Positions 1 through 64,000 of a DNA stretch of 64,000 nt are shown one piece after another. Origin of the DNA: Agromyces bracchium. GTDB taxonomy: Bacteria; Actinomycetota; Actinomycetes; Actinomycetales; Microbacteriaceae. The notes beneath the pieces were generated by a model that saw only the letters and a list, made by a program, of their open reading frames with translations, was not told the origin of the DNA and did no database searches. The position numbers and the translations under genes were made by a program. The number at the start of each line of letters is the position of its first letter. Positions within the stretch are counted from its first letter, which is position 1. The DNA lies in NCBI RefSeq assembly GCF_009709675.1, contig NZ_WMLB01000033.1, positions 1-64,000 of the forward strand, in the 5' to 3' direction.

Positions 1-1176
1 GGGGTCGACGCTGCCGTCGATGGCGGGGGCGTGCTTCGGGTAGGCGAGCAGCATCGCGCCGGAGGCGATCCAGACGACGCCGATCGCGATGATCAGCGTC
101 TCGGCGCCGACGCCCGCGGCGAGCCCGGCGATCGCGGCGCCCGCGGCGGCGGCCGCGGCTCGGAGACCCGCACCGACCGTGAAGACCTGCGAGCGCAGAG
201 CGGGCGGGCTCTGCTGCTTGCGGATGAGGAGCATCGCGGCCGCGCTCGGCGCCGTGAAGAGGCCCGACGCGCCGATCGCCGCGATCGCCCAGGCCGGGCC
301 GAGGTCGAACGCGGCGACGACCGTGCAGAGCCCTGTGGCGGCGAAGCCCCAGCCCATCACCCACTCGGGTGAGCGGCGCGGCGGGCGGCGCGAGTTCCAC
401 AGCGCGCCCACCAGGCCGCCGATCGCGAACGACGTGACGATGATCGCGCCCTCGCCGGCGTCGCCCGAGCGGGCGACCGACAGCGCGACCGCGGCGATCG
501 CGAGCCCGCCCGAGCCGAACTGGCTGAGCGTGCCGCTCCACGTGATGACGGCGAGCGGCCGGTGCGTCGCGATGTGCCGGAACCCGGCCGCGATCGTGCC
601 GAGGAACGACGGCCGGTCGTGGGGGGATGCCGCGGCCGGATGCAGCCTCAGGGGCACCGTGCCCACGGCGCCCGCGAGCGCGCTCGCCGCCATCACGATC
701 GTCGCGATGCGCGCCGATCCGAGGGCCGCTGCGGCGGCGACGACCGCGGGCCCGGCGACTGCGCCGAGGTTGTAGGCGAGCGCGTCGATCGCGTACGCGC
801 GTCGCTCGTCGGGAATGCCCTCGGTCACGAAGCTCGAGAGCCCGCCGAAGACGAACGGCGTGACGGTGCCGGCGGCGATCAGCGCGATCGCGACCGCCCA
901 CGCGGGCATCGGCCCGAGGAACGCCGCGAACGCGTACGCGGCGGCGATCACGAGCCCCGCACCCGCGACGAGCGCGCCCGGTCGGCGGCTGCGGTCGAGC
1001 ATCGCGCCCGCGATCGGGGCCGCGACGATGCTCGGCCCGAGGGCGGCGGAGGCCAGCAGCCCGCCGACCGCGACGCCGACGCCCTGATCGACCGCGAGCA
1101 CGGGGATCGCGATGGTGATCCCGCCGACCGCGAGACGCGGCGGGGTGGCGGCGACGAGGTAGGAGGCGACGCCCAC
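1..1176 (-). CDS. MFS transporter, C-terminus off the window edge
   Basis: Integral membrane permease of the major facilitator superfamily, presumably the importer for the sugar acid degraded by the four genes upstream of it. The reading frame is open from a GTG at 1174-1176 to base 1, giving 392 codons without the C-terminus. The translation is a run of Ala/Gly/Val/Ile-rich hydrophobic segments separated by short basic loops such as DRSRR after the second helix, the usual MFS loop 2-3 position. The GTG lies 9 nt after the stop of the aldehyde dehydrogenase gene, so it is probably the last gene of the operon. Substrate specificity cannot be read from the sequence. A drug exporter is the alternative, less likely from context. 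Confidence 0.8.
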   Translation of the reverse strand, partial: MGVASYLVAATPPRLAVGGITIAIPVLAVDQGVGVAVGGLLASAALGPSIVAAPIAGAMLDRSRRPGALVAGAGLVIAAAYAFAAFLGPMPAWAVAIALIAAGTVTPFVFGGLSSFVTEGIPDERRAYAIDALAYNLGAVAGPAVVAAAAALGSARIATIVMAASALAGAVGTVPLRLHPAAASPHDRPSFLGTIAAGFRHIATHRPLAVITWSGTLSQFGSGGLAIAAVALSVARSGDAGEGAIIVTSFAIGGLVGALWNSRRPPRRSPEWVMGWGFAATGLCTVVAAFDLGPAWAIAAIGASGLFTAPSAAAMLLIRKQQSPPALRSQVFTVGAGLRAAAAAAGAAIAGLAAGVGAETLIIAIGVVWIASGAMLLAYPKHAPAIDGSVDP

Positions 1177-1184
1177 GCGGCGGC

Positions 1185-2786
1185 TCAGCCGGCCGCGGGC
1201 GCGGCCCCGGCGGCCCCGGCGGAGCCAGGCGAACCCGAGCCGGGCGCGCCGGGATCGGTCGAAGCGTCGGTCCCGGCCGCCGCGGGCAGCGTGAGCACCC
1301 CGTCGACGCGACGCGGGATGCCGAGCGGGTTGCCGTCGCGGAGCTCGGGCGGCAGCGCGGCATCCGGTGCGTCCTGGAAGGCGATGGGTCGGAGGAACCG
1401 GCGCATCGCCGTGACGCCGACGGACGTGTGGATGGTCGTGCTCGACGGGTACGGCCCGCCGTGCTGCTGCGCCCAGCTCACGGCGACGCCCGTCGGCCAG
1501 CCCGCGAACAGCACGCGTCCGGCGATCTCCGAGAGCACGTCGACGACGGGTCCGAGCTCCTCGCCGGGCTCGGCGTGCACGGTCGCCGTGAGGCTGCCGC
1601 CGACGGCGCGGACGGCGTCGAGGGCGTCCGCGACATCCGTGTACTCGACGATCAGGGTCGATGGCCCGAAGCACTCGTGCAGCAGCGTGTCGGGGTCGGC
1701 GATCACGGCCGCGGTCGTGGTGCGGAGCACGACGGGCGAGCCGGTGCCGGCCTGCTGCGCGGCGGGGTCGCCCGCGACGACGTCGACGCCGTCGTGGGCG
1801 CCGAGCCGCGCGATGCCCGACGCGAAGGCGCCCGCGATGCCGTCGGTGAGCATGAACACCGCTCCGGCGGATGCCGCGGCGAGCGCCGCAGCGACGCGCT
1901 CGCCGAAGCCCGATCCGGCTGGCACGAGCACGACGCCCGGGTTCGTGCAGAACTGGCCGGCGCCGAGCGTGAACGAGCCGGCGAGGCCGGTCGCGAGCTC
2001 GTCGGCGCGGGCCTCGATCGCGGCGGGCGTGATGAGCACGGGGTTCACGGCGCTGAGCTCGCCGTAGAACGGGATGGGATCGGGGCGCTGCTGTGCGAGG
2101 TCGAAGAGCGCGCGTCCGCCGGCGAGCGAACCGGTGAAGCCGACGGCACGGATCTCGGGGTGCTGCACGAGCGCGACGCCCGTCTCGTGGCCGGTGACGT
2201 GCCCGAAGATCCCCTCCGGTGCGCCGGCCGCGACGAGCGCGTCGCGGACGATCTCGGCGGTCCGGGCGGACAGGCGCGGGTGCGCGGGGTGGCCCTTCAC
2301 GATGACCGGGCAGCCGGCCGCGAGCGCCGAGGCGGTGTCGCCGCCCGCGACCGAGAACGCGAACGGGAAGTTCGACGCGCCGAACACGGCGACCGGCCCG
2401 AGCGGGCGCAGCATGCGGCGGAGGTTCGGCCGCGGCGGGATCGTCGTGGCATCGGGGTGGTCGATCGTCGCCTCGAGGTACGAGCCCTCGAGGATCGCGT
2501 CGGCGAAGAGCCGCAGCTGCGCCGTGGTGCGGGCCACCTCGCCCGTCAGGCGCGCGGTGCCGAGATGCGTCTCCTCGTCGGCGATGGGCACGAGCTCGTC
2601 GCGTGCGGCGTCGAGCGCGTCGGCCGCGGCGCGGATCCAGGCGGCGCGCTCGGCCGCGCTCGAGGCGACCGTGACCGCGAACGCGCGGCGCGCGGCGGCG
2701 GCGACCGCGTCGAGCTGCTCGCGCGTGGTGTCACCGGTCGTCGCGGGTGCGGCGGCGGCGCGTGCGGGTGCGGCGGTGTCGGTCAT
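1185..2786 (-). CDS. 2,5-dioxovalerate (alpha-ketoglutaric semialdehyde) dehydrogenase
   Basis: NAD(P)-dependent aldehyde dehydrogenase of 533 residues, expected to oxidise 2,5-dioxopentanoate to 2-oxoglutarate, the last step of oxidative pentose and aldarate pathways. The catalytic cysteine sits in GAGQFCTNPG, and GPVAVFGASNFPFAFS and FTGSLAGGRAL are the cofactor-pocket motifs characteristic of the KGSADH subfamily. Its ATG overlaps the stop of the upstream dehydratase by ATGA, so translation is coupled. The product of that dehydratase plus KdgD is exactly the substrate of this enzyme, which makes the assignment strong. The last roughly 30 residues are a Gly/Ala/Ser/Pro-rich tail not expected in the family. 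Confidence 0.88.
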   Translation of the reverse strand: MTDTAAPARAAAAPATTGDTTREQLDAVAAAARRAFAVTVASSAAERAAWIRAAADALDAARDELVPIADEETHLGTARLTGEVARTTAQLRLFADAILEGSYLEATIDHPDATTIPPRPNLRRMLRPLGPVAVFGASNFPFAFSVAGGDTASALAAGCPVIVKGHPAHPRLSARTAEIVRDALVAAGAPEGIFGHVTGHETGVALVQHPEIRAVGFTGSLAGGRALFDLAQQRPDPIPFYGELSAVNPVLITPAAIEARADELATGLAGSFTLGAGQFCTNPGVVLVPAGSGFGERVAAALAAASAGAVFMLTDGIAGAFASGIARLGAHDGVDVVAGDPAAQQAGTGSPVVLRTTTAAVIADPDTLLHECFGPSTLIVEYTDVADALDAVRAVGGSLTATVHAEPGEELGPVVDVLSEIAGRVLFAGWPTGVAVSWAQQHGGPYPSSTTIHTSVGVTAMRRFLRPIAFQDAPDAALPPELRDGNPLGIPRRVDGVLTLPAAAGTDASTDPGAPGSGSPGSAGAAGAAPAAG

Positions 2787-3895
2787 CGGTCCTCCGTGTG
2801 TGAGACGGATGCCGCGGCATCCGTCAGCTCGTTCGAGAAGCGTACGCCGAGGCCCGGCTGCCCGGTCGTGGACACCGTGGCGCCCGAGACGGCCACGGGC
2901 GACGGCGTGGCGAGTGCGCCGAGCGCGGCGAACGACGCGTCCTCGACGGACTCGACGAGGTGCTCGCCGGGCCGCGCGAGCGCGAGCTGCGCCGAGAGCT
3001 CGAGCAGCAGGTGCGGCGCGAGGCCGACGCCGCGGTCGGCGGCGAGGTCGGCGATGCGGAGGAACGGCGTGATGCCCCCGACTCGCACCGCGTTCGGCTG
3101 CACGAGGTCGACGGCGCCGGCGTCGATGAACTCGGCGAACCGGTAGCGCGTGTGGAGGTTCTCGCCGAGTGCGACGGGCACCTCGATGCGGCGACGCAGC
3201 TCGACGTGGGCGTGCAGGTCGTCGGCGCGGAGCGGCTCCTCGATCCACGCGAGGTCGAACGCGGCGAGCTCGCCGATCGCGCGCTCGGCCTGCTCGAGGT
3301 TCCAGCGCTGGTTCGCGTCGATCATGAGCCCGCGGTCGGGGCCCAGCACCTCGCGCACCGCGGCGATGCGCTCGACGTCGCGCGCGAGGTCGGGGCTGCC
3401 GACCTTGACCTTCACGGCGTCGAAGCCCGCCTCGACCCACCGCGACGCCTGCGCGACGAGCTCGTCGAGGGGGTAATGCAGGTTCACGCCGCTGCCGTAC
3501 ACGGTCGCCGTCTCGTGTTGGCGGCCGATGAGGTCGGTGACGCTGACGCCCGCGCGACGCGCGGCGAGGTCCCACAGCGCGAGGTCGAGCCCCGCCATTG
3601 CGATCGTCGTGATGCCGCCGCTGCCGCCCTCGTGCAGGTGCGTCCAGAGCGGGTCCCAGAGAGCGGATGCCTCGGCCTCGCGCCCGAGCGCGAAGTCCGA
3701 GATGTCGTGGTCGAGGTGGGCCCGCACCGCGGCCGCGCCGATCGTCGGCGTCCACGAGAAGCCCCAGCCGACGGCGCCGTCGGAGTCCTCGACCTCGACC
3801 TCGATCACCGAGAGGTCGCGGACGTCGGGCCCCCACGGGCGGAGCAGCGGGATGCGGATCGGGCGCGTCGCGATGCGCGCGATGGTCGCGGTCAC
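2783..3895 (-). CDS. Enolase-superfamily acid-sugar dehydratase (mandelate racemase type)
   Basis: A 370-residue cytoplasmic enzyme of the mandelate racemase/muconate lactonising group, expected to dehydrate an aldarate (galactarate or glucarate) to 5-keto-4-deoxyglucarate. Visible active-site elements in order are KVKVG (Lys-x-Lys base), DANQRW (first Mg ligand), WIEEP (second ligand), GENLH (third ligand), DLVQPN and the APHLLLE histidine that forms the His-Asp dyad. The start is a GTG at 3893-3895 inside a GTGA overlap with the KdgD stop, and its own stop overlaps the next ATG. Exact substrate stereochemistry is inferred only from the neighbouring KdgD gene. A galactonate- or gluconate-type dehydratase remains possible. 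Confidence 0.85.
   Translation of the reverse strand: MTATIARIATRPIRIPLLRPWGPDVRDLSVIEVEVEDSDGAVGWGFSWTPTIGAAAVRAHLDHDISDFALGREAEASALWDPLWTHLHEGGSGGITTIAMAGLDLALWDLAARRAGVSVTDLIGRQHETATVYGSGVNLHYPLDELVAQASRWVEAGFDAVKVKVGSPDLARDVERIAAVREVLGPDRGLMIDANQRWNLEQAERAIGELAAFDLAWIEEPLRADDLHAHVELRRRIEVPVALGENLHTRYRFAEFIDAGAVDLVQPNAVRVGGITPFLRIADLAADRGVGLAPHLLLELSAQLALARPGEHLVESVEDASFAALGALATPSPVAVSGATVSTTGQPGLGVRFSNELTDAAASVSHTEDR
2805..2824. repeat. Perfect 20-bp palindrome built from the GGATGCC word
   Basis: ACGGATGCCGCGGCATCCGT is its own reverse complement. It lies in the last codons of the acid-sugar dehydratase gene, 20 bp upstream of the next gene's start, and may form a hairpin at the gene junction. 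It is also two head-to-head copies of the most conspicuous word of this genome. Confidence 0.8.
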
Positions 3896-4890
3896 CGCGA
3901 CGCGGCCCCCGCGGCATCCGCCAGCGCCGTCGACGGGCAGGCCGACGCGGCCGGACGCGTGCCGCCGAGCTCGACGAGCGCGAGCCCGCAGTCGAGGATC
4001 GCCGCGAGCCGCTGCTCCTGCTCGGGCGTCGGGTCGACGAGCGGCGGACGCACCGATCCGACCGGCAGGCCGCGCAGGCGCAGGCCCGCCTTGATGAGCG
4101 ACACCCCGAAGCCCGGTGTCTCGTCGCGCAGGCGCACGAGGGGAGTGTAGAACTCGCGCAGCAGCGACATCCGCGTCGTCTCGTCGCCGTCGACGTACGC
4201 CCGGTAGTGCAGTGCGGCGAGCTCGGGGATCATGGCGAACGCGGCCGACGAGTACAGCGGGATGCCGATGCCGCGGTACGCGCCCTGGCTGAGCTCGGCG
4301 GTGAGGAGGCCGTTGAAGAACGCCCAGTCGTCGCGGCCGGCGGCCTCGGCCGCGAGCACGATCTCCTGCGCGAGGCCGATGTCGCCCGTGCCGTCCTTGA
4401 AGCCGACGACCTTCGGGTTCGCGGCGAGCCGGGTGACGGCGTCGGCCGTGTAGCGTGCCGTGCCGCGGTGGTAGACGATGACGGGCAGGTCGGATGCCGC
4501 GGCGACCGCCTCGACCCAGGCGACGAGCCCGTCGGTGGTGCCCGACACGAGGTAGGGCGGCAGGAGGAGCAGTCCGTCGGCGCCGGCCTCGGCCGCGCCG
4601 CGCGCGAGCTCGATCGCGTGGCCGAGCGGCCCGCCGGCGCCGGCGATCACGGGTACGCGCCCCGCGACGACGTCGACGCTCGTGCGAACCACGTCGATGG
4701 CCTCGCGCGCCGACAGCGCGTGGAACTCGCCCGTGCCGCAGGCCGGGAAGACGCCGCCCGGACCGAACGGCAGGCGCGTCTCGAGGTGCTCGCCGAGCAC
4801 GTCGAGGTCGACGCGGCCCTCGGCGTCGAACGGCGTGACGGGGAAGAACAGCACCCCGTCGAAGTCGAGGCGGCGGGTGGCGGCGGTCAT
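3892..4890 (-). CDS. kdgD: 5-dehydro-4-deoxyglucarate dehydratase
   Basis: Class I aldolase-like enzyme of the DapA/NAL superfamily, 332 residues. It decarboxylates and dehydrates 5-keto-4-deoxyglucarate to 2,5-dioxopentanoate. The Schiff-base lysine is in VVGFKDGTGD and the partner tyrosine in VIVYHRG. The N-terminal FDGVLFFPVTPFD and PACGTGEFHAL motifs are typical of KdgD rather than of dihydrodipicolinate synthase. It begins with an ATG overlapping the stop of the sugar dehydrogenase gene and ends in a GTGA overlap with the acid-sugar dehydratase. Its position between those enzymes fixes the pathway. The C-terminus carries about 20 extra Ala-rich residues after the conserved fold. Confidence 0.92.
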   Translation of the reverse strand: MTAATRRLDFDGVLFFPVTPFDAEGRVDLDVLGEHLETRLPFGPGGVFPACGTGEFHALSAREAIDVVRTSVDVVAGRVPVIAGAGGPLGHAIELARGAAEAGADGLLLLPPYLVSGTTDGLVAWVEAVAAASDLPVIVYHRGTARYTADAVTRLAANPKVVGFKDGTGDIGLAQEIVLAAEAAGRDDWAFFNGLLTAELSQGAYRGIGIPLYSSAAFAMIPELAALHYRAYVDGDETTRMSLLREFYTPLVRLRDETPGFGVSLIKAGLRLRGLPVGSVRPPLVDPTPEQEQRLAAILDCGLALVELGGTRPAASACPSTALADAAGAASR

Positions 4891-6110
4891 GCGGTCCTCG
4901 TTCCGGTGTTGGTGGCGGTGGTGGTGGCCGTGATGGTGCTTGTGTCGGCAGGGCCCGTCGGGGCGGGCTCCCCATCCGCCGAGTGAGCGGATTCGCGACG
5001 GGTGCGCGGCCCCGAAGGTGCGCACTCGTCGCCGATTCGCGCACCTGTGGGAACGGCGGGCGCGACAGCGGTGCCCGCGGATGCCGTGGCGGCGGTGGGC
5101 TCGGATGCGGCGGCCGCGGTGCCTGCCGCCGAGTGCGCGGATTCGCGACGAGTGCGCGGGCTCGAGGCTGCGCACCCGTCGTCGAGTCGCGCACCTGTTG
5201 GGGTGGCGGGGGCGGCGGGGGCGGATGCCGCGGCAGCGGCGGCGAGTTCGGAGCGCCAGTCGCGGGTCGGCGACCAGCCGAGTCGGTCTCGGGCCTTCGC
5301 GATCGAGAAGACCGGCGCGGTGCCGCCGAGGTCGTCGGCGGCCGGCCCCAGCGCGGGCGCGAACTCGCGCCACAGCTCAGCGACCGGCCGCTCGGCCAGC
5401 GCGTCGGCGGCGCCGACGAAGAAGCCCTCGCCGTCGATCGCGTCGGCGGGCGCGGCGAGCCAGGCGTCGACGAAGCCGGCGACATCGCGCGCGTCGACGT
5501 AGTTGAAGAGGCTCACCGCCGCGAGGGCGGGGTCGGCGAGCCGCTCGGCGACAGTGTGGCCCTGCTGGGTGGGCGCGCCCGCCCACTCTTCGGGTGAGAT
5601 CACGTAACAGGGGCGGAAGAACCCGAACGCGCCGGGCGCGGTTCGCGCGAACATCCGCACGGTCTCCTCGATGACGACCTTCGAGAGGGCATAGGCGTTC
5701 GCTGGGGCGAGCGGATGCGTCTCGTCGATCGGCACGGCGGCGGCGCGCCACGCGGGGGAGGAGTACCCGACGGGCGTCGGGCTCGACGCTGCGAGCACGC
5801 GGCCGACGCCGGCGGATGCTGCGGCCGCGAGCACGTCGTGCGCGAGCGCGGTGTTGGTGAGCAGGATGTCGCGCTCGGGCGCGCTGAACGGCACGGCGAT
5901 GCCGGCGAGGTGCACCAGCGCGTCGGGGCGGAGGTCTGCGAGCGCGGCGACGGCCGCCCCGGGCGCGGCGAGGTCGACCGTGCGCTCGTCGACGCCGACG
6001 AGCCCGGCCGGGGCGCGGTCGAGGCCGACGACCTCGTGCCCGAGCGCGGCGAGCCCGGTCGCGAGCGAGCGCCCGAGGCGGCCGGACGACCCGGTGACGG
6101 CGACGCGCAT
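4887..6110 (-). CDS. NAD-dependent sugar epimerase/dehydratase family protein, probable uronate dehydrogenase, with repeat-derived tail
   Basis: Extended short-chain dehydrogenase. The Rossmann motif TGSSGRLG is at residues 6-13, a serine lies in LAASSPTPVG, and the catalytic pair is YALSK. As the first gene of an operon that degrades an aldarate it most likely oxidises a hexuronate to the aldarate lactone, as uronate dehydrogenases do, but a close family match was not established. Those enzymes are about 270 residues, whereas this protein has 407. The extra C-terminal part from about residue 290 is low-complexity Ala/Thr/Pro and contains two copies of a 24-25-residue segment (about 303-327 and 354-377) sharing PTGAR and PRTRRESAHS. 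These are translations of palindromic DNA repeats also found between genes at 39763-39949. The ATG at 6110 follows a LacI-type operator. Confidence 0.75.
   Translation of the reverse strand: MRVAVTGSSGRLGRSLATGLAALGHEVVGLDRAPAGLVGVDERTVDLAAPGAAVAALADLRPDALVHLAGIAVPFSAPERDILLTNTALAHDVLAAAASAGVGRVLAASSPTPVGYSSPAWRAAAVPIDETHPLAPANAYALSKVVIEETVRMFARTAPGAFGFFRPCYVISPEEWAGAPTQQGHTVAERLADPALAAVSLFNYVDARDVAGFVDAWLAAPADAIDGEGFFVGAADALAERPVAELWREFAPALGPAADDLGGTAPVFSIAKARDRLGWSPTRDWRSELAAAAAASAPAAPATPTGARLDDGCAASSPRTRRESAHSAAGTAAAASEPTAATASAGTAVAPAVPTGARIGDECAPSGPRTRRESAHSADGEPAPTGPADTSTITATTTATNTGTRTA
4978..5050. repeat. Palindromic interspersed repeat class 1, copy A (inside a CDS)
   Basis: An imperfect inverted repeat of about 70 bp. 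The left arm contains GCGGATTCGCGACGGGTGCG and the right arm CGCACTCGTCGCCGATTCGC. It is highly similar to copy B 80 bp away and to the pair at 39763-39949. It lies in the 3' end of the sugar dehydrogenase gene and is translated. Confidence 0.85.
5128..5202. repeat. Palindromic interspersed repeat class 1, copy B (inside a CDS)
   Basis: Second copy of the same element. The left arm contains GCGCGGATTCGCGACGAGTG and the right arm GCACCCGTCGTCGAGTCGCG. It has the same orientation as copy A and keeps the reading frame open. Confidence 0.85.
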
Positions 6111-6141
6111 CGATGCTCCTGTTCGCTGGATCGGGAGATTC

Positions 6142-6157
6142 GAGAAAGCGATTTCTC
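6142..6157. promoter_or_regulatory. LacI-type operator before the uronate/aldarate operon
   Basis: GAGAAAGCGATTTCTC is a near-perfect 16-bp palindrome with the central CG of LacI-family sites. Reading leftward, a promoter with -35 TTGCCG and -10 TAGGCT 18 bp apart precedes it, so the operator covers the transcription start of the operon beginning at 6110. Confidence 0.7.
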
Positions 6158-6202
6158 ACGACGAGCCTAAGCGAGGCATGCTGATCCCGGCAACCCGGGC
6201 GC

Positions 6203-6224
6203 TACACTGAGGAACCGATTTCCC
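6203..6224 (+). promoter_or_regulatory. Promoter and autoregulatory operator of the LacI gene
   Basis: A -10 box TACACT (6203-6208) is followed at once by GAGGAACCGATTTCCC (6209-6224), which shares the architecture of the operator at 6142. The regulator probably represses both divergent units. Confidence 0.6.
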
Positions 6225-6323
6225 GACGCGCCTCGACGCGCCGGGTGCGCGGACCGGAACCGGTCGTCGCGCAGCACGGCCTCGACGCGCACGGCGCGGG
6301 CCGAGGCATCCGGAAGGGGACGC

Positions 6324-7352
6324 ATGGGCGACCGAAGCAGGGGCGTGACGATCTCGGACGTCGCCGCACACGCCGGCGTCTCGCCGGCGTCGGTGTCGCG
6401 CGTGCTGAACGGCCGGGCGAGCGTCGACCCCGAGATCGTGCGGAAGGTGCAGGCGTCGATCGCGACGCTCGGCTACTCGCCGAGCCTCGTCGCCCGCAGC
6501 CTCGTGCACGGCCGCAACACGACCGTCGCGATGGTCGTGCCCGACCTCGAGAACCCGCTGTTCCAGGGCATCCTCAAGGGGCTCAGCCTCGCCGCGGCGG
6601 ACGACGGCTACCGGGTGCTCGTCGCCGACACCGCCGAACGCGCCGACGACGAGGAGGCGATCGCGGTCGAGGCGCGCCAGCGCTGCGACGCACTCGTGCT
6701 CTGCGCGCCGCGGATGCCCGAGGCGAAGCTGCGCCGGCTCGCCGAGCGCGTGGCGCCGGTCGTCGTCGTGAATCGCCCGCTGCCCGACCTGGACGTGCCG
6801 ATCGTGGGCGTGGACTACGTCCGCGGCATCCGCGACCTCGTCGACCACCTCGTCGGGCTGGGGCACCGGCACCTCGCGTACGTCACCGGCCCGGAGACGA
6901 GCGCCTCGAACGCCGAGCGGCTGCGCGGGGTCGACGAGGCGCTTGCGATGCATCCGTCGGTTCGGATCGAGCGCATCCCGGGCGGGTCGCGACCGGAGGA
7001 CGGCGAGGCGGTCGCGCCCGCCGTCGTCGACGCGCACCGCGCGGGCGTCACCGCCGTCATCGCGTTCAACGATCTCGTCGCGCTCGGCCTGCTTGCGCGC
7101 CTGCGCGAACTCGGCGTCGACGTGCCCGGCGAGCTCTCGGTCGCGGGCTTCGACGACGTGCCCATGGCGCGGTACGCGACGCCGCGCCTCACGAGCATGT
7201 CGGTGCCGCGCACCGAGATCGGCGCGCAGGTCTGGGCACGGCTGCGCACCCTCATCGGCGGCGGACCGATCGAGCACACCGTGCTCTACCGCCCGCGGCT
7301 CGAGGCCCGCGAGAGCACGACGGCGCCGGCAGCCGTCGGGGCGTCGGCGTGA
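6324..7352 (+). CDS. LacI-family transcriptional regulator
   Basis: Repressor of 342 residues. The N-terminal helix-turn-helix contains ISDVAAHAGVSPASVSRVLN at about residues 10-29, followed by the hinge and a periplasmic-binding-protein-like sensor domain (MVVPDLENPLFQGI, GVDYVRG, VTGPETSASNAERL, GFDDVPMARY). The ATG follows GGAAGGGG, a usable Shine-Dalgarno. The gene is divergent from the uronate/aldarate operon, and two similar palindromes lie between them, so it most likely senses an intermediate or the sugar acid of that pathway and also represses itself. The effector is not identifiable from sequence. Its stop overlaps the next gene by GTGA. Confidence 0.92.
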   Translation: MGDRSRGVTISDVAAHAGVSPASVSRVLNGRASVDPEIVRKVQASIATLGYSPSLVARSLVHGRNTTVAMVVPDLENPLFQGILKGLSLAAADDGYRVLVADTAERADDEEAIAVEARQRCDALVLCAPRMPEAKLRRLAERVAPVVVVNRPLPDLDVPIVGVDYVRGIRDLVDHLVGLGHRHLAYVTGPETSASNAERLRGVDEALAMHPSVRIERIPGGSRPEDGEAVAPAVVDAHRAGVTAVIAFNDLVALGLLARLRELGVDVPGELSVAGFDDVPMARYATPRLTSMSVPRTEIGAQVWARLRTLIGGGPIEHTVLYRPRLEARESTTAPAAVGASA

Positions 7353-8452
7353 GCGTGCTCGCGCCCGTGGCATCCGCTCTCGGATCGGATCGCCCGGCCA
7401 AGCGCGCCCGCGTGCTCGACCTGCTCGAGCGGCGCGGGGCCTCGGCGATCGTGCTCCGGTCGCACACCGCGGTCGCGTGGTACCTCGACGGCGCGCGCAC
7501 GCACGTGTCGCTCGCGGGCGATCCAGTGGCCGCGGTCGTCGTGCGCCCGAGCGGCGACGCGTTGCACGTGTTCGCGAACGAGGCAGATCGCCTGCTCGCC
7601 GAGGAACTCGGCGTCGCGTCTGACCTCGAGGTCGTCCGCGTGCCGTGGCACGAGCCGCTCGTGGCGGCCGGCGTCGACGCACTCGACGGTCTCGACGCCC
7701 TCGACGAGACGGATGCCGCGGCCGACCTTCGCGCGGCCCGCGCCGCCCTGCTGCCCGCCGAACTCGTCCGCTACCGGGCGCTCTGCCGCGAGGTCGCCGA
7801 GGCGATGACGGATGCCGCGCTCGCCGCGTCGCCCGCCGACTCCGAGCGCGTCGTGGCCGCGCGCTTGTCGGGCGACCTCGCCGCGCGCGGGATCGACCCG
7901 CTCGTGACACTCGTCGCCGGACGCTCCCGGCTGGCCCACCGGCATCCGCTGCCCACCGACGCACCCCTCGGCGACCGGGCCATGCTCGTCGTCTGCGGTC
8001 GCCGCCACGGCCTCATCGCGAATGCGACTCGCTGGCTGCGCTTCGGCCCGGCCGCCGCCCCCGACCCTGCCGAGACGGATGCCGCGCGCCGCATCCTCGA
8101 CGTCGAGGCCGCGTTCCTCGACGCCACCGTGCACGGCGCGCGCCTCGCCGACGTCTTCGCGACCGGCACCGCCGCGTACGGCTCGCACGGCTTCGACCCG
8201 CACGAATGGACGCGGCACCACCAGGGCGGCGCGGCCGGCTACGCCGGCCGCGACCCGCGCGCTGTGCCCGGCATCCCCGACGTCGTGCAACTCGGCCAGC
8301 CGTTCGCTTGGAACCCGACCGCGCCCGGCGCGAAGGTCGAGGACACCGTGCTGGTCGGCGCCGACGGGGTCGAGGTGCTCACGGTCGACCCGCGGTGGCC
8401 GACGGTCGCGGTCGCCGGGCGGGAGCGGCCTGCTGACCTGCAGCGCGATTGA
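7349..8452 (+). CDS. M24 (pita-bread fold) family protein, metal site atypical
   Basis: A 367-residue protein with the two-domain layout of creatinase/prolidase proteins: a creatinase-N-like domain (about 1-150) and a pita-bread C-terminal domain with HHQGGAAGY and NPTAPGAKVEDTVLV, the counterparts of the conserved His and late Glu regions. The usual first metal ligands (Asp in a D-x-G...D-x-T-R context) appear replaced by HGLIANATRWL. It may therefore bind metal poorly or be a non-peptidase homologue. It starts with GTG in a GTGA overlap with the LacI gene and is probably co-transcribed with it. The role in sugar-acid use is unknown. Confidence 0.7.
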   Translation: MSVLAPVASALGSDRPAKRARVLDLLERRGASAIVLRSHTAVAWYLDGARTHVSLAGDPVAAVVVRPSGDALHVFANEADRLLAEELGVASDLEVVRVPWHEPLVAAGVDALDGLDALDETDAAADLRAARAALLPAELVRYRALCREVAEAMTDAALAASPADSERVVAARLSGDLAARGIDPLVTLVAGRSRLAHRHPLPTDAPLGDRAMLVVCGRRHGLIANATRWLRFGPAAAPDPAETDAARRILDVEAAFLDATVHGARLADVFATGTAAYGSHGFDPHEWTRHHQGGAAGYAGRDPRAVPGIPDVVQLGQPFAWNPTAPGAKVEDTVLVGADGVEVLTVDPRWPTVAVAGRERPADLQRD

Positions 8453-8830
8453 CGCGGCGCTGTCGCGTTGAGGGTCCCTTCATCGGGACTGCTTTTCGGG
8501 CGGGGCAACCGAGACCGACCTGCGTCAGCGGGGCGGACGGCGTCGCGTTCCACGCCGATGCACCTCTCCGGGCTGCCGTCTGCCGGCCGGCGCTCGCCAT
8601 TCGCGGATGTCGTCACGATTGGCGGGTTCGAAGCCCGTTGCACCCGCACAACCTGACGACAACCGCACCCGCCGATCCACGTTCCCGGTCCTCCCAGCCG
8701 GTCCCACTCCGGCGCGACATCGTGGCGGCCGACGAGATCTCGGTGAAGGACCGGCTAACGGGCGCGCCGGGCACGATCGCGTTGCCTTTACGCTTCCGAC
8801 ATGCAGTCGTCCGTGCTCGCCGCGATCGTT
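8453..8830. other. Non-coding stretch with a tRNA-3'-end-like fragment
   Basis: No convincing gene was found. At 8621-8650 GCGGGTTCGAAGCCCGT forms a TPsiC arm (5-bp stem, TTCGAAG loop) followed by TGCACCCGCA, which resembles the 3' half of a tRNA without the 5' half or CCA. Such fragments are left at attachment sites of integrated elements. The rest has lower GC patches and no promoter, RBS or coding bias that I can support. Confidence 0.35.
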
Positions 8831-8941
8831 TTCCCCGGGCGAATCGTCGTCGAGGAACTCGATCCAGGTCGGCCAGGACGCGGCCTGAATCGCGTCCTCG
8901 GGGCTGATGCCGTGCTTGAGTGCCGAGTCGTGGACGTTCAC
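8831..8941 (-). pseudogene. Truncated toxin-like gene after an RHH antitoxin
   Basis: A GTG at 8939-8941 overlaps the stop of the RHH antitoxin (GTGA). The first 37 codons give a plausible folded start (NVHDSALKHGISPEDAIQAA, then WIEFLDDDSPG). This resembles the N-terminus of small actinobacterial toxin-like proteins that follow RHH antitoxins and normally run to about 80-90 residues. After codon 37 the same frame continues as Arg/Pro-rich translation with no family features. No other frame restores the expected C-terminal half, so I read it as deleted or decayed. The family resemblance is from memory of the motif, so confidence is moderate. Confidence 0.5.
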
Positions 8942-9201
8942 ACGGCGTACGCGGCCAGTGCGTCTCGGATGAGTTCCGATCGTGTCTTGTGCTCGCGCGC
9001 TGCCCGTGCGTCGAGGGCCGCGAGTTCGTCACTGGTCAAGCGGAGCGCGACCACTTGCGACGGCTCAGCACCGCGCCCGGGTCGGCCGCGCCCGCGCTTC
9101 TTCAGCGTCTCGACGTCATAGCCGGCCTCGGCCTCGGTGACCCATTCGGAGATCTGCTCCTCGGTGACGGGTACACCGTTGATCGTCTCCCGCTTGTTCA
9201 T
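8938..9201 (-). CDS. Ribbon-helix-helix antitoxin-like DNA-binding protein
   Basis: An 87-residue protein with a C-terminal ribbon-helix-helix domain (VVALRLTSDELAALDARA, then RSELIRDALAAYA) preceded by a basic linker GRGRPGRGAEPS. It is expected to bind DNA as a dimer, repress its own operon and neutralise a cognate toxin. The following toxin frame is truncated, so the antitoxin may now be solitary. The start codon is 6 nt downstream of a -10 box TACACT, with a palindrome over the promoter, so the mRNA is probably leaderless and autoregulated. Confidence 0.8.
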   Translation of the reverse strand: MNKRETINGVPVTEEQISEWVTEAEAGYDVETLKKRGRGRPGRGAEPSQVVALRLTSDELAALDARAAREHKTRSELIRDALAAYAV

Positions 9202-9202
9202 A

Positions 9203-9217
9203 GTAATAGTGTATTAC
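9203..9217 (-). promoter_or_regulatory. Operator/promoter of the RHH antitoxin
   Basis: GTAATA-GTG-TATTAC is a palindrome with perfect 6-bp arms in an AT-rich island. It overlaps the minus-strand -10 box TACACT (9208-9213), which lies 6 nt before the ATG. It is likely the RHH binding site. Confidence 0.65.
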
Positions 9218-9289
9218 GTAAATGCTTGCGGCAACAGACGACGATGTCGCGCTGCGGGATCGTAAGTGAATCGACAGTGTGGTCGCGGC

Positions 9290-9637
9290 TCAGATGCCCA
9301 TGACGAGGCGAATTCCGTCGGCGATCTTCGTCTGAACGTAGCTCGGCAGGTGGCCGACCGGGAACGCGTCGAGGAACTCCCGGCTGACCGGACCGACCTG
9401 CGACACGACCGCCACCGAGTCCTTCTCGAGGCCGGAAGCCTCGACGGGTACCAGCACGTTGCCGGGGAACGCTTCCAGCGCGACGTTCGATGTCAACGGC
9501 ACGACCAGGACGGTGGCGATCTGCGTGGCGAGCAGCCAGTCCTCCTGCATCACGACGGCAGGTCGCCGCTTCGCCGGTTCCGATCCGCGCGGTGAACCGA
9601 AGTCGACCCAGACGACGTCGCCGTGGGCGATCACCAC
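9290..9637 (-). CDS. mazF: MazF/PemK-type mRNA interferase toxin
   Basis: A 115-residue toxin of the MazF/PemK endoribonuclease family. Diagnostic segments are GDVVWVDFGSPRGSEPAKRRP (conserved Gly and the RRPAVV strand) and the late TKIADGIRLVMG helix. PLTSNVALEAFPGN matches the PLTSN-type strand of the family. It should cut mRNA when free of its antitoxin. It starts at a GTG 7 nt inside the end of the antitoxin gene, the usual antitoxin-toxin order. The RNA sequence preference cannot be predicted. Confidence 0.9.
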   Translation of the reverse strand: MVIAHGDVVWVDFGSPRGSEPAKRRPAVVMQEDWLLATQIATVLVVPLTSNVALEAFPGNVLVPVEASGLEKDSVAVVSQVGPVSREFLDAFPVGHLPSYVQTKIADGIRLVMGI

Positions 9638-9876
9638 TCAGTCGCCTCGAGCATGCGGCGCTCGGACTCCGAGAGGAAGGGGCTGTCGGCGGAGGGCTGC
9701 CCGACGCGTTCGATGACCGCGTCGGCCAAGGCGGTCAGCTCTGCTTCGCCCTCGAGTTCCTCGACGAACCGGCGGCCGGCGCGCCGGAAGAACTCCGAGC
9801 GGTTCATGCCGTGCCGGGCGGCGACGCGTTCGAAGCGCTCGAAGTCGCCATCCGGGATGGAGATCGCGGTCTTCAT
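9631..9876 (-). CDS. mazE: RHH antitoxin partner of MazF
   Basis: An 81-residue antitoxin with a ribbon-helix-helix N-terminus (MKTAISIPDGDFERFERVAA, then NRSEFFRRAGRRFVEE) and an acidic C-terminal tail expected to wrap the toxin. The ATG at 9876 is chosen because a -10 box TATACT ends 6 nt before it, predicting a leaderless message. A second ATG 8 codons upstream lies within the promoter and is unlikely. It overlaps mazF by 7 nt and is probably the autorepressor of the pair. Confidence 0.88.
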   Translation of the reverse strand: MKTAISIPDGDFERFERVAARHGMNRSEFFRRAGRRFVEELEGEAELTALADAVIERVGQPSADSPFLSESERRMLEATEW

Positions 9877-9882
9877 GGCCAA

Positions 9883-9911
9883 AGTATAACCAGTCATACC
9901 GATTGTGTCGG
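9883..9911 (-). promoter_or_regulatory. mazEF promoter and operator
   Basis: Minus-strand promoter with -35 CCGACA (9906-9911), 17-bp spacer and -10 TATACT (9883-9888), 6 nt before the ATG. The imperfect palindrome GTATnACnnGTnATAC (9884-9899) covers the -10 and is a good candidate for RHH autorepression. Confidence 0.7.
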
Positions 9912-10121
9912 CGAGGGATCGATACGTGAGACGTGGGAGAAAGGTGGTCGAGTTCTCCTCTTCTCCGCGATTGTGTTGAGGGATGACGCCTCGGGTGGCA
10001 TGAATGCGGCGAGTTCGACTCCATCGCGACGGGCCGCCCAGCCGGCGGGGAAGAACGCCGACCGTAGTCTGAGCAGCATCCGCTGAAGTCGCGCTGCGCA
10101 CACGAAGGGGAGAGCTGCGAG

Positions 10122-10694
10122 ATGAGACCACTCCGATATTCGATCAACGTCACGCTCGACGGCTGCGTCCATCACGAGGCCGGAATCGCCCCGGATGAGG
10201 AGTCGATGCGGTTCTGGACCGCTGAGATGGAGCGAGCCGATGCCGTGCTCTTCGGCCGGACGACCTACGAGATGATGGAGTCGGCCTGGCGGCGGCCGGC
10301 CACGGGCACGTGGCCCGATTGGATGCGGGCGTGGGAGATCCCATTCGCGGAGGCCATCGACCGCAGGAAGAAGTACGTCGTGTCGAGCACGCTGAACGCG
10401 CTGGACTGGAATGCCGAGCTGGTGCGAGGCGACCTGGCGTCAGCGGTCCGGTGGCTCAAGCAGGAACCGGGCGAGGGCCTGTCCGTGGGTGGCGTGACGC
10501 TCCCCTTGGCGCTGGCCGAGCTGGGACTGATCGACGAGTACGCCTTCGTGGTGCAGCCGGTGATTGCCGGGCACGGGCCGACGCTGCTCGCCGGGCTACG
10601 CGAGCGCATTCCGCTCGAGCTCGTGGATCGCCAGGAGTTCCGGTCGGGGGCGGTTGCCCTACGCTACCGGCCGACCAGCGGTAGCTCGACGTAA
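10122..10694 (+). CDS. DHFR/RibD C-terminal superfamily protein
   Basis: A 190-residue single-domain protein of the dihydrofolate reductase/RibD C-terminal superfamily, a probable NADPH-dependent reductase of unknown substrate. Supporting segments are the N-terminal strand YSINVTLDGC, the nucleotide-binding DAVLFGRTTYEMM, KKYVVSST and the late LIDEYAFVVQPVIAGHG. The ATG is preceded by GAAGGGGAG. The gene stands alone between mazEF and a convergent arfB, which gives no pathway hint. Members of this family are common stand-alone genes in actinobacteria. Confidence 0.85.
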   Translation: MRPLRYSINVTLDGCVHHEAGIAPDEESMRFWTAEMERADAVLFGRTTYEMMESAWRRPATGTWPDWMRAWEIPFAEAIDRRKKYVVSSTLNALDWNAELVRGDLASAVRWLKQEPGEGLSVGGVTLPLALAELGLIDEYAFVVQPVIAGHGPTLLAGLRERIPLELVDRQEFRSGAVALRYRPTSGSST

Positions 10695-10753
10695 CGACGT
10701 GCTCGCGCCGGCTCGGCGACGTCCTCGACCTCTGACTCCCGGTGCACCGGCGA

Positions 10754-11191
10754 TCAGTCGCCGGGCGGGCGGCGCAGGCGCTTGACGTCGGTGCGGCGCT
10801 TCTTTGCTTCCAGGCGCCGCTCCTTCGACCCGCGGCTGGGCTTGGTCGGTCGTCGTGGCGGTGACGGCGGACGCAGCGTGTCAGCCACGAGGATGGCGAG
10901 CCGGGCTCGCGCGGCATCCCGGTTCCGCAACTGGGAGCGATGCTCGGACGCGGTGATCGTCAGCACGCCGTCGACCAGGCGCCCGCTCAGGCTTGTGAGG
11001 AGTCGGTCGCGCTGGACGGCCGAGAGCACTGCCGACCCGGCGACATCCCACACGAGTTCCACGCGGGAATCGGCGGTGTTCACGCCCTGTCCGCCAGGGC
11101 CCGACGACCGCGAGAACCGCCACGACAGCTCCGACTCCGGGATCGTGAGGCGCGCGTCGACCCGAAGGCCGGGGCGGTGGACGGCAGGCAT
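10754..11191 (-). CDS. arfB: Alternative ribosome-rescue factor / peptidyl-tRNA hydrolase ArfB
   Basis: A 145-residue RF1-like domain protein with the catalytic GGQ in SSGPGGQGVNTADSRVEL. The strongly basic C-terminal tail (KERRLEAKKRRTDVKRLRRP) inserts into the empty mRNA channel in this family. It hydrolyses peptidyl-tRNA on stalled ribosomes lacking a stop codon. The length and the GGQ-tail arrangement are those of ArfB/YaeJ rather than a full release factor. It is a single gene, convergent with the DHFR-like gene. Confidence 0.92.
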   Translation of the reverse strand: MPAVHRPGLRVDARLTIPESELSWRFSRSSGPGGQGVNTADSRVELVWDVAGSAVLSAVQRDRLLTSLSGRLVDGVLTITASEHRSQLRNRDAARARLAILVADTLRPPSPPRRPTKPSRGSKERRLEAKKRRTDVKRLRRPPGD

Positions 11192-11260
11192 GGATCCATC
11201 ATCCCGTGCGCACAGGTCGCGGATCAGATTCGACCGGGCCGGTGCGACCCGAGCCGGCGG

Positions 11261-11905
11261 TCAGGACGAGGGTTGGAAGAAGCCGGCGTAGTCCCAGAGG
11301 AAGTGGAGGAGCATCGCCCCGAAGAGGGTACCGGTGAGGCGGCGGGTGACGTAGAAGACGCTGCCCATGCCGAATGCGAAGGCCACCTGCCCGAGCACCT
11401 GGGGCAGGCTGTCGCCGAACGCGACATTGAGGAGGTGCGCTGAGGCGAAGACGAGGCTCGAGACGAGCCAGACGATCCACTCGTTGAATCGGGCGCGGAG
11501 CCCCACGAGCAGCCCGCCGCGGAACGCGAGCTCCTCGGCGAAGGCGATGCAGACCGTCCCGGCGGCGATCGCGAGCATCGCCTCGATCGGGATGGCGGAC
11601 CGGTCGGCGTTCACGAAGTTGAAGATCGCGCCGCCGGCGAAGAACAGCGGCAGGATCCACAACCACCAAGGGAGTCGTTTCCGCTCCCGCTCGAACAACG
11701 CGGGCCGCCACCATCCCAGCCAGCTGGTGGCGATCACCAGGAACACGATGCCGATCCCGACGGGAAGCACCTGGTGCAGGAGGGCCCAGCGAACCGAGGG
11801 GAACCGGCCCGGATCATCCAGGATCAGCAGCGTGGTGACCAGGATGATCAGCAGGTAACCGATCGCGATCGAGAGCCCGATCCACGGCTTGGGTTGAACG
11901 CGCAC
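11261..11905 (-). CDS. CPBP-family intramembrane glutamic protease
   Basis: A 214-residue membrane protein of the CPBP (Abi/Rce1-like) family. Conserved motifs are EELAFRG (EExxxR), FASAHLLN and LLHFLWDY, which supply the glutamates and histidines of the active site, and about six hydrophobic segments are visible. Some members process peptides or prenylated proteins, but the function here is unknown. The start is GTG at 11905. It is followed by ArfB on the same strand after a 69-nt gap, so it may be transcribed separately. Confidence 0.88.
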   Translation of the reverse strand: MRVQPKPWIGLSIAIGYLLIILVTTLLILDDPGRFPSVRWALLHQVLPVGIGIVFLVIATSWLGWWRPALFERERKRLPWWLWILPLFFAGGAIFNFVNADRSAIPIEAMLAIAAGTVCIAFAEELAFRGGLLVGLRARFNEWIVWLVSSLVFASAHLLNVAFGDSLPQVLGQVAFAFGMGSVFYVTRRLTGTLFGAMLLHFLWDYAGFFQPSS

Positions 11906-12001
11906 GGTGATTCCTCTCCCACGGCGTGTTGCGTCGGCTCACGGTATCGGCCGAACAGCGCGCCGCGACCTATCCCGACCGCGTACGGCGCGTCGCACGA
12001 A

Positions 12002-12571
12002 TCATTCCGGCGTCGTGCTCGGGGCGGTGGGCCGCCAGGGCTCGTGCTCGTGGGCGAGCCAGACCTGGTCGGGCTCCAGCGAGCGGATGAGTCGCTGCCC
12101 CTCGGTCTGCGGATCGTCGAGTTCGCCGAACCAGACCGCGGTGTCGCCGGCGATGACGACGGGGCCGGCAACGTCGTCGATGACGACGATCTGGGAGCCG
12201 GGGGTGTGACCGGGTGCGGGCAGGAGACGGATGCCGGGGAGCAGCTCGAGTTCGCCGTCGACCTCGACATACGTGACCCCGGGCGGGTCGACCCACTCGG
12301 GGATCGTGTAGCCGTCCTGGGTGCGAGCGTCGTGGAGCTCCCGCCGCTGGACGTGGATCGGCGTGCCGGGGAAGAGGTGGTTGCCGCCGCAGTGATCGAA
12401 GTGCAGGTGGGTGTTGACGACGAGGTCGACGCTCGCGAGATCGAACCCCTGCTCGTCGAGCGGGAACGGACGGGGATCGAGGTCGGCGGCCGCCGGGTGG
12501 ACCTCGGTGAAGCCGGTGTCGACCAGCACGCGGCCATCGGGATGGTCGATGACGTGCACGTAGACGGGCAT
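12002..12571 (-). CDS. MBL-fold metallo-hydrolase, lactonase-like; start uncertain
   Basis: Zinc-dependent metallo-beta-lactamase-fold hydrolase resembling N-acyl-homoserine lactonases. The HxHxDH site is in NTHLHFDHCGGN, followed by APGHTPGSQ, AGDTAVWFG and a final His in LAHEHEPW. The ATG at 12571 gives 189 residues, but the frame is open upstream and the translation VVVTPVRVADLVAEGEL before it looks like the native N-terminal strand. The only start near a good GGAGG site is an ATC at 12638-12640. It is the third gene of an ArsR-SRPBCC operon. Substrate is unknown. Confidence 0.82.
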   Translation of the reverse strand: MPVYVHVIDHPDGRVLVDTGFTEVHPAAADLDPRPFPLDEQGFDLASVDLVVNTHLHFDHCGGNHLFPGTPIHVQRRELHDARTQDGYTIPEWVDPPGVTYVEVDGELELLPGIRLLPAPGHTPGSQIVVIDDVAGPVVIAGDTAVWFGELDDPQTEGQRLIRSLEPDQVWLAHEHEPWRPTAPSTTPE

Positions 12572-12657
12572 CAGCTCGCCTTCGGCGACCAGGTCGGCGA
12601 CGCGGACCGGCGTAACGACGACCGAGGCTCGAGCGGTGATCTCGCATCCTCCGCCGG

Positions 12658-13185
12658 TCAGCCCGCGGCGACCGGGAAGCGGGTCGCGAGGCGGTCGAGG
12701 ATCGGGACGAGGTCGCGGACCATCTGGTCGAAGAACTCGTTCTCCCAGTCGGCGCCGCTGCCATAGGCGCTCGTGACGACGCGGAGCACGCACGTGCCGC
12801 CGGACGCGGCTTGGATCAGGAACTCCGTGGCGATCGGGGTGACGCGGTCGAGGCCGGCGTAGACCTCGGAGAGCGGAACACCGATCGACTCGAACCACTC
12901 GGCCATGTCGGGCGGCAGTTCCTCGGGACGAGTGCCGATCGGCCATGGCTCCTCGTATGCGAACCGCCGGTTCGGCGTGTACGCGGTGACCGTGCCGGTC
13001 GACGTGAAGTCGCCGAGATCGAACGACACCTCGCCGCCGACGCGTGGCTCGAGTCGAGTCGGCGCCATCCACGACGAGATGCCGTCGGCGGTCGCAATCG
13101 TCTCCCACACCTGCTCGGGAGTGGCGACGAGGTCGTAGGTGCGTTCCATCCGGTGCTCGACGCGGTCAGGATCGGGCGTGTTCAT
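12658..13185 (-). CDS. SRPBCC (AHSA1-like) domain protein
   Basis: A 175-residue START/SRPBCC-fold protein. The N-terminal pattern EHRMERTYDLVATPEQVWETI followed by GISSWMAPTRLEP and GGEVSFDLGDF is typical of the AHSA1 group, which forms a helix-grip ligand cavity. The ATG overlaps the stop of the ArsR-type regulator (ATGA), a pairing that is very common in actinobacteria. The ligand is unknown. Confidence 0.85.
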   Translation of the reverse strand: MNTPDPDRVEHRMERTYDLVATPEQVWETIATADGISSWMAPTRLEPRVGGEVSFDLGDFTSTGTVTAYTPNRRFAYEEPWPIGTRPEELPPDMAEWFESIGVPLSEVYAGLDRVTPIATEFLIQAASGGTCVLRVVTSAYGSGADWENEFFDQMVRDLVPILDRLATRFPVAAG

Positions 13186-13757
13186 GACGACTCCTTCGGT
13201 CGTGGGTATGACGCGACGGTCAGGCGATGCGGGCGGCCGTCGTCGTGGTGGTACTTCGCCACGAGGGCGGCGATCGCCGCCTGCAGCTCGCCGGCGAACG
13301 AGGCCCGGTCGTCGGGCGATGCGAACCCGATGACCGTGTCGACGGTGAGCGTGGGCACCCGCGTCTCGGGCACCGCGCTGCTCGTGATCGCCCCGACCTC
13401 CGACACGGCTCGTGCGTTCACCGCGATGAGGTACGCGGCGGAGAGGTGATCGGCGATCGCCTCCGGATCGACCGCGGTGGACTGGAGCACGTTCGGCGAG
13501 ACCACGAGGTGCCGAGCCGAGCGGCGCACGAAGCGTTCGCTGATGCCGCCCCACGCGCGCGTCTCGACCGGTTCGACGAGCCCGTGCGCCTCGAGCGACC
13601 TCAGGTGGTAATTGACCTTCTGGCGCGTCGAGCCGATCTTCGCGGCGACCGTGGTCGCCGACCCCGGCTCCGCCAGCGCGTCGAGGATCGACGCCCGGAT
13701 CGGGTCGAGCGCGACCTCGACGGCGTCGCCGTCTACGAGCACTCGGACCTCCTGCAT
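13182..13757 (-). CDS. ArsR-type winged-helix regulator
   Basis: A 191-residue regulator with an N-terminal winged helix (IRASILDALAEPGSATTVAA, then KVNYHLRSLEAHGLVEP) and a C-terminal part of about 100 residues of unknown fold. No metal-binding cysteine cluster is visible, so it is not a metal sensor of the classic type. It heads an operon with the SRPBCC and MBL genes. A near-ideal promoter with a 22-bp palindrome over its -35 region lies upstream, and the ATG is 6 nt from the -10, indicating a leaderless, autorepressed transcript. Confidence 0.88.
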   Translation of the reverse strand: MQEVRVLVDGDAVEVALDPIRASILDALAEPGSATTVAAKIGSTRQKVNYHLRSLEAHGLVEPVETRAWGGISERFVRRSARHLVVSPNVLQSTAVDPEAIADHLSAAYLIAVNARAVSEVGAITSSAVPETRVPTLTVDTVIGFASPDDRASFAGELQAAIAALVAKYHHDDGRPHRLTVASYPRPKESS

Positions 13758-13763
13758 GAGGTC

Positions 13764-13793
13764 AACGTACGCTTGACAAGAAATATTGTCAAG
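13764..13793 (-). promoter_or_regulatory. Promoter and operator of the arsR-SRPBCC-MBL operon
   Basis: Minus-strand -35 TTGACA (13787-13792), 17-bp spacer, -10 TACGTT (13764-13769), then 6 nt to the ATG. The palindrome CTTGACAA-N6-TTGTCAAG (13772-13793, perfect 8-bp arms) covers the -35 and most of the spacer. Confidence 0.82.
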
Positions 13794-13910
13794 AGATGAC
13801 GCGCGCGACGCGCGGGTCGGGCGAGGCGCGCTCGCGGCGGAGGAGTCCTCGCCGGCGACGGGCAGTCGATGGGCGGCACGTGGTCGATCGGAGGGGGCGG
13901 TCGACGACGT

Positions 13911-14567
13911 TCAGTCGTCGCCGAGGCGCTCCTGCAGGCCCCGCATCATCCCCCGCGACATCACGAAGTCGGCGGGCACGATGAACAGGTGCGCGCCGAG
14001 CGTCAGCCACCACGGCGCCGTGCGCGCACGCCACCGGAAGACGAGGCGTGTGGCGCGCCCGCCGTCGACCGGCGTCAGGCGGAAGCACCAGGTCCAGCGC
14101 AGCCGGGCGAGCCCGCGCTGCCGCCATGACAGGGGCAGGTGGGTCGTCGATTCGAGGAGCAGCCGCTCGCCGGGCGAGATCTCGCGCACGATGAACCCGC
14201 ATTCGGTCTCCGGCGGGCCGTCGGGGATGAAGTCGCCGGCGACGAGTCCCTGGAACTCCGGATGGATGCTGCCCGCGCTCGGGCGGTTCGCGGGGAAGAG
14301 CAGCACGTCGACCCAGCGCGGCGTGTACCAGCCGCCGCGGTGCCACCCGACCTGCACGAGCCAGGGCCACACCTCGTCGGGCGGCGCGTCGATCGTCGCC
14401 GCGTGCGTCGCCACGATCTGCGGCCGGTCGACGATCTCGTCGCCGGGGAGGCGCGCCGAACGTTCGGCCGCGGTCGAGCCGTACGTGCGGCCGTACCACT
14501 GCAGCGCGGCGAATCCGGCGAGCAGCGGGACCGCGACCGCGAGTGCGGTGCGACGGGGCGACGGCAT
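13911..14567 (-). CDS. Membrane-anchored SRPBCC-like protein
   Basis: A 218-residue protein with an N-terminal hydrophobic segment (ALAVAVPLLAGFAALQW) and a polyketide-cyclase/SRPBCC-like body. The pattern ATIDAPPDEVWPWLVQVGW is the usual start of this fold in actinobacterial proteins, followed by LVAGDFIPDGPPE and a second hydrophobic stretch near the C-terminus. Function is unknown and probably lipid- or envelope-associated. It is separated from the ArsR operon by 117 nt containing the promoter of that operon. The upstream region is a tandem-repeat tract. Confidence 0.75.
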   Translation of the reverse strand: MPSPRRTALAVAVPLLAGFAALQWYGRTYGSTAAERSARLPGDEIVDRPQIVATHAATIDAPPDEVWPWLVQVGWHRGGWYTPRWVDVLLFPANRPSAGSIHPEFQGLVAGDFIPDGPPETECGFIVREISPGERLLLESTTHLPLSWRQRGLARLRWTWCFRLTPVDGGRATRLVFRWRARTAPWWLTLGAHLFIVPADFVMSRGMMRGLQERLGDD

Positions 14568-14630
14568 GCGCCGAGTCTGGTCGGCGTCGGCCGGCCCGCA
14601 GGGGTCGATGGTCCTGCCGGTGCGGGGCGA

Positions 14631-14697
14631 TGTGGTGCGGTGTGGTGCGGTGCGGTGCGGTGCGGTGCGGTGCGGTGCCGTGCGGCGCGGTGCGGTG
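14631..14697. repeat. GTGCG pentanucleotide tandem repeat
   Basis: About 13 imperfect units of GGTGC/GTGCG lie in the 294-bp intergenic region upstream of the SRPBCC-like gene, with variants at both ends. The copy number is likely unstable by replication slippage. Confidence 0.9.
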
Positions 14698-14738
14698 TCG
14701 GTCGGCGGATGCCGGCACAGCCCGTCGGCCGGGCCGAG

Positions 14739-14810
14739 CGCCGGCGACGGCCCCACGGGCATCGCCGGCGACGACCCCACGGGCATCGCCGGCGACGACC
14801 CCACGGAGGT
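14739..14810. repeat. 24-bp tandem repeat, three units
   Basis: Three adjoining 24-bp units (14739, 14763, 14787) share CGCCGGCGACGACCCCACGG. Only one or a few bases differ between units. It lies just upstream of the small gene at 14862. Confidence 0.9.
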
Positions 14811-14861
14811 GGGCAACGCCCGCGCCGACTCCCGCTCACCCGAGCGTGCGACACTGGCCCG

Positions 14862-15227
14862 ATGGACCCCGACTGGATCGAGCACCGTCGCGGCATCGAC
14901 GGTGAGCTGCTCGGCTGGATGGAGCCGGCGGGCGACGGCTTCGTCGTGATCGACCTGCTCGGACGCCCGCGCACGGCGCCGCTCGATTGGCTCGCGGCCG
15001 AGGAGGCGCTCGACGCGCTCGGCATCGGCTACCTCGGCGAACCGCATGAGCTGCGGCTGGAGACGGGGGAGTGGATCCGGGTGCGGATCCTCGAGGCGTC
15101 GCCCCGCGGCATCCGCCTGAAGAAGGACGACTGGGGAGCGCAGGCGGTCGGCGCGCCGCAGGAGTTCCTCGCCGTCGCGTTCCCGGCACCCGACGGGTTC
15201 CGGGCGTTCGTGCGCGATCCCGGTTGA
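14862..15227 (+). CDS. Hypothetical protein
   Basis: A 121-residue soluble protein, not recognised. It is rich in Trp and acidic residues at the N-terminus (MDPDWIEHRRGIDGELLGWM) with alternating strands predicted through FVVIDLLGRP, LETGEWIRVRILEASP and GIRLKKDDWGA, suggesting a small beta fold. Codon use matches its neighbours, which supports it being real. No Shine-Dalgarno precedes the ATG. It ends just before the promoter of the DUF6807 operon. Confidence 0.7.
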   Translation: MDPDWIEHRRGIDGELLGWMEPAGDGFVVIDLLGRPRTAPLDWLAAEEALDALGIGYLGEPHELRLETGEWIRVRILEASPRGIRLKKDDWGAQAVGAPQEFLAVAFPAPDGFRAFVRDPG

Positions 15228-15232
15228 CGGTG

Positions 15233-15255
15233 TAGGCTCGGGATAGCGCTTTCCC
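15233..15255 (+). promoter_or_regulatory. Promoter and LacI-type operator of the DUF6807-GH43 operon
   Basis: A probable -10 TAGGCT (15233-15238) is followed immediately by GGGATAGCGCTTTCCC (15240-15255), a 16-bp near-palindrome almost identical to the operators at 19376 and 35051 and with the same position relative to the -10. Confidence 0.72.
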
Positions 15256-15324
15256 GTATGCCAAGACAGGCGTGAGAGAGCGCAGCGCCGCACCCCGGAT
15301 CGACGACGACCCCGAAGGAGCCCG

Positions 15325-16356
15325 ATGCCCGACCTCCGCATCGCCCGCGACGACGACCGCCTGATGATCCACGCCGACGGCGAGGTGCTCGCCGAGTACG
15401 TCTTCCGCCCCGACCACCCCACGTTCGAGTCGCCGCGCCCGTACCTCAGCCCGATCCGCACGCTCGGCGGCGAGACCGTCTCGCTCTACCGCCCGCACGA
15501 CCATGTCTGGCACAAGGGCATCGCCTGGTCGCTGCCCGTCGTCGGCGACGAGAACTTCTGGGGCGGGCCCACGTTCGTGCGGGGCGAGGGCTACGTGCAG
15601 CTGCCGAACAACGGCGAGCAGCGGCACGTCGAGTTCGAGAACGGCCAGGCGGATGCCGCGGCCGGCGGCATCGCGAACGACGGCGTCGCGTGCATCCGCG
15701 AGCGCCTCGACTGGGTCACCCAGGCGGGCGAGACGATCTTCCGCGAGGAACGCACGCTCGCGGCATCCGTCATCGCGGACGATGCCTGGCTGCTCGGCTT
15801 CGCGACCGCGCTCACCAACACCACCAGCCGCGCCATCTCGATCGGCTCGCCCACGACCCGCGGCCGCGAGAACGCCGGCTACGGCGGCCTGTTCTGGCGC
15901 GGCCCGCGCTCGTTCACGGGCGGACAGGTCCTCGCCCCGGGCGCCGCGGGCGGCGACGAGCTCCGCGGAACGCGCGCGCCGTGGATGGGCTTCACCGGCC
16001 GCCACGACGAGACGGGCACGGCGTCGACGATCGTCATGGTCGACGACCCCGGCAACCTGCAGCACCCGCCGCAGTGGTTCGCGCGCAGCGAGGAGTTCGC
16101 GTGCCTCTGCCCCGCGCCGTTCTTCAGCGAGGAGCACGTGATCGAGCCGGGCGCGACGATGGCGCTGCGGTACGGCGTCGTGATCGCGGATGGCGCGGCT
16201 GACCCGGCGCGTGCGGGGGCGCTCGCCGCCGCGGCCGGCGAGCGGCTGGCGGCGCTGCTCGGCCCGGTTGGCGCGTCGGAGGTGGTGGCCGGGGGCGGGG
16301 CCCGGGCGAGCGTCGCCGCGGCGACCGCGGGCACGGAGACCCGGGGCACGCCGTGA
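15325..16356 (+). CDS. PmoA-family (DUF6807) protein
   Basis: A 343-residue protein of the DUF6807/PmoA-like family, found in sugar utilisation operons of actinobacteria and Bacteroidetes. Conserved segments seen are RPYLSPIRTLGG, SLYRPHDHVWHKGI and ENFWGGPTFVRGEGYV near the N-terminus, and GRENAGYGGLFWRGPRSF in the middle. The fold is probably a galactose-mutarotase-like beta sandwich, and the biochemical role is not established. SD AAGGAG precedes the ATG. It heads four genes joined by 4-base overlaps. The last 40 residues are Ala/Gly-rich and probably disordered. Confidence 0.82.
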   Translation: MPDLRIARDDDRLMIHADGEVLAEYVFRPDHPTFESPRPYLSPIRTLGGETVSLYRPHDHVWHKGIAWSLPVVGDENFWGGPTFVRGEGYVQLPNNGEQRHVEFENGQADAAAGGIANDGVACIRERLDWVTQAGETIFREERTLAASVIADDAWLLGFATALTNTTSRAISIGSPTTRGRENAGYGGLFWRGPRSFTGGQVLAPGAAGGDELRGTRAPWMGFTGRHDETGTASTIVMVDDPGNLQHPPQWFARSEEFACLCPAPFFSEEHVIEPGATMALRYGVVIADGAADPARAGALAAAAGERLAALLGPVGASEVVAGGGARASVAAATAGTETRGTP

Positions 16357-17123
16357 CCACGCCCGCGTTCCCCGGCGCGACGTCGGTCAGCGCCCTCGAG
16401 GTCTACGACGGCGTCGCGCCCGACGGGCTCGCGGGCGGCACACCCCACCTGCACCTCGTCTCGACCGAGGCGTACCTCGTGGTCGCCGGCCGCGGCAGCC
16501 TGCACACGATCGACGGCGCCGGCATCTTCGATGAGCGCGCGCTCGCGCCGGGCGACCTCGTCTGGTTCGCGCCGGGCGTCATCCACCGCGCGATCAACGA
16601 CGGCGGGCTCGAGGTGCGCGTGATCATGCAGAACGCCGGCTTGCCGGAGGCGGGCGACGCCGTGATGACGTTCCCCGACGACGTGCTCGCCGACGCCGAG
16701 CGCTACGCGGATGCCGCGCGGCTGCCGGGCCCCGAGGCATCCGACGCCGATCGCCTCGCTGCCGCGCACGCTCGCCGCGACCTCGCGGTCGAGGGCTACC
16801 TCGCGCTCTTCCACGACGACGGCGACGGCACGGTCGACCCCGACCGCCTCGCGCGACTGCACGCCCGCGCGGCCGAGCTGGCGCGCCCTCGCGTCGCCGA
16901 CTGGCGCGCTCGCTGGGAGGCCGGTGCGCTCGCCGTCGCCCGCGAGACCGGCCACCGCCTGGACGCGCTCGCGAGCGGCGGCGACCCGGGCCTCGGCGAG
17001 GCGCGCGTGGCCGAGGCATCCGTCGCCCCCGCCTTCGGCATGTGCGGGCGGCTCCAGCGCTACGACACGAGCATCGACCCCGACATCGTCCCCCACATCG
17101 ACCCCCTCGGAGGAGCCCGATGA
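16353..17123 (+). CDS. Cupin-domain protein with helical C-terminal extension
   Basis: A 256-residue protein starting with GTG in a GTGA overlap. Residues about 20-95 form a cupin barrel with the metal motif TPHLHLVSTEAYLVVAGRG and the second motif GDLVWFAPGVIHRAIN, pointing to a sugar isomerase, dioxygenase or sensor role. The remaining 150 residues are Ala/Arg-rich helices (DADRLAAAHARRDLAVEGY onward) and are not a standard cupin part. Between a DUF6807 gene and a Gfo/Idh/MocA gene it is likely a sugar-modifying or ligand-binding partner. Reaction is unknown. Confidence 0.78.
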   Translation: MTTPAFPGATSVSALEVYDGVAPDGLAGGTPHLHLVSTEAYLVVAGRGSLHTIDGAGIFDERALAPGDLVWFAPGVIHRAINDGGLEVRVIMQNAGLPEAGDAVMTFPDDVLADAERYADAARLPGPEASDADRLAAAHARRDLAVEGYLALFHDDGDGTVDPDRLARLHARAAELARPRVADWRARWEAGALAVARETGHRLDALASGGDPGLGEARVAEASVAPAFGMCGRLQRYDTSIDPDIVPHIDPLGGAR

Positions 17124-18244
17124 CCGACCAGACCAGCCGGGCCGGCGAGGCCGCCCCGACCACCCCGCTGCGCGCCGCGATCATCGGCACCGGCGCGATC
17201 GCCGATGCGCACGCGCAGGCGCTGCGCGCCACGCCCGACGGCGAGCTCGTCGCCGTGCTCGACCGTCACCTCGATCACGCGCAGGCGTTCGCCGACCGCT
17301 GGGGCGGGCCGGCGGTCGCCGACTCGCTCGAGGCCCTGCTCGCGACCGGCGCGATCGACGTGCTGCACATCTGCACCCCGCCGGGCGTGCACGCCGAGCA
17401 GGCGATCGCCGCGCTCGACGCGGGCGTGCACGTCGTGTGCGAGAAGCCCGCCGCGCTCGCGCTCGACGAGCTCGATGCGATGACGGATGCCGCGTCCCGC
17501 AACGACCGGCGCCTCGCCGTCGTGTTCCAGCAGCGCACCGGCACGGCCGCGGCGAACGTCAAGGGACTGCTCGAGTCGGGGGCGCTCGGCCGGCCGCTCG
17601 TCGCGACCTGCCAGACGCTCTGGTACCGCGCCCCCGAGTACTTCGCGGTGCCGTGGCGCGGCAAGTGGGCGACCGAGGGCGGCGGGCCGACGCTCGGGCT
17701 CGGCATCCACCAGATCGACCTGCTCGCGTGGCTGCTCGGCGACTGGGCGAGCGTGAACGGGCAGCTCTGGCGGCTCGCGCGCGAGACCGAGATGGAGGAC
17801 GTCTCGACCGCGACCGTCGCGTTCGAGAACGGCGTCGTGGCGTCAGTGATCACGAGTGCGCTCTCGCCCCGCGAGACGAGCTCGATCCGCATCGACACCG
17901 AGCTCGCGACGGTCACGGTCGACCACCTCTACGGCCACGGCCACGAGCACTGGCGGATCACGCCCGCGCCGGGCGTCGACCCGGCCCTCGTCGACACGTG
18001 GTCGGCGCTGCCCGCCGACGAGGAGCCGAGCGGCCACGACCCGCTCGTGCGCGACATCTACCGTGCGCTCGCGACGGGCGCGCCGCTGCCCTCGACGGCG
18101 ACCGACCCCGCGCGTTCGTTCGAGATCGTCACGGCGATCTACTCGTCGGCGACGAGTGGGCGCACGGTCGAGCGCGCGTCGCTCCGCGACGACGCCGACC
18201 GGATGCGCAGCCTCGAGAGCCCGATCGTCGACCTGCGCAGATGA
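17120..18244 (+). CDS. Gfo/Idh/MocA-family sugar oxidoreductase
   Basis: A 374-residue NAD(P)-dependent oxidoreductase. The Rossmann domain shows AAIIGTGAIADAHAQAL, and the sugar-site lysine is in the family signature VVCEKPAALALDEL. GLGIHQIDLLAWLLG carries the conserved histidine of the C-terminal domain. It oxidises or reduces a sugar or inositol-like substrate in the cytoplasm. It overlaps the next gene by ATGA. The set DUF6807, cupin, Gfo/Idh/MocA and glycosidase suggests a keto-sugar intermediate pathway, but the substrate is not deducible. Confidence 0.9.
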   Translation: MTDQTSRAGEAAPTTPLRAAIIGTGAIADAHAQALRATPDGELVAVLDRHLDHAQAFADRWGGPAVADSLEALLATGAIDVLHICTPPGVHAEQAIAALDAGVHVVCEKPAALALDELDAMTDAASRNDRRLAVVFQQRTGTAAANVKGLLESGALGRPLVATCQTLWYRAPEYFAVPWRGKWATEGGGPTLGLGIHQIDLLAWLLGDWASVNGQLWRLARETEMEDVSTATVAFENGVVASVITSALSPRETSSIRIDTELATVTVDHLYGHGHEHWRITPAPGVDPALVDTWSALPADEEPSGHDPLVRDIYRALATGAPLPSTATDPARSFEIVTAIYSSATSGRTVERASLRDDADRMRSLESPIVDLRR

Positions 18245-19326
18245 GTGGCGCAGGTGAGGGCGCGCCGATGAGCGGGCGAGCGGATGCCGCTGCCCGCGCG
18301 CCCTCGTCGGGCGACGCGATCGAGGGCGCGACGGCCGGCCGCGAGGCATCCGTCGCCCTCGTCGACCCGGCCGACGACGACGCCCTCTTCCACGACCCGG
18401 TGCACGACGGGGCGACCGATCCGACCGTGATCCGCCACCACCTGACGGGGGAGTGGTGGATGTACTACACGCAGCGACGCGCGAGCGTCGACGAGCCCGG
18501 CGTCGCGTGGGTGCACGGCAGTCGAATCGGCGTCGCGCGCTCCGTCGATGGGGTGCACTGGCGCTACGACGGCACGCTCGACGACCTGCGGCTCGGCGAC
18601 GACGCCGGCGCGTGGAACGAGACGCACTGGGCCCCCGAGGTGATCTTCGACGGCGAGCGGTACCGCATGTACCTCACCGTGATCGACGGCATTCCCGACC
18701 GGTGGGAGGGGCACGCGCGCCGGATCGTCGAGTACGCGAGCGACGACCTCGCTTCCTGGCGGCTCGTCGGCGAGATCCCGCTGAGCTCCGACCGCGTGAT
18801 CGACGCGTGCGTCGCGCGCTGCCCCGACGGGCGCTGGCGCATGTGGTTCAAGGACGAGGCGGATGACTCGACCACGTGGGTCGCGGCGAGCGCCGACCTC
18901 GCGCCGGGCTCCTGGCGCGTCGAGGGCCGCGCGATCGGCGGGCGTCCGCACGAGGGTCCGAACGTCTTCGAGCTCGGCGGCTGGTGGTGGATGCTCGTCG
19001 ACGAGTGGCGCGGCATGGGCGTGTACCGGTCGCGCGACGCCGTGGCCTGGGAACGCCAGGGCGGGCCCGACGACGTGATCCTCGGAGCACCGGGTCGGCG
19101 GCGCGGGAACGCGACCTTCGGGCGGCACGGCGACGTCGTGGTCGGCCGCGGCCGCGGCATCCTGTTCTACTTCACGCACCCGCACTGGGACGGCTCGGAA
19201 CTGGGGTCGACGGATGCCGCGGACGCGCGCCGCAGCGCGATCTTCGCCGCCCCTCTCGAGGTCGTGGACGGCGTGCTGACCTGCGATCGCGACGCCCCGG
19301 CCGATCTCGGTTCGATCACGGATTGA
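18241..19326 (+). CDS. GH43-like five-bladed beta-propeller glycosidase
   Basis: A 361-residue protein whose body matches GH43/GH130-type beta-propellers: DPVHDGATDPTVIRHHL (catalytic-base Asp region), GEWWMYYTQRR, HWAPEVIFDGERYRMYLT (Glu region), then repeated blades ending FYFTHPHWDG. No signal peptide is seen, so it acts in the cytoplasm on imported oligosaccharides. The first 45 residues before the propeller are low-complexity, and an internal start is possible. It is the last gene of the four-gene operon, 115 nt before the ABC transporter operon that carries the same operator. Confidence 0.82.
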   Translation: MSGAGEGAPMSGRADAAARAPSSGDAIEGATAGREASVALVDPADDDALFHDPVHDGATDPTVIRHHLTGEWWMYYTQRRASVDEPGVAWVHGSRIGVARSVDGVHWRYDGTLDDLRLGDDAGAWNETHWAPEVIFDGERYRMYLTVIDGIPDRWEGHARRIVEYASDDLASWRLVGEIPLSSDRVIDACVARCPDGRWRMWFKDEADDSTTWVAASADLAPGSWRVEGRAIGGRPHEGPNVFELGGWWWMLVDEWRGMGVYRSRDAVAWERQGGPDDVILGAPGRRRGNATFGRHGDVVVGRGRGILFYFTHPHWDGSELGSTDAADARRSAIFAAPLEVVDGVLTCDRDAPADLGSITD

Positions 19327-19345
19327 AACGATTTTCCTCGTCGCA

Positions 19346-19391
19346 TTGACCATTCGCGTCGATGGGGCTACATTTGGGGAAGCGCTTTCCC
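19346..19391 (+). promoter_or_regulatory. Promoter and LacI-type operator of the first sugar ABC transporter
   Basis: -35 TTGACC (19346-19351), 17-bp spacer, -10 TACATT (19369-19374), then the 16-bp operator GGGGAAGCGCTTTCCC (19376-19391) over the transcription start. The same operator and geometry occur at 35051. Confidence 0.85.
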
Positions 19392-19441
19392 ACCCAGCGT
19401 GAATGCACCAGGCAGACAGAGACGTTTCCGGGAGGACAACG

Positions 19442-20743
19442 ATGTTCAACATTCGCACCCGACGCGCGGCCCTCGCCGCAGCGGCGGTCACGGCGAGCGC
19501 GGCGCTCGTGCTGACGGGCTGCTCCGGCGGCTCCGAGCCGGCCGCGACCTACGACCCCGACGAGGAAGTGACGCTCAACCTCGCCTTCTGGGGCAACGAC
19601 GTGCGCGCCGACCTCTACGACCAGGCGATCGCGGCGTTCAACGAGGAGTACCCGAACATCACGGTGAACTCCTCATTCCTCGGCTTCCCCGAGTTCTGGG
19701 AGAAGCGGCAGACCGAGGCGGCCGGCGGCGGCCTCCCCGACGTCATGCAGTTCGACTACTCCTACCTCCGCCAGTACTCCGAGAACGGGCTGCTCCTCGA
19801 CCTCGAGCCCTACCTCGGCAACATCATCGACACCGAGCCGCTCAGCGAGCAGATCCTCGGCATCGGCGTCGTGAACGGCGAGACCACCGGCATCCCGACC
19901 TCGACCAACGCGTGGGGCATGTTCACCAACCCGGTCCTGCTCGAGCAGGCCGGCGTCGAGGACTTCGCCGGCGGCAGCTGGGAGGACTACAACGACTGGA
20001 TGGCCGAGGTCACCGAGGCCTCCGGCGGCGAGGTCTACGGCGGCACCGACTGGACCGGCCGCATCCAGAACTTCGAGATCCAGCAGCGCGCCGGCGGCGA
20101 CGACCTCTTCACCGACGAGGGCGAGCCGAACTTCACCGAGGAGGACCTCGCGGCCTTCTGGGAGCAGGGCGACTCGATCCGCGAGGACGGCACCGTCATC
20201 AGCCAGCAGGAGCTCGAGGAGATCTACCCGGTCTCCGGCTTCGACGCGGCGAAGACCGCGAGCGAGCTGACCTGGGACAACTTCGGCGCCGGCTACCTCG
20301 GCAACCTCGGCGAGGGCTACACCGAGCTCGGCCTGATCGCCCCGCCGGTCACCGAGGAGGGCGCCAAGGACCTCTACCTGAAGCCGTCGATGCTGCACTC
20401 GATCGCCGCGACGACCGACCACCCCGAGGCGGCCGCGACGCTCGTGAACTTCCTCGTGAACAGCCCCGAGGCGGGTGCGATCTTCGGCACCAACCGCGGC
20501 CTGCCCGCGTCGGAGACCATGCTCGAGGGCGCTGAGCTCGACCCGCTCGGCGAGCAGATCCGCGCCTACGAGGAGTCGATCAGCGACCGCCTCGGCGACG
20601 CCCCGCCCGTGCCGATCGTCGGCTACGGCACCCTCGAGGAGAAGTTCCGCCAGCTCGGCACGGAGCTCGGCTTCGGCACCCTCACCGTGGACGAGGCTGT
20701 GAGCCAGTTCTTCTCCGAGATGGACGTCGTCCTGAACCAGTAG
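19442..20743 (+). CDS. CUT1-family sugar ABC transporter, solute-binding lipoprotein
   Basis: A 433-residue extracellular sugar-binding lipoprotein. The signal peptide ends in the lipobox VLTGC with lipidated Cys27, followed by the acidic mature protein with EVTLNLAFWGND. SD GGGAGG precedes ATG 19442. An in-frame ATG 13 codons upstream lacks such a site. It is a close paralogue of the orphan binding protein at 35112, sharing WMAEVTEA-GGEVYGGTD and PPVP-VGYG-LE. A strong hairpin follows the stop, then two permease genes. No ATPase gene is present, as usual for CUT1 systems that share a MsiK-type ATPase. Confidence 0.93.
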   Translation: MFNIRTRRAALAAAAVTASAALVLTGCSGGSEPAATYDPDEEVTLNLAFWGNDVRADLYDQAIAAFNEEYPNITVNSSFLGFPEFWEKRQTEAAGGGLPDVMQFDYSYLRQYSENGLLLDLEPYLGNIIDTEPLSEQILGIGVVNGETTGIPTSTNAWGMFTNPVLLEQAGVEDFAGGSWEDYNDWMAEVTEASGGEVYGGTDWTGRIQNFEIQQRAGGDDLFTDEGEPNFTEEDLAAFWEQGDSIREDGTVISQQELEEIYPVSGFDAAKTASELTWDNFGAGYLGNLGEGYTELGLIAPPVTEEGAKDLYLKPSMLHSIAATTDHPEAAATLVNFLVNSPEAGAIFGTNRGLPASETMLEGAELDPLGEQIRAYEESISDRLGDAPPVPIVGYGTLEEKFRQLGTELGFGTLTVDEAVSQFFSEMDVVLNQ

Positions 20744-20752
20744 GGACCTCTC

Positions 20753-20779
20753 GGGTCCGGGCCCCGACGGCCCGGACCC
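20753..20779 (+). terminator. Intercistronic hairpin after the solute-binding gene
   Basis: GGGTCCGGGCC and GGCCCGGACCC form an 11-bp perfect stem with a 5-nt loop and no T-tract. It probably stabilises the binding-protein mRNA and reduces read-through to the permeases. Confidence 0.8.
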
Positions 20780-20814
20780 GGAGTACCCTCGGCACGGAAC
20801 CCGGGAGAGAGACC

Positions 20815-21810
20815 ATGAGCACCACCTTGACGAGAGCGATCGTCACGGCCGACAAGGAAGGCCGTCCGCGCCTCCTCGGTCGTCGCGGCCCCGACACCCC
20901 CACGCGGCACGGACTGAAGGTCCGCAACCGTCGCGAGACGGCGACGGGCTACACCTTCCTCCTCCCGTGGATGATCGGCTTCCTGGGCCTGACCCTCGGG
21001 CCGATGATCTACTCGCTGTACCTCGCGTTCACGAAGTACAACCTCTTCACCGAGCCCGAGTTCATCGGCCTGGACAACTTCGTGCGCATGTTCACGGAGG
21101 ACCCGCAGTACATCCAGTCGGTGCAGATCACGCTCGTCTACGTGCTGATCGGCACCCCGATCAAGCTCGCCGCCGCGCTCGCGGTCGCGATGCTGCTGAA
21201 CTACCGCGACCGGGGTTCGACGTTCTTCCGCTCGTCGTTCTACGCCCCGTCGCTGATCGGCGCGTCGGTGTCGGTCGCGATCGTGTGGCGGGCGATGTTC
21301 TCCACCGACGGGCCCGTCGACAACACGCTCTCGTTCTTCGGCATCGAGATCGGTGGCTGGGTCGGCAACGTGGCCCTGGTGCTGCCGATGATGATCCTGC
21401 TCGCGGTGTGGCAGTTCGGCGCCCCGATGGTGATCTTCCTCGCGGGCCTGAAGCAGGTGCCGCGCGAGCTGTACGAGGCGGCCGAGGTCGACGGGGCCGG
21501 CCCGATCCGGAAGTTCCGGTCGGTGACCTTCCCGATGCTCTCGAGCGTGATCTTCTTCAACCTGCTGCTCGAGCTGATCAACGCGTTCCAGGTGTTCGCG
21601 TCGGCCTACATCATCTCCAACGGCTCGGGCGGCCCGGCCGGCATGACGAACTTCTACACCGTCTACCTGTACAAGCGCGGCTTCGCCGACCTGCAGATGG
21701 GCTACGCCGCCGCGATGGCGTGGGTCCTCGTGATCGTGGTCGCGATCATCGCCGCCATCCTCTTCAAGACCCAGAAGTCGTGGGTCCACTACGCGGGAGA
21801 CAACCGATGA
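20815..21810 (+). CDS. Sugar ABC transporter permease (MalF type)
   Basis: A 331-residue inner-membrane permease with about six hydrophobic segments starting at FLLPWMIGFLGLTLGPM. The cytoplasmic EAA loop ELYEAAEVDGAGPIRKFRS contacts the ATPase. It forms a heterodimer with the product of the next gene, with which it shares an ATGA overlap. A basic N-terminal extension of about 45 residues precedes the first helix. SD GGGAGAGAG precedes the ATG. The substrate is presumably the same oligosaccharide processed by the GH43-like operon. Confidence 0.92.
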   Translation: MSTTLTRAIVTADKEGRPRLLGRRGPDTPTRHGLKVRNRRETATGYTFLLPWMIGFLGLTLGPMIYSLYLAFTKYNLFTEPEFIGLDNFVRMFTEDPQYIQSVQITLVYVLIGTPIKLAAALAVAMLLNYRDRGSTFFRSSFYAPSLIGASVSVAIVWRAMFSTDGPVDNTLSFFGIEIGGWVGNVALVLPMMILLAVWQFGAPMVIFLAGLKQVPRELYEAAEVDGAGPIRKFRSVTFPMLSSVIFFNLLLELINAFQVFASAYIISNGSGGPAGMTNFYTVYLYKRGFADLQMGYAAAMAWVLVIVVAIIAAILFKTQKSWVHYAGDNR

Positions 21811-22727
21811 GCACCTCGACCAGCGAGATCGCCCGTCCCGAGTTCCTCGAGATCGAACTCGACCAGAAGCCCGTCGAGCGGCGCCGCATCAAGCGCAAGA
21901 CCATCAACACGATCATCTGGTTCGTGGTGCTCGCCGCGCTGACCGCGATCGTGCTCTACCCGCTCGTGTGGCTCTTCATCGCCACGTTCAAGCCGTCGAG
22001 CGAGTTCGGCCAGAACCCCGGCCTGATCCCCGACAACCCCACGATCGACAACTACTTCAAGGTGCTCGAGGGCATCGCGGGCGTGCCGCTGTGGCGGTTC
22101 TTCGCGAACTCGACCTTCATCGCCGTGATGGCCGTGATCGGCACGCTCTTCTCGTCGGCGCTCGCCGCGTACGCGTTCGCCCGGGTGCAGTTCAAGGGCG
22201 TCGGGATCCTGTTCGCCGCGATGATCGGCACCCTGCTGCTGCCGTTCCACGTCGTGATCATCCCGCAGTACATCATGTTCCAGAAGCTCGAACTCGTGGA
22301 CACGTACTGGCCGCTGATCCTGCCGAAGTTCCTCGCCACCGAGGCGTTCTTCGTGTTCCTGATCGTGCAGTTCATCCGCAACATCCCGCGCGACATGGAC
22401 GAAGCGGCCCGCATCGACGGCGCCGGCCACTGGCGCACGTTCTTCTCGATCATCCTGCCGCTGATCAAGCCCGCGCTGATCACGTCCGCGATCTTCACGT
22501 TCATCTGGACGTGGAACGACTTCCTCGGCCCGCTGCTCTACGTGAACAGCCCCGAGCAGTACCCGCTCCCGGTCGCACTTCGGCTCTACAACGACCAGAC
22601 CTCGACCTCGGACTACGGGGCGACCGTCGCGGTCTCGTTCCTGGCGCTGCTGCCGATCCTGATCTTCTTCATCGTCTTCCAGCGCTTCCTCGTCGACGGC
22701 GTGGCCACACAGGGCCTCAAGGGCTAG
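21807..22727 (+). CDS. Sugar ABC transporter permease (MalG type)
   Basis: A 306-residue permease with the MalG-type layout: a first helix at IIWFVVLAALTAIVLYPLVW, EAA loop DMDEAARIDGAGHWRTFFS, and the C-terminal VDGVATQGLKG that ends many CUT1 MalG subunits. It is translated from an ATG overlapping the upstream stop. Because the paralogous binding protein at 35112 has no permeases of its own, this pair may serve both binding proteins. Confidence 0.92.
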   Translation: MSTSTSEIARPEFLEIELDQKPVERRRIKRKTINTIIWFVVLAALTAIVLYPLVWLFIATFKPSSEFGQNPGLIPDNPTIDNYFKVLEGIAGVPLWRFFANSTFIAVMAVIGTLFSSALAAYAFARVQFKGVGILFAAMIGTLLLPFHVVIIPQYIMFQKLELVDTYWPLILPKFLATEAFFVFLIVQFIRNIPRDMDEAARIDGAGHWRTFFSIILPLIKPALITSAIFTFIWTWNDFLGPLLYVNSPEQYPLPVALRLYNDQTSTSDYGATVAVSFLALLPILIFFIVFQRFLVDGVATQGLKG

Positions 22728-22737
22728 GGGCGAGCGG

Positions 22738-23409
22738 ATGTCTCGGGCAGGCGGTCGCGCGGAACGCGACGCGCGTCGCGCCGAGCGGTCGGGCTCCGGT
22801 CCGGTCCGCTCGGGCGCGGCGCCGGCCCGTTTCCCGGGCGCGACGAGCGCCTTCGGCCTGCTCGGCGAGGTGCTCCTCGTGGGCGTGCTCGTCGCGCTCG
22901 TCTCGATCCCGCTCGTGACCCTGCCCGCCGCGCTCGCCGCCGGCGTGCGCCACCTGCGGCGGTACCTGCTCGCGGAGGGCTCGAAGCTCGGCCTGTTCTG
23001 GGCCGACCTGCGGGCCGGGCTCCTCGGCGGGATCGGCGTGGGCGCCGCATCCGTCGCGTTGGTGCTCGTGCTGCTGCTCGACATCGACCTGGCGAACAGC
23101 GGCGCGCTGCCCGGCGGCCCGGTCGTCGCGGCGGTCGGCTGGCTCGGCCTCGCGGCGCTCGCCCTCGCGCTGTTCACCGCTGCCGGACTCTGGACGCCGA
23201 AGCTCGGCTGGCTGGGCGCGCTGCGCGCGGCGCCGCGCGCGGTGGCGGGCGACCCGGTCGGAGCGGCGTACCTCGTGGCCTCAGCGGTGTTCGCGGTGGT
23301 CGTGACGTGGCAGCTGTTCCCGCTCGTCGTGCCCGCGCTCGGGTGCGTCGCACTCGCGATCGTCGCCGTGCCCGAGCGGCCGCGGCGGCGTCGCGTCGAC
23401 GCGGACTGA
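22738..23409 (+). CDS. DUF624/YesL-like membrane protein
   Basis: A 223-residue membrane protein with five predicted helices (for example LLGEVLLVGVLVALVSIPL and GVGAASVALVLVLLLDIDLA). It belongs by appearance to the DUF624 (YesL) group that commonly follows CUT1 permease genes. The first 35 residues are Arg/Gly/Ala-rich and cytoplasmic. It begins 10 nt after the MalG stop and is probably in the same transcript. Its role is unknown. An accessory to transport or cell-envelope sensing has been suggested only by association. Confidence 0.75.
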   Translation: MSRAGGRAERDARRAERSGSGPVRSGAAPARFPGATSAFGLLGEVLLVGVLVALVSIPLVTLPAALAAGVRHLRRYLLAEGSKLGLFWADLRAGLLGGIGVGAASVALVLVLLLDIDLANSGALPGGPVVAAVGWLGLAALALALFTAAGLWTPKLGWLGALRAAPRAVAGDPVGAAYLVASAVFAVVVTWQLFPLVVPALGCVALAIVAVPERPRRRRVDAD

Positions 23410-23444
23410 GGTTCGCGGTCGGCGGCGCGTCGCGCGTCGTTCGC

Positions 23445-23491
23445 CGAGAAGTCCCGGATGCACGGTGCAACCCTGCATGTGCGGTTTCTCG
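23445..23491. repeat. 47-bp palindromic repeat class 2, copy 1
   Basis: Starts CGAGAAGTC and ends TTTCTCG, with ATGCA/TGCAT forming the inner stem. It is about 39 of 47 positions identical to copy 2 and lies between convergent genes. Confidence 0.85.
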
Positions 23492-23528
23492 GGATGGGCA
23501 GGTGTGGCGCCGGACTCGGGGCAGTGAT

Positions 23529-23575
23529 CGAGAAGTCGCGGATGCAGGGTCCGACCGTGCATGTGAGACTTCTCG
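23529..23575. repeat. 47-bp palindromic repeat class 2, copy 2
   Basis: CGAGAAGTC and GACTTCTCG pair perfectly over 9 bp, with ATGCA/TGCAT inside. It ends 8 nt beyond the GH35 stop codon and may act as a bidirectional terminator together with copy 1. Confidence 0.85.
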
Positions 23576-23582
23576 ACTCAGC

Positions 23583-25949
23583 TCAGTGGATTGCGCGCCA
23601 GACTGTCGAACGGAGGCCGACGAGCCGGTCCAGCGAACCGAGCGGCCCGTCGTGCGTCCGTCGGCGCGCGGCTGCAGCCGGCGGAAGGTGGATCTTGGCG
23701 TCGGGGTGGAGCTGCAGGATGCGCAGCACGACCTGCGCAGAGGCGTGCACGCTGGCCGCGTCGAGGTCGACGAGCCACGGCGTGCCGTCCCAGAAGCGGT
23801 CGGCGACCGTGCGGCCGTCGACCTCGAGGGTCGCGACATCGCCCGCCCACTCGACGAGGAGGGTGCGCATGACGCCGTCCTCCGGTGAGCCCAGTCCCTC
23901 GAGCGGGATGCGCACGGCGAGCCGATCGAGGTCGTAGGCGGTCGGCGCGGCACGGCGAGCGGGCGTTCCGCCGAAATCCGCGCGGGCGAGGTTCGGGTCG
24001 AACCGCACGACCTCCGTGTGCCGGACGGGGAGACGCTGCGAGTCCGTCCCGTCGAAGGCGACGCCGACGAAGGCGCCGGCGGTCGGGTCGTAGCGCTCGA
24101 CGTGCGGCGTCCGGTCGGACCGGGCGCGGAGTGCATCGTCGTCGAGCCAGAGCGGGCTGCGCGAGCGCAGCACCATCCGCTCGCCCGAGCGCGCGTCGAG
24201 CACCCAGAGTTCGTCGGCCCATGTCGCGGGGAGGATGAGCAGGTCGAGCTCGGCGTGGTCGTCTCGCAGGCGATGGAGGGTCGGACCGTCGTCATCGCGG
24301 GCGTCGACGAGGAGGGGTGCGGACGCGACATCCGTGCTCACCGAGACCGTCGCCGGAACGCCCGGCTCGGCGAGCAGCACCAGCGTGGGCACGGCTGCGG
24401 CAGCACTCGTCGATGGATCCGGAGTGCGGTCGGCACCGAGCACCGTCACGACCGACGCGGTCGCCCACTCCACGACTGCGCCGCCGAGCGCGAGGCCGAG
24501 GGGCCAGCGGGCGACCGTGCCCGGCGGGATCGTCAGCGGCGGCCGCGACGACGGCGGCACGAGCGCCGTGCCGCTCGCCAGGGCGACCTCGAAGCGCACC
24601 CCGGCCACCGCCGCGAGCGCGTCGAACGGCTCGTGGTGCCCGACGAACAGGAACCCGGCGTCGCCCTCGGAGCGCACGGCCCAGCGGAGCGTCGACCGGT
24701 CGTCATCGGCCCGCGGCATCCGCTCGGGGAGTCGCGACGTCATCGGCGCCAGGCGGTCGCCGAATGCGGCGAGGAACGCATGCTGGATGCGGAGCGCCGC
24801 ATGGCTCGGCGCGAGGATGCCCGCCGCCCCGATGGGCGCATGGAAGTCGTAGTCGAAGCGCGGCAGGTCGTTCGGGTAGCCGGTCGCGAGCGATTCCTGC
24901 AGGCCGTCACCCGGGTTCAGGCCGCCCGCGTACATGTAGTAGCCCTGCCAGTTCGACCCGGACCCGAGCTTGGCGTTCGCGACCGTCGCGAGGTCGAGCG
25001 CGCCCGGCAGCGGCCGACGGTGATACGCGGTCGCCATCCCGCCCCCGAGCTCGCACGTCGCGACGGGGAAGTCGGGGGAGGCCGCGGCGCGGGCGCGCGG
25101 TGGGGCGGCGGTGCCGGCGGCGGCCGGGGCGTCCGCCCGCTCACCGCGCAGGTCGGCGCCGATGCCGGGATCGTCCCAGTCGTGCGAGAACCGGAAGTGG
25201 GCGCGGAAGCTCGACGGCCACGGCGCATCCGCGTCGACCCAGAACCCGTCGGCATACCCGCCGAACACGGGCATCACCACTTCCGGCGGGAGTTCTGCGC
25301 CGTCCCAGGCCGTCGCCGTCCAGATCGGCGCCGCCAGGCCGGCCTCGCGGGCGAGTCCGACGAGCGTCGCGAGGTGACCCGGCCGGTCGATGAGCTCGTT
25401 CTCGACCTGGATGCCGATGACGGGGGAGTCGGGCCCGCAGAGCGGCGCGAGCTCGCGGCCGATCAGGTCGAACCAGCCGCGCACGAGGTCCAGGTACGCG
25501 GGGTCGTCGGTGCGATGGGCGACGGATGCCTCGGCCACCCAGTGCGGGAATCCGCCGTTGCGCACCTCGCCGTGGCACCACGGCCCGATGCGGACGACGA
25601 CGTCGAGCCCCACCTCGGCGGCGAGCCGCACGAACGCGGCGACGTCGAGGCCGTCGGCGAAGCGCGGCTCGCCGCGCACCGGCTCATGGTGGATCCAGAT
25701 CACGTACGTCGAGACGACCGTGACGCCGCCGGAGCGCATCAGCTGCAGCCGCTCGCGCCACTGCGAACGCGGCACGCGCGAGTAGTGCAGCTCGCCGGAG
25801 ACCGGGATGGCAGGACGCCCGTCGAGCTCGACGTACCGGCTCGTCAGCGCGATCCGTCCGCGGCGATCGCGCTCGTTCGACATGGCCGGGCGGGTGAGCG
25901 GCGGCCGGGTCTCGAGGGCTGCGAGACGCGGCGGCATCCGCTCGGTCAC
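23583..25949 (-). CDS. GH35-type beta-galactosidase
   Basis: A 788-residue glycosidase with a TIM-barrel N-terminal half. Diagnostic segments in order are IPVSGELHYSRVP, VSTYVIWIHHEPVRGE, VVVRIGPWCHGEVRNGGFPHW, the acid/base Glu in GIQVENEL and a likely nucleophile in ATCELGGG. The C-terminal half is beta-rich, as in GH35 enzymes that release terminal galactose. No signal peptide is seen, so it acts on imported oligosaccharides. The GTG start at 25949 overlaps the previous stop (GTGA). It is the last gene of the AraC-box operon. Confidence 0.87.
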   Translation of the reverse strand: MTERMPPRLAALETRPPLTRPAMSNERDRRGRIALTSRYVELDGRPAIPVSGELHYSRVPRSQWRERLQLMRSGGVTVVSTYVIWIHHEPVRGEPRFADGLDVAAFVRLAAEVGLDVVVRIGPWCHGEVRNGGFPHWVAEASVAHRTDDPAYLDLVRGWFDLIGRELAPLCGPDSPVIGIQVENELIDRPGHLATLVGLAREAGLAAPIWTATAWDGAELPPEVVMPVFGGYADGFWVDADAPWPSSFRAHFRFSHDWDDPGIGADLRGERADAPAAAGTAAPPRARAAASPDFPVATCELGGGMATAYHRRPLPGALDLATVANAKLGSGSNWQGYYMYAGGLNPGDGLQESLATGYPNDLPRFDYDFHAPIGAAGILAPSHAALRIQHAFLAAFGDRLAPMTSRLPERMPRADDDRSTLRWAVRSEGDAGFLFVGHHEPFDALAAVAGVRFEVALASGTALVPPSSRPPLTIPPGTVARWPLGLALGGAVVEWATASVVTVLGADRTPDPSTSAAAAVPTLVLLAEPGVPATVSVSTDVASAPLLVDARDDDGPTLHRLRDDHAELDLLILPATWADELWVLDARSGERMVLRSRSPLWLDDDALRARSDRTPHVERYDPTAGAFVGVAFDGTDSQRLPVRHTEVVRFDPNLARADFGGTPARRAAPTAYDLDRLAVRIPLEGLGSPEDGVMRTLLVEWAGDVATLEVDGRTVADRFWDGTPWLVDLDAASVHASAQVVLRILQLHPDAKIHLPPAAAARRRTHDGPLGSLDRLVGLRSTVWRAIH

Positions 25950-27256
25950 CGACCGGCCCCGGTGACGAGACCCGTCATGCGACGTTGCCAGTCGATGTCG
26001 GACCACATCGGATGGTGCGGTGCCGCGTTCGAGCACGTGACGACGCCCCACACCCCGTTCGCGAGCGCCGTGCGGATGCCGTGCTCGGCGAGCTCGAGCC
26101 CGAAGCCGGTCTCCTCGAAGCGCCCGTCGCGCGGCGTGTAGCCCACCCAGCCCTCGCCGACGGCGGCGGGGACTTCGCGCCACCGCGCCCATTCGGCGAC
26201 GGCGATGACCCGCGACTCGACCTCACGGCGCATGACCTCCCGGTACGGCTCGACGTGCTCGGCGAGCCATCCGTCCCACTTCGCCGGGTCGATCCAGTCG
26301 TAGCCGTAGATCATCTGGTCGGTGACGACCGTCGCCTGCAGCTTCCACTCGGTGGGGCTGCCGTACTCGGCGAACGTCGGCGCGTCGTCGCGCAGCAGCG
26401 CGCGCAGGTCGGCGTTCGGGAAGCCCTCGGTGCCCTCGGAGCGGATGTCGATGCGCCGCTGCAGGGCGTCGAGGACGCCGTACGAGTACACGTGGAACTG
26501 CGCGACGTCGAGCGCCTCGGACAGCCGATGCATCGCCAGGTGGGGCGGCTTGCCGTAGCTCGCGGTCACGAGCTGGCCCCGATGGCGCGATCGCAACCAC
26601 CCGAGCACCGCCTCGCCGCCGCGCTCGATGGGCGGCAGGATCGAGAAGTCGACCTCGTTGTGCAGTTCGGTGAACGCGATGGCGTCGCCCAGCCCCTCGG
26701 CTTCGAGGTCGGTCAGCAGCCGGTCGAACGCGTCGCCGAGCACCCGGTCGCGCTCGTCGAGCGGGACCTCGTCGATCGCCCGGAACCACGCCGGGTCGGC
26801 CGCGAACGCCGGTGTCTGCTGGTACTCCCAGCTCGAGAGGATGACGGCCACGCCGTGCCGCTTCGCGGTCTCGACGAGCTCGAAGAGCCGCGCGCGGACG
26901 TCGATGCGGTAGCCGCCGGGGGCGTCGTACCAGCGGGTCCGCTGGCCGTAGTACCCGCCCGTCGGGGCCGACCCGAGCCCTTCGACCTCGAGGTCGCGCG
27001 CGAGCGCGTCGAGGCCGAGCGTGCCGGCGACGAGGATCGGTGCGGCGCAGATGCGGATGGCGTTGTAGCCGCGATCGACGGTCTCCGTCATCGCCCGGTC
27101 GAGGTCGGCGAACGGCTCGCCCGCGCCGGCGCGCGTGATCCACGAGAAGTCCCACAGGCAGATCGCGAGGCGGTCGGGCAGGTGCTCGGGGACCGATCCG
27201 GTGAGCGTCGGATCGGGCTCGGCGGCGAGCGGGGTGCCCAGGTAGCGGTCGCTCAT
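25946..27256 (-). CDS. Cellulase-like (GH5/clan GH-A) protein
   Basis: A 436-residue TIM-barrel protein without signal peptide. LAICLWDFSWITRAGAGEPF and the RGYNAIRICAAPILVAG segment resemble cellulase-like sugar-binding proteins of clan GH-A. The probable acid/base Glu is in ELHNEVDF and the nucleophile in VGEGWVGY. It likely cleaves or binds a short beta-linked oligosaccharide in the cytoplasm, but family membership within GH-A is not certain. It is flanked by 4-base overlaps with both neighbours, so the three proteins are made from one message. Confidence 0.75.
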   Translation of the reverse strand: MSDRYLGTPLAAEPDPTLTGSVPEHLPDRLAICLWDFSWITRAGAGEPFADLDRAMTETVDRGYNAIRICAAPILVAGTLGLDALARDLEVEGLGSAPTGGYYGQRTRWYDAPGGYRIDVRARLFELVETAKRHGVAVILSSWEYQQTPAFAADPAWFRAIDEVPLDERDRVLGDAFDRLLTDLEAEGLGDAIAFTELHNEVDFSILPPIERGGEAVLGWLRSRHRGQLVTASYGKPPHLAMHRLSEALDVAQFHVYSYGVLDALQRRIDIRSEGTEGFPNADLRALLRDDAPTFAEYGSPTEWKLQATVVTDQMIYGYDWIDPAKWDGWLAEHVEPYREVMRREVESRVIAVAEWARWREVPAAVGEGWVGYTPRDGRFEETGFGLELAEHGIRTALANGVWGVVTCSNAAPHHPMWSDIDWQRRMTGLVTGAGR

Positions 27257-30200
27257 GCGGCGCGCATCCCCTCGAGTCGGCCCGCCGCGGCGAGCTCGCG
27301 AAGGCGGGCGGCCTGCTCCCGTCGCCGCTCGGCGGTGTCGACCGAGAACAGCAGCAGTTCCGGGAGGGAGGTCGCGAAGTAGTCGACCCGATCGGCGGCG
27401 GCCTCGAGTGCGTCCGCTCGGTGCTCGAGGGAGCCCCAGACGGCGAGGGCCCCGGTCTCGTCGCCGAGCCGGGTGCAGGCGATGCCGACCCAGGCGTCGC
27501 GCTCGTCGGGTGTGCGCGCCGCGGCGGCGAGCGGACCGCCGCCGAGCGCCCGCTGCCACGCGTCGCGCGCGGCGTCGCGGTCGCCCGCAGCGTTCAGTGC
27601 GTCGCCGAGGAGCACGAACCGCTCGGCCACGGGGTCGGCGGGGTGGCGGCCCTCGCCCAGGTGCTCGGGGATGCGGATGCCGTCGCGGAGCAGGTCCGCC
27701 GCGGCTCGCGCGTCGCCCTCCGTCATGAGTCCGCGCGCCACCGCGGCGCTCGCGCGATCGAAGACGCGGATGACCTGGCCCTCTCCGCCCTCGAACGGCT
27801 GGAACGCCCGGCCGTCGAGGAACGCGAGCGCGTCGGACGCACGCCCGACGTCGACGAGCAGGTTCGCGTACGCGATCGCGAGGTCGTCGCGGATGAGGAC
27901 CTCGGGCCCGGCCGCTTCGATGGCGGCGAGCCGCTCGATCGACGGCACATGGCGGATCGCCGCGAGCTGGTCGCGTTCGTACACGAGCCGCGCGTCGCCG
28001 GGACTGCGCCGGAGCGCCTCGCCGTAGCGGCGATCGGCGTCCGCGAGGTCGCCGCCCGCGTTCACCAGTGCCACGGCCGCGTTGCGCCAGACGACCGGGT
28101 CGCCGATTCCGGCCGCGATCGCGCGGTCGAGCGCGAGGAGCGCCGCCTCGGTCCGGCCCGCGTCGAGCAGCCAGCATCCGAGGTACCCGGCGGCCCGCGA
28201 ATCCTCAGGATCCGCGTCGAGGGCGTCCTCGAGCGCCTGCAGGTCGTCGAGGCCGTGCGGGAACGCGAGCGTGGGGTCCGCGGCTGCCGCGTCGGCACGC
28301 GCTGCTGCGGCATCCGACCGCCGGCCGACCGCATCGAGGAACGCTGCGAGCGCGTACGCGGCGAGCGGGGCCGGGTTGCCGAAGGCCGTGACCGGCGCGG
28401 CGGCCGCCCGCTCCGCGAGCGCGATGCCGCGGCCGTGGTCGCCCATGCGGAAGACCTCGTGCGCCATGGTCAGCAGGGTACGCGGGTCGACTGCGTCGAG
28501 GGCGCCGTCGAGCGCCGCGAGCAGCGGGTCGAGCGGGTCGGCGGCGCGCGCACGGTCGAGGTCGCGGGAGGCGACGGCTTCCCGGCCGAGTGCTCTGAGT
28601 GCGACCACGCGGCTCGCGATCGCGGCCGCGCTCGTCGGATCGGCAGCGCACGCCGTGTCCGCGAATGCCAGCGACAGTTCGGCGTCGCCGGCCGCGAGGG
28701 CGAGTCGCGCGCGACCGAGCGCCGCGGGCAGCGAGAGGGCGCCGTCCCAGCCCGCCTTGCCGAAGGCATCGGCCGCGGCCTCCCGCCGGCGGAGGCGCTC
28801 GAGCACGAGCGCGCGCAGCAGGTGCGCGTCGCCGTGCTCGGGATTGAGGTTCCGACGCGTGAGGCGCTCGAGTGCCGTTTCGACGTGCTCGAGCGCGGTC
28901 TCCAGCTCGCCGCGCGCGAACGCGATGCGGGCGAGCTGCAGTCGGGCGCGGGAGTCCCCGGGATCGCGCCGGACCGCCTCGAGGAAGTACGGTTCGGCCG
29001 GTCGGGTCGGATGCCGGTACTGCACGAGATGGAGCCCGGTGAGGGCGAGTTCGTCGGTGCCCGCGATCTCGTCGGGCGCTGCGGGCTCGGTCGCCACCCA
29101 CGGCTCGCCGTCGATGACGGCGTGCGCCCGCCAGCTGACGAGGCTGCGCTCGCCCACCGTGACGTCGACCTCGAGGTCGTCCCGCGAGACGACGCCCAGC
29201 GCGACGTCGAGCTCCACCGTTGCGATGAACGGCTCGCCCGGCGCGATCGCGGCGAGCCATTCGCCGAGGTCGTCGCCGCCGCGGCGGCGGAGCACGACCC
29301 GGACGACCTCGTGCGCGGCCGTCGTCACGACGCCGAGCCGCGCGGACGAGGCATCCGCCTCGAGCCCGAGCGCCGCCTCGAGGGTCGCCTGCACCGCCGG
29401 GCCGATCGCCTGGATCGGATACCAGAACTGGCTGAAGCGCCGGGTCTCGCCCGGAGCAAGCCAGCTGAAGTCGGGCTGGTTGTCGGTGAAGACGCCGGCC
29501 ATGAGCTCGACGTACGGGCCGTCCCCGTCGGTCAGGTGGCGATCCCACGCCTGCCCGACCGCGCCGGCGCCCCAGGTCCACTGCTTCTTGCCGGGCGCGA
29601 TGGCGCGATCGGCCCAGTGCACGAATCCCGCCCCGGCGTCGTGGTCGTAGCCGCCGAAGAAGTCGTCGACGGTGTCGGTGATCATGTACGAGGTCGGCAC
29701 CGGGATGTTCGAGGCGACGTCGATGCGGTCGGCGCCCGGGCGGTCCGTGGCCAGCGCCGGGTAGTCGACGCCGTAGTACGGGCGGTCCGCCGCGGGGAAC
29801 GCGGTGATCGCGCGACGCGCGTGGTCGGCGACGTACCGGACGTCGGTCGGGAAGAACGACTGGTAGCGCTGGTGGGAGCGCGCCGCGACGTTGGCCCACC
29901 ACAGGAACGTCTGCGGGACGTCGGTGCGGTTCACGAGGCTCGCCTCGAGCTCGATCGCCGATGAGTCGCCCCGGAGGCGGATGCCGTGCGTGCCCCGCAT
30001 GCGCTGGAGCGGGTCGAGGTCGGAGTGCCACACGACGACCTCGGCGTCGCTCGCACGCTCGATGCAGGTCTCGACCGGGAGGAACGTCGCGGGGCGATGG
30101 TGCTGCGGCCAGTTGAACTCCACCCCGCCCGACACCCACGGCCCGGCGAGCCCGACGAGCGCCGGCTTGATCACGTTGTTGCGGTAGAAGAAGTCGTAGT

Positions 30201-30531
30201 CGCGCGTCTTGTCGTATCCGATGTGGATGCGCCCCCCGAGTTCAGGGAGCAGCACGAGCCGCACCCACCGGTTCTCGAGGTGGATGGCGCGCCAGGCGCG
30301 CGGCCGGGACACGGCCTCGATGCGGTCGGTGAACGGGATCGGGTAGACCCGTCCGCTGGAGCCCTGGTAGACCCGGCGGTCGAGGAACAGCGGATAGCGG
30401 TCGGGTTCCGAGGGCTCGTAGGTGTCGATGACGAGCGGCTCCTCCCAGCACGCGACGTCGCCCGCCTCGAGTCGAGCCCGCTCGGCGGGCGGCGGTTCGG
30501 GCAGCTGGATGCGACGGTGCAGGGAACTCAC
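27253..30531 (-). CDS. DUF5107 domain protein with C-terminal TPR array
   Basis: A 1092-residue protein. Residues about 1-400 form a DUF5107/mutarotase-like sugar-binding region with PELGGRIHIGYDKTRDYDFFYRN, WVSGGVEFNWPQHH and GGYDHDAGAGFVHWAD. From about 520 onward the sequence is a long array of TPR-like helical pairs (ELETALEHVETALERL, YFLEAVRRDPGDSRARLQLA and similar). The function of this architecture is not established. It is always seen with glycosidases, so a carbohydrate epimerase or glycosidase scaffold is a guess. The start is GTG at 30531, 7 nt after -10 TACGCT, so the message is probably leaderless, under AraC control. Confidence 0.8.
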   Translation of the reverse strand: MSSLHRRIQLPEPPPAERARLEAGDVACWEEPLVIDTYEPSEPDRYPLFLDRRVYQGSSGRVYPIPFTDRIEAVSRPRAWRAIHLENRWVRLVLLPELGGRIHIGYDKTRDYDFFYRNNVIKPALVGLAGPWVSGGVEFNWPQHHRPATFLPVETCIERASDAEVVVWHSDLDPLQRMRGTHGIRLRGDSSAIELEASLVNRTDVPQTFLWWANVAARSHQRYQSFFPTDVRYVADHARRAITAFPAADRPYYGVDYPALATDRPGADRIDVASNIPVPTSYMITDTVDDFFGGYDHDAGAGFVHWADRAIAPGKKQWTWGAGAVGQAWDRHLTDGDGPYVELMAGVFTDNQPDFSWLAPGETRRFSQFWYPIQAIGPAVQATLEAALGLEADASSARLGVVTTAAHEVVRVVLRRRGGDDLGEWLAAIAPGEPFIATVELDVALGVVSRDDLEVDVTVGERSLVSWRAHAVIDGEPWVATEPAAPDEIAGTDELALTGLHLVQYRHPTRPAEPYFLEAVRRDPGDSRARLQLARIAFARGELETALEHVETALERLTRRNLNPEHGDAHLLRALVLERLRRREAAADAFGKAGWDGALSLPAALGRARLALAAGDAELSLAFADTACAADPTSAAAIASRVVALRALGREAVASRDLDRARAADPLDPLLAALDGALDAVDPRTLLTMAHEVFRMGDHGRGIALAERAAAAPVTAFGNPAPLAAYALAAFLDAVGRRSDAAAARADAAAADPTLAFPHGLDDLQALEDALDADPEDSRAAGYLGCWLLDAGRTEAALLALDRAIAAGIGDPVVWRNAAVALVNAGGDLADADRRYGEALRRSPGDARLVYERDQLAAIRHVPSIERLAAIEAAGPEVLIRDDLAIAYANLLVDVGRASDALAFLDGRAFQPFEGGEGQVIRVFDRASAAVARGLMTEGDARAAADLLRDGIRIPEHLGEGRHPADPVAERFVLLGDALNAAGDRDAARDAWQRALGGGPLAAAARTPDERDAWVGIACTRLGDETGALAVWGSLEHRADALEAAADRVDYFATSLPELLLFSVDTAERRREQAARLRELAAAGRLEGMRAA

Positions 30532-30538
30532 GCGATCG

Positions 30539-30605
30539 AGCGTAGGTGCGCGCGAGCGCTGCGGACATGGGCGATCACGGATACGGCATGGACGTTCCGA
30601 TGATC
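30539..30605 (-). promoter_or_regulatory. AraC-dependent promoter of the DUF5107-GH5-GH35 operon
   Basis: A minus-strand -10 TACGCT (30539-30544) is followed 7 nt later by the GTG start. A 37-bp box (30569-30605) with CGATC and then GGCATGGACG-T-TCCGATGATC lies upstream. The second part begins 41 bp from the -10, exactly as at 34948. Confidence 0.75.
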
Positions 30606-30659
30606 GCGATCGTCGCTGTGACCGCCGCGTCGCGCGGCGACCGATGCGAGGATGGAGGG

Positions 30660-31523
30660 ATGGAGCGTCGCGACGGGTTCGAGCACCAGCGGCTGTGCGT
30701 CGTGCCGCGTCCGCTCGTCGACGCCGCGCTCGCCCGGCCCGTGACCCGCCGTCTCGTCGCGACCGACGCCGGGCTGTTCCCGGCGGCGGAGGGACATCTC
30801 CGGCGCCGGCCCCGCGGAGCCACCGAGGCGATCGTGATCGTGTGCGTCGACGGGGCCGGATGGGTCGACCTCGCGGGCGCGCGCACTCGGGTCGCGCCCG
30901 GGACCGCGGTGCTGATCCCGCCCGGCGCCCCGCACGCCTACGGCGCCGACGACGACCGGCCGTGGACGATCTGGTGGTGCCACCTCAGGGGCAGCGACCT
31001 CGGCGACCTCTGGGAGGCCGTCGGCGCATCCGCCGAACGGCCGACCGTGTCGCTGCGCTCGGTCGACCGCGTCACCGCGCTGCTCGACGAGATCGTCTCG
31101 GGGCTCGAGCGCGACCAGTCGCCGGCCCGGCTGCTCGCGACGGCCGGGATCGCGTGGCGGCTCATGACCCAACTCGCCGTCGACCGGCGCCTGCCCGAGC
31201 AGGGCGAACCGCTCGAGCGGGCGATGCGCTACCTGGAGGAGCGGGTGGACGGGAGCATCCGGGTGAGCGACCTCGCGCGCCTCGTCGGGGTCTCGGCGTC
31301 CCACCTCGGCGCCCTCTTCCGCGAGGCGACCGGCGGCGGCGTCCTCGCGCATCACACCGCGCTGAAGATGGCACGTGCTCGCCTCCTGCTCGACACGACC
31401 GACCTGCACGTGGCCGAGGTCGGCCGCGAGATCGGCTACTCCGACCCGTTCTACTTCTCGCGCCAGTTCAGCCGGACGCACGGCATGAGCCCGACGGCCT
31501 ACCGCGAGCACCGCAAGGGGTGA
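30660..31523 (+). CDS. AraC-family transcriptional regulator
   Basis: A 287-residue activator with an N-terminal cupin-like arabinose-binding domain (TEAIVIVCVDGAGWVDLAG, then PGTAVLIPPGAPHAYGADD) and two C-terminal helix-turn-helices (IRVSDLARLVGVSASHLGALF and VAEVGREIGYSDPFYFSRQF, ending in MSPTAYREH). GAGG-rich SD precedes ATG 30660. It is divergent from the DUF5107 operon and convergent with the ABC operon, and both operon promoters carry the same box. It therefore very probably activates both in response to the transported sugar or its breakdown product. Confidence 0.93.
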   Translation: MERRDGFEHQRLCVVPRPLVDAALARPVTRRLVATDAGLFPAAEGHLRRRPRGATEAIVIVCVDGAGWVDLAGARTRVAPGTAVLIPPGAPHAYGADDDRPWTIWWCHLRGSDLGDLWEAVGASAERPTVSLRSVDRVTALLDEIVSGLERDQSPARLLATAGIAWRLMTQLAVDRRLPEQGEPLERAMRYLEERVDGSIRVSDLARLVGVSASHLGALFREATGGGVLAHHTALKMARARLLLDTTDLHVAEVGREIGYSDPFYFSRQFSRTHGMSPTAYREHRKG

Positions 31524-31559
31524 GGCGACGGATGCCGCACCGCCGTGGCATCCGCCGCC
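31524..31559. terminator. Bidirectional terminator-like hairpin between convergent genes
   Basis: CGGATGCC (31529-31536) pairs with GGCATCCG (31547-31554), extended by GGCG/CGCC. It lies exactly between the araC stop and the permease stop. The stem is made of the genome's recurring GGATGCC word. Confidence 0.75.
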
Positions 31560-31563
31560 GGTC

Positions 31564-32493
31564 TCAGCCCTTCGTGGCGCCGGCGGTCAGGTCGGCGCGC
31601 CAGAACCGCTGCAGCGAGACCATGAGGACGACGAGCAGGACGACGGAGACAGCCGAGCCGGTGACCACCAGGGTCGTGAAGGCGGGGTCGCGCTGCGTCT
31701 GGGAGTTCCAGAGGGTGAGGCCGAGCGTGATCGGGAACCGCTTCGGGTCGTTCAGCATCACCAGCGGCAGCAAGTAGTTGTTCCAGATCGTCACGAACTG
31801 GAACAGGAAGACCGTCACGATCGCGGGGGTCATCATGCGGGTCGCGATGCCGCCGAAGATGCGCAGGTCGCCGGCGCCGTCGATCCGCGCCGCCTCGATC
31901 ACCTCGTCGGGGACCGAGGCGTTCGCGTGGATGCGCGCGAGGTAGACGCCGAAGGGACTGACCATGCACGGCAGCAGGACGCTCCAGTACGTGCCGGTGA
32001 GGCCGACGGTGTTCAGCAGGAAGTAGAGCGGGAGCGCGATGACGGTCGCCGGGACGAGCACGCCGCCGAGGATGGTCCAGAACACCGCCTCCTTCGCCGG
32101 GAAGTCGTACTTGGCGAACGCGTACCCGGCGGCGACCGAGAGCACGGTCGCCACGGCGGCGCCCACGCCCGAGTAGACGACGCTGTTCACGATCCAGAGC
32201 GAGAAGGCGCCGCCGTCCTGCGTGAACAGGTCGACGAGGTTCTCCCAGGCCTGCGGGCTGTCGGAGAACCACAGCCCGAAGGTGGAGTAGAGGTCGCCGG
32301 GGGACTTCGTCGCGGCGATGAGCACCCAGGCGATGGGGAGCAGGAAGTAGATCGCTGCGAGGACGAGCAGGCCGTTCACGGCGACCGAACTCGCCGCGGA
32401 GCGTCGCGCGCGCCGACTCGTCTCGCGGTCGGGGCCGTGGGCTCGGCCGTGTCCGTCGACGGATGTCGCGGCGGGGGCGATCGAGGTCACCAT
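31564..32493 (-). CDS. Sugar ABC transporter permease (MalG type)
   Basis: A 309-residue permease with an N-terminal cytoplasmic basic stretch, the first helix near VNGLLVLAAIYFLLPIAWVLI, EAA loop DEVIEAARIDGAGDLRIFGG, and a MalG-type C-terminus ADLTAGATKG. The ATG overlaps the end of the MalF-type gene by 7 nt. It belongs to the transporter co-regulated with the GH35/GH5-like/DUF5107 operon by the AraC box. Confidence 0.92.
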   Translation of the reverse strand: MVTSIAPAATSVDGHGRAHGPDRETSRRARRSAASSVAVNGLLVLAAIYFLLPIAWVLIAATKSPGDLYSTFGLWFSDSPQAWENLVDLFTQDGGAFSLWIVNSVVYSGVGAAVATVLSVAAGYAFAKYDFPAKEAVFWTILGGVLVPATVIALPLYFLLNTVGLTGTYWSVLLPCMVSPFGVYLARIHANASVPDEVIEAARIDGAGDLRIFGGIATRMMTPAIVTVFLFQFVTIWNNYLLPLVMLNDPKRFPITLGLTLWNSQTQRDPAFTTLVVTGSAVSVVLLVVLMVSLQRFWRADLTAGATKG

Positions 32494-33464
32494 GCGCGAT
32501 TCCCCTTCCGGTTGACGATCCTCAGGAACAGGGCGGAGAAGCCGAACGCGAGCAGCGCCACGATGACGGCCATCGCCGCGGCGAGGTTCGGATTGCCCTG
32601 CGCGAACGCCTGGTTGTAGGCGGCGAGGTTCGGGGTGTAGTCGGAGCTGATGGCGGTCGTCAGGGGGCGCAGCACGAGCGGTTCGACGAAGAGCTGCAGC
32701 GTGCCGATGATCGTGAAGAGGGTGATGAGGACGATCGACGGGCGGATGAGCGGGAGCTTGATGTGCCAGATGAGTCGCCACTCGCCCGCACCGTCGAGTC
32801 GCGCGGCCTCGTAGAGCTCTGCGGGGATCGCGTCGAGGGCGGCGATCAGGATCAGCATGTTGTAGCCGGCGAAGCCCCAGAGCGCGATGTTCGCGATGGC
32901 GAAGAGCGCGGCGTCGGAGCTCAGCGGGTTCACCCCGTCGACGCCGAGCGCCCCGAGGGCCTGCAGCACCGGGCTCGTCGCCGGGATGTAGAGGAAGCCC
33001 CACAGGAGCGACGCGATGACGCCGGGCACGCCGTAGGGCATGAAGTACGTCACCCGGAAGATGCGGGGGAACCGTGCGGCCGCGGCGCCGAGCAGGAGCG
33101 CCAGCCCGAGCGCGGTGACGACCATGAGGGGGACCTCGATCCCCGCGAACGCGAGCAGGCGGCCGAGGCTCGCGACGAAGGACGCGCTCGTCAAGGCGCC
33201 GACGTAGTTGTCGAGGCCGACGAACTCGCGGGTCGGCGCGCCGAGTCCGAGCCCGCTCGAGCGCTGCGTGAACAGGCTGTCGACGATCGCGAAGACGATC
33301 GGGGCGATGAAGAACGCGGCGAACATCACGAGGAACGGGACGAGCAGCACCCACAGGGCGCCCGGGGTCCGGCGTCGGCGACGGGATGCCGCGGGGGCGG
33401 CGTCGCCTGACGCGATCGGGGTCCGCTGCGCGCTGTGCGGCGCCGCGGTGGCGGTGGCGGTCAC
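32487..33464 (-). CDS. Sugar ABC transporter permease (MalF type)
   Basis: A 325-residue permease. The GTG at 33464 is chosen because it starts the last stretch before the basic SRRRRRTPG and the first helix LWVLLVPFLVMFAAFFIAP. The EAA loop is AELYEAARLDGAGEWRLIWH. The frame is open further upstream, but that extension crosses a strong hairpin (33501-33526) and lacks a ribosome site. It forms the membrane channel with the MalG-type partner. Confidence 0.9.
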   Translation of the reverse strand: MTATATAAPHSAQRTPIASGDAAPAASRRRRRTPGALWVLLVPFLVMFAAFFIAPIVFAIVDSLFTQRSSGLGLGAPTREFVGLDNYVGALTSASFVASLGRLLAFAGIEVPLMVVTALGLALLLGAAAARFPRIFRVTYFMPYGVPGVIASLLWGFLYIPATSPVLQALGALGVDGVNPLSSDAALFAIANIALWGFAGYNMLILIAALDAIPAELYEAARLDGAGEWRLIWHIKLPLIRPSIVLITLFTIIGTLQLFVEPLVLRPLTTAISSDYTPNLAAYNQAFAQGNPNLAAAMAVIVALLAFGFSALFLRIVNRKGNRAW

Positions 33465-33500
33465 GGTCGGGCTCCTCGTGGTGGTGGGGATGCGGGAGGA

Positions 33501-33526
33501 CGTGCCGGGCCGTCCGGCCCGGCACG
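33501..33526 (-). terminator. Intercistronic hairpin between binding protein and permeases
   Basis: CGTGCCGGGCC pairs with GGCCCGGCACG around a 4-nt loop, 11-bp perfect stem, no T-tract. Its position matches that of the hairpins after the other three solute-binding genes. Confidence 0.8.
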
Positions 33527-33535
33527 CCCGTCGGC

Positions 33536-34858
33536 TCACTCGGCGACCGAGATGCCCTTGTCCTCGAGCGCCGCGGTGAAGTCCTCCTGCGTCTGCCGGT
33601 ACGCCTCGGTGAGGGGCGTTCCCGACTCGACGGCGGACTTCACGTTGTCGGTGAGGTCGGCGAAGAGCGTCTGGGAGAGCGGCGGCCACTTCCACGTCGC
33701 GGCGACCGCGGCGTCGGACTCGGCGAACACGTCCCAGATGTCCTGCCCGCCGTAGAAGGCGAACACCTCGGGGTCGTCCTGCAGGCTCTCGATCGACTCG
33801 AGGTCGGTGATGGCCGGCCACCCGGCACCGATGCTCGTGAGGATGCTCACGCTCTCGGGGTCGCTGTTGAGCCAGAGTGCGAACTCCGCGGCCTCAGCCG
33901 GGTGCTCGGAGCCCTTGAGGACGACGTTGGCGGAGCCGCCGGCCCAGGTCGCGGACACGGTCTCGCCCTCGCTCCACTGCGGCATCGCCGCGACGGCCCA
34001 GCTCCCCGCGGTGTCGGGTGCGGTGCCGCGGACGATCGCGTCGGCCCAGGATCCCGAGATCCAGCTCGCGACGTTGCCGCTCTGCATGTCGGCGTTCCAC
34101 TCGCTGGAGAAATCGGCCTCGATCTTCACGAGGTCCTCGTCGATGAGCTTCTGCCAGAACTCGGCGACCTTGAGCGTCTCGTCGTCGTCGATCGCGACCT
34201 TCCAGGCGTCGCCGTCGACGGTGAACCACTCGCCCCCGCCCTGCTGGGACAAGCCGATGAGCCACGGCGCCTGGTTGAAGGCGAAGGCCGCGATGTAGCG
34301 GTCCGGGTCGGACGCGCGGATGGCCTTCGCCGCCTCGTAGTACTCGTCCCATGTGGTCGGGGCCGAGAGTCCGAGCGAATCGAAGATGTCCTTGCGGTAG
34401 AACTGGCCGAGCGGGCCGGATGCCTGCGGGACGGCGTAGACGCGGTCGTCGAAGACGCCCGTCTCCCACTGCCACTCGGTGAAGCGGTCGCCGGCGTCGC
34501 CGACGTGGTCGGTGATGTCCTCGAGCGCGTCGTTCACGAGGAACTCGGGGATGGCGTCGTACCCGACCTGGGCGACATCCGCGGGGTTGCCGGCCTGGAC
34601 CGCGGAGATCATCTTCGCGTAGCCGCCGTCGGGGCCGGCGGTGATCGTCTCGAGCGTGACGTGGATGTCGTCGTGGGCGTCGTTGAACGCGTCGACGGCC
34701 TGGTCGATGTTCGGGACCCAGGACTGGAAGGTGAGCTCGACCGGGTCGCCGGAGTCGGCGGACTCCGAGCCGGCGGCGCACGATGCGAGGCCGATCACGG
34801 CGACCGCGGCGACGGCGACGCCGGCGACCACGCGGCGACGGGCGCGATGCTGCTGCAT
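33536..34858 (-). CDS. Sugar ABC transporter solute-binding lipoprotein
   Basis: A 440-residue lipoprotein with lipobox GLASC (Cys27) after a basic-hydrophobic leader, then a PBP-like domain beginning VELTFQSWVPNIDQAVDAFN. The ATG at 34858 is supported by AAAGGAG 7 nt upstream. An ATG further upstream would precede that site. It is only distantly like the other two binding proteins of regions 3 and 5. It is the first gene of the AraC-box transporter operon. Confidence 0.92.
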   Translation of the reverse strand: MQQHRARRRVVAGVAVAAVAVIGLASCAAGSESADSGDPVELTFQSWVPNIDQAVDAFNDAHDDIHVTLETITAGPDGGYAKMISAVQAGNPADVAQVGYDAIPEFLVNDALEDITDHVGDAGDRFTEWQWETGVFDDRVYAVPQASGPLGQFYRKDIFDSLGLSAPTTWDEYYEAAKAIRASDPDRYIAAFAFNQAPWLIGLSQQGGGEWFTVDGDAWKVAIDDDETLKVAEFWQKLIDEDLVKIEADFSSEWNADMQSGNVASWISGSWADAIVRGTAPDTAGSWAVAAMPQWSEGETVSATWAGGSANVVLKGSEHPAEAAEFALWLNSDPESVSILTSIGAGWPAITDLESIESLQDDPEVFAFYGGQDIWDVFAESDAAVAATWKWPPLSQTLFADLTDNVKSAVESGTPLTEAYRQTQEDFTAALEDKGISVAE

Positions 34859-34901
34859 GGGAATGCTCCTTTGCATGGTGTGGGGAAGCGGTGCGGAGGC
34901 G

Positions 34902-34968
34902 ACGCTACGCGCGGCCCGCGGGCGATCCCATAGCCGATCGCCCCCGCGGCATGGACGATCCGATGATC
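34902..34968 (-). promoter_or_regulatory. AraC-dependent promoter of the second ABC transporter
   Basis: -10 TAGCGT (34902-34907) and a 37-bp box (34932-34968) with CGATC and GGCATGGACG-A-TCCGATGATC. The two parts have the same distance from the -10 as in the DUF5107 promoter. The 21-bp core differs at one position only. Confidence 0.78.
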
Positions 34969-35018
34969 CGAGGTGCTGCGTCGAAGCATGGTGGCTGCGC
35001 AATCCGGGCACTCGGGTG

Positions 35019-35066
35019 TTGACCACTTGAATCGTTGCACGCTATGGTGCGGGGAAGCGCTTTCCC
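35019..35066 (+). promoter_or_regulatory. Promoter and LacI-type operator of the orphan binding protein
   Basis: -35 TTGACC (35019-35024), 18-bp spacer, -10 TATGGT (35043-35048) and operator GGGGAAGCGCTTTCCC (35051-35066), identical in sequence to that at 19376. Confidence 0.85.
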
Positions 35067-35111
35067 AGAGCGCAAGCAGCACCTCTCACCCCCATTGCAC
35101 GGAGGACGACG

Positions 35112-36401
35112 ATGTTCACGAGGATGAACGGCCGCCACTGGCTCACCGCCGCGGCCATCACGGGGGCCGCGGCCCTCGCCCTGACCGGTTGCGCGGGCGG
35201 CGGCGACGCCGGCGGCGAGTACGACCCCGAGGAGGAGGTGACGCTGAACTTCACCTGGTGGGGCAACGACGACCGCGCCGACCGCTACGGGCAGCTCATC
35301 GAGGCCTTCGAGGCCGAGCACCCCAACATCACGATCGACGGCACTTTCACCGACTTCCCCTCGTACTGGGAGAAGCGCAAGACCGAGGCGGCCGGCGGGG
35401 GCCTCCCCGACGTGTGGCAGTTCTCCGACTCGTACCTCCGCGAGTACGCCGAGCCCGGCCTGCTGCTCGACCTCGAGACCGTCGGCGACTACATCGACTT
35501 CGACGCGTTCGACGACGGCCTCAAGCAGACCGGCCAGCTCGAGGGCACGCAGTACTCGCTGCCGACCGGGTACAGCGCCTGGGCGGTGTTCCTCAATGAC
35601 AAGCTCCTCGCCGACGCCGGCGTCGAGCCGTACGAGGGCGGCACGTCGTACGACGAGTACACCGAGTGGATGGCCGAGGTCACCGAGGCCACGGGTGGCG
35701 AGGTCTACGGCGGCACCGACATGACCCAGCGCATCCAGACCTTCGAGAACGTGCTGCGCGCGCAGGGCGGCAACCTCTACACCGAGGACGGCGAGCTCGG
35801 CTTCACCGAGGACGAGCTGGCCGACTTCTGGAACTCGGGCGTCGAGGCGCGCGACGGCGTCGCGATCCCGCAGCAGCAGCTCGAGGAGATCGCCCCGATC
35901 TCGGGCTTCGGCTCGAACCGCACCGCGAGCGAGGCGAGCTGGAGCAACTTCCTCGGCGGCTACCTGGCCGACTCGGGCGCCGAGTCGGTGACCATGGTCG
36001 CCCCGCCCATCGACGAGGCCGGCGGCAAGGACCTCTACCGCCAGGCCGGCCTGCAGATGGCGATCTCGGCCGACACCGAGCACCCCGAGGCGGCCGCGCT
36101 GTGGCTCGACTTCGTCGTGAACAGCGAGGAGGCCGGCGAGGTCTTCGGCACCACGCTCGGCTTCCCGGCCTCGGAGACGAAGCTCGCGGGCACGACCCTC
36201 GAGGGCGTCGACGCGCAGGTCGCCGACTACCTCGACTCGGTCGCCGACCGCATCGGCGAGGCCCCGCCCGTGCCCGTCGTCGGCTACGGCTCGCTCGAGC
36301 AGACCTTCTGGGACCTCGGCAAGTCGATCGGCCTCGGCGCGATCACCGTCGACGAGGCGGTCGAGCAGTTCTTCGCAGAGGCGAAGGTGATCCTCGGCTG
36401 A
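35112..36401 (+). CDS. Orphan sugar solute-binding lipoprotein
   Basis: A 429-residue lipoprotein, lipobox ALTGC (Cys27), mature part starting with EVTLNFTWWGNDDRADRYGQ. It is a clear paralogue of the protein at 19442 and shares its promoter operator, but no permease genes follow. The next gene is a GH42 beta-galactosidase after a strong hairpin. It probably donates a related ligand to the permeases at 20815-22727. SD GGAGGA precedes the ATG. Confidence 0.92.
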   Translation: MFTRMNGRHWLTAAAITGAAALALTGCAGGGDAGGEYDPEEEVTLNFTWWGNDDRADRYGQLIEAFEAEHPNITIDGTFTDFPSYWEKRKTEAAGGGLPDVWQFSDSYLREYAEPGLLLDLETVGDYIDFDAFDDGLKQTGQLEGTQYSLPTGYSAWAVFLNDKLLADAGVEPYEGGTSYDEYTEWMAEVTEATGGEVYGGTDMTQRIQTFENVLRAQGGNLYTEDGELGFTEDELADFWNSGVEARDGVAIPQQQLEEIAPISGFGSNRTASEASWSNFLGGYLADSGAESVTMVAPPIDEAGGKDLYRQAGLQMAISADTEHPEAAALWLDFVVNSEEAGEVFGTTLGFPASETKLAGTTLEGVDAQVADYLDSVADRIGEAPPVPVVGYGSLEQTFWDLGKSIGLGAITVDEAVEQFFAEAKVILG

Positions 36402-36413
36402 CCTGATCCGGCC

Positions 36414-36454
36414 CCGCGGGCGCCGGCTCCCACACGGGGGTCCGGCGCCCGCGG
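36414..36454 (+). terminator. Hairpin terminator after the orphan binding protein
   Basis: CCGCGGGCGCCGG pairs perfectly with CCGGCGCCCGCGG over 13 bp around a 15-nt loop. It lies between the binding-protein stop and the GH42 start. Confidence 0.82.
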
Positions 36455-36521
36455 CATGATTCCGATGTGCGGCGGCGCGCCGAGGCATCCGCCCACCTGC
36501 AGACACCACGAGGAGACCGAC

Positions 36522-38618
36522 GTGCACTACGGCGCCGACTACAACCCCGAGCAGTGGCCCGAGGAGATCTGGCCCGAGGACGTCGCGCGCATGCGCGAGG
36601 CCGGCGTCACGATGGTGAGCCTCGGCATCTTCTCGTGGTCGCGCATCCAGCCGCGCGAGGGCGAGTTCGACTTCGCCTGGCTCGACCGGGTCATCGACCT
36701 GCTGCACGAGGGCGGCATCGCCGTCGACCTCGCAACCGCGACCGCGTCGCCGCCGCCGTGGGCGACGGCCGCCTACCCCGAGATGCTCCCGCAGGACGAG
36801 GACGGCGCCACCTACTGGCCCGGCAGCCGCCAGCATTTCGCGCCGTCGTCGCCGGTCTACCGGCGCCTCGCCGGCGAGCTCGTCAGCGCGCTCGCCGAGC
36901 GGTACGCGCACCACCCGGCGATCGTCATGTGGCACGTCAACAACGAGTACGGCTGCCACCTGAACTTCGACTACTCGGATGCCGCGCGCGACGCGTTCCG
37001 CCGCTGGCTCGCCGATCGCTACGGCGACGTGCACGCTCTCAACGAGGCCTGGGGCACGGACTTCTGGTCGCAGCGGTACCAGTCCCAGTCCTTCGACGAG
37101 GTGTTCCCGCCGCGCAAGGCGCCGTACTCGCGGAACCCCGGGCAGGAGCTCGACTTCCGCCGGTTCACGAGCGACATGCTGCTCGAGTGCTACCTCATGG
37201 AGCGCGAGATCATCCGGGCGGCGGGGGCGACGCAGCCGATCACGACGAACTTCATGGGCGCGTTCAAGCCGGCCGACTACGCCGCCTGGGCGAAGCATAT
37301 GGACGTCATCAGCGACGACTGCTACCCCGACCCGAACGACCCCGAATCGTTCCGCGCGGCGGCATTCCAGCGCGACCTGGTCCGCTCGCTGAAGCCCGAG
37401 GTCCCGTGGATCCTCATGGAGCAGTCGACGAACGCCCTCAACTGGCGCCCGACGAACGCGCCGAAGGCGCCCGGGCAGATGGCCGCGCTCAGCGCGCAGG
37501 CGATCGGGCGCGGCGCCGACGGCATCCTGTTCTTCCAGTGGCGGCAGTCACGGGCGGGCGCCGAGAAGTTCCACTCGGCGATGCTCCCGCACGCGGGCAC
37601 CGACACGCGCACCTGGCGCGAGGTCGTCGCGCTCGGCGAAACGCTCGCCGCCCTTCCCGAACTCCCGTCCGGCGACGCGACGGCGCGCGACGCGCGCGTC
37701 GCGCTCGTGTTCGACTGGGAGAACTGGTGGGCGGTCGAGGCCTCCGACCACCCGCAGAACGCGCTCGACTACCTCGCCGTCATCCAGCGTTGGTACCGCG
37801 CGCTGCACCGCCGCCACGTGCAGGTCGACATCGTGCCGGCCGCGCGCGTCGGCGAGGGCTACGACCTCGCGATCGCGCCGCTGCTCTACCTGGTGCGCGA
37901 GACGGATGCCGCCGCGCTCGCGTCGTTCGTCGAGGCGGGCGGGCACCTGCTCGTCGGACCGTTCAGCGACGTCGTCGACGAGGCCGACCGGTTCCGCGAC
38001 GGCGGGTTCGCGACGCAACTCGGTCCGCTGTGCGGCATCCGCATCGAGGACTTCGGCGCGCTCGTCGCGCCGGATGCCGCGGCCGGGGTGCCGGGGGAGC
38101 GGATCGCGCCGTTCGCGGGTGCGGGGGCCGGTGCGGGGGCGGTGACGGATGCCACGGCGGCGACGGATGCCACGTCGACGGATGCCACTGGTGATGCCGG
38201 CGCCGGCGCCGGCGCCGCGATCTCGGGCGTCGGGACGCTGCTCGCCGAGGAGATCCACGTCGTCGCCGACGACGCCCGCGTTGAGGCGGCGTTCGTCGGC
38301 GGGCGCCGGGCCGGCGACCCCGCACTCACGGTCCACCCGGTCGGAGCCGGTACCGCCCGCTACCTGGCGACCGTTCCCGACGAGGCCGGCGTGCAGTCCG
38401 TCGTCGACCACCTGCTCGTGGCGTCCGGGGTCGAGCCCGTCGTCGCGGGGCTGCCCGACCACGTCGAGATCGCCCGCCGCGGGCGACTCGTCACGGTCGT
38501 GAACCACGGAGGCCCCGAGGCATCCGTCGACCTGGCCGGCACCGACGCCGTGACCGGCGACCGCGTCGACCGGGTCGTGATCGGCGCGTTCGACTGGGCC
38601 ATGGTGCTCACCGACTGA
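36522..38618 (+). CDS. GH42 beta-galactosidase
   Basis: A 698-residue glycosidase. The start is a GTG after ACGAGGAGACCGAC, since homologues begin HYGADYNPEQWPEEIW. The acid/base Glu is in MWHVNNEYGCH and the nucleophile in WILMEQSTNALNW, and a trimerisation domain (RVALVFDWENWWAVEASDHP) follows. No signal peptide is seen. At nt 38118-38222 (about residues 533-567) a Gly/Ala/Thr/Asp low-complexity insert (repeated ATDAT) interrupts the C-terminal domain. It should remove terminal galactose from imported oligosaccharides, and next to an alpha-xylosidase and xylose genes a role in xyloglucan side-chain removal is plausible. Confidence 0.92.
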   Translation: MHYGADYNPEQWPEEIWPEDVARMREAGVTMVSLGIFSWSRIQPREGEFDFAWLDRVIDLLHEGGIAVDLATATASPPPWATAAYPEMLPQDEDGATYWPGSRQHFAPSSPVYRRLAGELVSALAERYAHHPAIVMWHVNNEYGCHLNFDYSDAARDAFRRWLADRYGDVHALNEAWGTDFWSQRYQSQSFDEVFPPRKAPYSRNPGQELDFRRFTSDMLLECYLMEREIIRAAGATQPITTNFMGAFKPADYAAWAKHMDVISDDCYPDPNDPESFRAAAFQRDLVRSLKPEVPWILMEQSTNALNWRPTNAPKAPGQMAALSAQAIGRGADGILFFQWRQSRAGAEKFHSAMLPHAGTDTRTWREVVALGETLAALPELPSGDATARDARVALVFDWENWWAVEASDHPQNALDYLAVIQRWYRALHRRHVQVDIVPAARVGEGYDLAIAPLLYLVRETDAAALASFVEAGGHLLVGPFSDVVDEADRFRDGGFATQLGPLCGIRIEDFGALVAPDAAAGVPGERIAPFAGAGAGAGAVTDATAATDATSTDATGDAGAGAGAAISGVGTLLAEEIHVVADDARVEAAFVGGRRAGDPALTVHPVGAGTARYLATVPDEAGVQSVVDHLLVASGVEPVVAGLPDHVEIARRGRLVTVVNHGGPEASVDLAGTDAVTGDRVDRVVIGAFDWAMVLTD

Positions 38619-38653
38619 ATCGCCGTACGATGCAGCCCGACGAGGAGGTTCCC

Positions 38654-39766
38654 ATGCCCGCACGCCGGATCGTGTTCGCGCCCGACTCGTACAAGGGCAC
38701 CGCGACCGCGGCCGCGGCCGCCGACGCGCTCGCGCGCGGCTGGCATTCGGTCGCACCCGACGACGAGCTCGTCGTGAAGCCCATGGCCGACGGCGGCGAG
38801 GGCACGCTCGACGCGTTCGCGGCCTCGGTGCCGGGCGCGGTGCGCGTGCCCGTGACCGTGCAGGGACCCGATGACCGGCCGGTGGATGCCGCGTGGCTGC
38901 GCCTGCCCGACGGCAGCGCGCTCGTCGAGCTCGCCCTCACGAGCGGCATCACGCTGTGCGACCCGCTCCGCCCGCTCGACGCGCACACCGTCGGCTTCGG
39001 CCAGGCCATCGCGGCGGCGCTCGACGGCGGAGCCACTCGGGTGCTGCTCGCGATCGGTGGCAGCTCGTCGACCGACGGCGGGGCCGGCGCACTCGCCGCG
39101 CTCGGCGGCAGGTTCCTCGACGGCGAGGGGTGGCCGGTGCCCTCGGGCAACCGCGGTCTCGGTGCGATCGCGCGCGTCGACCTCTCGGGGCTCCGCGAGC
39201 GGCCGGCCGGCGGCGCGGCGATCCTCAGCGACGTCACGAACCCGCTGTTCGGGCCGTTCGGCGCGAGCGCGATCTTCGGCCCGCAGAAGGGTGCGACGCC
39301 CGAGCTGATCGAGCCGATGGAACGCAACCTCGGACGGCTCGTGCGCGCGATGCCCGACCGGGCGGCGTTCGCCGACGCGGCCGGCGCGGGCGCGGCCGGC
39401 GGTACCGGATTCGGGCTGCTCGTGTGGGGCGCGCACATGGCCGGCGGGTCGGCGGCGGTCGCCGAGGCGATCGGGCTCTCGCCTGCGTTGGCGGGTGCGT
39501 CGCTCGTGATCACCGGTGAGGGGCGCTTCGACGGGCAGTCGGCCGCGGGCAAGGTGCCGAGCGAGGTCGCTGCGCGAGCGGATGCCGCGGGCGTGCCCGT
39601 CGCGCTCGTCGCGGGCGCGATCGACGCCGACACGTCGGGCTTCGTGGCATCCGCATCGCTCACCGACCTCGCCGGCGGGGGAGCGGCCGCGATGGCCGAC
39701 CCTCTGCGCTGGCTCGAGGCCGCGGGCGCGGAGCTCGCGCGAACGTTCGGCTCCTCGGCCCCGTGA
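38654..39766 (+). CDS. Glycerate kinase
   Basis: A 370-residue kinase of the GarK/GlxK family phosphorylating D-glycerate. Typical motifs are VFAPDSYKGTATA, KPMADGGEGTLDAF, IGGSSSTDGGAG, FGPQKGATPELIE and ITGEGRFDGQSAAGK. ATG 38654 is preceded by GACGAGGAGG. An in-frame ATG 24 nt upstream has no such site. It follows the GH42 gene by 35 nt and is probably co-transcribed. Its metabolic link to beta-galactoside use is unclear. It would fit the sugar-acid pathway better, though that operon is far away. Confidence 0.92.
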   Translation: MPARRIVFAPDSYKGTATAAAAADALARGWHSVAPDDELVVKPMADGGEGTLDAFAASVPGAVRVPVTVQGPDDRPVDAAWLRLPDGSALVELALTSGITLCDPLRPLDAHTVGFGQAIAAALDGGATRVLLAIGGSSSTDGGAGALAALGGRFLDGEGWPVPSGNRGLGAIARVDLSGLRERPAGGAAILSDVTNPLFGPFGASAIFGPQKGATPELIEPMERNLGRLVRAMPDRAAFADAAGAGAAGGTGFGLLVWGAHMAGGSAAVAEAIGLSPALAGASLVITGEGRFDGQSAAGKVPSEVAARADAAGVPVALVAGAIDADTSGFVASASLTDLAGGGAAAMADPLRWLEAAGAELARTFGSSAP

Positions 39767-39832
39767 GTGCGCGGTTTCGCGACTGGTGCGCGCATCGGTC
39801 CGTGCGCACTCGTCGCGAAACCGTGCACCAGC
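39763..39832. repeat. Palindromic interspersed repeat class 1, copy C
   Basis: The left arm TGCGCGGTTTCGCGACTGGT and right arm with GCACTCGTCGCGAAACCG form an imperfect hairpin. It starts at the glycerate kinase stop codon. Confidence 0.88.
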
Positions 39833-39876
39833 GGACGCTCGGACTCGCCGAGCGGCGCGGCACCCGGACCGGTCCC

Positions 39877-39949
39877 ATGAGTGCGCGATTCCGCGACTGG
39901 TGCGCGGGTCGGTCCCCGCGCACTCGTCGCGAAACCGCGCACCCGTGAC
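39877..39949. repeat. Palindromic interspersed repeat class 1, copy D
   Basis: Second member of the pair, with arms TGCGCGATTCCGCGACTGGT and GCACTCGTCGCGAAACCG. It ends 6 nt before the stop of the convergent small gene. Confidence 0.88.
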
Positions 39950-39955
39950 CGGGGT

Positions 39956-40222
39956 TCAGCCCTTGTGCAGCCCCGGATGCGGCTTCGGCCGCTCGTCCTC
40001 CCGGGTGTAGCTGCCGTGTTCCTCGGACGCCGGATGCGTCTCGGGATGCGTCGCGGTCGACGTGTAGTCGCCGACCACCGATTCGTCCTCCTCGACGCCG
40101 TCGGTGCGCGTGTACTCGCCCTCGACGGTCCGCTTCCGCGGCGCTTCGCCCTCGACCTCGGTGTACTCGCCCTCGACGTCGTCGGGATCGGGTCCGCGGA
40201 CCTCATCGGATTCGGACATCAT
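39956..40222 (-). CDS. Small acidic protein with repeated G-[E/D/S]-Y-T units
   Basis: An 88-residue, strongly acidic, hydrophilic protein, not recognised. It has four imperfect units centred on EGEYTEVEG, EGEYTRTDG, VGDYTSTA and HGSYTRED, spaced 15-20 residues apart, and looks intrinsically disordered. Three ATGs occur in a row. The middle one (40222) is 6 nt from AGGAGG and is chosen. The gene is convergent with glycerate kinase across a palindromic repeat pair. No function can be proposed. Confidence 0.72.
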   Translation of the reverse strand: MMSESDEVRGPDPDDVEGEYTEVEGEAPRKRTVEGEYTRTDGVEEDESVVGDYTSTATHPETHPASEEHGSYTREDERPKPHPGLHKG

Positions 40223-40309
40223 CATGGTCCTCCTACCTCGTCGGCGGGGCGTCGTCGGACGGCGACGTCCACGGCCATGCTACGCGCCGACCCTCGACGG
40301 AGCCCAACG

Positions 40310-40329
40310 CCGCCGACGGGTGTCGGCGG
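40310..40329. terminator. Small hairpin in the 40223-40494 intergenic region
   Basis: CCGCCGAC pairs with GTCGGCGG around GGGT. The surrounding 270 bp hold no gene that I can support. Confidence 0.5.
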
Positions 40330-40422
40330 GGTGGACGACGCGCGTGCGGAGCGCGAGAATACGCGCCCGCCTCCTCGGGCGGCTGATCTCAGCGGCTGCA
40401 GCTCCGATCGCGACCCCGGCGC

Positions 40423-40444
40423 GGGTCTGCCCGGGGGCAGACCC
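40423..40444 (-). terminator. Probable xylB terminator
   Basis: GGGTCTGCC pairs with GGCAGACCC around a 4-nt loop, 50 bp beyond the xylB stop on its transcription side, with no T-tract. Confidence 0.65.
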
Positions 40445-40494
40445 GGGCACAGGCCAGTTCCGGCGCGCGCCGCGCCCGCGTCGCCCGGCACGTC

Positions 40495-41898
40495 TCAACC
40501 CGTCGCGCGCGCCTGCGCCGCGGCGTAGCGCCGACGGATCTCCGGTCGCGTGTCGACCGGCATCGGATCGCCCGCCTCGATGGGCCAGTCGGGCCGCTCG
40601 CCGGTCAGCACCCACGCGGCCTGCCGCGCGGCGCCGTCGGCGACGTACTCGCCCGGAGCCGGCACCACGACCGGCACGTCGAAGACCTGCGTGGCGGCGA
40701 CCTGCACGGCCGGGTTCTGCGCCGCGCCGCCGATCAGCAGGATGCGCCGCGCCTCGACGCCCTGCGCTCGGACGGCGTCGAGCCCGTCGGCGAGCCCGCA
40801 GAGCAGACCCTCCACCGCCGCGCGGGCGATCGACGGGCGGGTCGTGTTCGCGAGCGTGAGCCCGGAGAATGAGGCGGTCGCGTCGGGCAGGTTCGGCGTG
40901 CGCTCACCCTCGAAGTACGGCACGAGCACGGCGCCGGATGCCCCGGGCTCGGCCTCGAGTGCCAGGCGGCCGAGTTCGGCGTGGTCGACGCCGAGCAGTC
41001 CGGCGGTCGCGTCGAGCACGCGTGCGGCGTTCAGCGTCGCGATGAGCGGCAGGAACCGGCCGGTCGCGTCGGCGAATCCCGCGACGGTGCCCGAGGCGTC
41101 GGCGACGGCGGCATCCGTCACCGCGAACACCGTGCCGCTCGTGCCGATCGACACGACGACGTCGCCCGCCGCCGCGTCGAGGCCGAGCGCGGCGCCGGCG
41201 TTGTCGCCCGCGCCGGGCCCGACGAGGATGCCGACGGGGGTCTGCCCGGCGGCCTCGCCCGGGCCGAGCACGCGCGGCAGGACCGCGTCGTGCCCGAGCG
41301 CGCCCACGAGGAGGTCGCGGTCGTAGCCGTCGGCGCCCCAGTACGCGGTGCCCGACGCGTCCGATCGGTCGGTCGCGAGCTCCTCGAGCACCGGGCCGAG
41401 CGGCGACTCGCCCGCGGGGCCGTACCCGCGCAGGCGCCAGGTGAGCCAGTCGTGGGGGAGCGCGACGGCGGCGACGCGCGCGGCGTTCCCGGGCTCGGCG
41501 TCGCGCAGCCAGCGCAGCTTCGTCGCGGTGAAGGAGGCGACGGGCACGACGCCCGTGCGGCGCGCGTACTCGTCGGCGCCGACCTCGTCGATCAGGTCGC
41601 GCGCCGCCTGCGCTGAACGGGTGTCGTTCCAGAGCAGGGCGGGGCGGATGACGCGGCCCTCGCCGTCGAGCACGACCATGCCGTGCTGCTGGCCCGCGAT
41701 CGAGATCGCCTCGACCCCGTCGAACCCGCCCGCGTCGGCGAACGCGGTGAGCAGGGCGCCCCACCACGCGGCGGGGTCGACCTCGGTGCCGTCGGGGTGG
41801 GCGGCGCGACCTGAGCGCACGAGCGCCCCGGTCGCGGCATCCCGGATCACGACCTTGCACGACTGCGTCGACGAGTCGACGCCGGCGACGAGCGGCAC
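40495..41898 (-). CDS. xylB: Xylulokinase
   Basis: A 467-residue FGGY-family kinase converting D-xylulose to xylulose 5-phosphate. Motifs seen are [13 protein letters not shown] at the N-terminus, [45 protein letters not shown] and [12 protein letters not shown]. The GTG at 41898 follows AAGGAGGACATC. The longer in-frame ATG lacks an SD. It lies downstream of xylA with 153 nt of palindromic DNA between, on the same strand, so they are probably co-expressed. Confidence 0.95.
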
Positions 41899-41920
41899 GA
41901 TGTCCTCCTTCTGTGGAAAC

Positions 41921-41996
41921 TCACTCGAGTGATGCACCTCTCGCCGAGTGATACGGGTGCCGCAGTATCACTCGGCGGAGGGTGTATCACTCGGCG
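41921..41996. repeat. GAGTGAT palindrome cluster between xylB and xylA
   Basis: TCACTCGAGTGA (41921-41932) is a perfect palindrome. CGCCGAGTGATAC (41942-41954) and GTATCACTCGGCG (41965-41977) form a 13-bp perfect stem, and GTATCACTCGGCG is repeated at 41984-41996. It is a hairpin with a spare arm, able to switch pairing. Confidence 0.85.
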
Positions 41997-42051
41997 GGGG
42001 TGGGGCGGCGGGGGTGAGTGCGTGGGGCGAGGGCGGGCGGGATGAGGCCGG

Positions 42052-43242
42052 TCAGCGCGCGCCGAGCAGGTGCTCGGTGGCGAGCTGCTGCAGGCGCACG
42101 AACCCGAAGCCCTTGCCGCCGAGGTAGACCGACGGGTCGAAGTCCTCGTACGCCGAGCGGTCGGCGAGGAAGTCGTCGTAGGTCTCGCCCGGGCTGAGGG
42201 TCGGCTGCGAGAGCTCCGGCACGCGGGCGGCGGCGAGCGCCTCCTGCACCTCGGGGTCGGCGCGGAACGCCGCGGCCCGCTCCTTCAGCAGCAGGTAGGT
42301 GCGCATGTTCGCGGCGGCCGACTCCCAGACGCCGGTCTCGTCCTCGGTGCGCGAGGGCTTGTAGTCGAAGTGGCGCGGGCCCTCATAGGCAGGCACGCCG
42401 CCGGGGCCGCCGTTCTCGAGCAGGTCGACGAGCGCGAACGCGTTGTGCAGGTCGCCGTGGCCGAACACGAGGTCCTGGTCGTACTTGATCCCGCGCTGGC
42501 CGTTGAGGTCGATGTGGAAGAGCTTGCCGTGGTAGAGCGCCTGCGCGATGCCGGCGGCGAAGTTGAGGCCCGCCATCTGCTCGTGGCCGACCTCGGGGTT
42601 GAGGCCGACGAGCTCGGGGCGCTCGAGCGAGTCGATGAACGCGATCGCGTGGCCGAGGGTCGGCAGCAGGATGTCGCCGCGCGGCTCGTTCGGCTTCGGC
42701 TCGATGGCGAAGCGGATGTCGTAGCCCTTGTCGGTCACGTAGTCGCCGAGCAGGTTCACGGCCTCGCGGTAGCGCTCGAGCGCGGCGCGGATGTCCTTCG
42801 CCGAGTCGTACTCGGCCCCCTCGCGGCCGCCCCACATGACGAACGTCTTCGCGCCGAGCTCGGCGCCGAGGTCGAGCTGGCGGAACACCTTGCGGAGCGC
42901 GAAGCGGCGCACCTGGCGGTCGTTCGAGGTGAACCCGCCGTCCTTGAACACGGGCGCCGAGAAGAGGTTCGTGGTGACCATCGGCACGATGAGGCCGGTG
43001 TCGGCGAGCGCGCCCTTCAGCCGGTCGATCTGCGTCTGGCGCTCGGCGTCGGACGAGCCGAAGGCGAACAGGTCGTCGTCGTGGAAGGTGAGGCCGTAGG
43101 CGCCGAGCTCGGCGAGCTTCTCGACGACGTGCACGACGTCGAGCGCGTTGCGGGTCGGGCCGCCGAACGGGTCGGTGCCGTTGTAGCCCACGGTCCAGAG
43201 GCCGAAGGAGAACTTGTCGTCGCGGGTGGGCGCGCTGGCCAT
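42052..43242 (-). CDS. xylA: Xylose isomerase
   Basis: A 396-residue class I (actinobacterial) xylose isomerase converting D-xylose to xylulose. Visible are [15 protein letters not shown], the catalytic-His strand [22 protein letters not shown], the metal Glu strand [25 protein letters not shown] and [16 protein letters not shown]. Length and motifs match the Streptomyces-type enzyme. ATG 43242 follows AAAGGCGG. The promoter carries a ROK-type XylR operator, although the divergent neighbour is a LacI gene. Confidence 0.97.
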
Positions 43243-43272
43243 GGGTGATCCGCCTTTCAGCGTCATCGATGA

Positions 43273-43316
43273 TTTGTTGGCAAAACAAACATAACCGGAT
43301 GCCGCGCCTGCGGCAA
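43273..43316 (-). promoter_or_regulatory. xylA promoter with ROK/XylR-type operator
   Basis: Minus-strand -35 TTGCCG (43311-43316), 17-bp spacer and -10 TATGTT (43288-43293), overlapped by TTTGTT-GGCAA-AACAAA (43273-43289). This inverted repeat resembles sites of ROK-family XylR repressors. No such regulator is in the window. Confidence 0.78.
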
Positions 43317-43366
43317 GTCCGGATCGTCCGGTCGGGAGCCATTTGTTCCTGAATTCCACAAAACCC

Positions 43367-43423
43367 TTGCGAAACGCTTCGACACCTGCGTAGAGTCCCT
43401 CGCAATCAGTCGAAACGCTTCGA
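43367..43423 (+). promoter_or_regulatory. Promoter and two operators of the LacI gene
   Basis: -35 TTGCGA (43367-43372), 18-bp spacer, -10 TAGAGT (43391-43396). GCGAAACGCTTCGA (43369-43382) overlaps the -35 and TCGAAACGCTTCGA (43410-43423) lies downstream. The regulator likely represses itself. Confidence 0.78.
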
Positions 43424-43438
43424 GACGATGGAGTCGAC

Positions 43439-44461
43439 ATGGCGAAGATCCACGAGGTGGCCAAGGCCGCCGGCGTGTCCATCAGCACCGTGTCGTACGC
43501 GCTGAGCGGCAAGCGCTCGATCTCGCCCGACACCCGTCGGCGCATCGAGGAGGCGGCGCGCGAGCTCGACTACCGGCCGAACGCCGGTGCTCGCATGCTC
43601 GCCGGCCGTCGCACCCAGATCTTCGCGCTGACCGAGCCGTTCCGGGCCGACACCCACGCGCCCGCGCACATGGCGTTCGTGCTCGCGACCTCCATCGCCG
43701 CGCGCAGGTTCGAGTACGACATCCTGCTCCTCACCGAGGAGGAGGCGTCGGCCGGCATGCGCCGGGTCGCGTCGAGCGGGCTCGCCGACGGCGTGCTCGT
43801 GCTCGACGTCGCGCCCGACGACGAGCGCGTCGACCTGGCGCGGCGCATCGCGCTGCCCACCGTGTTCATCGGCGTGCCCGACGACCACGAGGGCCTCGTC
43901 TGCGTCGACCTCGACTTCGAGGCCGCCGCGGCGCTCGCGGTCGACCGGCTGGCCGACCTCGGTCACCGCTCGATCGGGTTCGTCGGGCATCCGCCGACGG
44001 CGTACGAGAAGTCGAACTTCCCGCCGCGCGTGCGGCGGGGGCTCGAGGCTCGCGCTGCCGAGCGCGGCCTGGACTGCACCACCGTCCTGCCCGAGTCCGA
44101 CGGTCCGCGCCGGGCGCCGGTCCGCGACGCCGTGCGCGGCCTCGTCGAGGCCGGTGCCACGGCGCTCGTGCTGCACTGCGACGACGCGAGCCACGCGGTC
44201 GCGCTCGACGAGCTCGCGACGCTCGGCCGTCGCGTGCCCGAGGAGGTGTCGGTCGTCTCCGTGGGGGCGACCTTCGACACCGCCGCCTTCCACCCGCCGA
44301 TCGACTCCGTCCCGCTCGTGCCGAGCGCGTCGTGCGAGCTCGCGGTCGAGCTCGCCATGCGCATGGTCGACGGCGGCGAGGTCCCGGCGGCCGTCCACCT
44401 GATCGCCCCCGAGTACCGGGCGCACGGCTCGACCGCGCCGCCCGGAGGCGCGTCGGACTGA
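43439..44461 (+). CDS. LacI-family regulator of the alpha-xyloside transporter
   Basis: A 340-residue repressor whose HTH starts at the N-terminus ([20 protein letters not shown]) and is followed by the hinge and sensor domain ([46 protein letters not shown]). Three palindromes of the form TCGAARCGCTTCGA flank it, two in its own promoter and a perfect one before the binding-protein gene downstream. It therefore controls itself and the transporter/alpha-xylosidase operon. The effector is probably the imported xyloside or xylose. Confidence 0.93.
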
Positions 44462-44499
44462 CGGACTCCCGCGGCCACGCGGCATCCGTTCGCCCGCAA

Positions 44500-44513
44500 T
44501 CGAAGCGCTTCGA
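44500..44513 (+). promoter_or_regulatory. Operator of the alpha-xyloside transporter operon
   Basis: TCGAAGCGCTTCGA is a perfect 14-bp palindrome 98 bp before the binding-protein start, matching the two sites at the LacI promoter. Confidence 0.8.
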
Positions 44514-44611
44514 CAACTCACTCGACCCGACCCGACACACCACCCAACAACCGCACATCCCCGGCACCCACCACCCCACCGGGACCGCACCACCCACACC
44601 AGGAGGTAGCA

Positions 44612-45904
44612 ATGAAGCACACCAGAACCCTCGCCGTGGCGGCCTCGGTCGCCGCCCTCGGCCTCGCCCTCAGCGGCTGCTCCGGCAGCGACGCCGGCGG
44701 CGACGAGAACACCCTCCGCCTCTGGCACTACGAGGGCGCCGACTCGGCCATGGGCATCGCCTGGGCCGAGGCCATCGAGGTGTTCGAGGAGGAGACCGGC
44801 GCCACCGTCGAGTTCGAGGAGAAGAGCTTCGAGCAGATCCGCTCGACGGCCAGCCAGGTCCTGAACTCCGACGAGGCGCCCGACCTGCTCGAGTACAACA
44901 AGGGCAACGCCACCGCGGGCCTCCTCTCGAGCGAGGGCCTGCTCACGCCGCTCGACGACGTCGTCGACGAGTACGGCTGGGGCGACCAGCTCGCGCCCGC
45001 GCTGCAGACGACGGCGAAGTACGACGAGAACGGCATCATGGGCTCGGGCAGCTGGTACGGCGTGCCGAACTACGGCGAGTTCGTGCAGGTCTACTACAAC
45101 AAGGACGCGTTCGCCGAGGCCGGCGTCGAGGTGCCGACCACGCTCGCCGAGTTCGAGGACGTGATGCAGACCTTCGCCGACCAGGGCACCACGCCGCTCG
45201 CCGAGTCGGCCGCCGAGTACCCGCTCGGCCAGCTCTGGTACCAACTCGCCCTCAGCGAGGCCGACCGGCAGTTCGTGAACGACTACCAGCTCTACGAGAA
45301 CCCGGTCGACTGGTCGGGCGACGAGATCTCCTCCGCGACCGAGACCGTGAAGGACTGGGTCGACGCGGGCTACATCTCGACGGATGCCTCCGGCCTCAAG
45401 GCCGAGGACGCCGGCGTGAGCTTCATCAGCGGCGACGCGCCGATCTTCTACTCGGGCAGCTGGTGGTACGGCCGCTTCCAGAGCGAGATCACCGACTTCG
45501 AGTGGGGCACGTTCCTCTTCCCCGAGGCCGAGTTGTCGCCCGGTTCGGCGGGCAACATGTGGGTCGTCCCCGAGCGTGCGCAGAACAAGGAGCTCGCGTA
45601 CGAGTTCATCGACATCACGATGCGCCCCGAGATCCAGGCCCTGCTCGGCAACAACGGCGGCGTGCCCGTCGCCGCTGAGGAGGCCGACATCACCGACGAG
45701 AAGTCCAAGGAGCTCATCGCGAACTTCAACGCGCTGAACGACATGGACGGCATCTCGTTCTACCCCGACTGGCCCACGCCGACGTTCTACGACGAGCTCA
45801 ACGCCGGGCTCCAGGAGCTCGTGAACGGCACGAAGTCCCCGTCCGAGGTGCAGCAGCAGCTCGGCGAGCAGTACCAGTCTGGCGTCGACGACATCGTCGG
45901 CTGA
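44612..45904 (+). CDS. Sugar ABC transporter solute-binding lipoprotein
   Basis: A 430-residue lipoprotein, lipobox ALSGC (Cys23), with ENTLRLWHYEGADSAMGIAW at the start of the mature domain. SD AGGAGG precedes the ATG. It is the first gene of a four-gene operon with two permeases and an alpha-xylosidase, so its ligand is most likely isoprimeverose or a xyloglucan oligosaccharide. This is an inference from the alpha-xylosidase. A strong hairpin follows the stop. Confidence 0.92.
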   Translation: MKHTRTLAVAASVAALGLALSGCSGSDAGGDENTLRLWHYEGADSAMGIAWAEAIEVFEEETGATVEFEEKSFEQIRSTASQVLNSDEAPDLLEYNKGNATAGLLSSEGLLTPLDDVVDEYGWGDQLAPALQTTAKYDENGIMGSGSWYGVPNYGEFVQVYYNKDAFAEAGVEVPTTLAEFEDVMQTFADQGTTPLAESAAEYPLGQLWYQLALSEADRQFVNDYQLYENPVDWSGDEISSATETVKDWVDAGYISTDASGLKAEDAGVSFISGDAPIFYSGSWWYGRFQSEITDFEWGTFLFPEAELSPGSAGNMWVVPERAQNKELAYEFIDITMRPEIQALLGNNGGVPVAAEEADITDEKSKELIANFNALNDMDGISFYPDWPTPTFYDELNAGLQELVNGTKSPSEVQQQLGEQYQSGVDDIVG

Positions 45905-45910
45905 CCGGCT

Positions 45911-45946
45911 CGGATGCCGCGGCGAGTGCGTGCGCCGCGGCATCCG
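45911..45946 (+). terminator. Intercistronic hairpin after the solute-binding gene
   Basis: CGGATGCCGCGGCG pairs perfectly with CGCCGCGGCATCCG over 14 bp around an 8-nt loop. The arms are the genome's recurring GGATGCC word in inverted orientation. Confidence 0.85.
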
Positions 45947-46013
45947 CCCCTCGGGCCCATGCCCCACCCCGGGCCGCAGCGCGGCCCGACCGGACCACCG
46001 GAAGGAACCACCC

Positions 46014-47021
46014 ATGTCAGCCCTCGACACCAGGGCCGCGACGACCATCGAGGCGACGGATGCCGCCGGCGGCGGCCGCAGGTCGCGTCGCCGCCCCGCC
46101 GGGACGGAGGACGGCCTCATCCCCGGCGCCCGCCGGAGCACCTACTGGCTCTACCTCGTGCCGGGGCTCGCGCTCCTCGCCGTGATCGTCGTCGTGCCGC
46201 TCGTCTGGAATGTCTACCTCACGTTCACGGAGTACCGCGGCATCCGCCCGCCCGAGTGGATCGGCCTCGAGAACTGGGTCGAACTCATGGGCGACCGCGT
46301 CTTCTGGACGAGCTTCGGCAACTCGATCGCGATGATCCTCGCGATGGTGATCGTGCCGACGCTCCTCGGCCTGCTGCTCGCGGCGATGCTCTTCGACCTC
46401 ATCGGCCGCAAGTTCGGCGGGAAGCTCGCGAGCTTCCTGCGCGCGACGTACTACCTGCCGCAGATCCTGCCCGCGGTGATCGCGGCGATCGTGATCGGCT
46501 GGATCCTGCGCCCGCAGAACGGTGCGCTCAACCAGGTGCTCGAGGCGATCGGCCTCGGCGAGCTCCAGCACAACTGGCTGGGCAGCCCCGACACCGCCCT
46601 GCCGAGCCTTATGGTCATCATGGTCTGGGTGCAGCTCGGCTACCCGATCGTCATCTTCATGGCCGCATTGCAGCGCGTCGACCCCGAGCTGTACGAGGCC
46701 GCCGAGCTCGACGGGGCGAACTGGTTCCAGCGGTTCCGCGCGATCACGCTCGGCATGATCCGCCCCGAGATCTTCGTCGTCACCCTGACCTGCACGATCG
46801 CGGCCCTCAAGGTCTTCGGCCCGGTCTACGCCCTGACCGGCGGCGGTCCCGGCACCTCGACGATCGTGCCCGCCTACTACGCGTACAGCGAGTTCTTCCA
46901 GTCGCAGCAGGTCGGCTACGGCGCGACCATCGCGACCGCGCTCACGGTCGTGATCGCCGCGGTCAGCGTGCTGTTCATCCTCGCCCAGCACCGCATGGAG
47001 AAGAAGGAGGCCGAGCGATGA
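46014..47021 (+). CDS. Sugar ABC transporter permease (MalF type)
   Basis: A 335-residue permease with a 40-residue basic N-terminus, the first helix in YWLYLVPGLALLAVIVVVPLV and EAA loop ELYEAAELDGANWFQRFRA. GGAAGGAACC precedes the ATG. The stop overlaps the MalG-type gene (ATGA). It imports the ligand of the lipoprotein upstream, energised by an ATPase encoded elsewhere. Confidence 0.92.
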   Translation: MSALDTRAATTIEATDAAGGGRRSRRRPAGTEDGLIPGARRSTYWLYLVPGLALLAVIVVVPLVWNVYLTFTEYRGIRPPEWIGLENWVELMGDRVFWTSFGNSIAMILAMVIVPTLLGLLLAAMLFDLIGRKFGGKLASFLRATYYLPQILPAVIAAIVIGWILRPQNGALNQVLEAIGLGELQHNWLGSPDTALPSLMVIMVWVQLGYPIVIFMAALQRVDPELYEAAELDGANWFQRFRAITLGMIRPEIFVVTLTCTIAALKVFGPVYALTGGGPGTSTIVPAYYAYSEFFQSQQVGYGATIATALTVVIAAVSVLFILAQHRMEKKEAER

Positions 47022-47968
47022 GCGCCATCATCGAAGAGCTCGACCCCGAGCGCCGCGACGTCGAACTGCCGACGGATGCCGCGCCCGCGCCCGACACGGA
47101 ACGCCCGCGCCGAGTCATCCGCTCGCGCCGCCCCGGCGGCCCCAACACGCGGAAGCCCGGCGACTGGCTCGTGCTCGCCGTCGCCGTCGTGCTCGGCTTC
47201 TTCATCGCCGTGCCGTTCCTGCTGATCCTCGTCAACTCGTTCAAGTCGCCGGCCGACTACAACACGTCGGGCCCGCTGACGCTGCCGACCGAGTTCTACT
47301 TCGACGGCATCGTCGCGTTCTGGGAGCGCGTGAACTTCCCCGAGAAGCTCTGGAACAGCGTCTTCATCTCGGGCCTCGTCGCGGTGTTCGCGGTGCTCAT
47401 CTCGATGTTCAACGCGTTCGCGCTCGGCATCGGCCGCGTGAAGGGCCGGCTGTGGATCGTCGTGCTCATCCTGCTCGCGAACATGCTGCCGCAGGAGGTG
47501 CTGCTCTACCCGCTGTACTTCATGTTCAAGGAGGCGGGGCTGTACGACAGCCAGTGGGCGGTCATCATCATCTTCACGGTCATCCAGTCGGCGTTCGGCA
47601 CCTACCTGCTCGCGTCGGTGTACTCGACGTTCCCGAGGGAGCTGCTCGAGGCGGCCTCGCTCGACGGCGCCTCGCGCTGGCAGATCCTCTGGCGCGTGGT
47701 CTACCCGATCTCGAGGCCGACCCTGTCGGTCCTGCTCATCTTCTTCTTCATCTGGACGTGGAACGAGTTCCTGATCCCGCTGACCTTCCTCGTGTCGAAC
47801 GCGACGCAGACGGTGCCGGTGGCGATCACTGTGCTCCAGGGCGACCGGCTGATGGACGTCACCACGACGAGCGCGTCGGCCCTCCTCGGCCTCATCCCGA
47901 CGCTCGTGTTCTTCCTCATCTTCCAGCGCACCCTCACGCGCGGTATCACGGCAGGAGCGGTCAAGTAA
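47018..47968 (+). CDS. Sugar ABC transporter permease (MalG type)
   Basis: A 316-residue permease. After a 50-residue charged N-terminus the first helix is WLVLAVAVVLGFFIAVPFLL. The EAA loop reads ELLEAASLDGASRWQILWR and the C-terminus is TRGITAGAVK. Its TAA stop shares one base with the ATG of the alpha-xylosidase gene (TAATG), so import and hydrolysis are co-translated. Confidence 0.92.
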   Translation: MSAIIEELDPERRDVELPTDAAPAPDTERPRRVIRSRRPGGPNTRKPGDWLVLAVAVVLGFFIAVPFLLILVNSFKSPADYNTSGPLTLPTEFYFDGIVAFWERVNFPEKLWNSVFISGLVAVFAVLISMFNAFALGIGRVKGRLWIVVLILLANMLPQEVLLYPLYFMFKEAGLYDSQWAVIIIFTVIQSAFGTYLLASVYSTFPRELLEAASLDGASRWQILWRVVYPISRPTLSVLLIFFFIWTWNEFLIPLTFLVSNATQTVPVAITVLQGDRLMDVTTTSASALLGLIPTLVFFLIFQRTLTRGITAGAVK

Positions 47969-50115
47969 TGAAGTTCACCGACGGGTTCTGGCACACCCGA
48001 CCCGGCGTCGAGGCGCTGTACGCCCAGGAGGCGCGCGACCTCGCCGTCGAGCGCGGCGCCGACGGTCGCGACGAGCTGGTCGTCTGGGCGCCCACGCGCG
48101 TGATCGCCGCACGCGGCGACACGCTCAACCGGCCCATGCTCACGGTCTCGCTCGCGAGCGTCGCCGAGGGCGTCATCCGCGTGCGGGTCGAGCACCACTG
48201 CGGCACGCCGCGCGACGTGGGGTTCGAGATCGCAGCGGATGACGCGTACCGCGCGTCGCTCTCGGTCGACGCCGAGGGCGGCGTCGTCGACGCCGGTTCG
48301 CTGCGCGCCCGAGTCCGCCGCGGCGCCCCGTGGGAGCTGACGTTCGAGGACGCGGCGGGAGCGCCGCTCACGGCGAGCGGCCATAAGTCGGTCGGCTACC
48401 TGAAGCTCGCGCCGGGCGCTCCCGTCGCGGCCGAGCCGACGGGTGTGACCGGCATCACGACGACGGGGCTCGCCGAGGCATCCGCCTACCTGCACACCCA
48501 GCTCTCGCTCGGCGTCGGCGAGCTGGTCTACGGGCTGGGCGAACGGTTCGGGCCGCTCGTGAAGAACGGGCAGACGGTCGACATCTGGAACGCCGACGGC
48601 GGCACGTCGAGCGAGCAGGCGTACAAGAACGTGCCGTTCTACCTGACGAACCGCGGCTACGGCGTGCTCGTGAACCATGCGGGCCACGTCTCGTTCGAGG
48701 TCGGCTCGGAGGCCGTCGAGCAGGTGCAGTTCTCGGTCGCGGGGGAGTGCCTGGAGTACTTCGTGATCGCCGGCCCGACGCCGGCCGACGTGCTCGATCG
48801 CTACACGCGACTGAGCGGCCGGCCCGCGCGGGTGCCCGACTGGTCGTACGGACTCTGGCTCTCGACGAGCTTCACGACCGACTACGACGAGGAGACCGTC
48901 AACGCCTTCATCGACGGCATGGCCGAGCGCGACATCCCGCTCGAGGTCTTTCACTTCGACTGCTTCTGGATGCGCGAGTTCCACTGGACCGACTTCCAGT
49001 GGGACCCGGCGGTCTTCCCCGACCCCGAGGGCATGCTCGACCGGCTGCACGCGCGCGGCCTGCGGGTGAGCGCGTGGCTGAACCCCTACATCGCGCAGCG
49101 CTCGCAGCTGTTCCGCGAGGGGCTCGAGCACGGCTACCTCGTGCGGCGAGCGGATGGCTCGGTGTGGCAGTGGGACCTCTGGCAGGCCGGCATGGCGCTC
49201 GTCGACTTCACGAACCCCGAGGCGACGCGGTGGTTCCAGGAGCACCTGCGCGGTCTCATCGCGCAGGGGGTCGACGCCATCAAGACCGACTTCGGCGAGC
49301 GGATCCCGATCGACGTGGTCTGGCACGACGGCAGCGACCCCGAGGCGATGCACCACCGCTACACCGATCTCTACAACCGGGCCGTGTTCGAGGTGCTCGA
49401 GGCGGAGCGAGGGGCCGGCGAGGCCGTGCTGTTCGCCCGTTCGGCCACGGCGGGCGGCCAGTCGATGCCCGTGCACTGGGGCGGCGACAACTCCTCGACC
49501 TTCACCTCGATGGCCGAGAGCCTGCGCGGCGGCCTGTCGCTCGCGCTCAGCGGCTTCGGCTACTGGAGTCACGACATCGGCGGGTTCGAGGGCAGCCCCG
49601 ACCCGGCGGTCTTCAAGCGCTGGCTCGCGTTCGGCCTGCTCTCGAGCCACTCGCGGCTGCACGGGTCGACGAGCTACCGGGTGCCGTGGGCGTTCGACAA
49701 TGGGGACGAGGCACCCGGGCAGTCGGCCGTCGAGGTGGCGCGCACGTTCGCGACGCTCAAGGCGTCGCTCCGGCCGTACCTCGTCGCCGCGGGCGAGGAG
49801 GCGCACCGCACCGGCACGCCGATCATGCGGCCCATGCCGCTCGCGTTCCCCGGCGACCCCGCGGTCGCGTACCTCGACCGGCAGTACCTGCTCGGGCCCG
49901 ACCTGCTCGTCGCGCCCGTGTTCTCGGCGTCGGGAGAGGTCGAGTACTACCTGCCGACCGGCACGTGGACGAACTGGTTCACGCGGGAGGCCGTCGAGGG
50001 CGGCGCCTGGCGGCGCGAGCGGCACGGGTTCGACACCGTGCCGCTGTGGATCCGCGGCGGCGCGGTCATCCCGGTGGTCGGCGAGGACGGCACGCCGGAC
50101 GTCGTGCGCGGCTGA
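47968..50115 (+). CDS. yicI: GH31 alpha-xylosidase (YicI type)
   Basis: A 715-residue cytoplasmic alpha-glycosidase. The nucleophile Asp is in the YicI-specific motif IKTDFGERIPIDVVW and the acid/base Asp in VHWGGDNSSTF. FHFDCFWMREFHWTDFQWD is the substrate-loop signature that distinguishes alpha-xylosidases from alpha-glucosidases. It releases xylose from the non-reducing end of isoprimeverose and xyloglucan oligosaccharides. The xylose then enters the xylA/xylB pair encoded 5 kb away. Length is slightly shorter than E. coli YicI (772). Confidence 0.94.
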   Translation: MKFTDGFWHTRPGVEALYAQEARDLAVERGADGRDELVVWAPTRVIAARGDTLNRPMLTVSLASVAEGVIRVRVEHHCGTPRDVGFEIAADDAYRASLSVDAEGGVVDAGSLRARVRRGAPWELTFEDAAGAPLTASGHKSVGYLKLAPGAPVAAEPTGVTGITTTGLAEASAYLHTQLSLGVGELVYGLGERFGPLVKNGQTVDIWNADGGTSSEQAYKNVPFYLTNRGYGVLVNHAGHVSFEVGSEAVEQVQFSVAGECLEYFVIAGPTPADVLDRYTRLSGRPARVPDWSYGLWLSTSFTTDYDEETVNAFIDGMAERDIPLEVFHFDCFWMREFHWTDFQWDPAVFPDPEGMLDRLHARGLRVSAWLNPYIAQRSQLFREGLEHGYLVRRADGSVWQWDLWQAGMALVDFTNPEATRWFQEHLRGLIAQGVDAIKTDFGERIPIDVVWHDGSDPEAMHHRYTDLYNRAVFEVLEAERGAGEAVLFARSATAGGQSMPVHWGGDNSSTFTSMAESLRGGLSLALSGFGYWSHDIGGFEGSPDPAVFKRWLAFGLLSSHSRLHGSTSYRVPWAFDNGDEAPGQSAVEVARTFATLKASLRPYLVAAGEEAHRTGTPIMRPMPLAFPGDPAVAYLDRQYLLGPDLLVAPVFSASGEVEYYLPTGTWTNWFTREAVEGGAWRRERHGFDTVPLWIRGGAVIPVVGEDGTPDVVRG

Positions 50116-50143
50116 GGCCACCGTGGCATCCGCTGGGGGAGCG

Positions 50144-50176
50144 GGTGGAAAGGTGAACCGCGACCACCTTTCCACC
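50144..50176 (+). terminator. Operon terminator after the alpha-xylosidase gene
   Basis: GGTGGAAAGGTG pairs perfectly with CACCTTTCCACC over 12 bp around a 9-nt loop, 29 bp after the stop. Confidence 0.85.
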
Positions 50177-50231
50177 GGACCTGCGGAGCGAGGCCGCCAT
50201 CGGAGATCGGTCGGTATGCGAGGCTGATTCA

Positions 50232-50789
50232 GTGCCTTCCCCTCAGTCGCTGAGCGAAGCAGACCGCCGCACGGTCGCGGCATGGGCAGCCGACTGCGCT
50301 GAGCGAGTCCTCGGCGTGTTCGAGGCCGAGGCTCCCTCGGATGCCCGGCCGCGTGAGGCCATCGCGCGAGCGCGCGCGTTCGCGCGCGGCGAGCTCGCCA
50401 CCGCCGGGGAGATCCGACGACGCTTCGTGGCCGGTCGGGCCGCGCGCGCGGTGAGTTCACCTGCGGCCGTTGCGGCGGCCCGGGCCGCGGCGCAGGCCGC
50501 CGGCGTCGCCCACATGGGCGCGCACGCACTCGGCGCGGCCGCGTATGCCGCGAAGGCCGCCGGGCTGGCCGGGTCAGATCGGCCGGATTCCCTCCACGAG
50601 GAGGTCTCCTGGCAGTTGCATCATCTGACCGACCGGACTAAGTCTGCGCTGCGGAAGTTGCCCCCGGTGGGCGAGGACTCGGCCGGTCCGCTCGGCTCGG
50701 GACTTCTCGCGTCCGGAGTGCTCGGCTCGATCATCCGGGAGATCCAGGCCGGCCTGAGCGACGCCCCGCCGCGCCACGACATCCCATAG
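50232..50789 (+). CDS. Imm5-like putative immunity protein
   Basis: A 185-residue Ala-rich helical protein resembling the Imm5 group of predicted polymorphic-toxin immunity proteins. Segments DRRTVAAWAADCAERVLGVF, PREAIARARAFARGEL and HALGAAAYAAKAAG are typical of that group. No toxin gene is adjacent, so it could be an orphan immunity gene or a protein of unrelated function that shares the fold. GTG start. The assignment rests on recalled motif similarity. Confidence 0.65.
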   Translation: MPSPQSLSEADRRTVAAWAADCAERVLGVFEAEAPSDARPREAIARARAFARGELATAGEIRRRFVAGRAARAVSSPAAVAAARAAAQAAGVAHMGAHALGAAAYAAKAAGLAGSDRPDSLHEEVSWQLHHLTDRTKSALRKLPPVGEDSAGPLGSGLLASGVLGSIIREIQAGLSDAPPRHDIP

Positions 50790-50842
50790 CGGGGATCGAC
50801 GTAGCGCGAGTACCCGCCGGGGTGTCCGGATGGTGATCGTAA

Positions 50843-50865
50843 GTTTCGACGCTAGACTTCGAAAC
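50843..50865 (+). promoter_or_regulatory. Promoter and operator of the third LacI gene
   Basis: GTTTCGA (50843-50849) and TCGAAAC (50859-50865) form an inverted repeat around the -10 TAGACT (50853-50858), which is 7 nt from the ATG. This implies leaderless, autorepressed transcription. Confidence 0.68.
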
Positions 50866-51900
50866 ATGACAACGGATGCCGCGCCCGGACGCGTCACGCT
50901 CGCCGACATCGCCGCGGAGGCGGGCGTGTCGCTCGCGACGATCTCGAAGGTGCTGAACGGCCGATCGGATGTCGCGGCCTCGACTCGCGCCCGCGTCGAG
51001 CAGGTCCTCGCCGAGCGCGGATACCGGCGCCGGGGCGGCGGGCGGTCGGAGGCGCGCGCCGAGCTCCTCGAACTCGTCTTCCACGAGCTCGACCCGATCT
51101 GGTCGATGGAGGTCATCGACGGCGTCGAGTCGGTCGCGAAGCAGCACGGGCTCTCCGTCGTGCTGACGGTGAGTGGAACCCGCCACTCGCCCGACCCCGA
51201 CTGGGTCGAGGGCGTCATGCGCAGGCGGCCCGTCGGGGTCGTGCTCGTCTTCAGCGACCTGGCGCCCGAGTACCACGAGCAGCTCAACTCGCGAGCCATC
51301 CCGTTCGTCATCGTCGACCCGGCCGGCGACCCCTCGCCCGACGTGCCGTCGGTCGGCTCCGCGAACTGGTCGGGCGGGCTCGCCGCGACGCGGCACCTCA
51401 TCGAGCTCGGCCACCAGCGCATCGCGGCGATCACGGGCCCGGCCGACATGATGTGCTCGCTCGCGCGCATCGACGGCTACCGGTCGGCGATGAACTCCGC
51501 GGGGCTCCCGATCGACGAGGAGTGGATCCGGTTCGGCGACTTCCACGTCTCCGGCGGGCGCGACCGAGCCCGCGAGCTGCTCGACCGCGACATCCGCCCC
51601 ACCGCGATCTTCGCCGGCAGCGACATGCAGGCGCTCGGCGTGCTCGAGGCGGCGCGCGAGCGCGGCATCCGCGTGCCCGAAGATCTCTCGGTCGTCGGCT
51701 ACGACGACATCCCGCTCGCGCGCTGGCTCACGCCGAAGCTCACGACCGTGCACCAGCCGCTGCGACGCATGGGCGAGGAGGCGGCGCGCCTGGCCATCCG
51801 CCTCGCCGAGGAGCCGGTCGAGCCCGGCGCGCCCACGCCGCGCATGGACCTCGCGACGAGCCTCGTCGTGCGCGACAGCACGGCCGCTCCCGCGGGGTAG
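50866..51900 (+). CDS. LacI-family transcriptional regulator
   Basis: A 344-residue repressor with HTH VTLADIAAEAGVSLATISKV and a PBP-like sensor (GGLAATRHLIELGHQRIAAI, TGPADMMCSLARIDGY, GYDDIPLARWLTPKLTT). No catabolic operon is adjacent: an Imm5-like gene precedes it and mdlC is convergent. Its targets are therefore probably elsewhere, identifiable by GTTTCGA-N9-TCGAAAC. Confidence 0.92.
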   Translation: MTTDAAPGRVTLADIAAEAGVSLATISKVLNGRSDVAASTRARVEQVLAERGYRRRGGGRSEARAELLELVFHELDPIWSMEVIDGVESVAKQHGLSVVLTVSGTRHSPDPDWVEGVMRRRPVGVVLVFSDLAPEYHEQLNSRAIPFVIVDPAGDPSPDVPSVGSANWSGGLAATRHLIELGHQRIAAITGPADMMCSLARIDGYRSAMNSAGLPIDEEWIRFGDFHVSGGRDRARELLDRDIRPTAIFAGSDMQALGVLEAARERGIRVPEDLSVVGYDDIPLARWLTPKLTTVHQPLRRMGEEAARLAIRLAEEPVEPGAPTPRMDLATSLVVRDSTAAPAG

Positions 51901-51901
51901 T

Positions 51902-51952
51902 CGCCGACGTGGGCCGGTCGCCGACGCGGGCCGGACGCCCACGCAGGCCGGC
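51902..51952. repeat. 17-bp tandem repeat, three units
   Basis: Three consecutive 17-bp units (51902, 51919, 51936) share CGCCGACGYGGGCCGG. They fill the gap between the convergent LacI and mdlC genes. Confidence 0.85.
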
Positions 51953-51965
51953 CGCCGGCCGCCGG

Positions 51966-53597
51966 CTAGAGCAGCGAGGGCACCGTCGGCGTCACCGGCA
52001 CGACGATGACGGAGGGGCCCTTGTGCTCGAGCGCGTGCGCGAGCGCCGACCGCACCGCGTCCTCCGAGTCGGCCTCGACGCCGCGGCATCCGTAGCCCTT
52101 CGCGAGCGAGACGATGTCGAGACCGGGGATGTCGAGGCCCGGCACGCCGGGCGTCTCCTCGAGCTCCGCGAACGACTTGAGGATCGCGTACTCGCCGTTG
52201 CGCGGCACCACGACGATCAGGTGCGCGTGGTGCTGCGCCGCAGTCCAGAGCGCCTGGATCGAGTACTGCAGCGAGCCGTCGCCCATCACCGCGAGCACGG
52301 GGCGGTTCCGGCCGGTCGTGCGCTCCGCGAGTGCGATGCCCACTGAGGCCGGCAGGTTCCAGCCCAGGCTCCCCGAGGCGAAGGTGAAGAACGTGTCGGG
52401 CACCTCGACGGGCCAGGCCGCGTGCAGCTCGGCGAGGTTCGACGGCGACTCCTCGACGAGCACGGTGTCGGGCGGGGTCGCCTCGCGGAGGATCCGGAAC
52501 AGCTGCAGCGGCGTGAGCACGCCCTCGGGTGCCTCGCGGTCAGCGTCGGGCGAGACCGCGTTCGGAGCCATCCGGTGCGGTTGCACGTCGACCGTGCGCA
52601 TCGGGGCCGGGCGTGCCTCGATGATCTCGGTGAGCGCCTGCATGGTGAGCAGCGGGTCGCCGAGCAGACTGTCGCCCACGGGTGCCTTGGCCGTCTCCGC
52701 CGGATCGTCGGAGACGTGCAGCAACTGGAGGCCGTCGGGCAGGTACGGGCCGGGGACGTAGGGGTAGTAGCGGAAGACGGGCGCGCCGATCACGATCGCG
52801 ACGTCGTGCCCGGCGAGCTTCTCGGCGAGCGGGCCGATCGCGAACGGCAGGCCGCCCGCGTAGAGCGGATGGTGCTCGGGGAACGGCGCGCGCTCCGAGG
52901 CGGGCGCCGCCCACACCGTCGCGTTCAATCGCTCGGCGAAGTCAACCGCCTGGTCCCACCCCTGCTCGCGGGCGATCGAAGCGCCGAGGATCAAGGCCGG
53001 ATGACTCGCCGACGACAGGCGCACGGCGAACTCCGCGATGCGCGCCGGATCGGGCGCGATCCGGTTCGCGACCCGGCGGACGACCGCGGGACCGTCGGCC
53101 TCGCGATCCCAGTCGTCCAGCGGGATCGAGAGGAAGACGGGGCCCTGCGGCGGTTGCGTCGCGACCGCGTACGCGCGCATGAACGCGGCCGGAACGTCGC
53201 CGGCGCGCACCGGCTCGTAGCTCCACTTGACCCACGGCTTCGGCAGCGCCGATGGTTCGATGTTCGTCAGCCACGGCTCCATGAGCAGCATGTCGCGCGT
53301 CTGGTTACCGGCCGTCACGATGAGCGGCGTTCGGTTCATGAACGCGGTCAGGATGTTCGACATCCCGTTCGACAGGCCCGCCGACGTGTGCACGTTGACG
53401 AGCGTCGGCCTGCGCGTCGCCTGCGCGAACCCGTCGGCCGCACCGACGGCAGCCGCCTCGGCGAGCGTCTGCACGTAGGTGAAGTCGGATGGGAAGTCCT
53501 TGAGGAAGGTCTCCTCGGTCGAGCCCGGATTGCCGAACACGGTCGTCAGGCCCAGATCGCGGAACAGTCGGAACGTCGCTTCTCGCACGGTGACCAC
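51966..53597 (-). CDS. mdlC: Benzoylformate decarboxylase
   Basis: A 543-residue thiamine-diphosphate enzyme that decarboxylates benzoylformate to benzaldehyde. The GTG at 53597 aligns position for position with the N-terminus of the Pseudomonas enzyme and follows GAGGCGAC. Active-site residues of benzoylformate decarboxylases are retained: Ser in FGNPGSTEE, His in VNVHTSAG and His in APFPEHHPLYAGG. GDGSLQYSIQALWTAAQHH is the ThDP-binding motif. No mandelate dehydrogenase, racemase or benzaldehyde dehydrogenase is adjacent. The closest redox genes are the ADH/AKR cluster further along. Confidence 0.9.
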   Translation of the reverse strand: MVTVREATFRLFRDLGLTTVFGNPGSTEETFLKDFPSDFTYVQTLAEAAAVGAADGFAQATRRPTLVNVHTSAGLSNGMSNILTAFMNRTPLIVTAGNQTRDMLLMEPWLTNIEPSALPKPWVKWSYEPVRAGDVPAAFMRAYAVATQPPQGPVFLSIPLDDWDREADGPAVVRRVANRIAPDPARIAEFAVRLSSASHPALILGASIAREQGWDQAVDFAERLNATVWAAPASERAPFPEHHPLYAGGLPFAIGPLAEKLAGHDVAIVIGAPVFRYYPYVPGPYLPDGLQLLHVSDDPAETAKAPVGDSLLGDPLLTMQALTEIIEARPAPMRTVDVQPHRMAPNAVSPDADREAPEGVLTPLQLFRILREATPPDTVLVEESPSNLAELHAAWPVEVPDTFFTFASGSLGWNLPASVGIALAERTTGRNRPVLAVMGDGSLQYSIQALWTAAQHHAHLIVVVPRNGEYAILKSFAELEETPGVPGLDIPGLDIVSLAKGYGCRGVEADSEDAVRSALAHALEHKGPSVIVVPVTPTVPSLL

Positions 53598-53695
53598 GTC
53601 GCCTCGCCCCCTCGGCATTCCCCGGCGGTCTCGGCGCACACCCTGCCAGAGCGGTGCGGATGCCGCAACGGCCCGAGGGCCCGCGAGGCCTCCGA

Positions 53696-54061
53696 TCAGC
53701 GCAGCTCGATGCGCAGGGTCGTCTCAGTGGCCGGGCTCATGATCATCGCCTGCGTCGAGCTGCCGTTGCCGTATTTCGCCACGAACGCGGCATCGATCTC
53801 CGCGTCGTGGGAGGCGTCGGGGACGAACGCGACGTCGACCGTCCGGCCGCCCCACATGATCGCGCCCTCGTGGTGGTGCTGCACGCCTCGATACCACTGC
53901 CCGTCGGGTCCCTTGTAGGAGCGCACGTACACCGCGTCGTCCACGACGACGAGCCAGACGATCGTGAGCCGGCGCAGTGAACCGTCCGCGCGGCGGCCCG
54001 CCACTCGGACCTCGCGGACCCGATCGAGCACGGCGAGGTCGTCGGCGGTCCACGTGGGCAT
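53696..54061 (-). CDS. DUF2255 family protein
   Basis: A 121-residue protein matching the DUF2255 pattern (start WTADDLAVLDRVREVRVAGR, RRLTIVWLVVVDDAVYVRSY, late DAEIDAAFVAKYGNG). The fold resembles flavin-binding split barrels of F420/FMN proteins. The function is not established. It is divergent from the ADH gene with an XRE-type operator candidate between them. Confidence 0.8.
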   Translation of the reverse strand: MPTWTADDLAVLDRVREVRVAGRRADGSLRRLTIVWLVVVDDAVYVRSYKGPDGQWYRGVQHHHEGAIMWGGRTVDVAFVPDASHDAEIDAAFVAKYGNGSSTQAMIMSPATETTLRIELR

Positions 54062-54114
54062 GGGGCCTCCATTCGTCGCGGCAGCTCCCTCCATGCTCCG
54101 GGCATTGCCGTCTC

Positions 54115-54156
54115 GGAGGGAGGCCCTGCGGGTACCTGTCACGGGAGTGACTCCCG
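54115..54156 (+). promoter_or_regulatory. Candidate XRE operator and adjacent palindrome upstream of the ADH operon
   Basis: 54115-54140 contains GAGGGAGGCCCTGCGGG and is 20/26 identical to 57688-57713 before the XRE gene. CGGGAG-TGA-CTCCCG (54142-54156) is a perfect palindrome beside it. Confidence 0.6.
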
Positions 54157-54242
54157 CGCGCAAGGATGGCGCGGTCGGATGGACTCACGGCCCATGCGCG
54201 ACGCGCGTGCGGCATCCATCCGAGAAGGAGACGAACCACCCC

Positions 54243-55292
54243 ATGAAGGCCACGTTCATGTACGGCGCCGGCGACGTCCGCGTCGAGACGGTGCCCGACC
54301 CCGTGATCCAGCAGCCCACCGACGCCATCGTCCGCGCGGTGCGCGCCTGCGTGTGCGGCAGCGACCTGCACCCGTACCACTCCATGCCCAGTGCCGAGCA
54401 CGGCGCCGCGATGGGGCACGAGCTCATCGGCGTCGTCGAGGAGATCGGCGCCGCGGTCACGACGGTGCGGAAGGGCGACTTCGTCATCGTGCCGTTCGCG
54501 TTCAGCGACAACACCTGCCCGTTCTGCCGGGAAGGCGTCCAGACCTCGTGCCCGCACGGCGGGTTCTTCGGACCGGCGTCCGGCAGCGGGCTCCAGGCCG
54601 AGCTCGCCCGCGTGCCCCAGGCCGACGGCACCCTCGTCGTCGTGCCCGACCTCGACCCCGCGTCGGCGTCCGAGCCGCTGCTCGCCTCGCTCCTGACCCT
54701 CTCCGACGTCTACCTCACCGGCTACCACGCCGCGCACATGGGCCGGGTCGCGTCAGGCAAGACCGTCACCGTGATCGGCGACGGTGCAGTCGGCCTCTCG
54801 GCCGTGCTCGCCTCGAGCCGGCTCGGGGCGGAGCGGATCATCCTGATGGGCCGTCACGCGTCACGCACCGACCTCGGCGTCGCGTGGGGCGCCACCGATA
54901 TCGTCGCCGAACGCGGCGAGGAGGGCATCGCGAAGGTCATGGACCTCACGGGCGGCGAGGGCAGCCATGTCGTCCTCGAGGCGGTCGGCCACCTGCCCGC
55001 ATGCGAGCAGGCCTACGGCGTCGTCCGCGCGGGCGGCGTGATCTCGCGGGTCGGCGTGCCCCAGTACGAGGCGGCGCCGATCGGGTTCGGGTCGCTCTTC
55101 GGCAAGAACGCGACCCTCACCGGCGGCCCCGCCCCGGTCCGCGCCTACCTCGAACCCGCGATCCGCCAGGTGCTCGAGGGCGAGATCGACTCGGGGCGCG
55201 TCTTCGACCACACGGTCGGGATCGACGACGTCGCCGACGGGTATGCATCGATGGATGCACGCGAGACGCTGAAGGTCATGATCGGATTCTGA
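54243..55292 (+). CDS. Zinc-dependent alcohol dehydrogenase family protein
   Basis: A 349-residue medium-chain dehydrogenase. VCGSDLHPYHSM and GHELIGVVEEIG carry the catalytic zinc ligands, and CPFCREGVQTSCPHGG resembles the structural-zinc lobe with fewer Cys than usual. VIGDGAVGLSAVLASSRLGA is the NAD-binding motif. It oxidises or reduces an unknown alcohol/aldehyde. It is the first gene of ADH-AKR-cupin, likely repressed or activated by the XRE protein encoded at 56771. Confidence 0.9.
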   Translation: MKATFMYGAGDVRVETVPDPVIQQPTDAIVRAVRACVCGSDLHPYHSMPSAEHGAAMGHELIGVVEEIGAAVTTVRKGDFVIVPFAFSDNTCPFCREGVQTSCPHGGFFGPASGSGLQAELARVPQADGTLVVVPDLDPASASEPLLASLLTLSDVYLTGYHAAHMGRVASGKTVTVIGDGAVGLSAVLASSRLGAERIILMGRHASRTDLGVAWGATDIVAERGEEGIAKVMDLTGGEGSHVVLEAVGHLPACEQAYGVVRAGGVISRVGVPQYEAAPIGFGSLFGKNATLTGGPAPVRAYLEPAIRQVLEGEIDSGRVFDHTVGIDDVADGYASMDARETLKVMIGF

Positions 55293-56291
<999 letters not shown>

Positions 56292-56349
56292 CACGGACCC
56301 GCGACGAGATCGTCCGCGACCGCTCACACCGCACGAGAGGAACACCGTC

Positions 56350-56757
56350 ATGAGCACCGAGAAGCTCCCGAACCATCCGACCGCCAAGGGCCCCGAGGCG
56401 TGGTTCGCCGGGGACGTCTACTTCAACGCCTACTACGCCGGCGCCGAGCCGTCGCGGGCGCGACTGAACCTGGTGCGCTTCACCCCCGGCGCGCACACGG
56501 CATGGCACCGGCACACCGTCGGCCAGACGCTGCACGTGACGGAGGGATACGGCTACGTGCAGTCGCGCGGCGGCGAGCTCATCCAGTTGCGCCCGGGCGA
56601 CACCGTCCACACGCCGGCGGGCGAGTGGCACTGGCACGGGGCATCCGCCGAGCAGTTCATGTGCCACCTCGCCCTGTGGGAGGCGCCCGACCCCCTGTCG
56701 GGCGAGCCCGAGACGGAGTGGGGAGAGAAGCTCACGCCCGAGGAGTACCCGGGCTGA
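56350..56757 (+). CDS. Cupin-domain protein
   Basis: A 135-residue single-domain cupin with GAHTAWHRHTVGQTLHVTEG (first metal motif) and PGDTVHTPAGEWHWHG (second). Such proteins accompany ADH/AKR genes in actinobacterial redox clusters (TehB/QdoI-like cupins). The exact reaction is unknown. GAGAGGAACACC precedes the ATG. Confidence 0.9.
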   Translation: MSTEKLPNHPTAKGPEAWFAGDVYFNAYYAGAEPSRARLNLVRFTPGAHTAWHRHTVGQTLHVTEGYGYVQSRGGELIQLRPGDTVHTPAGEWHWHGASAEQFMCHLALWEAPDPLSGEPETEWGEKLTPEEYPG

Positions 56758-56770
56758 TCGCCCGTCCGGT

Positions 56771-57658
56771 TCAGGCGGTGGATGCTCCGGCGTCCACCGC
56801 CTGGAACTCGGCGGCATGGGTGGCGGCCCACGAGGCGAGCAGCTTCAGTCCGTCGGCCGACGGCGAGCCGGCCGGCGCCGTGTAGACGTTGAGCACGAGG
56901 CCCGGCTCGCTCGGCAGGTCCATCGACTCGTAGTCGAGGTCGAGGTCGCCGATCACGGGGTGGTGCAGGCGCTTGCGCCCGCTGCGGTGGAACTTCACGT
57001 CGCGCGACGCCCACCGCTCGCGGAACTGCTCGCTCTGCGTCGACAGCTCGCCGACCAGCTTCACGAGCTCGGGGTCGTGCGGGTTCTTCCCGACCTCCAT
57101 CCGCAGCATCGCGGCGGCGTCGTGCATGACGAGGTCGTGGTCGCGCCAGAACTCGCGCGCGGCGGGGTTGAGGTAGGCGAAGCGCGTCGTGTTGACGGGC
57201 CGGTGCGGGTCGTCGAAGACGGGTGCGTAGAGCGCCCGCCCGAGCAGGTTGGCGGCGAGGATGTCGTGTCGGCCGTTCCGCACCCAGGCCGGCGCCTCGG
57301 TGAACGCGTCGAGCACCTGCTGCACGGCCGGCCGCACGCCGACCTTCGGCTTCGCGGCGCGCCTCGGCGCCGGGCCGGCGGCACGCGCGAGGTCGTACAG
57401 GTACTGCCGCTCCGCCTCGTCGAGCTGGAGGGTGTTCGCGAGCGCGTCGAGCACGCTGTCGGACGCACCGGCGAGGTTGCCGCGCTCAAGTCGCACGTAG
57501 TAGTCGACGGAGACGCCCGCGAGCATCGCGACCTCCTCGCGGCGGAGGCCCTTCACGCGCCGGTTCCCGCCGTACGCCGGCAGTCCCGCCTGCTCCGGCG
57601 TGATGCGAGCTCGGCGCGTGCTCAGGAACTCCCTGATCTCGGCGCGGATGTCACCCAT
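56771..57658 (-). CDS. XRE-family regulator with MmyB-like ligand-binding domain
   Basis: A 295-residue regulator. The N-terminal HTH covers about residues 35-75 (RVKGLRREEVAMLAGVSVDYYVRLERGN) and the C-terminal part is the PAS-like MmyB domain (AWVRNGRHDILAANLLGRAL, YLNPAAREFWRDHD). In the family it represses neighbouring dehydrogenase/reductase genes. It is convergent with the ADH-AKR-cupin operon, whose promoter and its own share a 26-bp site. A -10 TACCGT lies 7 nt before the ATG (leaderless). Confidence 0.92.
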   Translation of the reverse strand: MGDIRAEIREFLSTRRARITPEQAGLPAYGGNRRVKGLRREEVAMLAGVSVDYYVRLERGNLAGASDSVLDALANTLQLDEAERQYLYDLARAAGPAPRRAAKPKVGVRPAVQQVLDAFTEAPAWVRNGRHDILAANLLGRALYAPVFDDPHRPVNTTRFAYLNPAAREFWRDHDLVMHDAAAMLRMEVGKNPHDPELVKLVGELSTQSEQFRERWASRDVKFHRSGRKRLHHPVIGDLDLDYESMDLPSEPGLVLNVYTAPAGSPSADGLKLLASWAATHAAEFQAVDAGASTA

Positions 57659-57665
57659 GACCCCA

Positions 57666-57713
57666 ACGGTAGGCCGCTTCGGACCCGTGAGGGAGGGCCT
57701 GCGAGGGCCTGCC
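57666..57713 (-). promoter_or_regulatory. Promoter and candidate operator of the XRE gene
   Basis: Minus-strand -10 TACCGT (57666-57671), 7 nt before the ATG. The candidate site 57688-57713 contains two direct copies of AGGGCCTGC and resembles 54115-54140. Confidence 0.62.
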
Positions 57714-57760
57714 TCGCGGTGCCACTGACCGCAGCGACATCCGCGTCGTAGAGTCGAGCC

Positions 57761-58045
57761 ATGGGGGAGAACACACTGCATGCGGTCGCGCGGCCGCACC
57801 TGAGCGACACGGTCCAGAACTCGGGATGGTCGATCGCGGTCTCGGCCGGCGACGGGCGGGTGCTCGACGTCGAGGTCGTGCACCCGCGGGACATCGGCGC
57901 CGACGGCGACGAGGCGGCGATCCGCGAGAAGCTCGCGAAGCGCTACGACGTCTCGGGCCTCGAGTTCGAGCGCGGCGTCGAGGAGACCGACGACGGGCTG
58001 CGCGAGCCGGTGATCCGGATCACCGGGCTGCGGGCGGCCTCCTAG
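57761..58045 (+). CDS. Hypothetical protein
   Basis: A 94-residue protein, not recognised. Hydrophilic, with strands GWSIAVSAGDGRVLDVEVVH and IRITGLRA and a central charged helix (DEAAIREKLAKRYDV). A -10 box TAGAGT ends 6 nt before ATG and CTGACC lies 18 bp upstream, so it has a leaderless promoter of its own. It is divergent from the XRE gene and convergent with the MFS gene. Function is unknown. Confidence 0.7.
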   Translation: MGENTLHAVARPHLSDTVQNSGWSIAVSAGDGRVLDVEVVHPRDIGADGDEAAIREKLAKRYDVSGLEFERGVEETDDGLREPVIRITGLRAAS

Positions 58046-58061
58046 TCGTCGCCTGTCGCCC

Positions 58062-59327
58062 TCACGCGCCGCCGGCGACGGGGATTGGCCGAGTGAGCGG
58101 CGGCTCCGCCGCGCGCCGCGAGGTCAGGAGCGCGCGGTGCACGCGCCACGCGGCGAACACCGCGACCACGCTCACGCCGAGGTGCATCCAGAGGAAGCCG
58201 TCGACGAGGCCGGCGCCGAGCAGCACCCCGGCCACGAGCGGACCGGCCGCCGTGAACGCCGTCTGCAGCGCCGCCATCGTGCCGAGCGTCTGCCCGACCA
58301 TGCCCTTCGGTGCGAGCGATGCGGTCAGCGGGTTCAACACCGGGCTGTAGATCGTCTCGCCGACCGCGAAGACGCCGTACGTCGTGACGAAGATCGCCGC
58401 GGCGAGGCCGGGCGCGAGCTGCGCGGCCGAGAGCCCGAGCCACGCGACCACCCAGATCGCTCCGACGCCCATGAGCAGCACGGGCGCGCTCCGCTTGGCC
58501 GTGAGGCGCACCATGACGACCTGGATCGCGACGATCACGAGGCAGTTCACGGCCGCCGCGGTGCCGATCACGCTGGGGTCGACGCCGAGCACGGTGATGC
58601 CGTACGCCGGCAGCCCCGCCTCGAACTGCGCGTAGAAGCCGAGGGCGAGCGTGATCGTCACGATCGCGGTCCAGCGCAGCGCCGGGGTGGCGAAGATGAT
58701 GCGCACGATGCCGCGCGAGCGCGCCTCGACGGCGCGGATCGAGCCGGTGGGGTCGGAGGCGAAGTCGGTCGGCACGACGGCGCCCCGGCCGGCGAGCCAG
58801 ATGATGACGGATGACACGGCGAAGCCCGCCGCGGCCATGAGGAAGCCGACGTCGAGCCCGTCGTGCCGGTCGAGGTCGACCAGGAGCCCGGCGATGAACG
58901 CGCCCGCGGCCATGCCGAGCGCCTCGCCGGTGAACTTGTAGGCGAACACCTTGCGGCGGTCGTCGCTCGAGGACCACTGCAGTGCGAGCACCTGCTTGGC
59001 CGGCGCGGCGGCCGAGAGGCCCATGCCGAAGACGAGCATGCCCGCGAGGAACGCGCCGGGTTCGTCGGCGGCGATGAGCGAGGCCGCGGCGGCGGCGCCG
59101 ACCAACTGGGCGGCGACGGCGACCCGCACGGGCGGGAACCGGTCGCTCAGGCGGCCTGCGAGCGGTGCGGCCACGAGCGCGCCCACCGAGAAGAGCGATG
59201 CGGCGCCGGCCGCGACGAGTGCGCCCCAGTCCCTCGTCTCGGCGGCATAGGCGTACTGGTAGGGCAGGATCCCGCCCCATCCCAGGGAACCGATGCTCGA
59301 GGCGAGGACGAGCAGCATCGCGCGCAC
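58062..59327 (-). CDS. MFS transporter
   Basis: A 421-residue permease of the drug-exporter-like MFS group, with about twelve hydrophobic segments. LSDRFPPVRVAVAAQLVG is the loop 2-3 signature and SDDRRKVFAYKFTGEALG follows helix 4. The GTG at 59327 follows AAAGGAG by 7 nt. It is divergent from a MarR gene with a palindrome between them, which is the usual arrangement for a MarR-controlled exporter. Confidence 0.9.
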   Translation of the reverse strand: MRAMLLVLASSIGSLGWGGILPYQYAYAAETRDWGALVAAGAASLFSVGALVAAPLAGRLSDRFPPVRVAVAAQLVGAAAAASLIAADEPGAFLAGMLVFGMGLSAAAPAKQVLALQWSSSDDRRKVFAYKFTGEALGMAAGAFIAGLLVDLDRHDGLDVGFLMAAAGFAVSSVIIWLAGRGAVVPTDFASDPTGSIRAVEARSRGIVRIIFATPALRWTAIVTITLALGFYAQFEAGLPAYGITVLGVDPSVIGTAAAVNCLVIVAIQVVMVRLTAKRSAPVLLMGVGAIWVVAWLGLSAAQLAPGLAAAIFVTTYGVFAVGETIYSPVLNPLTASLAPKGMVGQTLGTMAALQTAFTAAGPLVAGVLLGAGLVDGFLWMHLGVSVVAVFAAWRVHRALLTSRRAAEPPLTRPIPVAGGA

Positions 59328-59431
59328 GGGCGCACTCCTTTCGCGTGGTCGACCGTCGAACGATCGATGACGGATGCCGCGGCCGGTCGCCGCGGCGACA
59401 CCGACGCCGCAATGGCTTCGGTGTCGAATAC

Positions 59432-59443
59432 TTCGATATCGAA
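59432..59443. promoter_or_regulatory. MarR-type operator between MFS and marR
   Basis: TTCGATATCGAA is a perfect 12-bp palindrome in an AT-rich pocket between the divergent genes. Confidence 0.72.
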
Positions 59444-59480
59444 ATCTTAGCAACCGAAATACGTGTGCGAGAATTCCCGC

Positions 59481-59987
59481 ATGGCGAGACGCGGGCCGAG
59501 TGCGGCCGAGCAGCACCGCAGGGCCGTCGCGGCCTATGTGGCCGCGGGCGGCGAGGAGTCGGTGCAGCGCGTGATCACCGCGGTGCAGAGCCTCTCGAAG
59601 AAGCTCGACCAGTGGTACGCCCGGCAGCTCGCCGACCTGGATGTCACGGCGGGGGAGTGGGCGGTCGTGGCGACCCTCGCGAAGGACGGCGGCGCGCTCA
59701 CCCCGAGCCAGCTCGCCGACCTCACGAACGTGGCGCCCTCGTCGATGACCCATCGGCTCGACAAGCTCGTCGATCGCGGCCTCGTCGAGCGGTCGCCCGA
59801 CGCCGAGAACCGCACGCGCATCCTCGTGCGGCTCACCGACGACGGATGGGAGCTGTTCAGTCTCGCGATCCGCAGCTCCGACGTCGTCGAGTCCGACGTG
59901 CTGCAGGACCTCGGCGAGGTCGAACGCGCTGAGCTCGCACGCCTGCTCGAGGTGGTCATCGCACGACTCGACGACATCGAGGCGTAG
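59481..59987 (+). CDS. MarR-family transcriptional regulator
   Basis: A 168-residue winged-helix repressor. ITAVQSLSKKLDQWYARQLA forms the dimer helix, LTPSQLADLTNVAPSSMTHRLDKLVDRG the recognition part and SPDAENRTRILVRLTDDG the wing. ATG 59481 is preferred because GAGAAT stands as a -10 6 nt upstream with TTAGCA 16 bp before it. A GTG 18 nt further upstream is the alternative. It probably represses the divergent MFS exporter. Confidence 0.88.
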   Translation: MARRGPSAAEQHRRAVAAYVAAGGEESVQRVITAVQSLSKKLDQWYARQLADLDVTAGEWAVVATLAKDGGALTPSQLADLTNVAPSSMTHRLDKLVDRGLVERSPDAENRTRILVRLTDDGWELFSLAIRSSDVVESDVLQDLGEVERAELARLLEVVIARLDDIEA

Positions 59988-60059
59988 CGGACGGCGCAGT
60001 GCGCGCGCCGACCCGCTCCGGCGATGGCGCGGCTCGCACGTCGGGGGCCGGGGATCGAC

Positions 60060-60545
60060 TCAGACGGGATCGGGCATCGCGCCGCCGGATGCCAGGTGGT
60101 CGAGGATCGTCGTGCGCCACTCGCCGAGGTAGTCCGCATAGCCGTCGGCGAAGCGATCGAGGTCGGCCGCGGCGTCCGTCGTCAGCGCCGTCAGGTCGTA
60201 CGCGACCCGCACGAGGCACCGGTCGGCGAGGTCGGCGAGCTCGACCGTGACGGTGCCCGCCGTCCAGCCCTCGGCGACCCGTGCGTACCGCGCGGAGACG
60301 CCCGCCTCGCAGTCGAGCACCACCCAGGTCGTCGGGCGGCCGTCGTCGCCGCTCGTCTGCCACACCGTGCCGACCTCGAGGTCGTCGGCACCCGCGACGA
60401 AGAAACGCGGCACCCACCCGGGCACCCAGAGTTCCTCGCCGCGCGCAGAGAACAGCCGGAACGCCTCGCGCCGCGACAGCGGCAACTCGAACGAGCCGAC
60501 CAGGACGGCCCGACTGCCGCCGGCCGTGTGGTGATCGCTCGTCAC
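60060..60545 (-). CDS. SRPBCC-family protein
   Basis: A 161-residue helix-grip protein. SRAVLVGSFELPLSRREAFR and LFSARGEELWVPGWVPRFF are typical of polyketide-cyclase/START-like members. The GTG at 60545 overlaps the stop of the small membrane protein gene (GTGA). No ligand can be named. Confidence 0.78.
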   Translation of the reverse strand: MTSDHHTAGGSRAVLVGSFELPLSRREAFRLFSARGEELWVPGWVPRFFVAGADDLEVGTVWQTSGDDGRPTTWVVLDCEAGVSARYARVAEGWTAGTVTVELADLADRCLVRVAYDLTALTTDAAADLDRFADGYADYLGEWRTTILDHLASGGAMPDPV

Positions 60546-60856
60546 CGCTCGGCCTCCTCCGCGCTCGGGAAGCGCCACCGGTGCGGGCGATCCGCGATCC
60601 GATCACCGCGTAGGCGACGGTCGACGTAGTGCATCACCAGGCCGGCGGCGATGAGGGCAGCGCCGAGCGGTGCGAGCGTGGTTCGAGCGATCGCGAGGAC
60701 GACCTCGAACGCGGCGGTTGCCGCACTCCACTCGGCCGTGTTCACGCCCCACCAGGCCGTGAGCGCGTGCGGAGCCGTCGCGACGAGCAGGCCACCGGCC
60801 AAGGTGATGGCGACGCCCCACCAGATCACGGTTCTCGGCATGGACTCCGTGCTCAT
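60542..60856 (-). CDS. Small membrane protein
   Basis: A 104-residue protein with two hydrophobic helices (TVIWWGVAITLAGGLLVATA and TTLAPLGAALIAAGLVMHYV) and a basic C-terminus. Not recognised. It precedes the SRPBCC gene with a 4-base overlap. The ATG at 60856 is used. A second ATG five codons later is the alternative. Confidence 0.7.
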   Translation of the reverse strand: MSTESMPRTVIWWGVAITLAGGLLVATAPHALTAWWGVNTAEWSAATAAFEVVLAIARTTLAPLGAALIAAGLVMHYVDRRLRGDRIADRPHRWRFPSAEEAER

Positions 60857-60953
60857 CGTTCTCCTCGTCGCTCCGTCGCGTGCATCGCCACGCTACCGTG
60901 CGGGGGCGCGGATCCATGGCGACGCCGGGCTCGGTCGTGGTCCTGCTCAGGCG

Positions 60954-61349
60954 CTACGCGGCCACCGGGATCGCGGCGATCGCGTCGACCTCGACCAGGG
61001 CGCCGGGCCGGGCGGGGGCGACCGTGAGCACGGTGACCGCAGTGCGGTGCGACCCCCAGACGGCCGCGCTCGCGGCGAAGCCGTCGGCCGGGTCGATGCC
61101 CGGCGCGAGGTGGATCGTGAGCTTCACCACGTGCTCGGGCCCGGTGCCCGCGGCGGCGAGCACCGCGAGCACGTTGCGGAGCGCCTGCTCGGTCTGCGCG
61201 CGGAGGCCCTTCAGGAGGGCGCCCGAGGCATCCGTGCCGTTCTGGCCGCCGACGAAGAGCAGCGGCCCGGCCGGGGCGATCATCCCCTGCGCGAAGGCCG
61301 GGCTCGTCGCGAGCTCGGCCGGGTCGACCGGCGTGACGTGGGTGCTCAT
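60954..61349 (-). CDS. RidA/YER057c/UK114-like protein
   Basis: A 131-residue Rid-superfamily protein. GPLLFVGGQNGTDASGAL, EQALRNVLAVLAAAGTG and VEVDAIAAIPV are family motifs. Canonical RidA hydrolyses reactive enamines/imines, using an Arg near the C-terminus. Here the Arg lies in VAPARPGALVEVDAIA, consistent with activity. It lies 68 nt from GH3 but is separately promoted. Confidence 0.88.
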   Translation of the reverse strand: MSTHVTPVDPAELATSPAFAQGMIAPAGPLLFVGGQNGTDASGALLKGLRAQTEQALRNVLAVLAAAGTGPEHVVKLTIHLAPGIDPADGFAASAAVWGSHRTAVTVLTVAPARPGALVEVDAIAAIPVAA

Positions 61350-61417
61350 GCGAGGCTCCTCTCGGGTCGCTCCGAGTGTGCCTCACGCATCCGACACCAC
61401 GACGGCCGACCACGGCC

Positions 61418-63862
61418 TCATGCGCTCATGCGCTCGATCGCGACCGTCGGATGCAGCGCTCGCCGATGGTCTACGACCCGCGTCGCACCCGCCAGCCGCA
61501 CGGTGTGCGCGTGCACCAGGTCGCCGCTCGACCGCCCGACCGAGAGCACGAGCTCGCCCGGCTCCACGATCCGCTCGCCGGAGCGCGACGTGAACGACGC
61601 GAGGTCGGAGGGCACCGTGAACGCGACGTCGGCGGCCGCACCCGGCTCGAGCGCGACCCGCGCGAACCCGATGAGCCGCTGCACCGGCCGCACGACCGAC
61701 GCGACCGGGTCGTGCAGGTAGAGCTGTACGATCTCGACGCCCGCCCGATCGCCGGCGTTGCGCACGCGCAGTCGCACGGTGGCCGCGCCATCCGTCGCGA
61801 CCGACGCCTCGTCGCCCGCGAACGACGACCACTCGAACGACGTGTACGCGAGCCCGTGCCCGAACGGGAACGCCGCCGTCGGGTCGACGTTCGACACGTC
61901 GCTCGCCCGCGCGAGCGGCGGGGCCAGGTACGTCGTCGGCTGCGAGCCGGGCGAGGCCGGGATCGACACGGGCAGGCGTCCGCTCGGGTTCACGCGACCG
62001 CTCAGCACGCCCGCGATCGCGCCCGCGCCCTCCTCACCGGCGAAGAACGCCTGCAGGATGCCCGCCGACTCGGACACCGCGCGCCCGAGCGTGTACGGGC
62101 GTCCCGCGAGCAGGGTGAGCACCGTCGGCGTCCCCGTGTCGAGCACCGCGTCGACGAGCGCCTGCTGCGCGCCGGGCAGCGCGAGCGACTCGGCGTCGCA
62201 GCCCTCGCCGCTCGTGCCGCGGCCGAAGAGCCCGGCCCGGTCGCCGAACGCGAGCACGACGACGTCGGCGGATGCCGCGAGCCCGACCGCCTCGGCGAAC
62301 CCGTCGGTCTCGCCGCCGTCCACGCTCGTGCCGACCGCGTGCCGGATCTCGCTGCCCGGGAACTCGGCGCGCAGCGCCTCGACCAGCGTCGGGATGCGGA
62401 TGCCGATCTCGACGCCCGGGTGCTGCGTCACGACGTGCGTCGGGAACGAGTAGCAGCCGAGCATCGCGTACGAGTCGTCGGCGTTGGGCCCGATCACCGC
62501 GATCACGGGCGGGGCCGCGAGCGGCAGCGTTCCGTCGTTGCGGACGAGCACGACGGCCCGCTCCGCGAGCTCGCGCGCGAGCGCGCGGTTTGCCGGCGGG
62601 TCGAGGTCGATGCGCCCGCGCAGCCGGTCGGCGTGCGCCGCGTCGGCCTCCGCGAGGTCGGCGTCGGCGAGTCCGAGCCGGCCGAGTGCGGGCGGAATGG
62701 GCGACCAGTCGGCGTCGAGCAGGCCGAGTTCGGCCTTCTGCCGGAGCACGCGCCGCAACGCGGTGTCGACGAGGTCCATCGGCACGGCGCCCACCTCGAC
62801 GGCAGCCCGGAGCGGCTCGCCGAACGCCTTGACGGTGGGCAGTTCGACGTCGATGCCGGCCTCGAGCGCCGCGGCCGCGGCATCCGCCCACGTGTCGGCC
62901 ACGCCGTGCAGCAGCTTCAGGAACGCGACCGCGAAGTAGTCGGCGACGACCGTGCCGTCGAAGCCCCACGTCTCACGGAGCAGCTCCGTGAGCAGCCACC
63001 GGTCGGCCGCCGACGGCACGCCATCGAGGTCGGAATAGGAGTTCATGACGCTGCGGGCGCCGCCATCGCGGACGGCCATCTCGAACGGCGGCAGCAGCAC
63101 GTCGCCGAGCTCGCGCGGCCCGATCGAGACGGGCGCGAGGTTGCGCCCGGCCTTCGAGGCCGAGTAGCCGACGAAGTGCTTCAGCGTCGCGACGACGCCG
63201 GATGCCTCGAGCCCGCGCACGTACGCCGTGCCCACCGTCGCCACGAGGTACGGGTCCTCGCCGATGGTCTCCTCGACGCGACCCCAGCGCGCGTCGCGGA
63301 CGACGTCCAGCACGGGCGCGAGGCCCTGGTGCACGCCCACCGAGCGCAGGTCGGCGCCGATTCGGCGCGCCATCCGCTCGACCAGCGCTGGGTCGAACGA
63401 CGCGCCCCATGACAGCGGCACCGGGTACGCGGTGGCGCCCCAGGCGGCGAAGCCGGCGAGGCACTCCTCGTGCGCCACCGCGGGGATGCCGAGGCGGTTC
63501 GCCGCGATGATCCGCTGCTGCATGCGCGCGAGTGAGAGCGCGCCGACCGCGGCGTCGACCGGGGCCGTGCCGAACGGGCGGGTCACCTGGCCGAGGCCCG
63601 ACGGCAGCAGCGCGTCGAGGTCGACATCGTCGTTCAGGTCGTGCTGGTGCGGGGCGACATCGCCGCCGCCGTCATCGGCCGCGCCGACCCACACGCCGTA
63701 GAGCTGCGCGAGCTTCTCGTCGAGCGTCATCTCGGCGATGAGGGCCGCGACGCGCTCGTCGATGGGGCGCGAGGCGTCGCGCCACGCGGCATCCGTCGCC
63801 TGCAGCGCCCCCTCGGGCGCCGACACCCCGCCGCGCGGGGTCGTTCCGTCGAGCGCGGTCAT
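61418..63862 (-). CDS. GH3 beta-glycosidase (beta-glucosidase/beta-xylosidase)
   Basis: An 814-residue cytoplasmic GH3 enzyme. The N-terminal TIM barrel includes NRLGIPAVAHEECLAGF, the nucleophile Asp in GTVVADYFAVAF and the YSDLDGVPSAADRWLL loop. The C-terminal alpha/beta sandwich (PVIAVIGPNADDSYAMLGCY) and fibronectin-III domain follow. It cleaves terminal beta-linked glucose or xylose, and the specificity is not readable. Its ATG overlaps the stop of a MalG-type permease, so it belongs to a transporter operon extending off the window. Confidence 0.92.
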   Translation of the reverse strand: MTALDGTTPRGGVSAPEGALQATDAAWRDASRPIDERVAALIAEMTLDEKLAQLYGVWVGAADDGGGDVAPHQHDLNDDVDLDALLPSGLGQVTRPFGTAPVDAAVGALSLARMQQRIIAANRLGIPAVAHEECLAGFAAWGATAYPVPLSWGASFDPALVERMARRIGADLRSVGVHQGLAPVLDVVRDARWGRVEETIGEDPYLVATVGTAYVRGLEASGVVATLKHFVGYSASKAGRNLAPVSIGPRELGDVLLPPFEMAVRDGGARSVMNSYSDLDGVPSAADRWLLTELLRETWGFDGTVVADYFAVAFLKLLHGVADTWADAAAAALEAGIDVELPTVKAFGEPLRAAVEVGAVPMDLVDTALRRVLRQKAELGLLDADWSPIPPALGRLGLADADLAEADAAHADRLRGRIDLDPPANRALARELAERAVVLVRNDGTLPLAAPPVIAVIGPNADDSYAMLGCYSFPTHVVTQHPGVEIGIRIPTLVEALRAEFPGSEIRHAVGTSVDGGETDGFAEAVGLAASADVVVLAFGDRAGLFGRGTSGEGCDAESLALPGAQQALVDAVLDTGTPTVLTLLAGRPYTLGRAVSESAGILQAFFAGEEGAGAIAGVLSGRVNPSGRLPVSIPASPGSQPTTYLAPPLARASDVSNVDPTAAFPFGHGLAYTSFEWSSFAGDEASVATDGAATVRLRVRNAGDRAGVEIVQLYLHDPVASVVRPVQRLIGFARVALEPGAAADVAFTVPSDLASFTSRSGERIVEPGELVLSVGRSSGDLVHAHTVRLAGATRVVDHRRALHPTVAIERMSA

Positions 63863-64000
63863 CCCTTCACCGCCCCCTGCAGGCCGCCGACGATGCGTCG
63901 TTCGGCGACGAGGAAGAACGCCAGCGCCGGGATCATCGCGAGCGACGTGTACGCGAGCACCGCTGCGGTGTCCTGCGAGTACTGCGTCGAGAACTGGGTG
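63859..64000 (-). CDS. Sugar ABC transporter permease (MalG type), partial
   Basis: Only the last 46 residues are present. They contain the final helix (LAYTSLAMIPALAFFLVAER) and the C-terminus RRIVGGLQGAVKG, which is the common end of CUT1 MalG subunits. The stop overlaps the GH3 start. Confidence 0.85.
   Translation of the reverse strand, partial: TQFSTQYSQDTAAVLAYTSLAMIPALAFFLVAERRIVGGLQGAVKG

Follow-up and report, generated by a model that had tools for sequence, protein, structure and literature searches.

A candidate two-operon regulon of an AraC-type regulator around a DUF5107 gene in Agromyces bracchium, based on a shared direct-repeat box

The window analyzed here is the whole stretch of 64,000 nucleotides at positions 1 to 64,000 of contig NZ_WMLB01000033.1 of Agromyces bracchium. 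In its central part, the araC gene is located between two minus-strand operons, as was previously described from the sequence (Table 1). One operon encodes the DUF5107-TPR, cellulase-like and GH35-like proteins and is preceded by box 1; the other encodes a solute-binding protein (SBP) and two permeases and is preceded by box 2. The two boxes are 4.36 kb apart. The solved relative of the cellulase-like protein, 3gyc, is labelled "putative glycoside hydrolase".

Table 1 Features of the araC region (window positions)
Feature	Position	Strand	Remarks
GH35-like protein	23583..25937	-	Operon 1, last gene; ATG at 25937 picked by eye
Cellulase-like protein (PF12876), 436 aa	25946..27256	-	4-bp overlap with the DUF5107-TPR gene; relative of 3gyc
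DUF5107-TPR protein, 1092 aa, GTG start	27253..30531	-	Operon 1; N-terminal part predicted to be galactose-mutarotase-like
-10 TACGCT, DUF5107 operon	30544..30539	-	TGTCCG at the -35 place; spacing compared in relatives
Box 1	30566..30605	-	Direct repeats: distal 30604..30587 ATCATCGGAACGTCCATG, proximal 30576..30566 GATCGCCCATG
araC, AraC-type regulator, 287 aa	30660..31523	+	Cupin-like ligand domain and HTH_18
Permease 2, ABC importer	31564..32493	-	BPD_transp_1 2.3e-17; start picked by eye
Permease 1, ABC importer	32487..33464	-	BPD_transp_1 9.9e-14; start picked by eye
Solute-binding lipoprotein, 440 aa	33536..34858	-	SBP_bac_1 8.9e-37; Shine-Dalgarno-like AAAGGAG
-10 TAGCGT, SBP operon	34907..34902	-	TGGGAT at the -35 place; spacing compared in relatives
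Box 2	34929..34968	-	Direct repeats: distal 34967..34950 ATCATCGGATCGTCCATG, proximal 34939..34929 GATCGGCTATG

Each box is a 40-bp element composed of a pair of GATCGTCCATG-like direct repeats with a 21-bp period on the minus strand, the proximal repeat being weaker than the distal one. The two elements are identical at 31 of the 40 positions. The preliminary description had reported a 37-bp box with a 21-bp core and an outer CGATC. The core (GGCATGGACGNTCCGATGATC; 30585–30605 and 34948–34968) was found in both copies with the reported single-base difference (T/A), and CGATC lies at an identical offset in both; the box was placed correctly at both positions, but its lower end was drawn too short, and the element runs 3 bp further, to 30566 and 34929. 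When the position weight matrix (PWM) of the box was compared with itself, shift 21 was the only positive one among shifts 1–30. The inverted comparison scored equally well (11.2 vs 10.7 for the direct one), and CATG and GATC are palindromic; thus, the direct orientation of the repeats rests on the flanking bases.

The box is rare in its own genome. With up to three mismatches, the core was found twice in the window, as compared with 0.01 on average over 100 shuffles, and four times in the whole genome: both boxes (0 mismatches) and two other places (3 mismatches). The reversed-pattern control gave no match in the whole genome under the same limit. Only two strong sites were found in the 4.16-Mb genome, with E values of 1.5e-10 and 2.7e-8 (the next was 0.10), when 150 of the 4906 first-look candidates were scored. 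A box occurring at background frequency, which the preliminary description had named as the outcome that would speak against it, was therefore not what the genome contains, and the proposed extent of two operons stands up at this depth of scoring. A strict two-repeat pattern allowing no mismatches had no match in this genome, because either box deviates from that pattern.

The distance between the near end of the core and the -10-like hexamer (TACGCT or TAGCGT, both on the minus strand) is 41 bp at each promoter, which confirms the spacing previously noticed. Neither a sigma-70 promoter match nor a good -35 hexamer was found at either box. At both promoters, the proximal repeat reaches into the -35 place, as judged at an assumed 17-bp spacing from the -10, and the -10 then follows at a near-fixed spacing. 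In the relatives, using the 62 of 65 unique spacers whose box scores at least 8 bits, TANNNT starts 21 nt (37 spacers) or 22 nt (14 spacers) after the box, and the other offsets from 0 to 39 total five matches. These promoters thus show two direct half-sites two helical turns (21 bp) apart and a proximal half-site on a -35 place devoid of a good hexamer, as class II AraC promoters do. The -10s themselves, TAGCGT and TACGCT, are not the canonical TATAAT, which counts against activation of this kind. The DUF5107 operon is probably leaderless: its GTG (30531..30529) starts after a 7-nt gap behind the -10. Among 50 DUF5107 sites, 28 have their first ATG or GTG at 6–7 nt from the -10, and 10 carry no TANNNT at offsets 20–22.

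The regulator matches the Pfam models AraC_binding (7.5e-20), HTH_18 (3.3e-18) and HTH_AraC (4.2e-15). It has the C-terminal double helix-turn-helix of the AraC/XylS family (2k9s, the E. coli AraC DNA-binding domain; E 1.8e-14) and, by the AraC_binding match, the cupin ligand domain of the sugar regulators. The second helix-turn-helix (HTH2) resembles that of E. coli AraC; this stretch is conserved throughout the AraC family at large, which weakens the likeness as an argument. The mean identity of the HTH2 helix to the window AraC was 0.62 in 43 proteins of less than 50% identity, and this value was not counted as evidence.

The layout is close to that of the E. coli araBAD promoter (araI1–araI2). 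In both, a cupin-HTH regulator stands beside a divergent operon, direct half-sites with a TCCAT core lie 21 bp apart, and the proximal half-site overlaps the -35. The distal TCC and the -10 are 48 bp apart here, as against 47 bp in E. coli, so that the layouts agree within 1 bp. Differences also exist: the half-site here is without the TAGC that recurs at 21 bp in araBAD, the -10 is TAGCGT or TACGCT, the first gene is probably leaderless, and different genes would be controlled. The best NCBIfam model for the regulator, that of the arabinose AraC (PRK10572), gave 104.7 bits, below its cut-off of 208, and the protein is thus not assigned as its equivalog.

The same element emerged from the relatives when the window was left out. 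De novo motif discovery by EM in the spacers of divergent araC and DUF5107 genes (33 from other genera and 20 from the same genus) returned TCgTCCAtG-N11-atCgnCCAT-N20-TAgCgT, that is, the box plus the -10; 30 of the 33 other-genus spacers were long enough for the 68-base run. The log-likelihoods were 583.6 and 617.9 (40 starts), as compared with 141–165 for three shuffles per set (10 starts). An EM run on 52 other-genus sequences including coding regions locked onto the araC coding start and was discarded in favor of the spacers-only run. With the other-genera matrix, the two boxes were the only places in the window above background (38.1 and 37.9 bits), ranking first and second and ahead of the next (-1.7) by about 40 bits.

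We infer, with a probability of about 0.87, that AraC acts as a class II activator of both operons via the direct-repeat box, with a sugar ligand and autorepression. An AraC dimer would occupy the two direct repeats, one DNA-binding domain on each, 21 bp (two helical turns) apart. Because the proximal repeat overlaps the missing -35 element, AraC bound there would replace its role and recruit RNA polymerase to the TAGCGT or TACGCT -10. A sugar in the cupin domain would turn AraC on; the SBP and the two permeases would import this sugar, and the DUF5107-TPR, cellulase-like and GH35 proteins would process it. Since box 1 is close upstream of araC, AraC on this shared site is also expected to repress araC. 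It is unlikely that AraC on the boxes serves chiefly as a repressor, or that it alternates between repressing and activating through a DNA loop (for example, from box 1 to box 2). E. coli AraC exerts both activation and repression, with looping, according to PMC7408454, and in 49 spacers the median distance between the beginning of the distal repeat and the araC start, as extrapolated, is 21 bp. However, a proximal repeat on a -35 place without a -35 hexamer fits activation, and several same-genus genomes carry a single site.

The comparative evidence supports a tie between the box and the lineage of this AraC. At a threshold of E ≤ 1e-3, 20 of 26 AraC-containing genomes of the genus have a site vs 2 of 34 AraC-lacking ones, a count that is partly circular since the model was trained on 14 of the 26. 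When these 14 were removed, the numbers were 6 of 12 vs 2 of 34 (p 0.002), and when the genome of the window was removed as well, 5 of 11 vs 2 of 34 (p 0.006). In the family, counted by hand at E ≤ 1e-3, with two draws of 199 genomes taken as identical and with some genomes possibly coinciding with training loci, a site was found in 22 of 42 DUF5107-containing genomes vs 3 of 157 DUF5107-lacking ones. No site at this threshold was found in 6 of the 26 and 20 of the 42 genomes, respectively, which counts against the proposed regulon; these gaps reflect site divergence or misses by the model. In several relatives, the box stays with the module genes despite rearrangements: in L177, it occurs ahead of the SBP (E 0.009), DUF5107 (0.002) and cellulase-like (4e-7) genes, each now a separate unit. 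In all, 49 loci contained 66 matches with E ≤ 1; 17 hand-picked ones were traced to the next open frame, and among these no convincing gene follows the sites in L169, L174, L179, L123 and L170 (8577).

It is very improbable that another regulator encoded elsewhere reads the boxes and that the local araC is a bystander. The sites in two AraC-lacking genomes of the genus (G010 and G036) and in the three DUF5107-lacking genomes of the family would suit such a regulator, as would the fact that AraC binding to the boxes is itself deduced. Nevertheless, site presence follows this AraC lineage, the G036 site (L168) is followed by no same-strand gene of a known family and looks like a leftover, and TCCAT repeats spaced as in araBAD suggest that the reader is of the AraC type. 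A recent, functionless local duplication, or chance, as the cause of the likeness is hardly conceivable even for boxes only 4.4 kb apart: the inter-repeat spacer differs while the repeats agree, the motif emerges de novo without the window, and the chance expectation in the window is 0.01.

Weaker evidence suggests that the box also occurs beside AraC/DUF5107 loci in other phyla. Of 18 loci outside the actinobacteria that contain an AraC relative, 7 have no top match beside DUF5107 or AraC, and in one non-actinobacterial locus (L086) the top score is barely above the second (10.1 vs 10.0). Where AraC is absent, scores in such loci can be as high as 19.4 bits, as in L079 at an unrelated position; thus, outside the actinobacteria, position and not score carries the argument. 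The chances appear even that the DUF5107 gene, AraC and its two-repeat box belong together as an ancient unit, of which Actinobacteria, Alphaproteobacteria, Verrucomicrobia and Planctomycetes have all retained the DNA code while the identity of the regulator has fallen to 27–41%.

For the substrate, which the preliminary description had left unspecified, a galactoside is the best fit, both as the ligand of the regulator and as the sugar used, although as a lead only. The closest solved structures to the SBP are 6q5g/6h0h, then 7vfq, 7vfr and 2z8d; they include the bifidobacterial galactoside importers Bal6GBP (6H0H, E 1.1e-42) and GL-BP (2Z8D, E 9.9e-39), a distant likeness judged by overall similarity. 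In the B. lactis locus, the importer is paired with a GH42 beta-galactosidase, as stated in PMC8106489; unlike that arrangement, GH35, cellulase-like and DUF5107 proteins are present here, with GH42 in the neighbouring operon. The predicted fold of DUF5107 residues 1–480 matches the galactose mutarotase GalM (4bze, E 1.1e-11) behind the solved relative 5cd6, at about 12% identity and a TM-score of 0.41 by query, with TPR repeats following in DUF5107; proteins that are not enzymes, YidC for example, also came up in this search.

Among the titles listed for DUF5107, AraC and Agromyces, mostly of papers outside subscription, none describes this regulon. The AraC control proposed here is well supported by sequence as a fresh instance of an established control type, with a layout near-identical to that of the arabinose promoter, and suggests that the araBAD layout is in use far beyond the enterobacteria with another half-site. 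It offers a testable regulon around DUF5107, a family of unknown function: one regulator, two promoters and one box grammar, whose sites permit many genomes to be searched for genes of the same pathway. If the ancient unit is real, its code would be usable for finding whole galactoside regulons; DUF5107, included in these, would then be a mutarotase-like family that acts on sugars and has yet to be described.

The coordinates and one-base core difference reported for the two boxes in the preliminary description were found to be correct, and its 37-bp frame is too short: the end of the second repeat is missing. Both operons are read on the minus strand, and on that strand each box consists of two direct repeats 21 bp apart, a distal one and a proximal one nearer the −10. 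When the motif matrix was compared with itself at shifts 1 to 30, resemblance was seen at shift 21 only.

Features of the araC region and other sites in the window (SBP, solute-binding lipoprotein)
Feature	Position	Strand	Remarks
GGGAAGCGCTTTCCC, copy 1	19377-19391		palindrome-like, exact; upstream of another SBP gene (19403+)
GH35 - cellulase-like - DUF5107-TPR (map order)	27253..30531 (DUF5107-TPR)	minus	
Box 1	30566..30605	minus	repeats ATCATCGGAACGTCCATG ... GATCGCCCATG
araC	30660..31523	plus	next after DUF5107-TPR in map order
permease - permease - SBP (map order)		minus	next after araC
Box 2	34929..34968	minus	repeats ATCATCGGATCGTCCATG ... GATCGGCTATG
GGGAAGCGCTTTCCC, copy 2	35052-35066		palindrome-like, exact; upstream of SBP-GH42 operon
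SBP-GH42 operon	35112+		divergent from permease-permease-SBP operon, adjoining its SBP end
FGGY sugar kinase and xylose-isomerase-like protein	40495-43545	minus	possibly another sugar cluster

The box core occurs twice in the window against 0.01 expected, and its exact matches in the 4.16-Mb genome are the two boxes only (reversed-pattern control, 0). A 68-position model made from promoters of 29 relatives, with the window left out, placed the boxes at 1.5e-10 and 2.7e-8 and the next match, a partial one, at 0.10; the genome search for further copies proposed earlier thus yielded two strong sites, with 150 of 4906 first-look candidates scored. The palindrome-like GGGAAGCGCTTTCCC, which resembles a LacI-type operator, gave seven matches with up to 3 mismatches (1.96 expected; seven reached in 2 of 100 shuffles), and its sites would constitute a separate regulon sharing an intergenic region with box 2.

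Among 80 DUF5107 loci mapped by tblastn (40 actinobacterial, 40 non-actinobacterial), an AraC relative occurs in 39 of the 40 actinobacterial ones (exception, L057), and the divergent araC/DUF5107 pair in 26 (hand count). Window-free EM was run on araC/DUF5107 spacers, 33 from other genera (22 actinobacterial and 11 non-actinobacterial, 30 of the 33 reaching the required 68 bases) and, separately, 20 from the same genus; three Agromyces loci duplicating genus genomes were excluded. Both sets yielded the two repeats and TAgCgT at a fixed distance. The other-genera matrix scored the window boxes at 38.1 and 37.9 bits and everything else there at −1.7 or less. The box reaches at least 8 bits in 62 of 65 unique spacers (L024, L063 and L101 dropped), and TANNNT begins 21 or 22 nt past it in 51 of these 62, a set that includes spacers behind the matrices.

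With presence defined as E ≤ 1e-3, the site was found in 20/26 genomes of the genus with AraC versus 2/34 without (p 9e-9). Removal of the 14 training genomes left 6/12 versus 2/34 (p 0.002), and further removal of the window's own genome 5/11 versus 2/34 (p 0.006). In the family, 22/42 genomes with DUF5107 carry the site versus 3/157 without (p 8e-15).

In rearranged modules the box travels with the genes. It precedes SBP (E 0.009), DUF5107 (E 0.002) and the cellulase-like gene (E 4e-7) in L177, and the latter two in L183 (E 0.011 and 6e-7, respectively); G007, with no SBP operon beside araC, gave one site. Genes behind the box elsewhere encode a GH36 alpha-galactosidase (L056), an aldose epimerase (L176), another SBP (L170), a GH27-type alpha-galactosidase (L065, a weaker case) and, beside DUF5107, a DUF4380-like protein (L171:12662-13633; 29.1 bits, just under the Pfam cut-off of 29.4), perhaps a second DUF family of the same pathway. 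Frame 3522-4499 of L172, likewise behind the box beside DUF5107, is similar to that L171 frame and probably DUF4380-like too. In two same-genus genomes, ABC exporter-type genes follow the box (L170:14239-16029, L175:4005-5777), an unexpected member for a sugar-uptake regulon. One box without a recognizable gene behind it (L168:5734-5777), in a genome lacking this AraC, is probably left over from a lost SBP operon.

The E. coli araBAD −35 is overlapped by two direct half-sites, according to PMC7408454, and the window promoters agree with that layout within 1 bp. This layout, together with the failure to find a sigma-70 promoter at either window box, argues for class II activation of both promoters. 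That AraC is the class II activator of both operons is highly probable (roughly 0.87), the value being slightly lowered because the inverted self-comparison of the matrix reaches as high a score as the direct comparison, which is explained here by the palindromes CATG and GATC. Transcripts of DUF5107 probably lack a leader, and those of SBP carry AAAGGAG. Across 49 spacers the median distance between the beginning of the distal repeat and the extrapolated start of araC is 21 bp, a closeness that suggests araC autorepression; in the window the distance is 54 bp.

A galactoside-type substrate may be considered as a lead only. The nearest solved SBP relatives include beta-1,6-galactobiose and lacto-N-biose binding proteins, GH35 is closest to beta-galactosidases, genes for alpha-galactosidases and an epimerase follow the box in relatives, and the predicted DUF5107 fold is mutarotase-like (mean pLDDT 84.4).

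The 40 non-actinobacterial loci, 18 with an AraC relative and 22 without, were scanned with a matrix derived from 26 sites in Actinobacteria. For 9 of the 18, the top-scoring match in the locus fell no more than 260 bp ahead of DUF5107, and for two more (L073, L098) just upstream of AraC, versus 1 of the 22 so placed (L080, at a contig end; Fisher 0.002 for 9/18, 0.0002 for 11/18). These matches score modestly (10.1–33.6 bits), and unrelated places in AraC-less loci reach 19.4 (L079). Loci were assigned to phyla by the titles of their records, Pleomorphomonas and Ancalomicrobiaceae being Alphaproteobacteria. The box possibly reaches across phyla. The shared box is real, well conserved and ordinary in kind; such a cross-phylum reach may be notable to the specialist.
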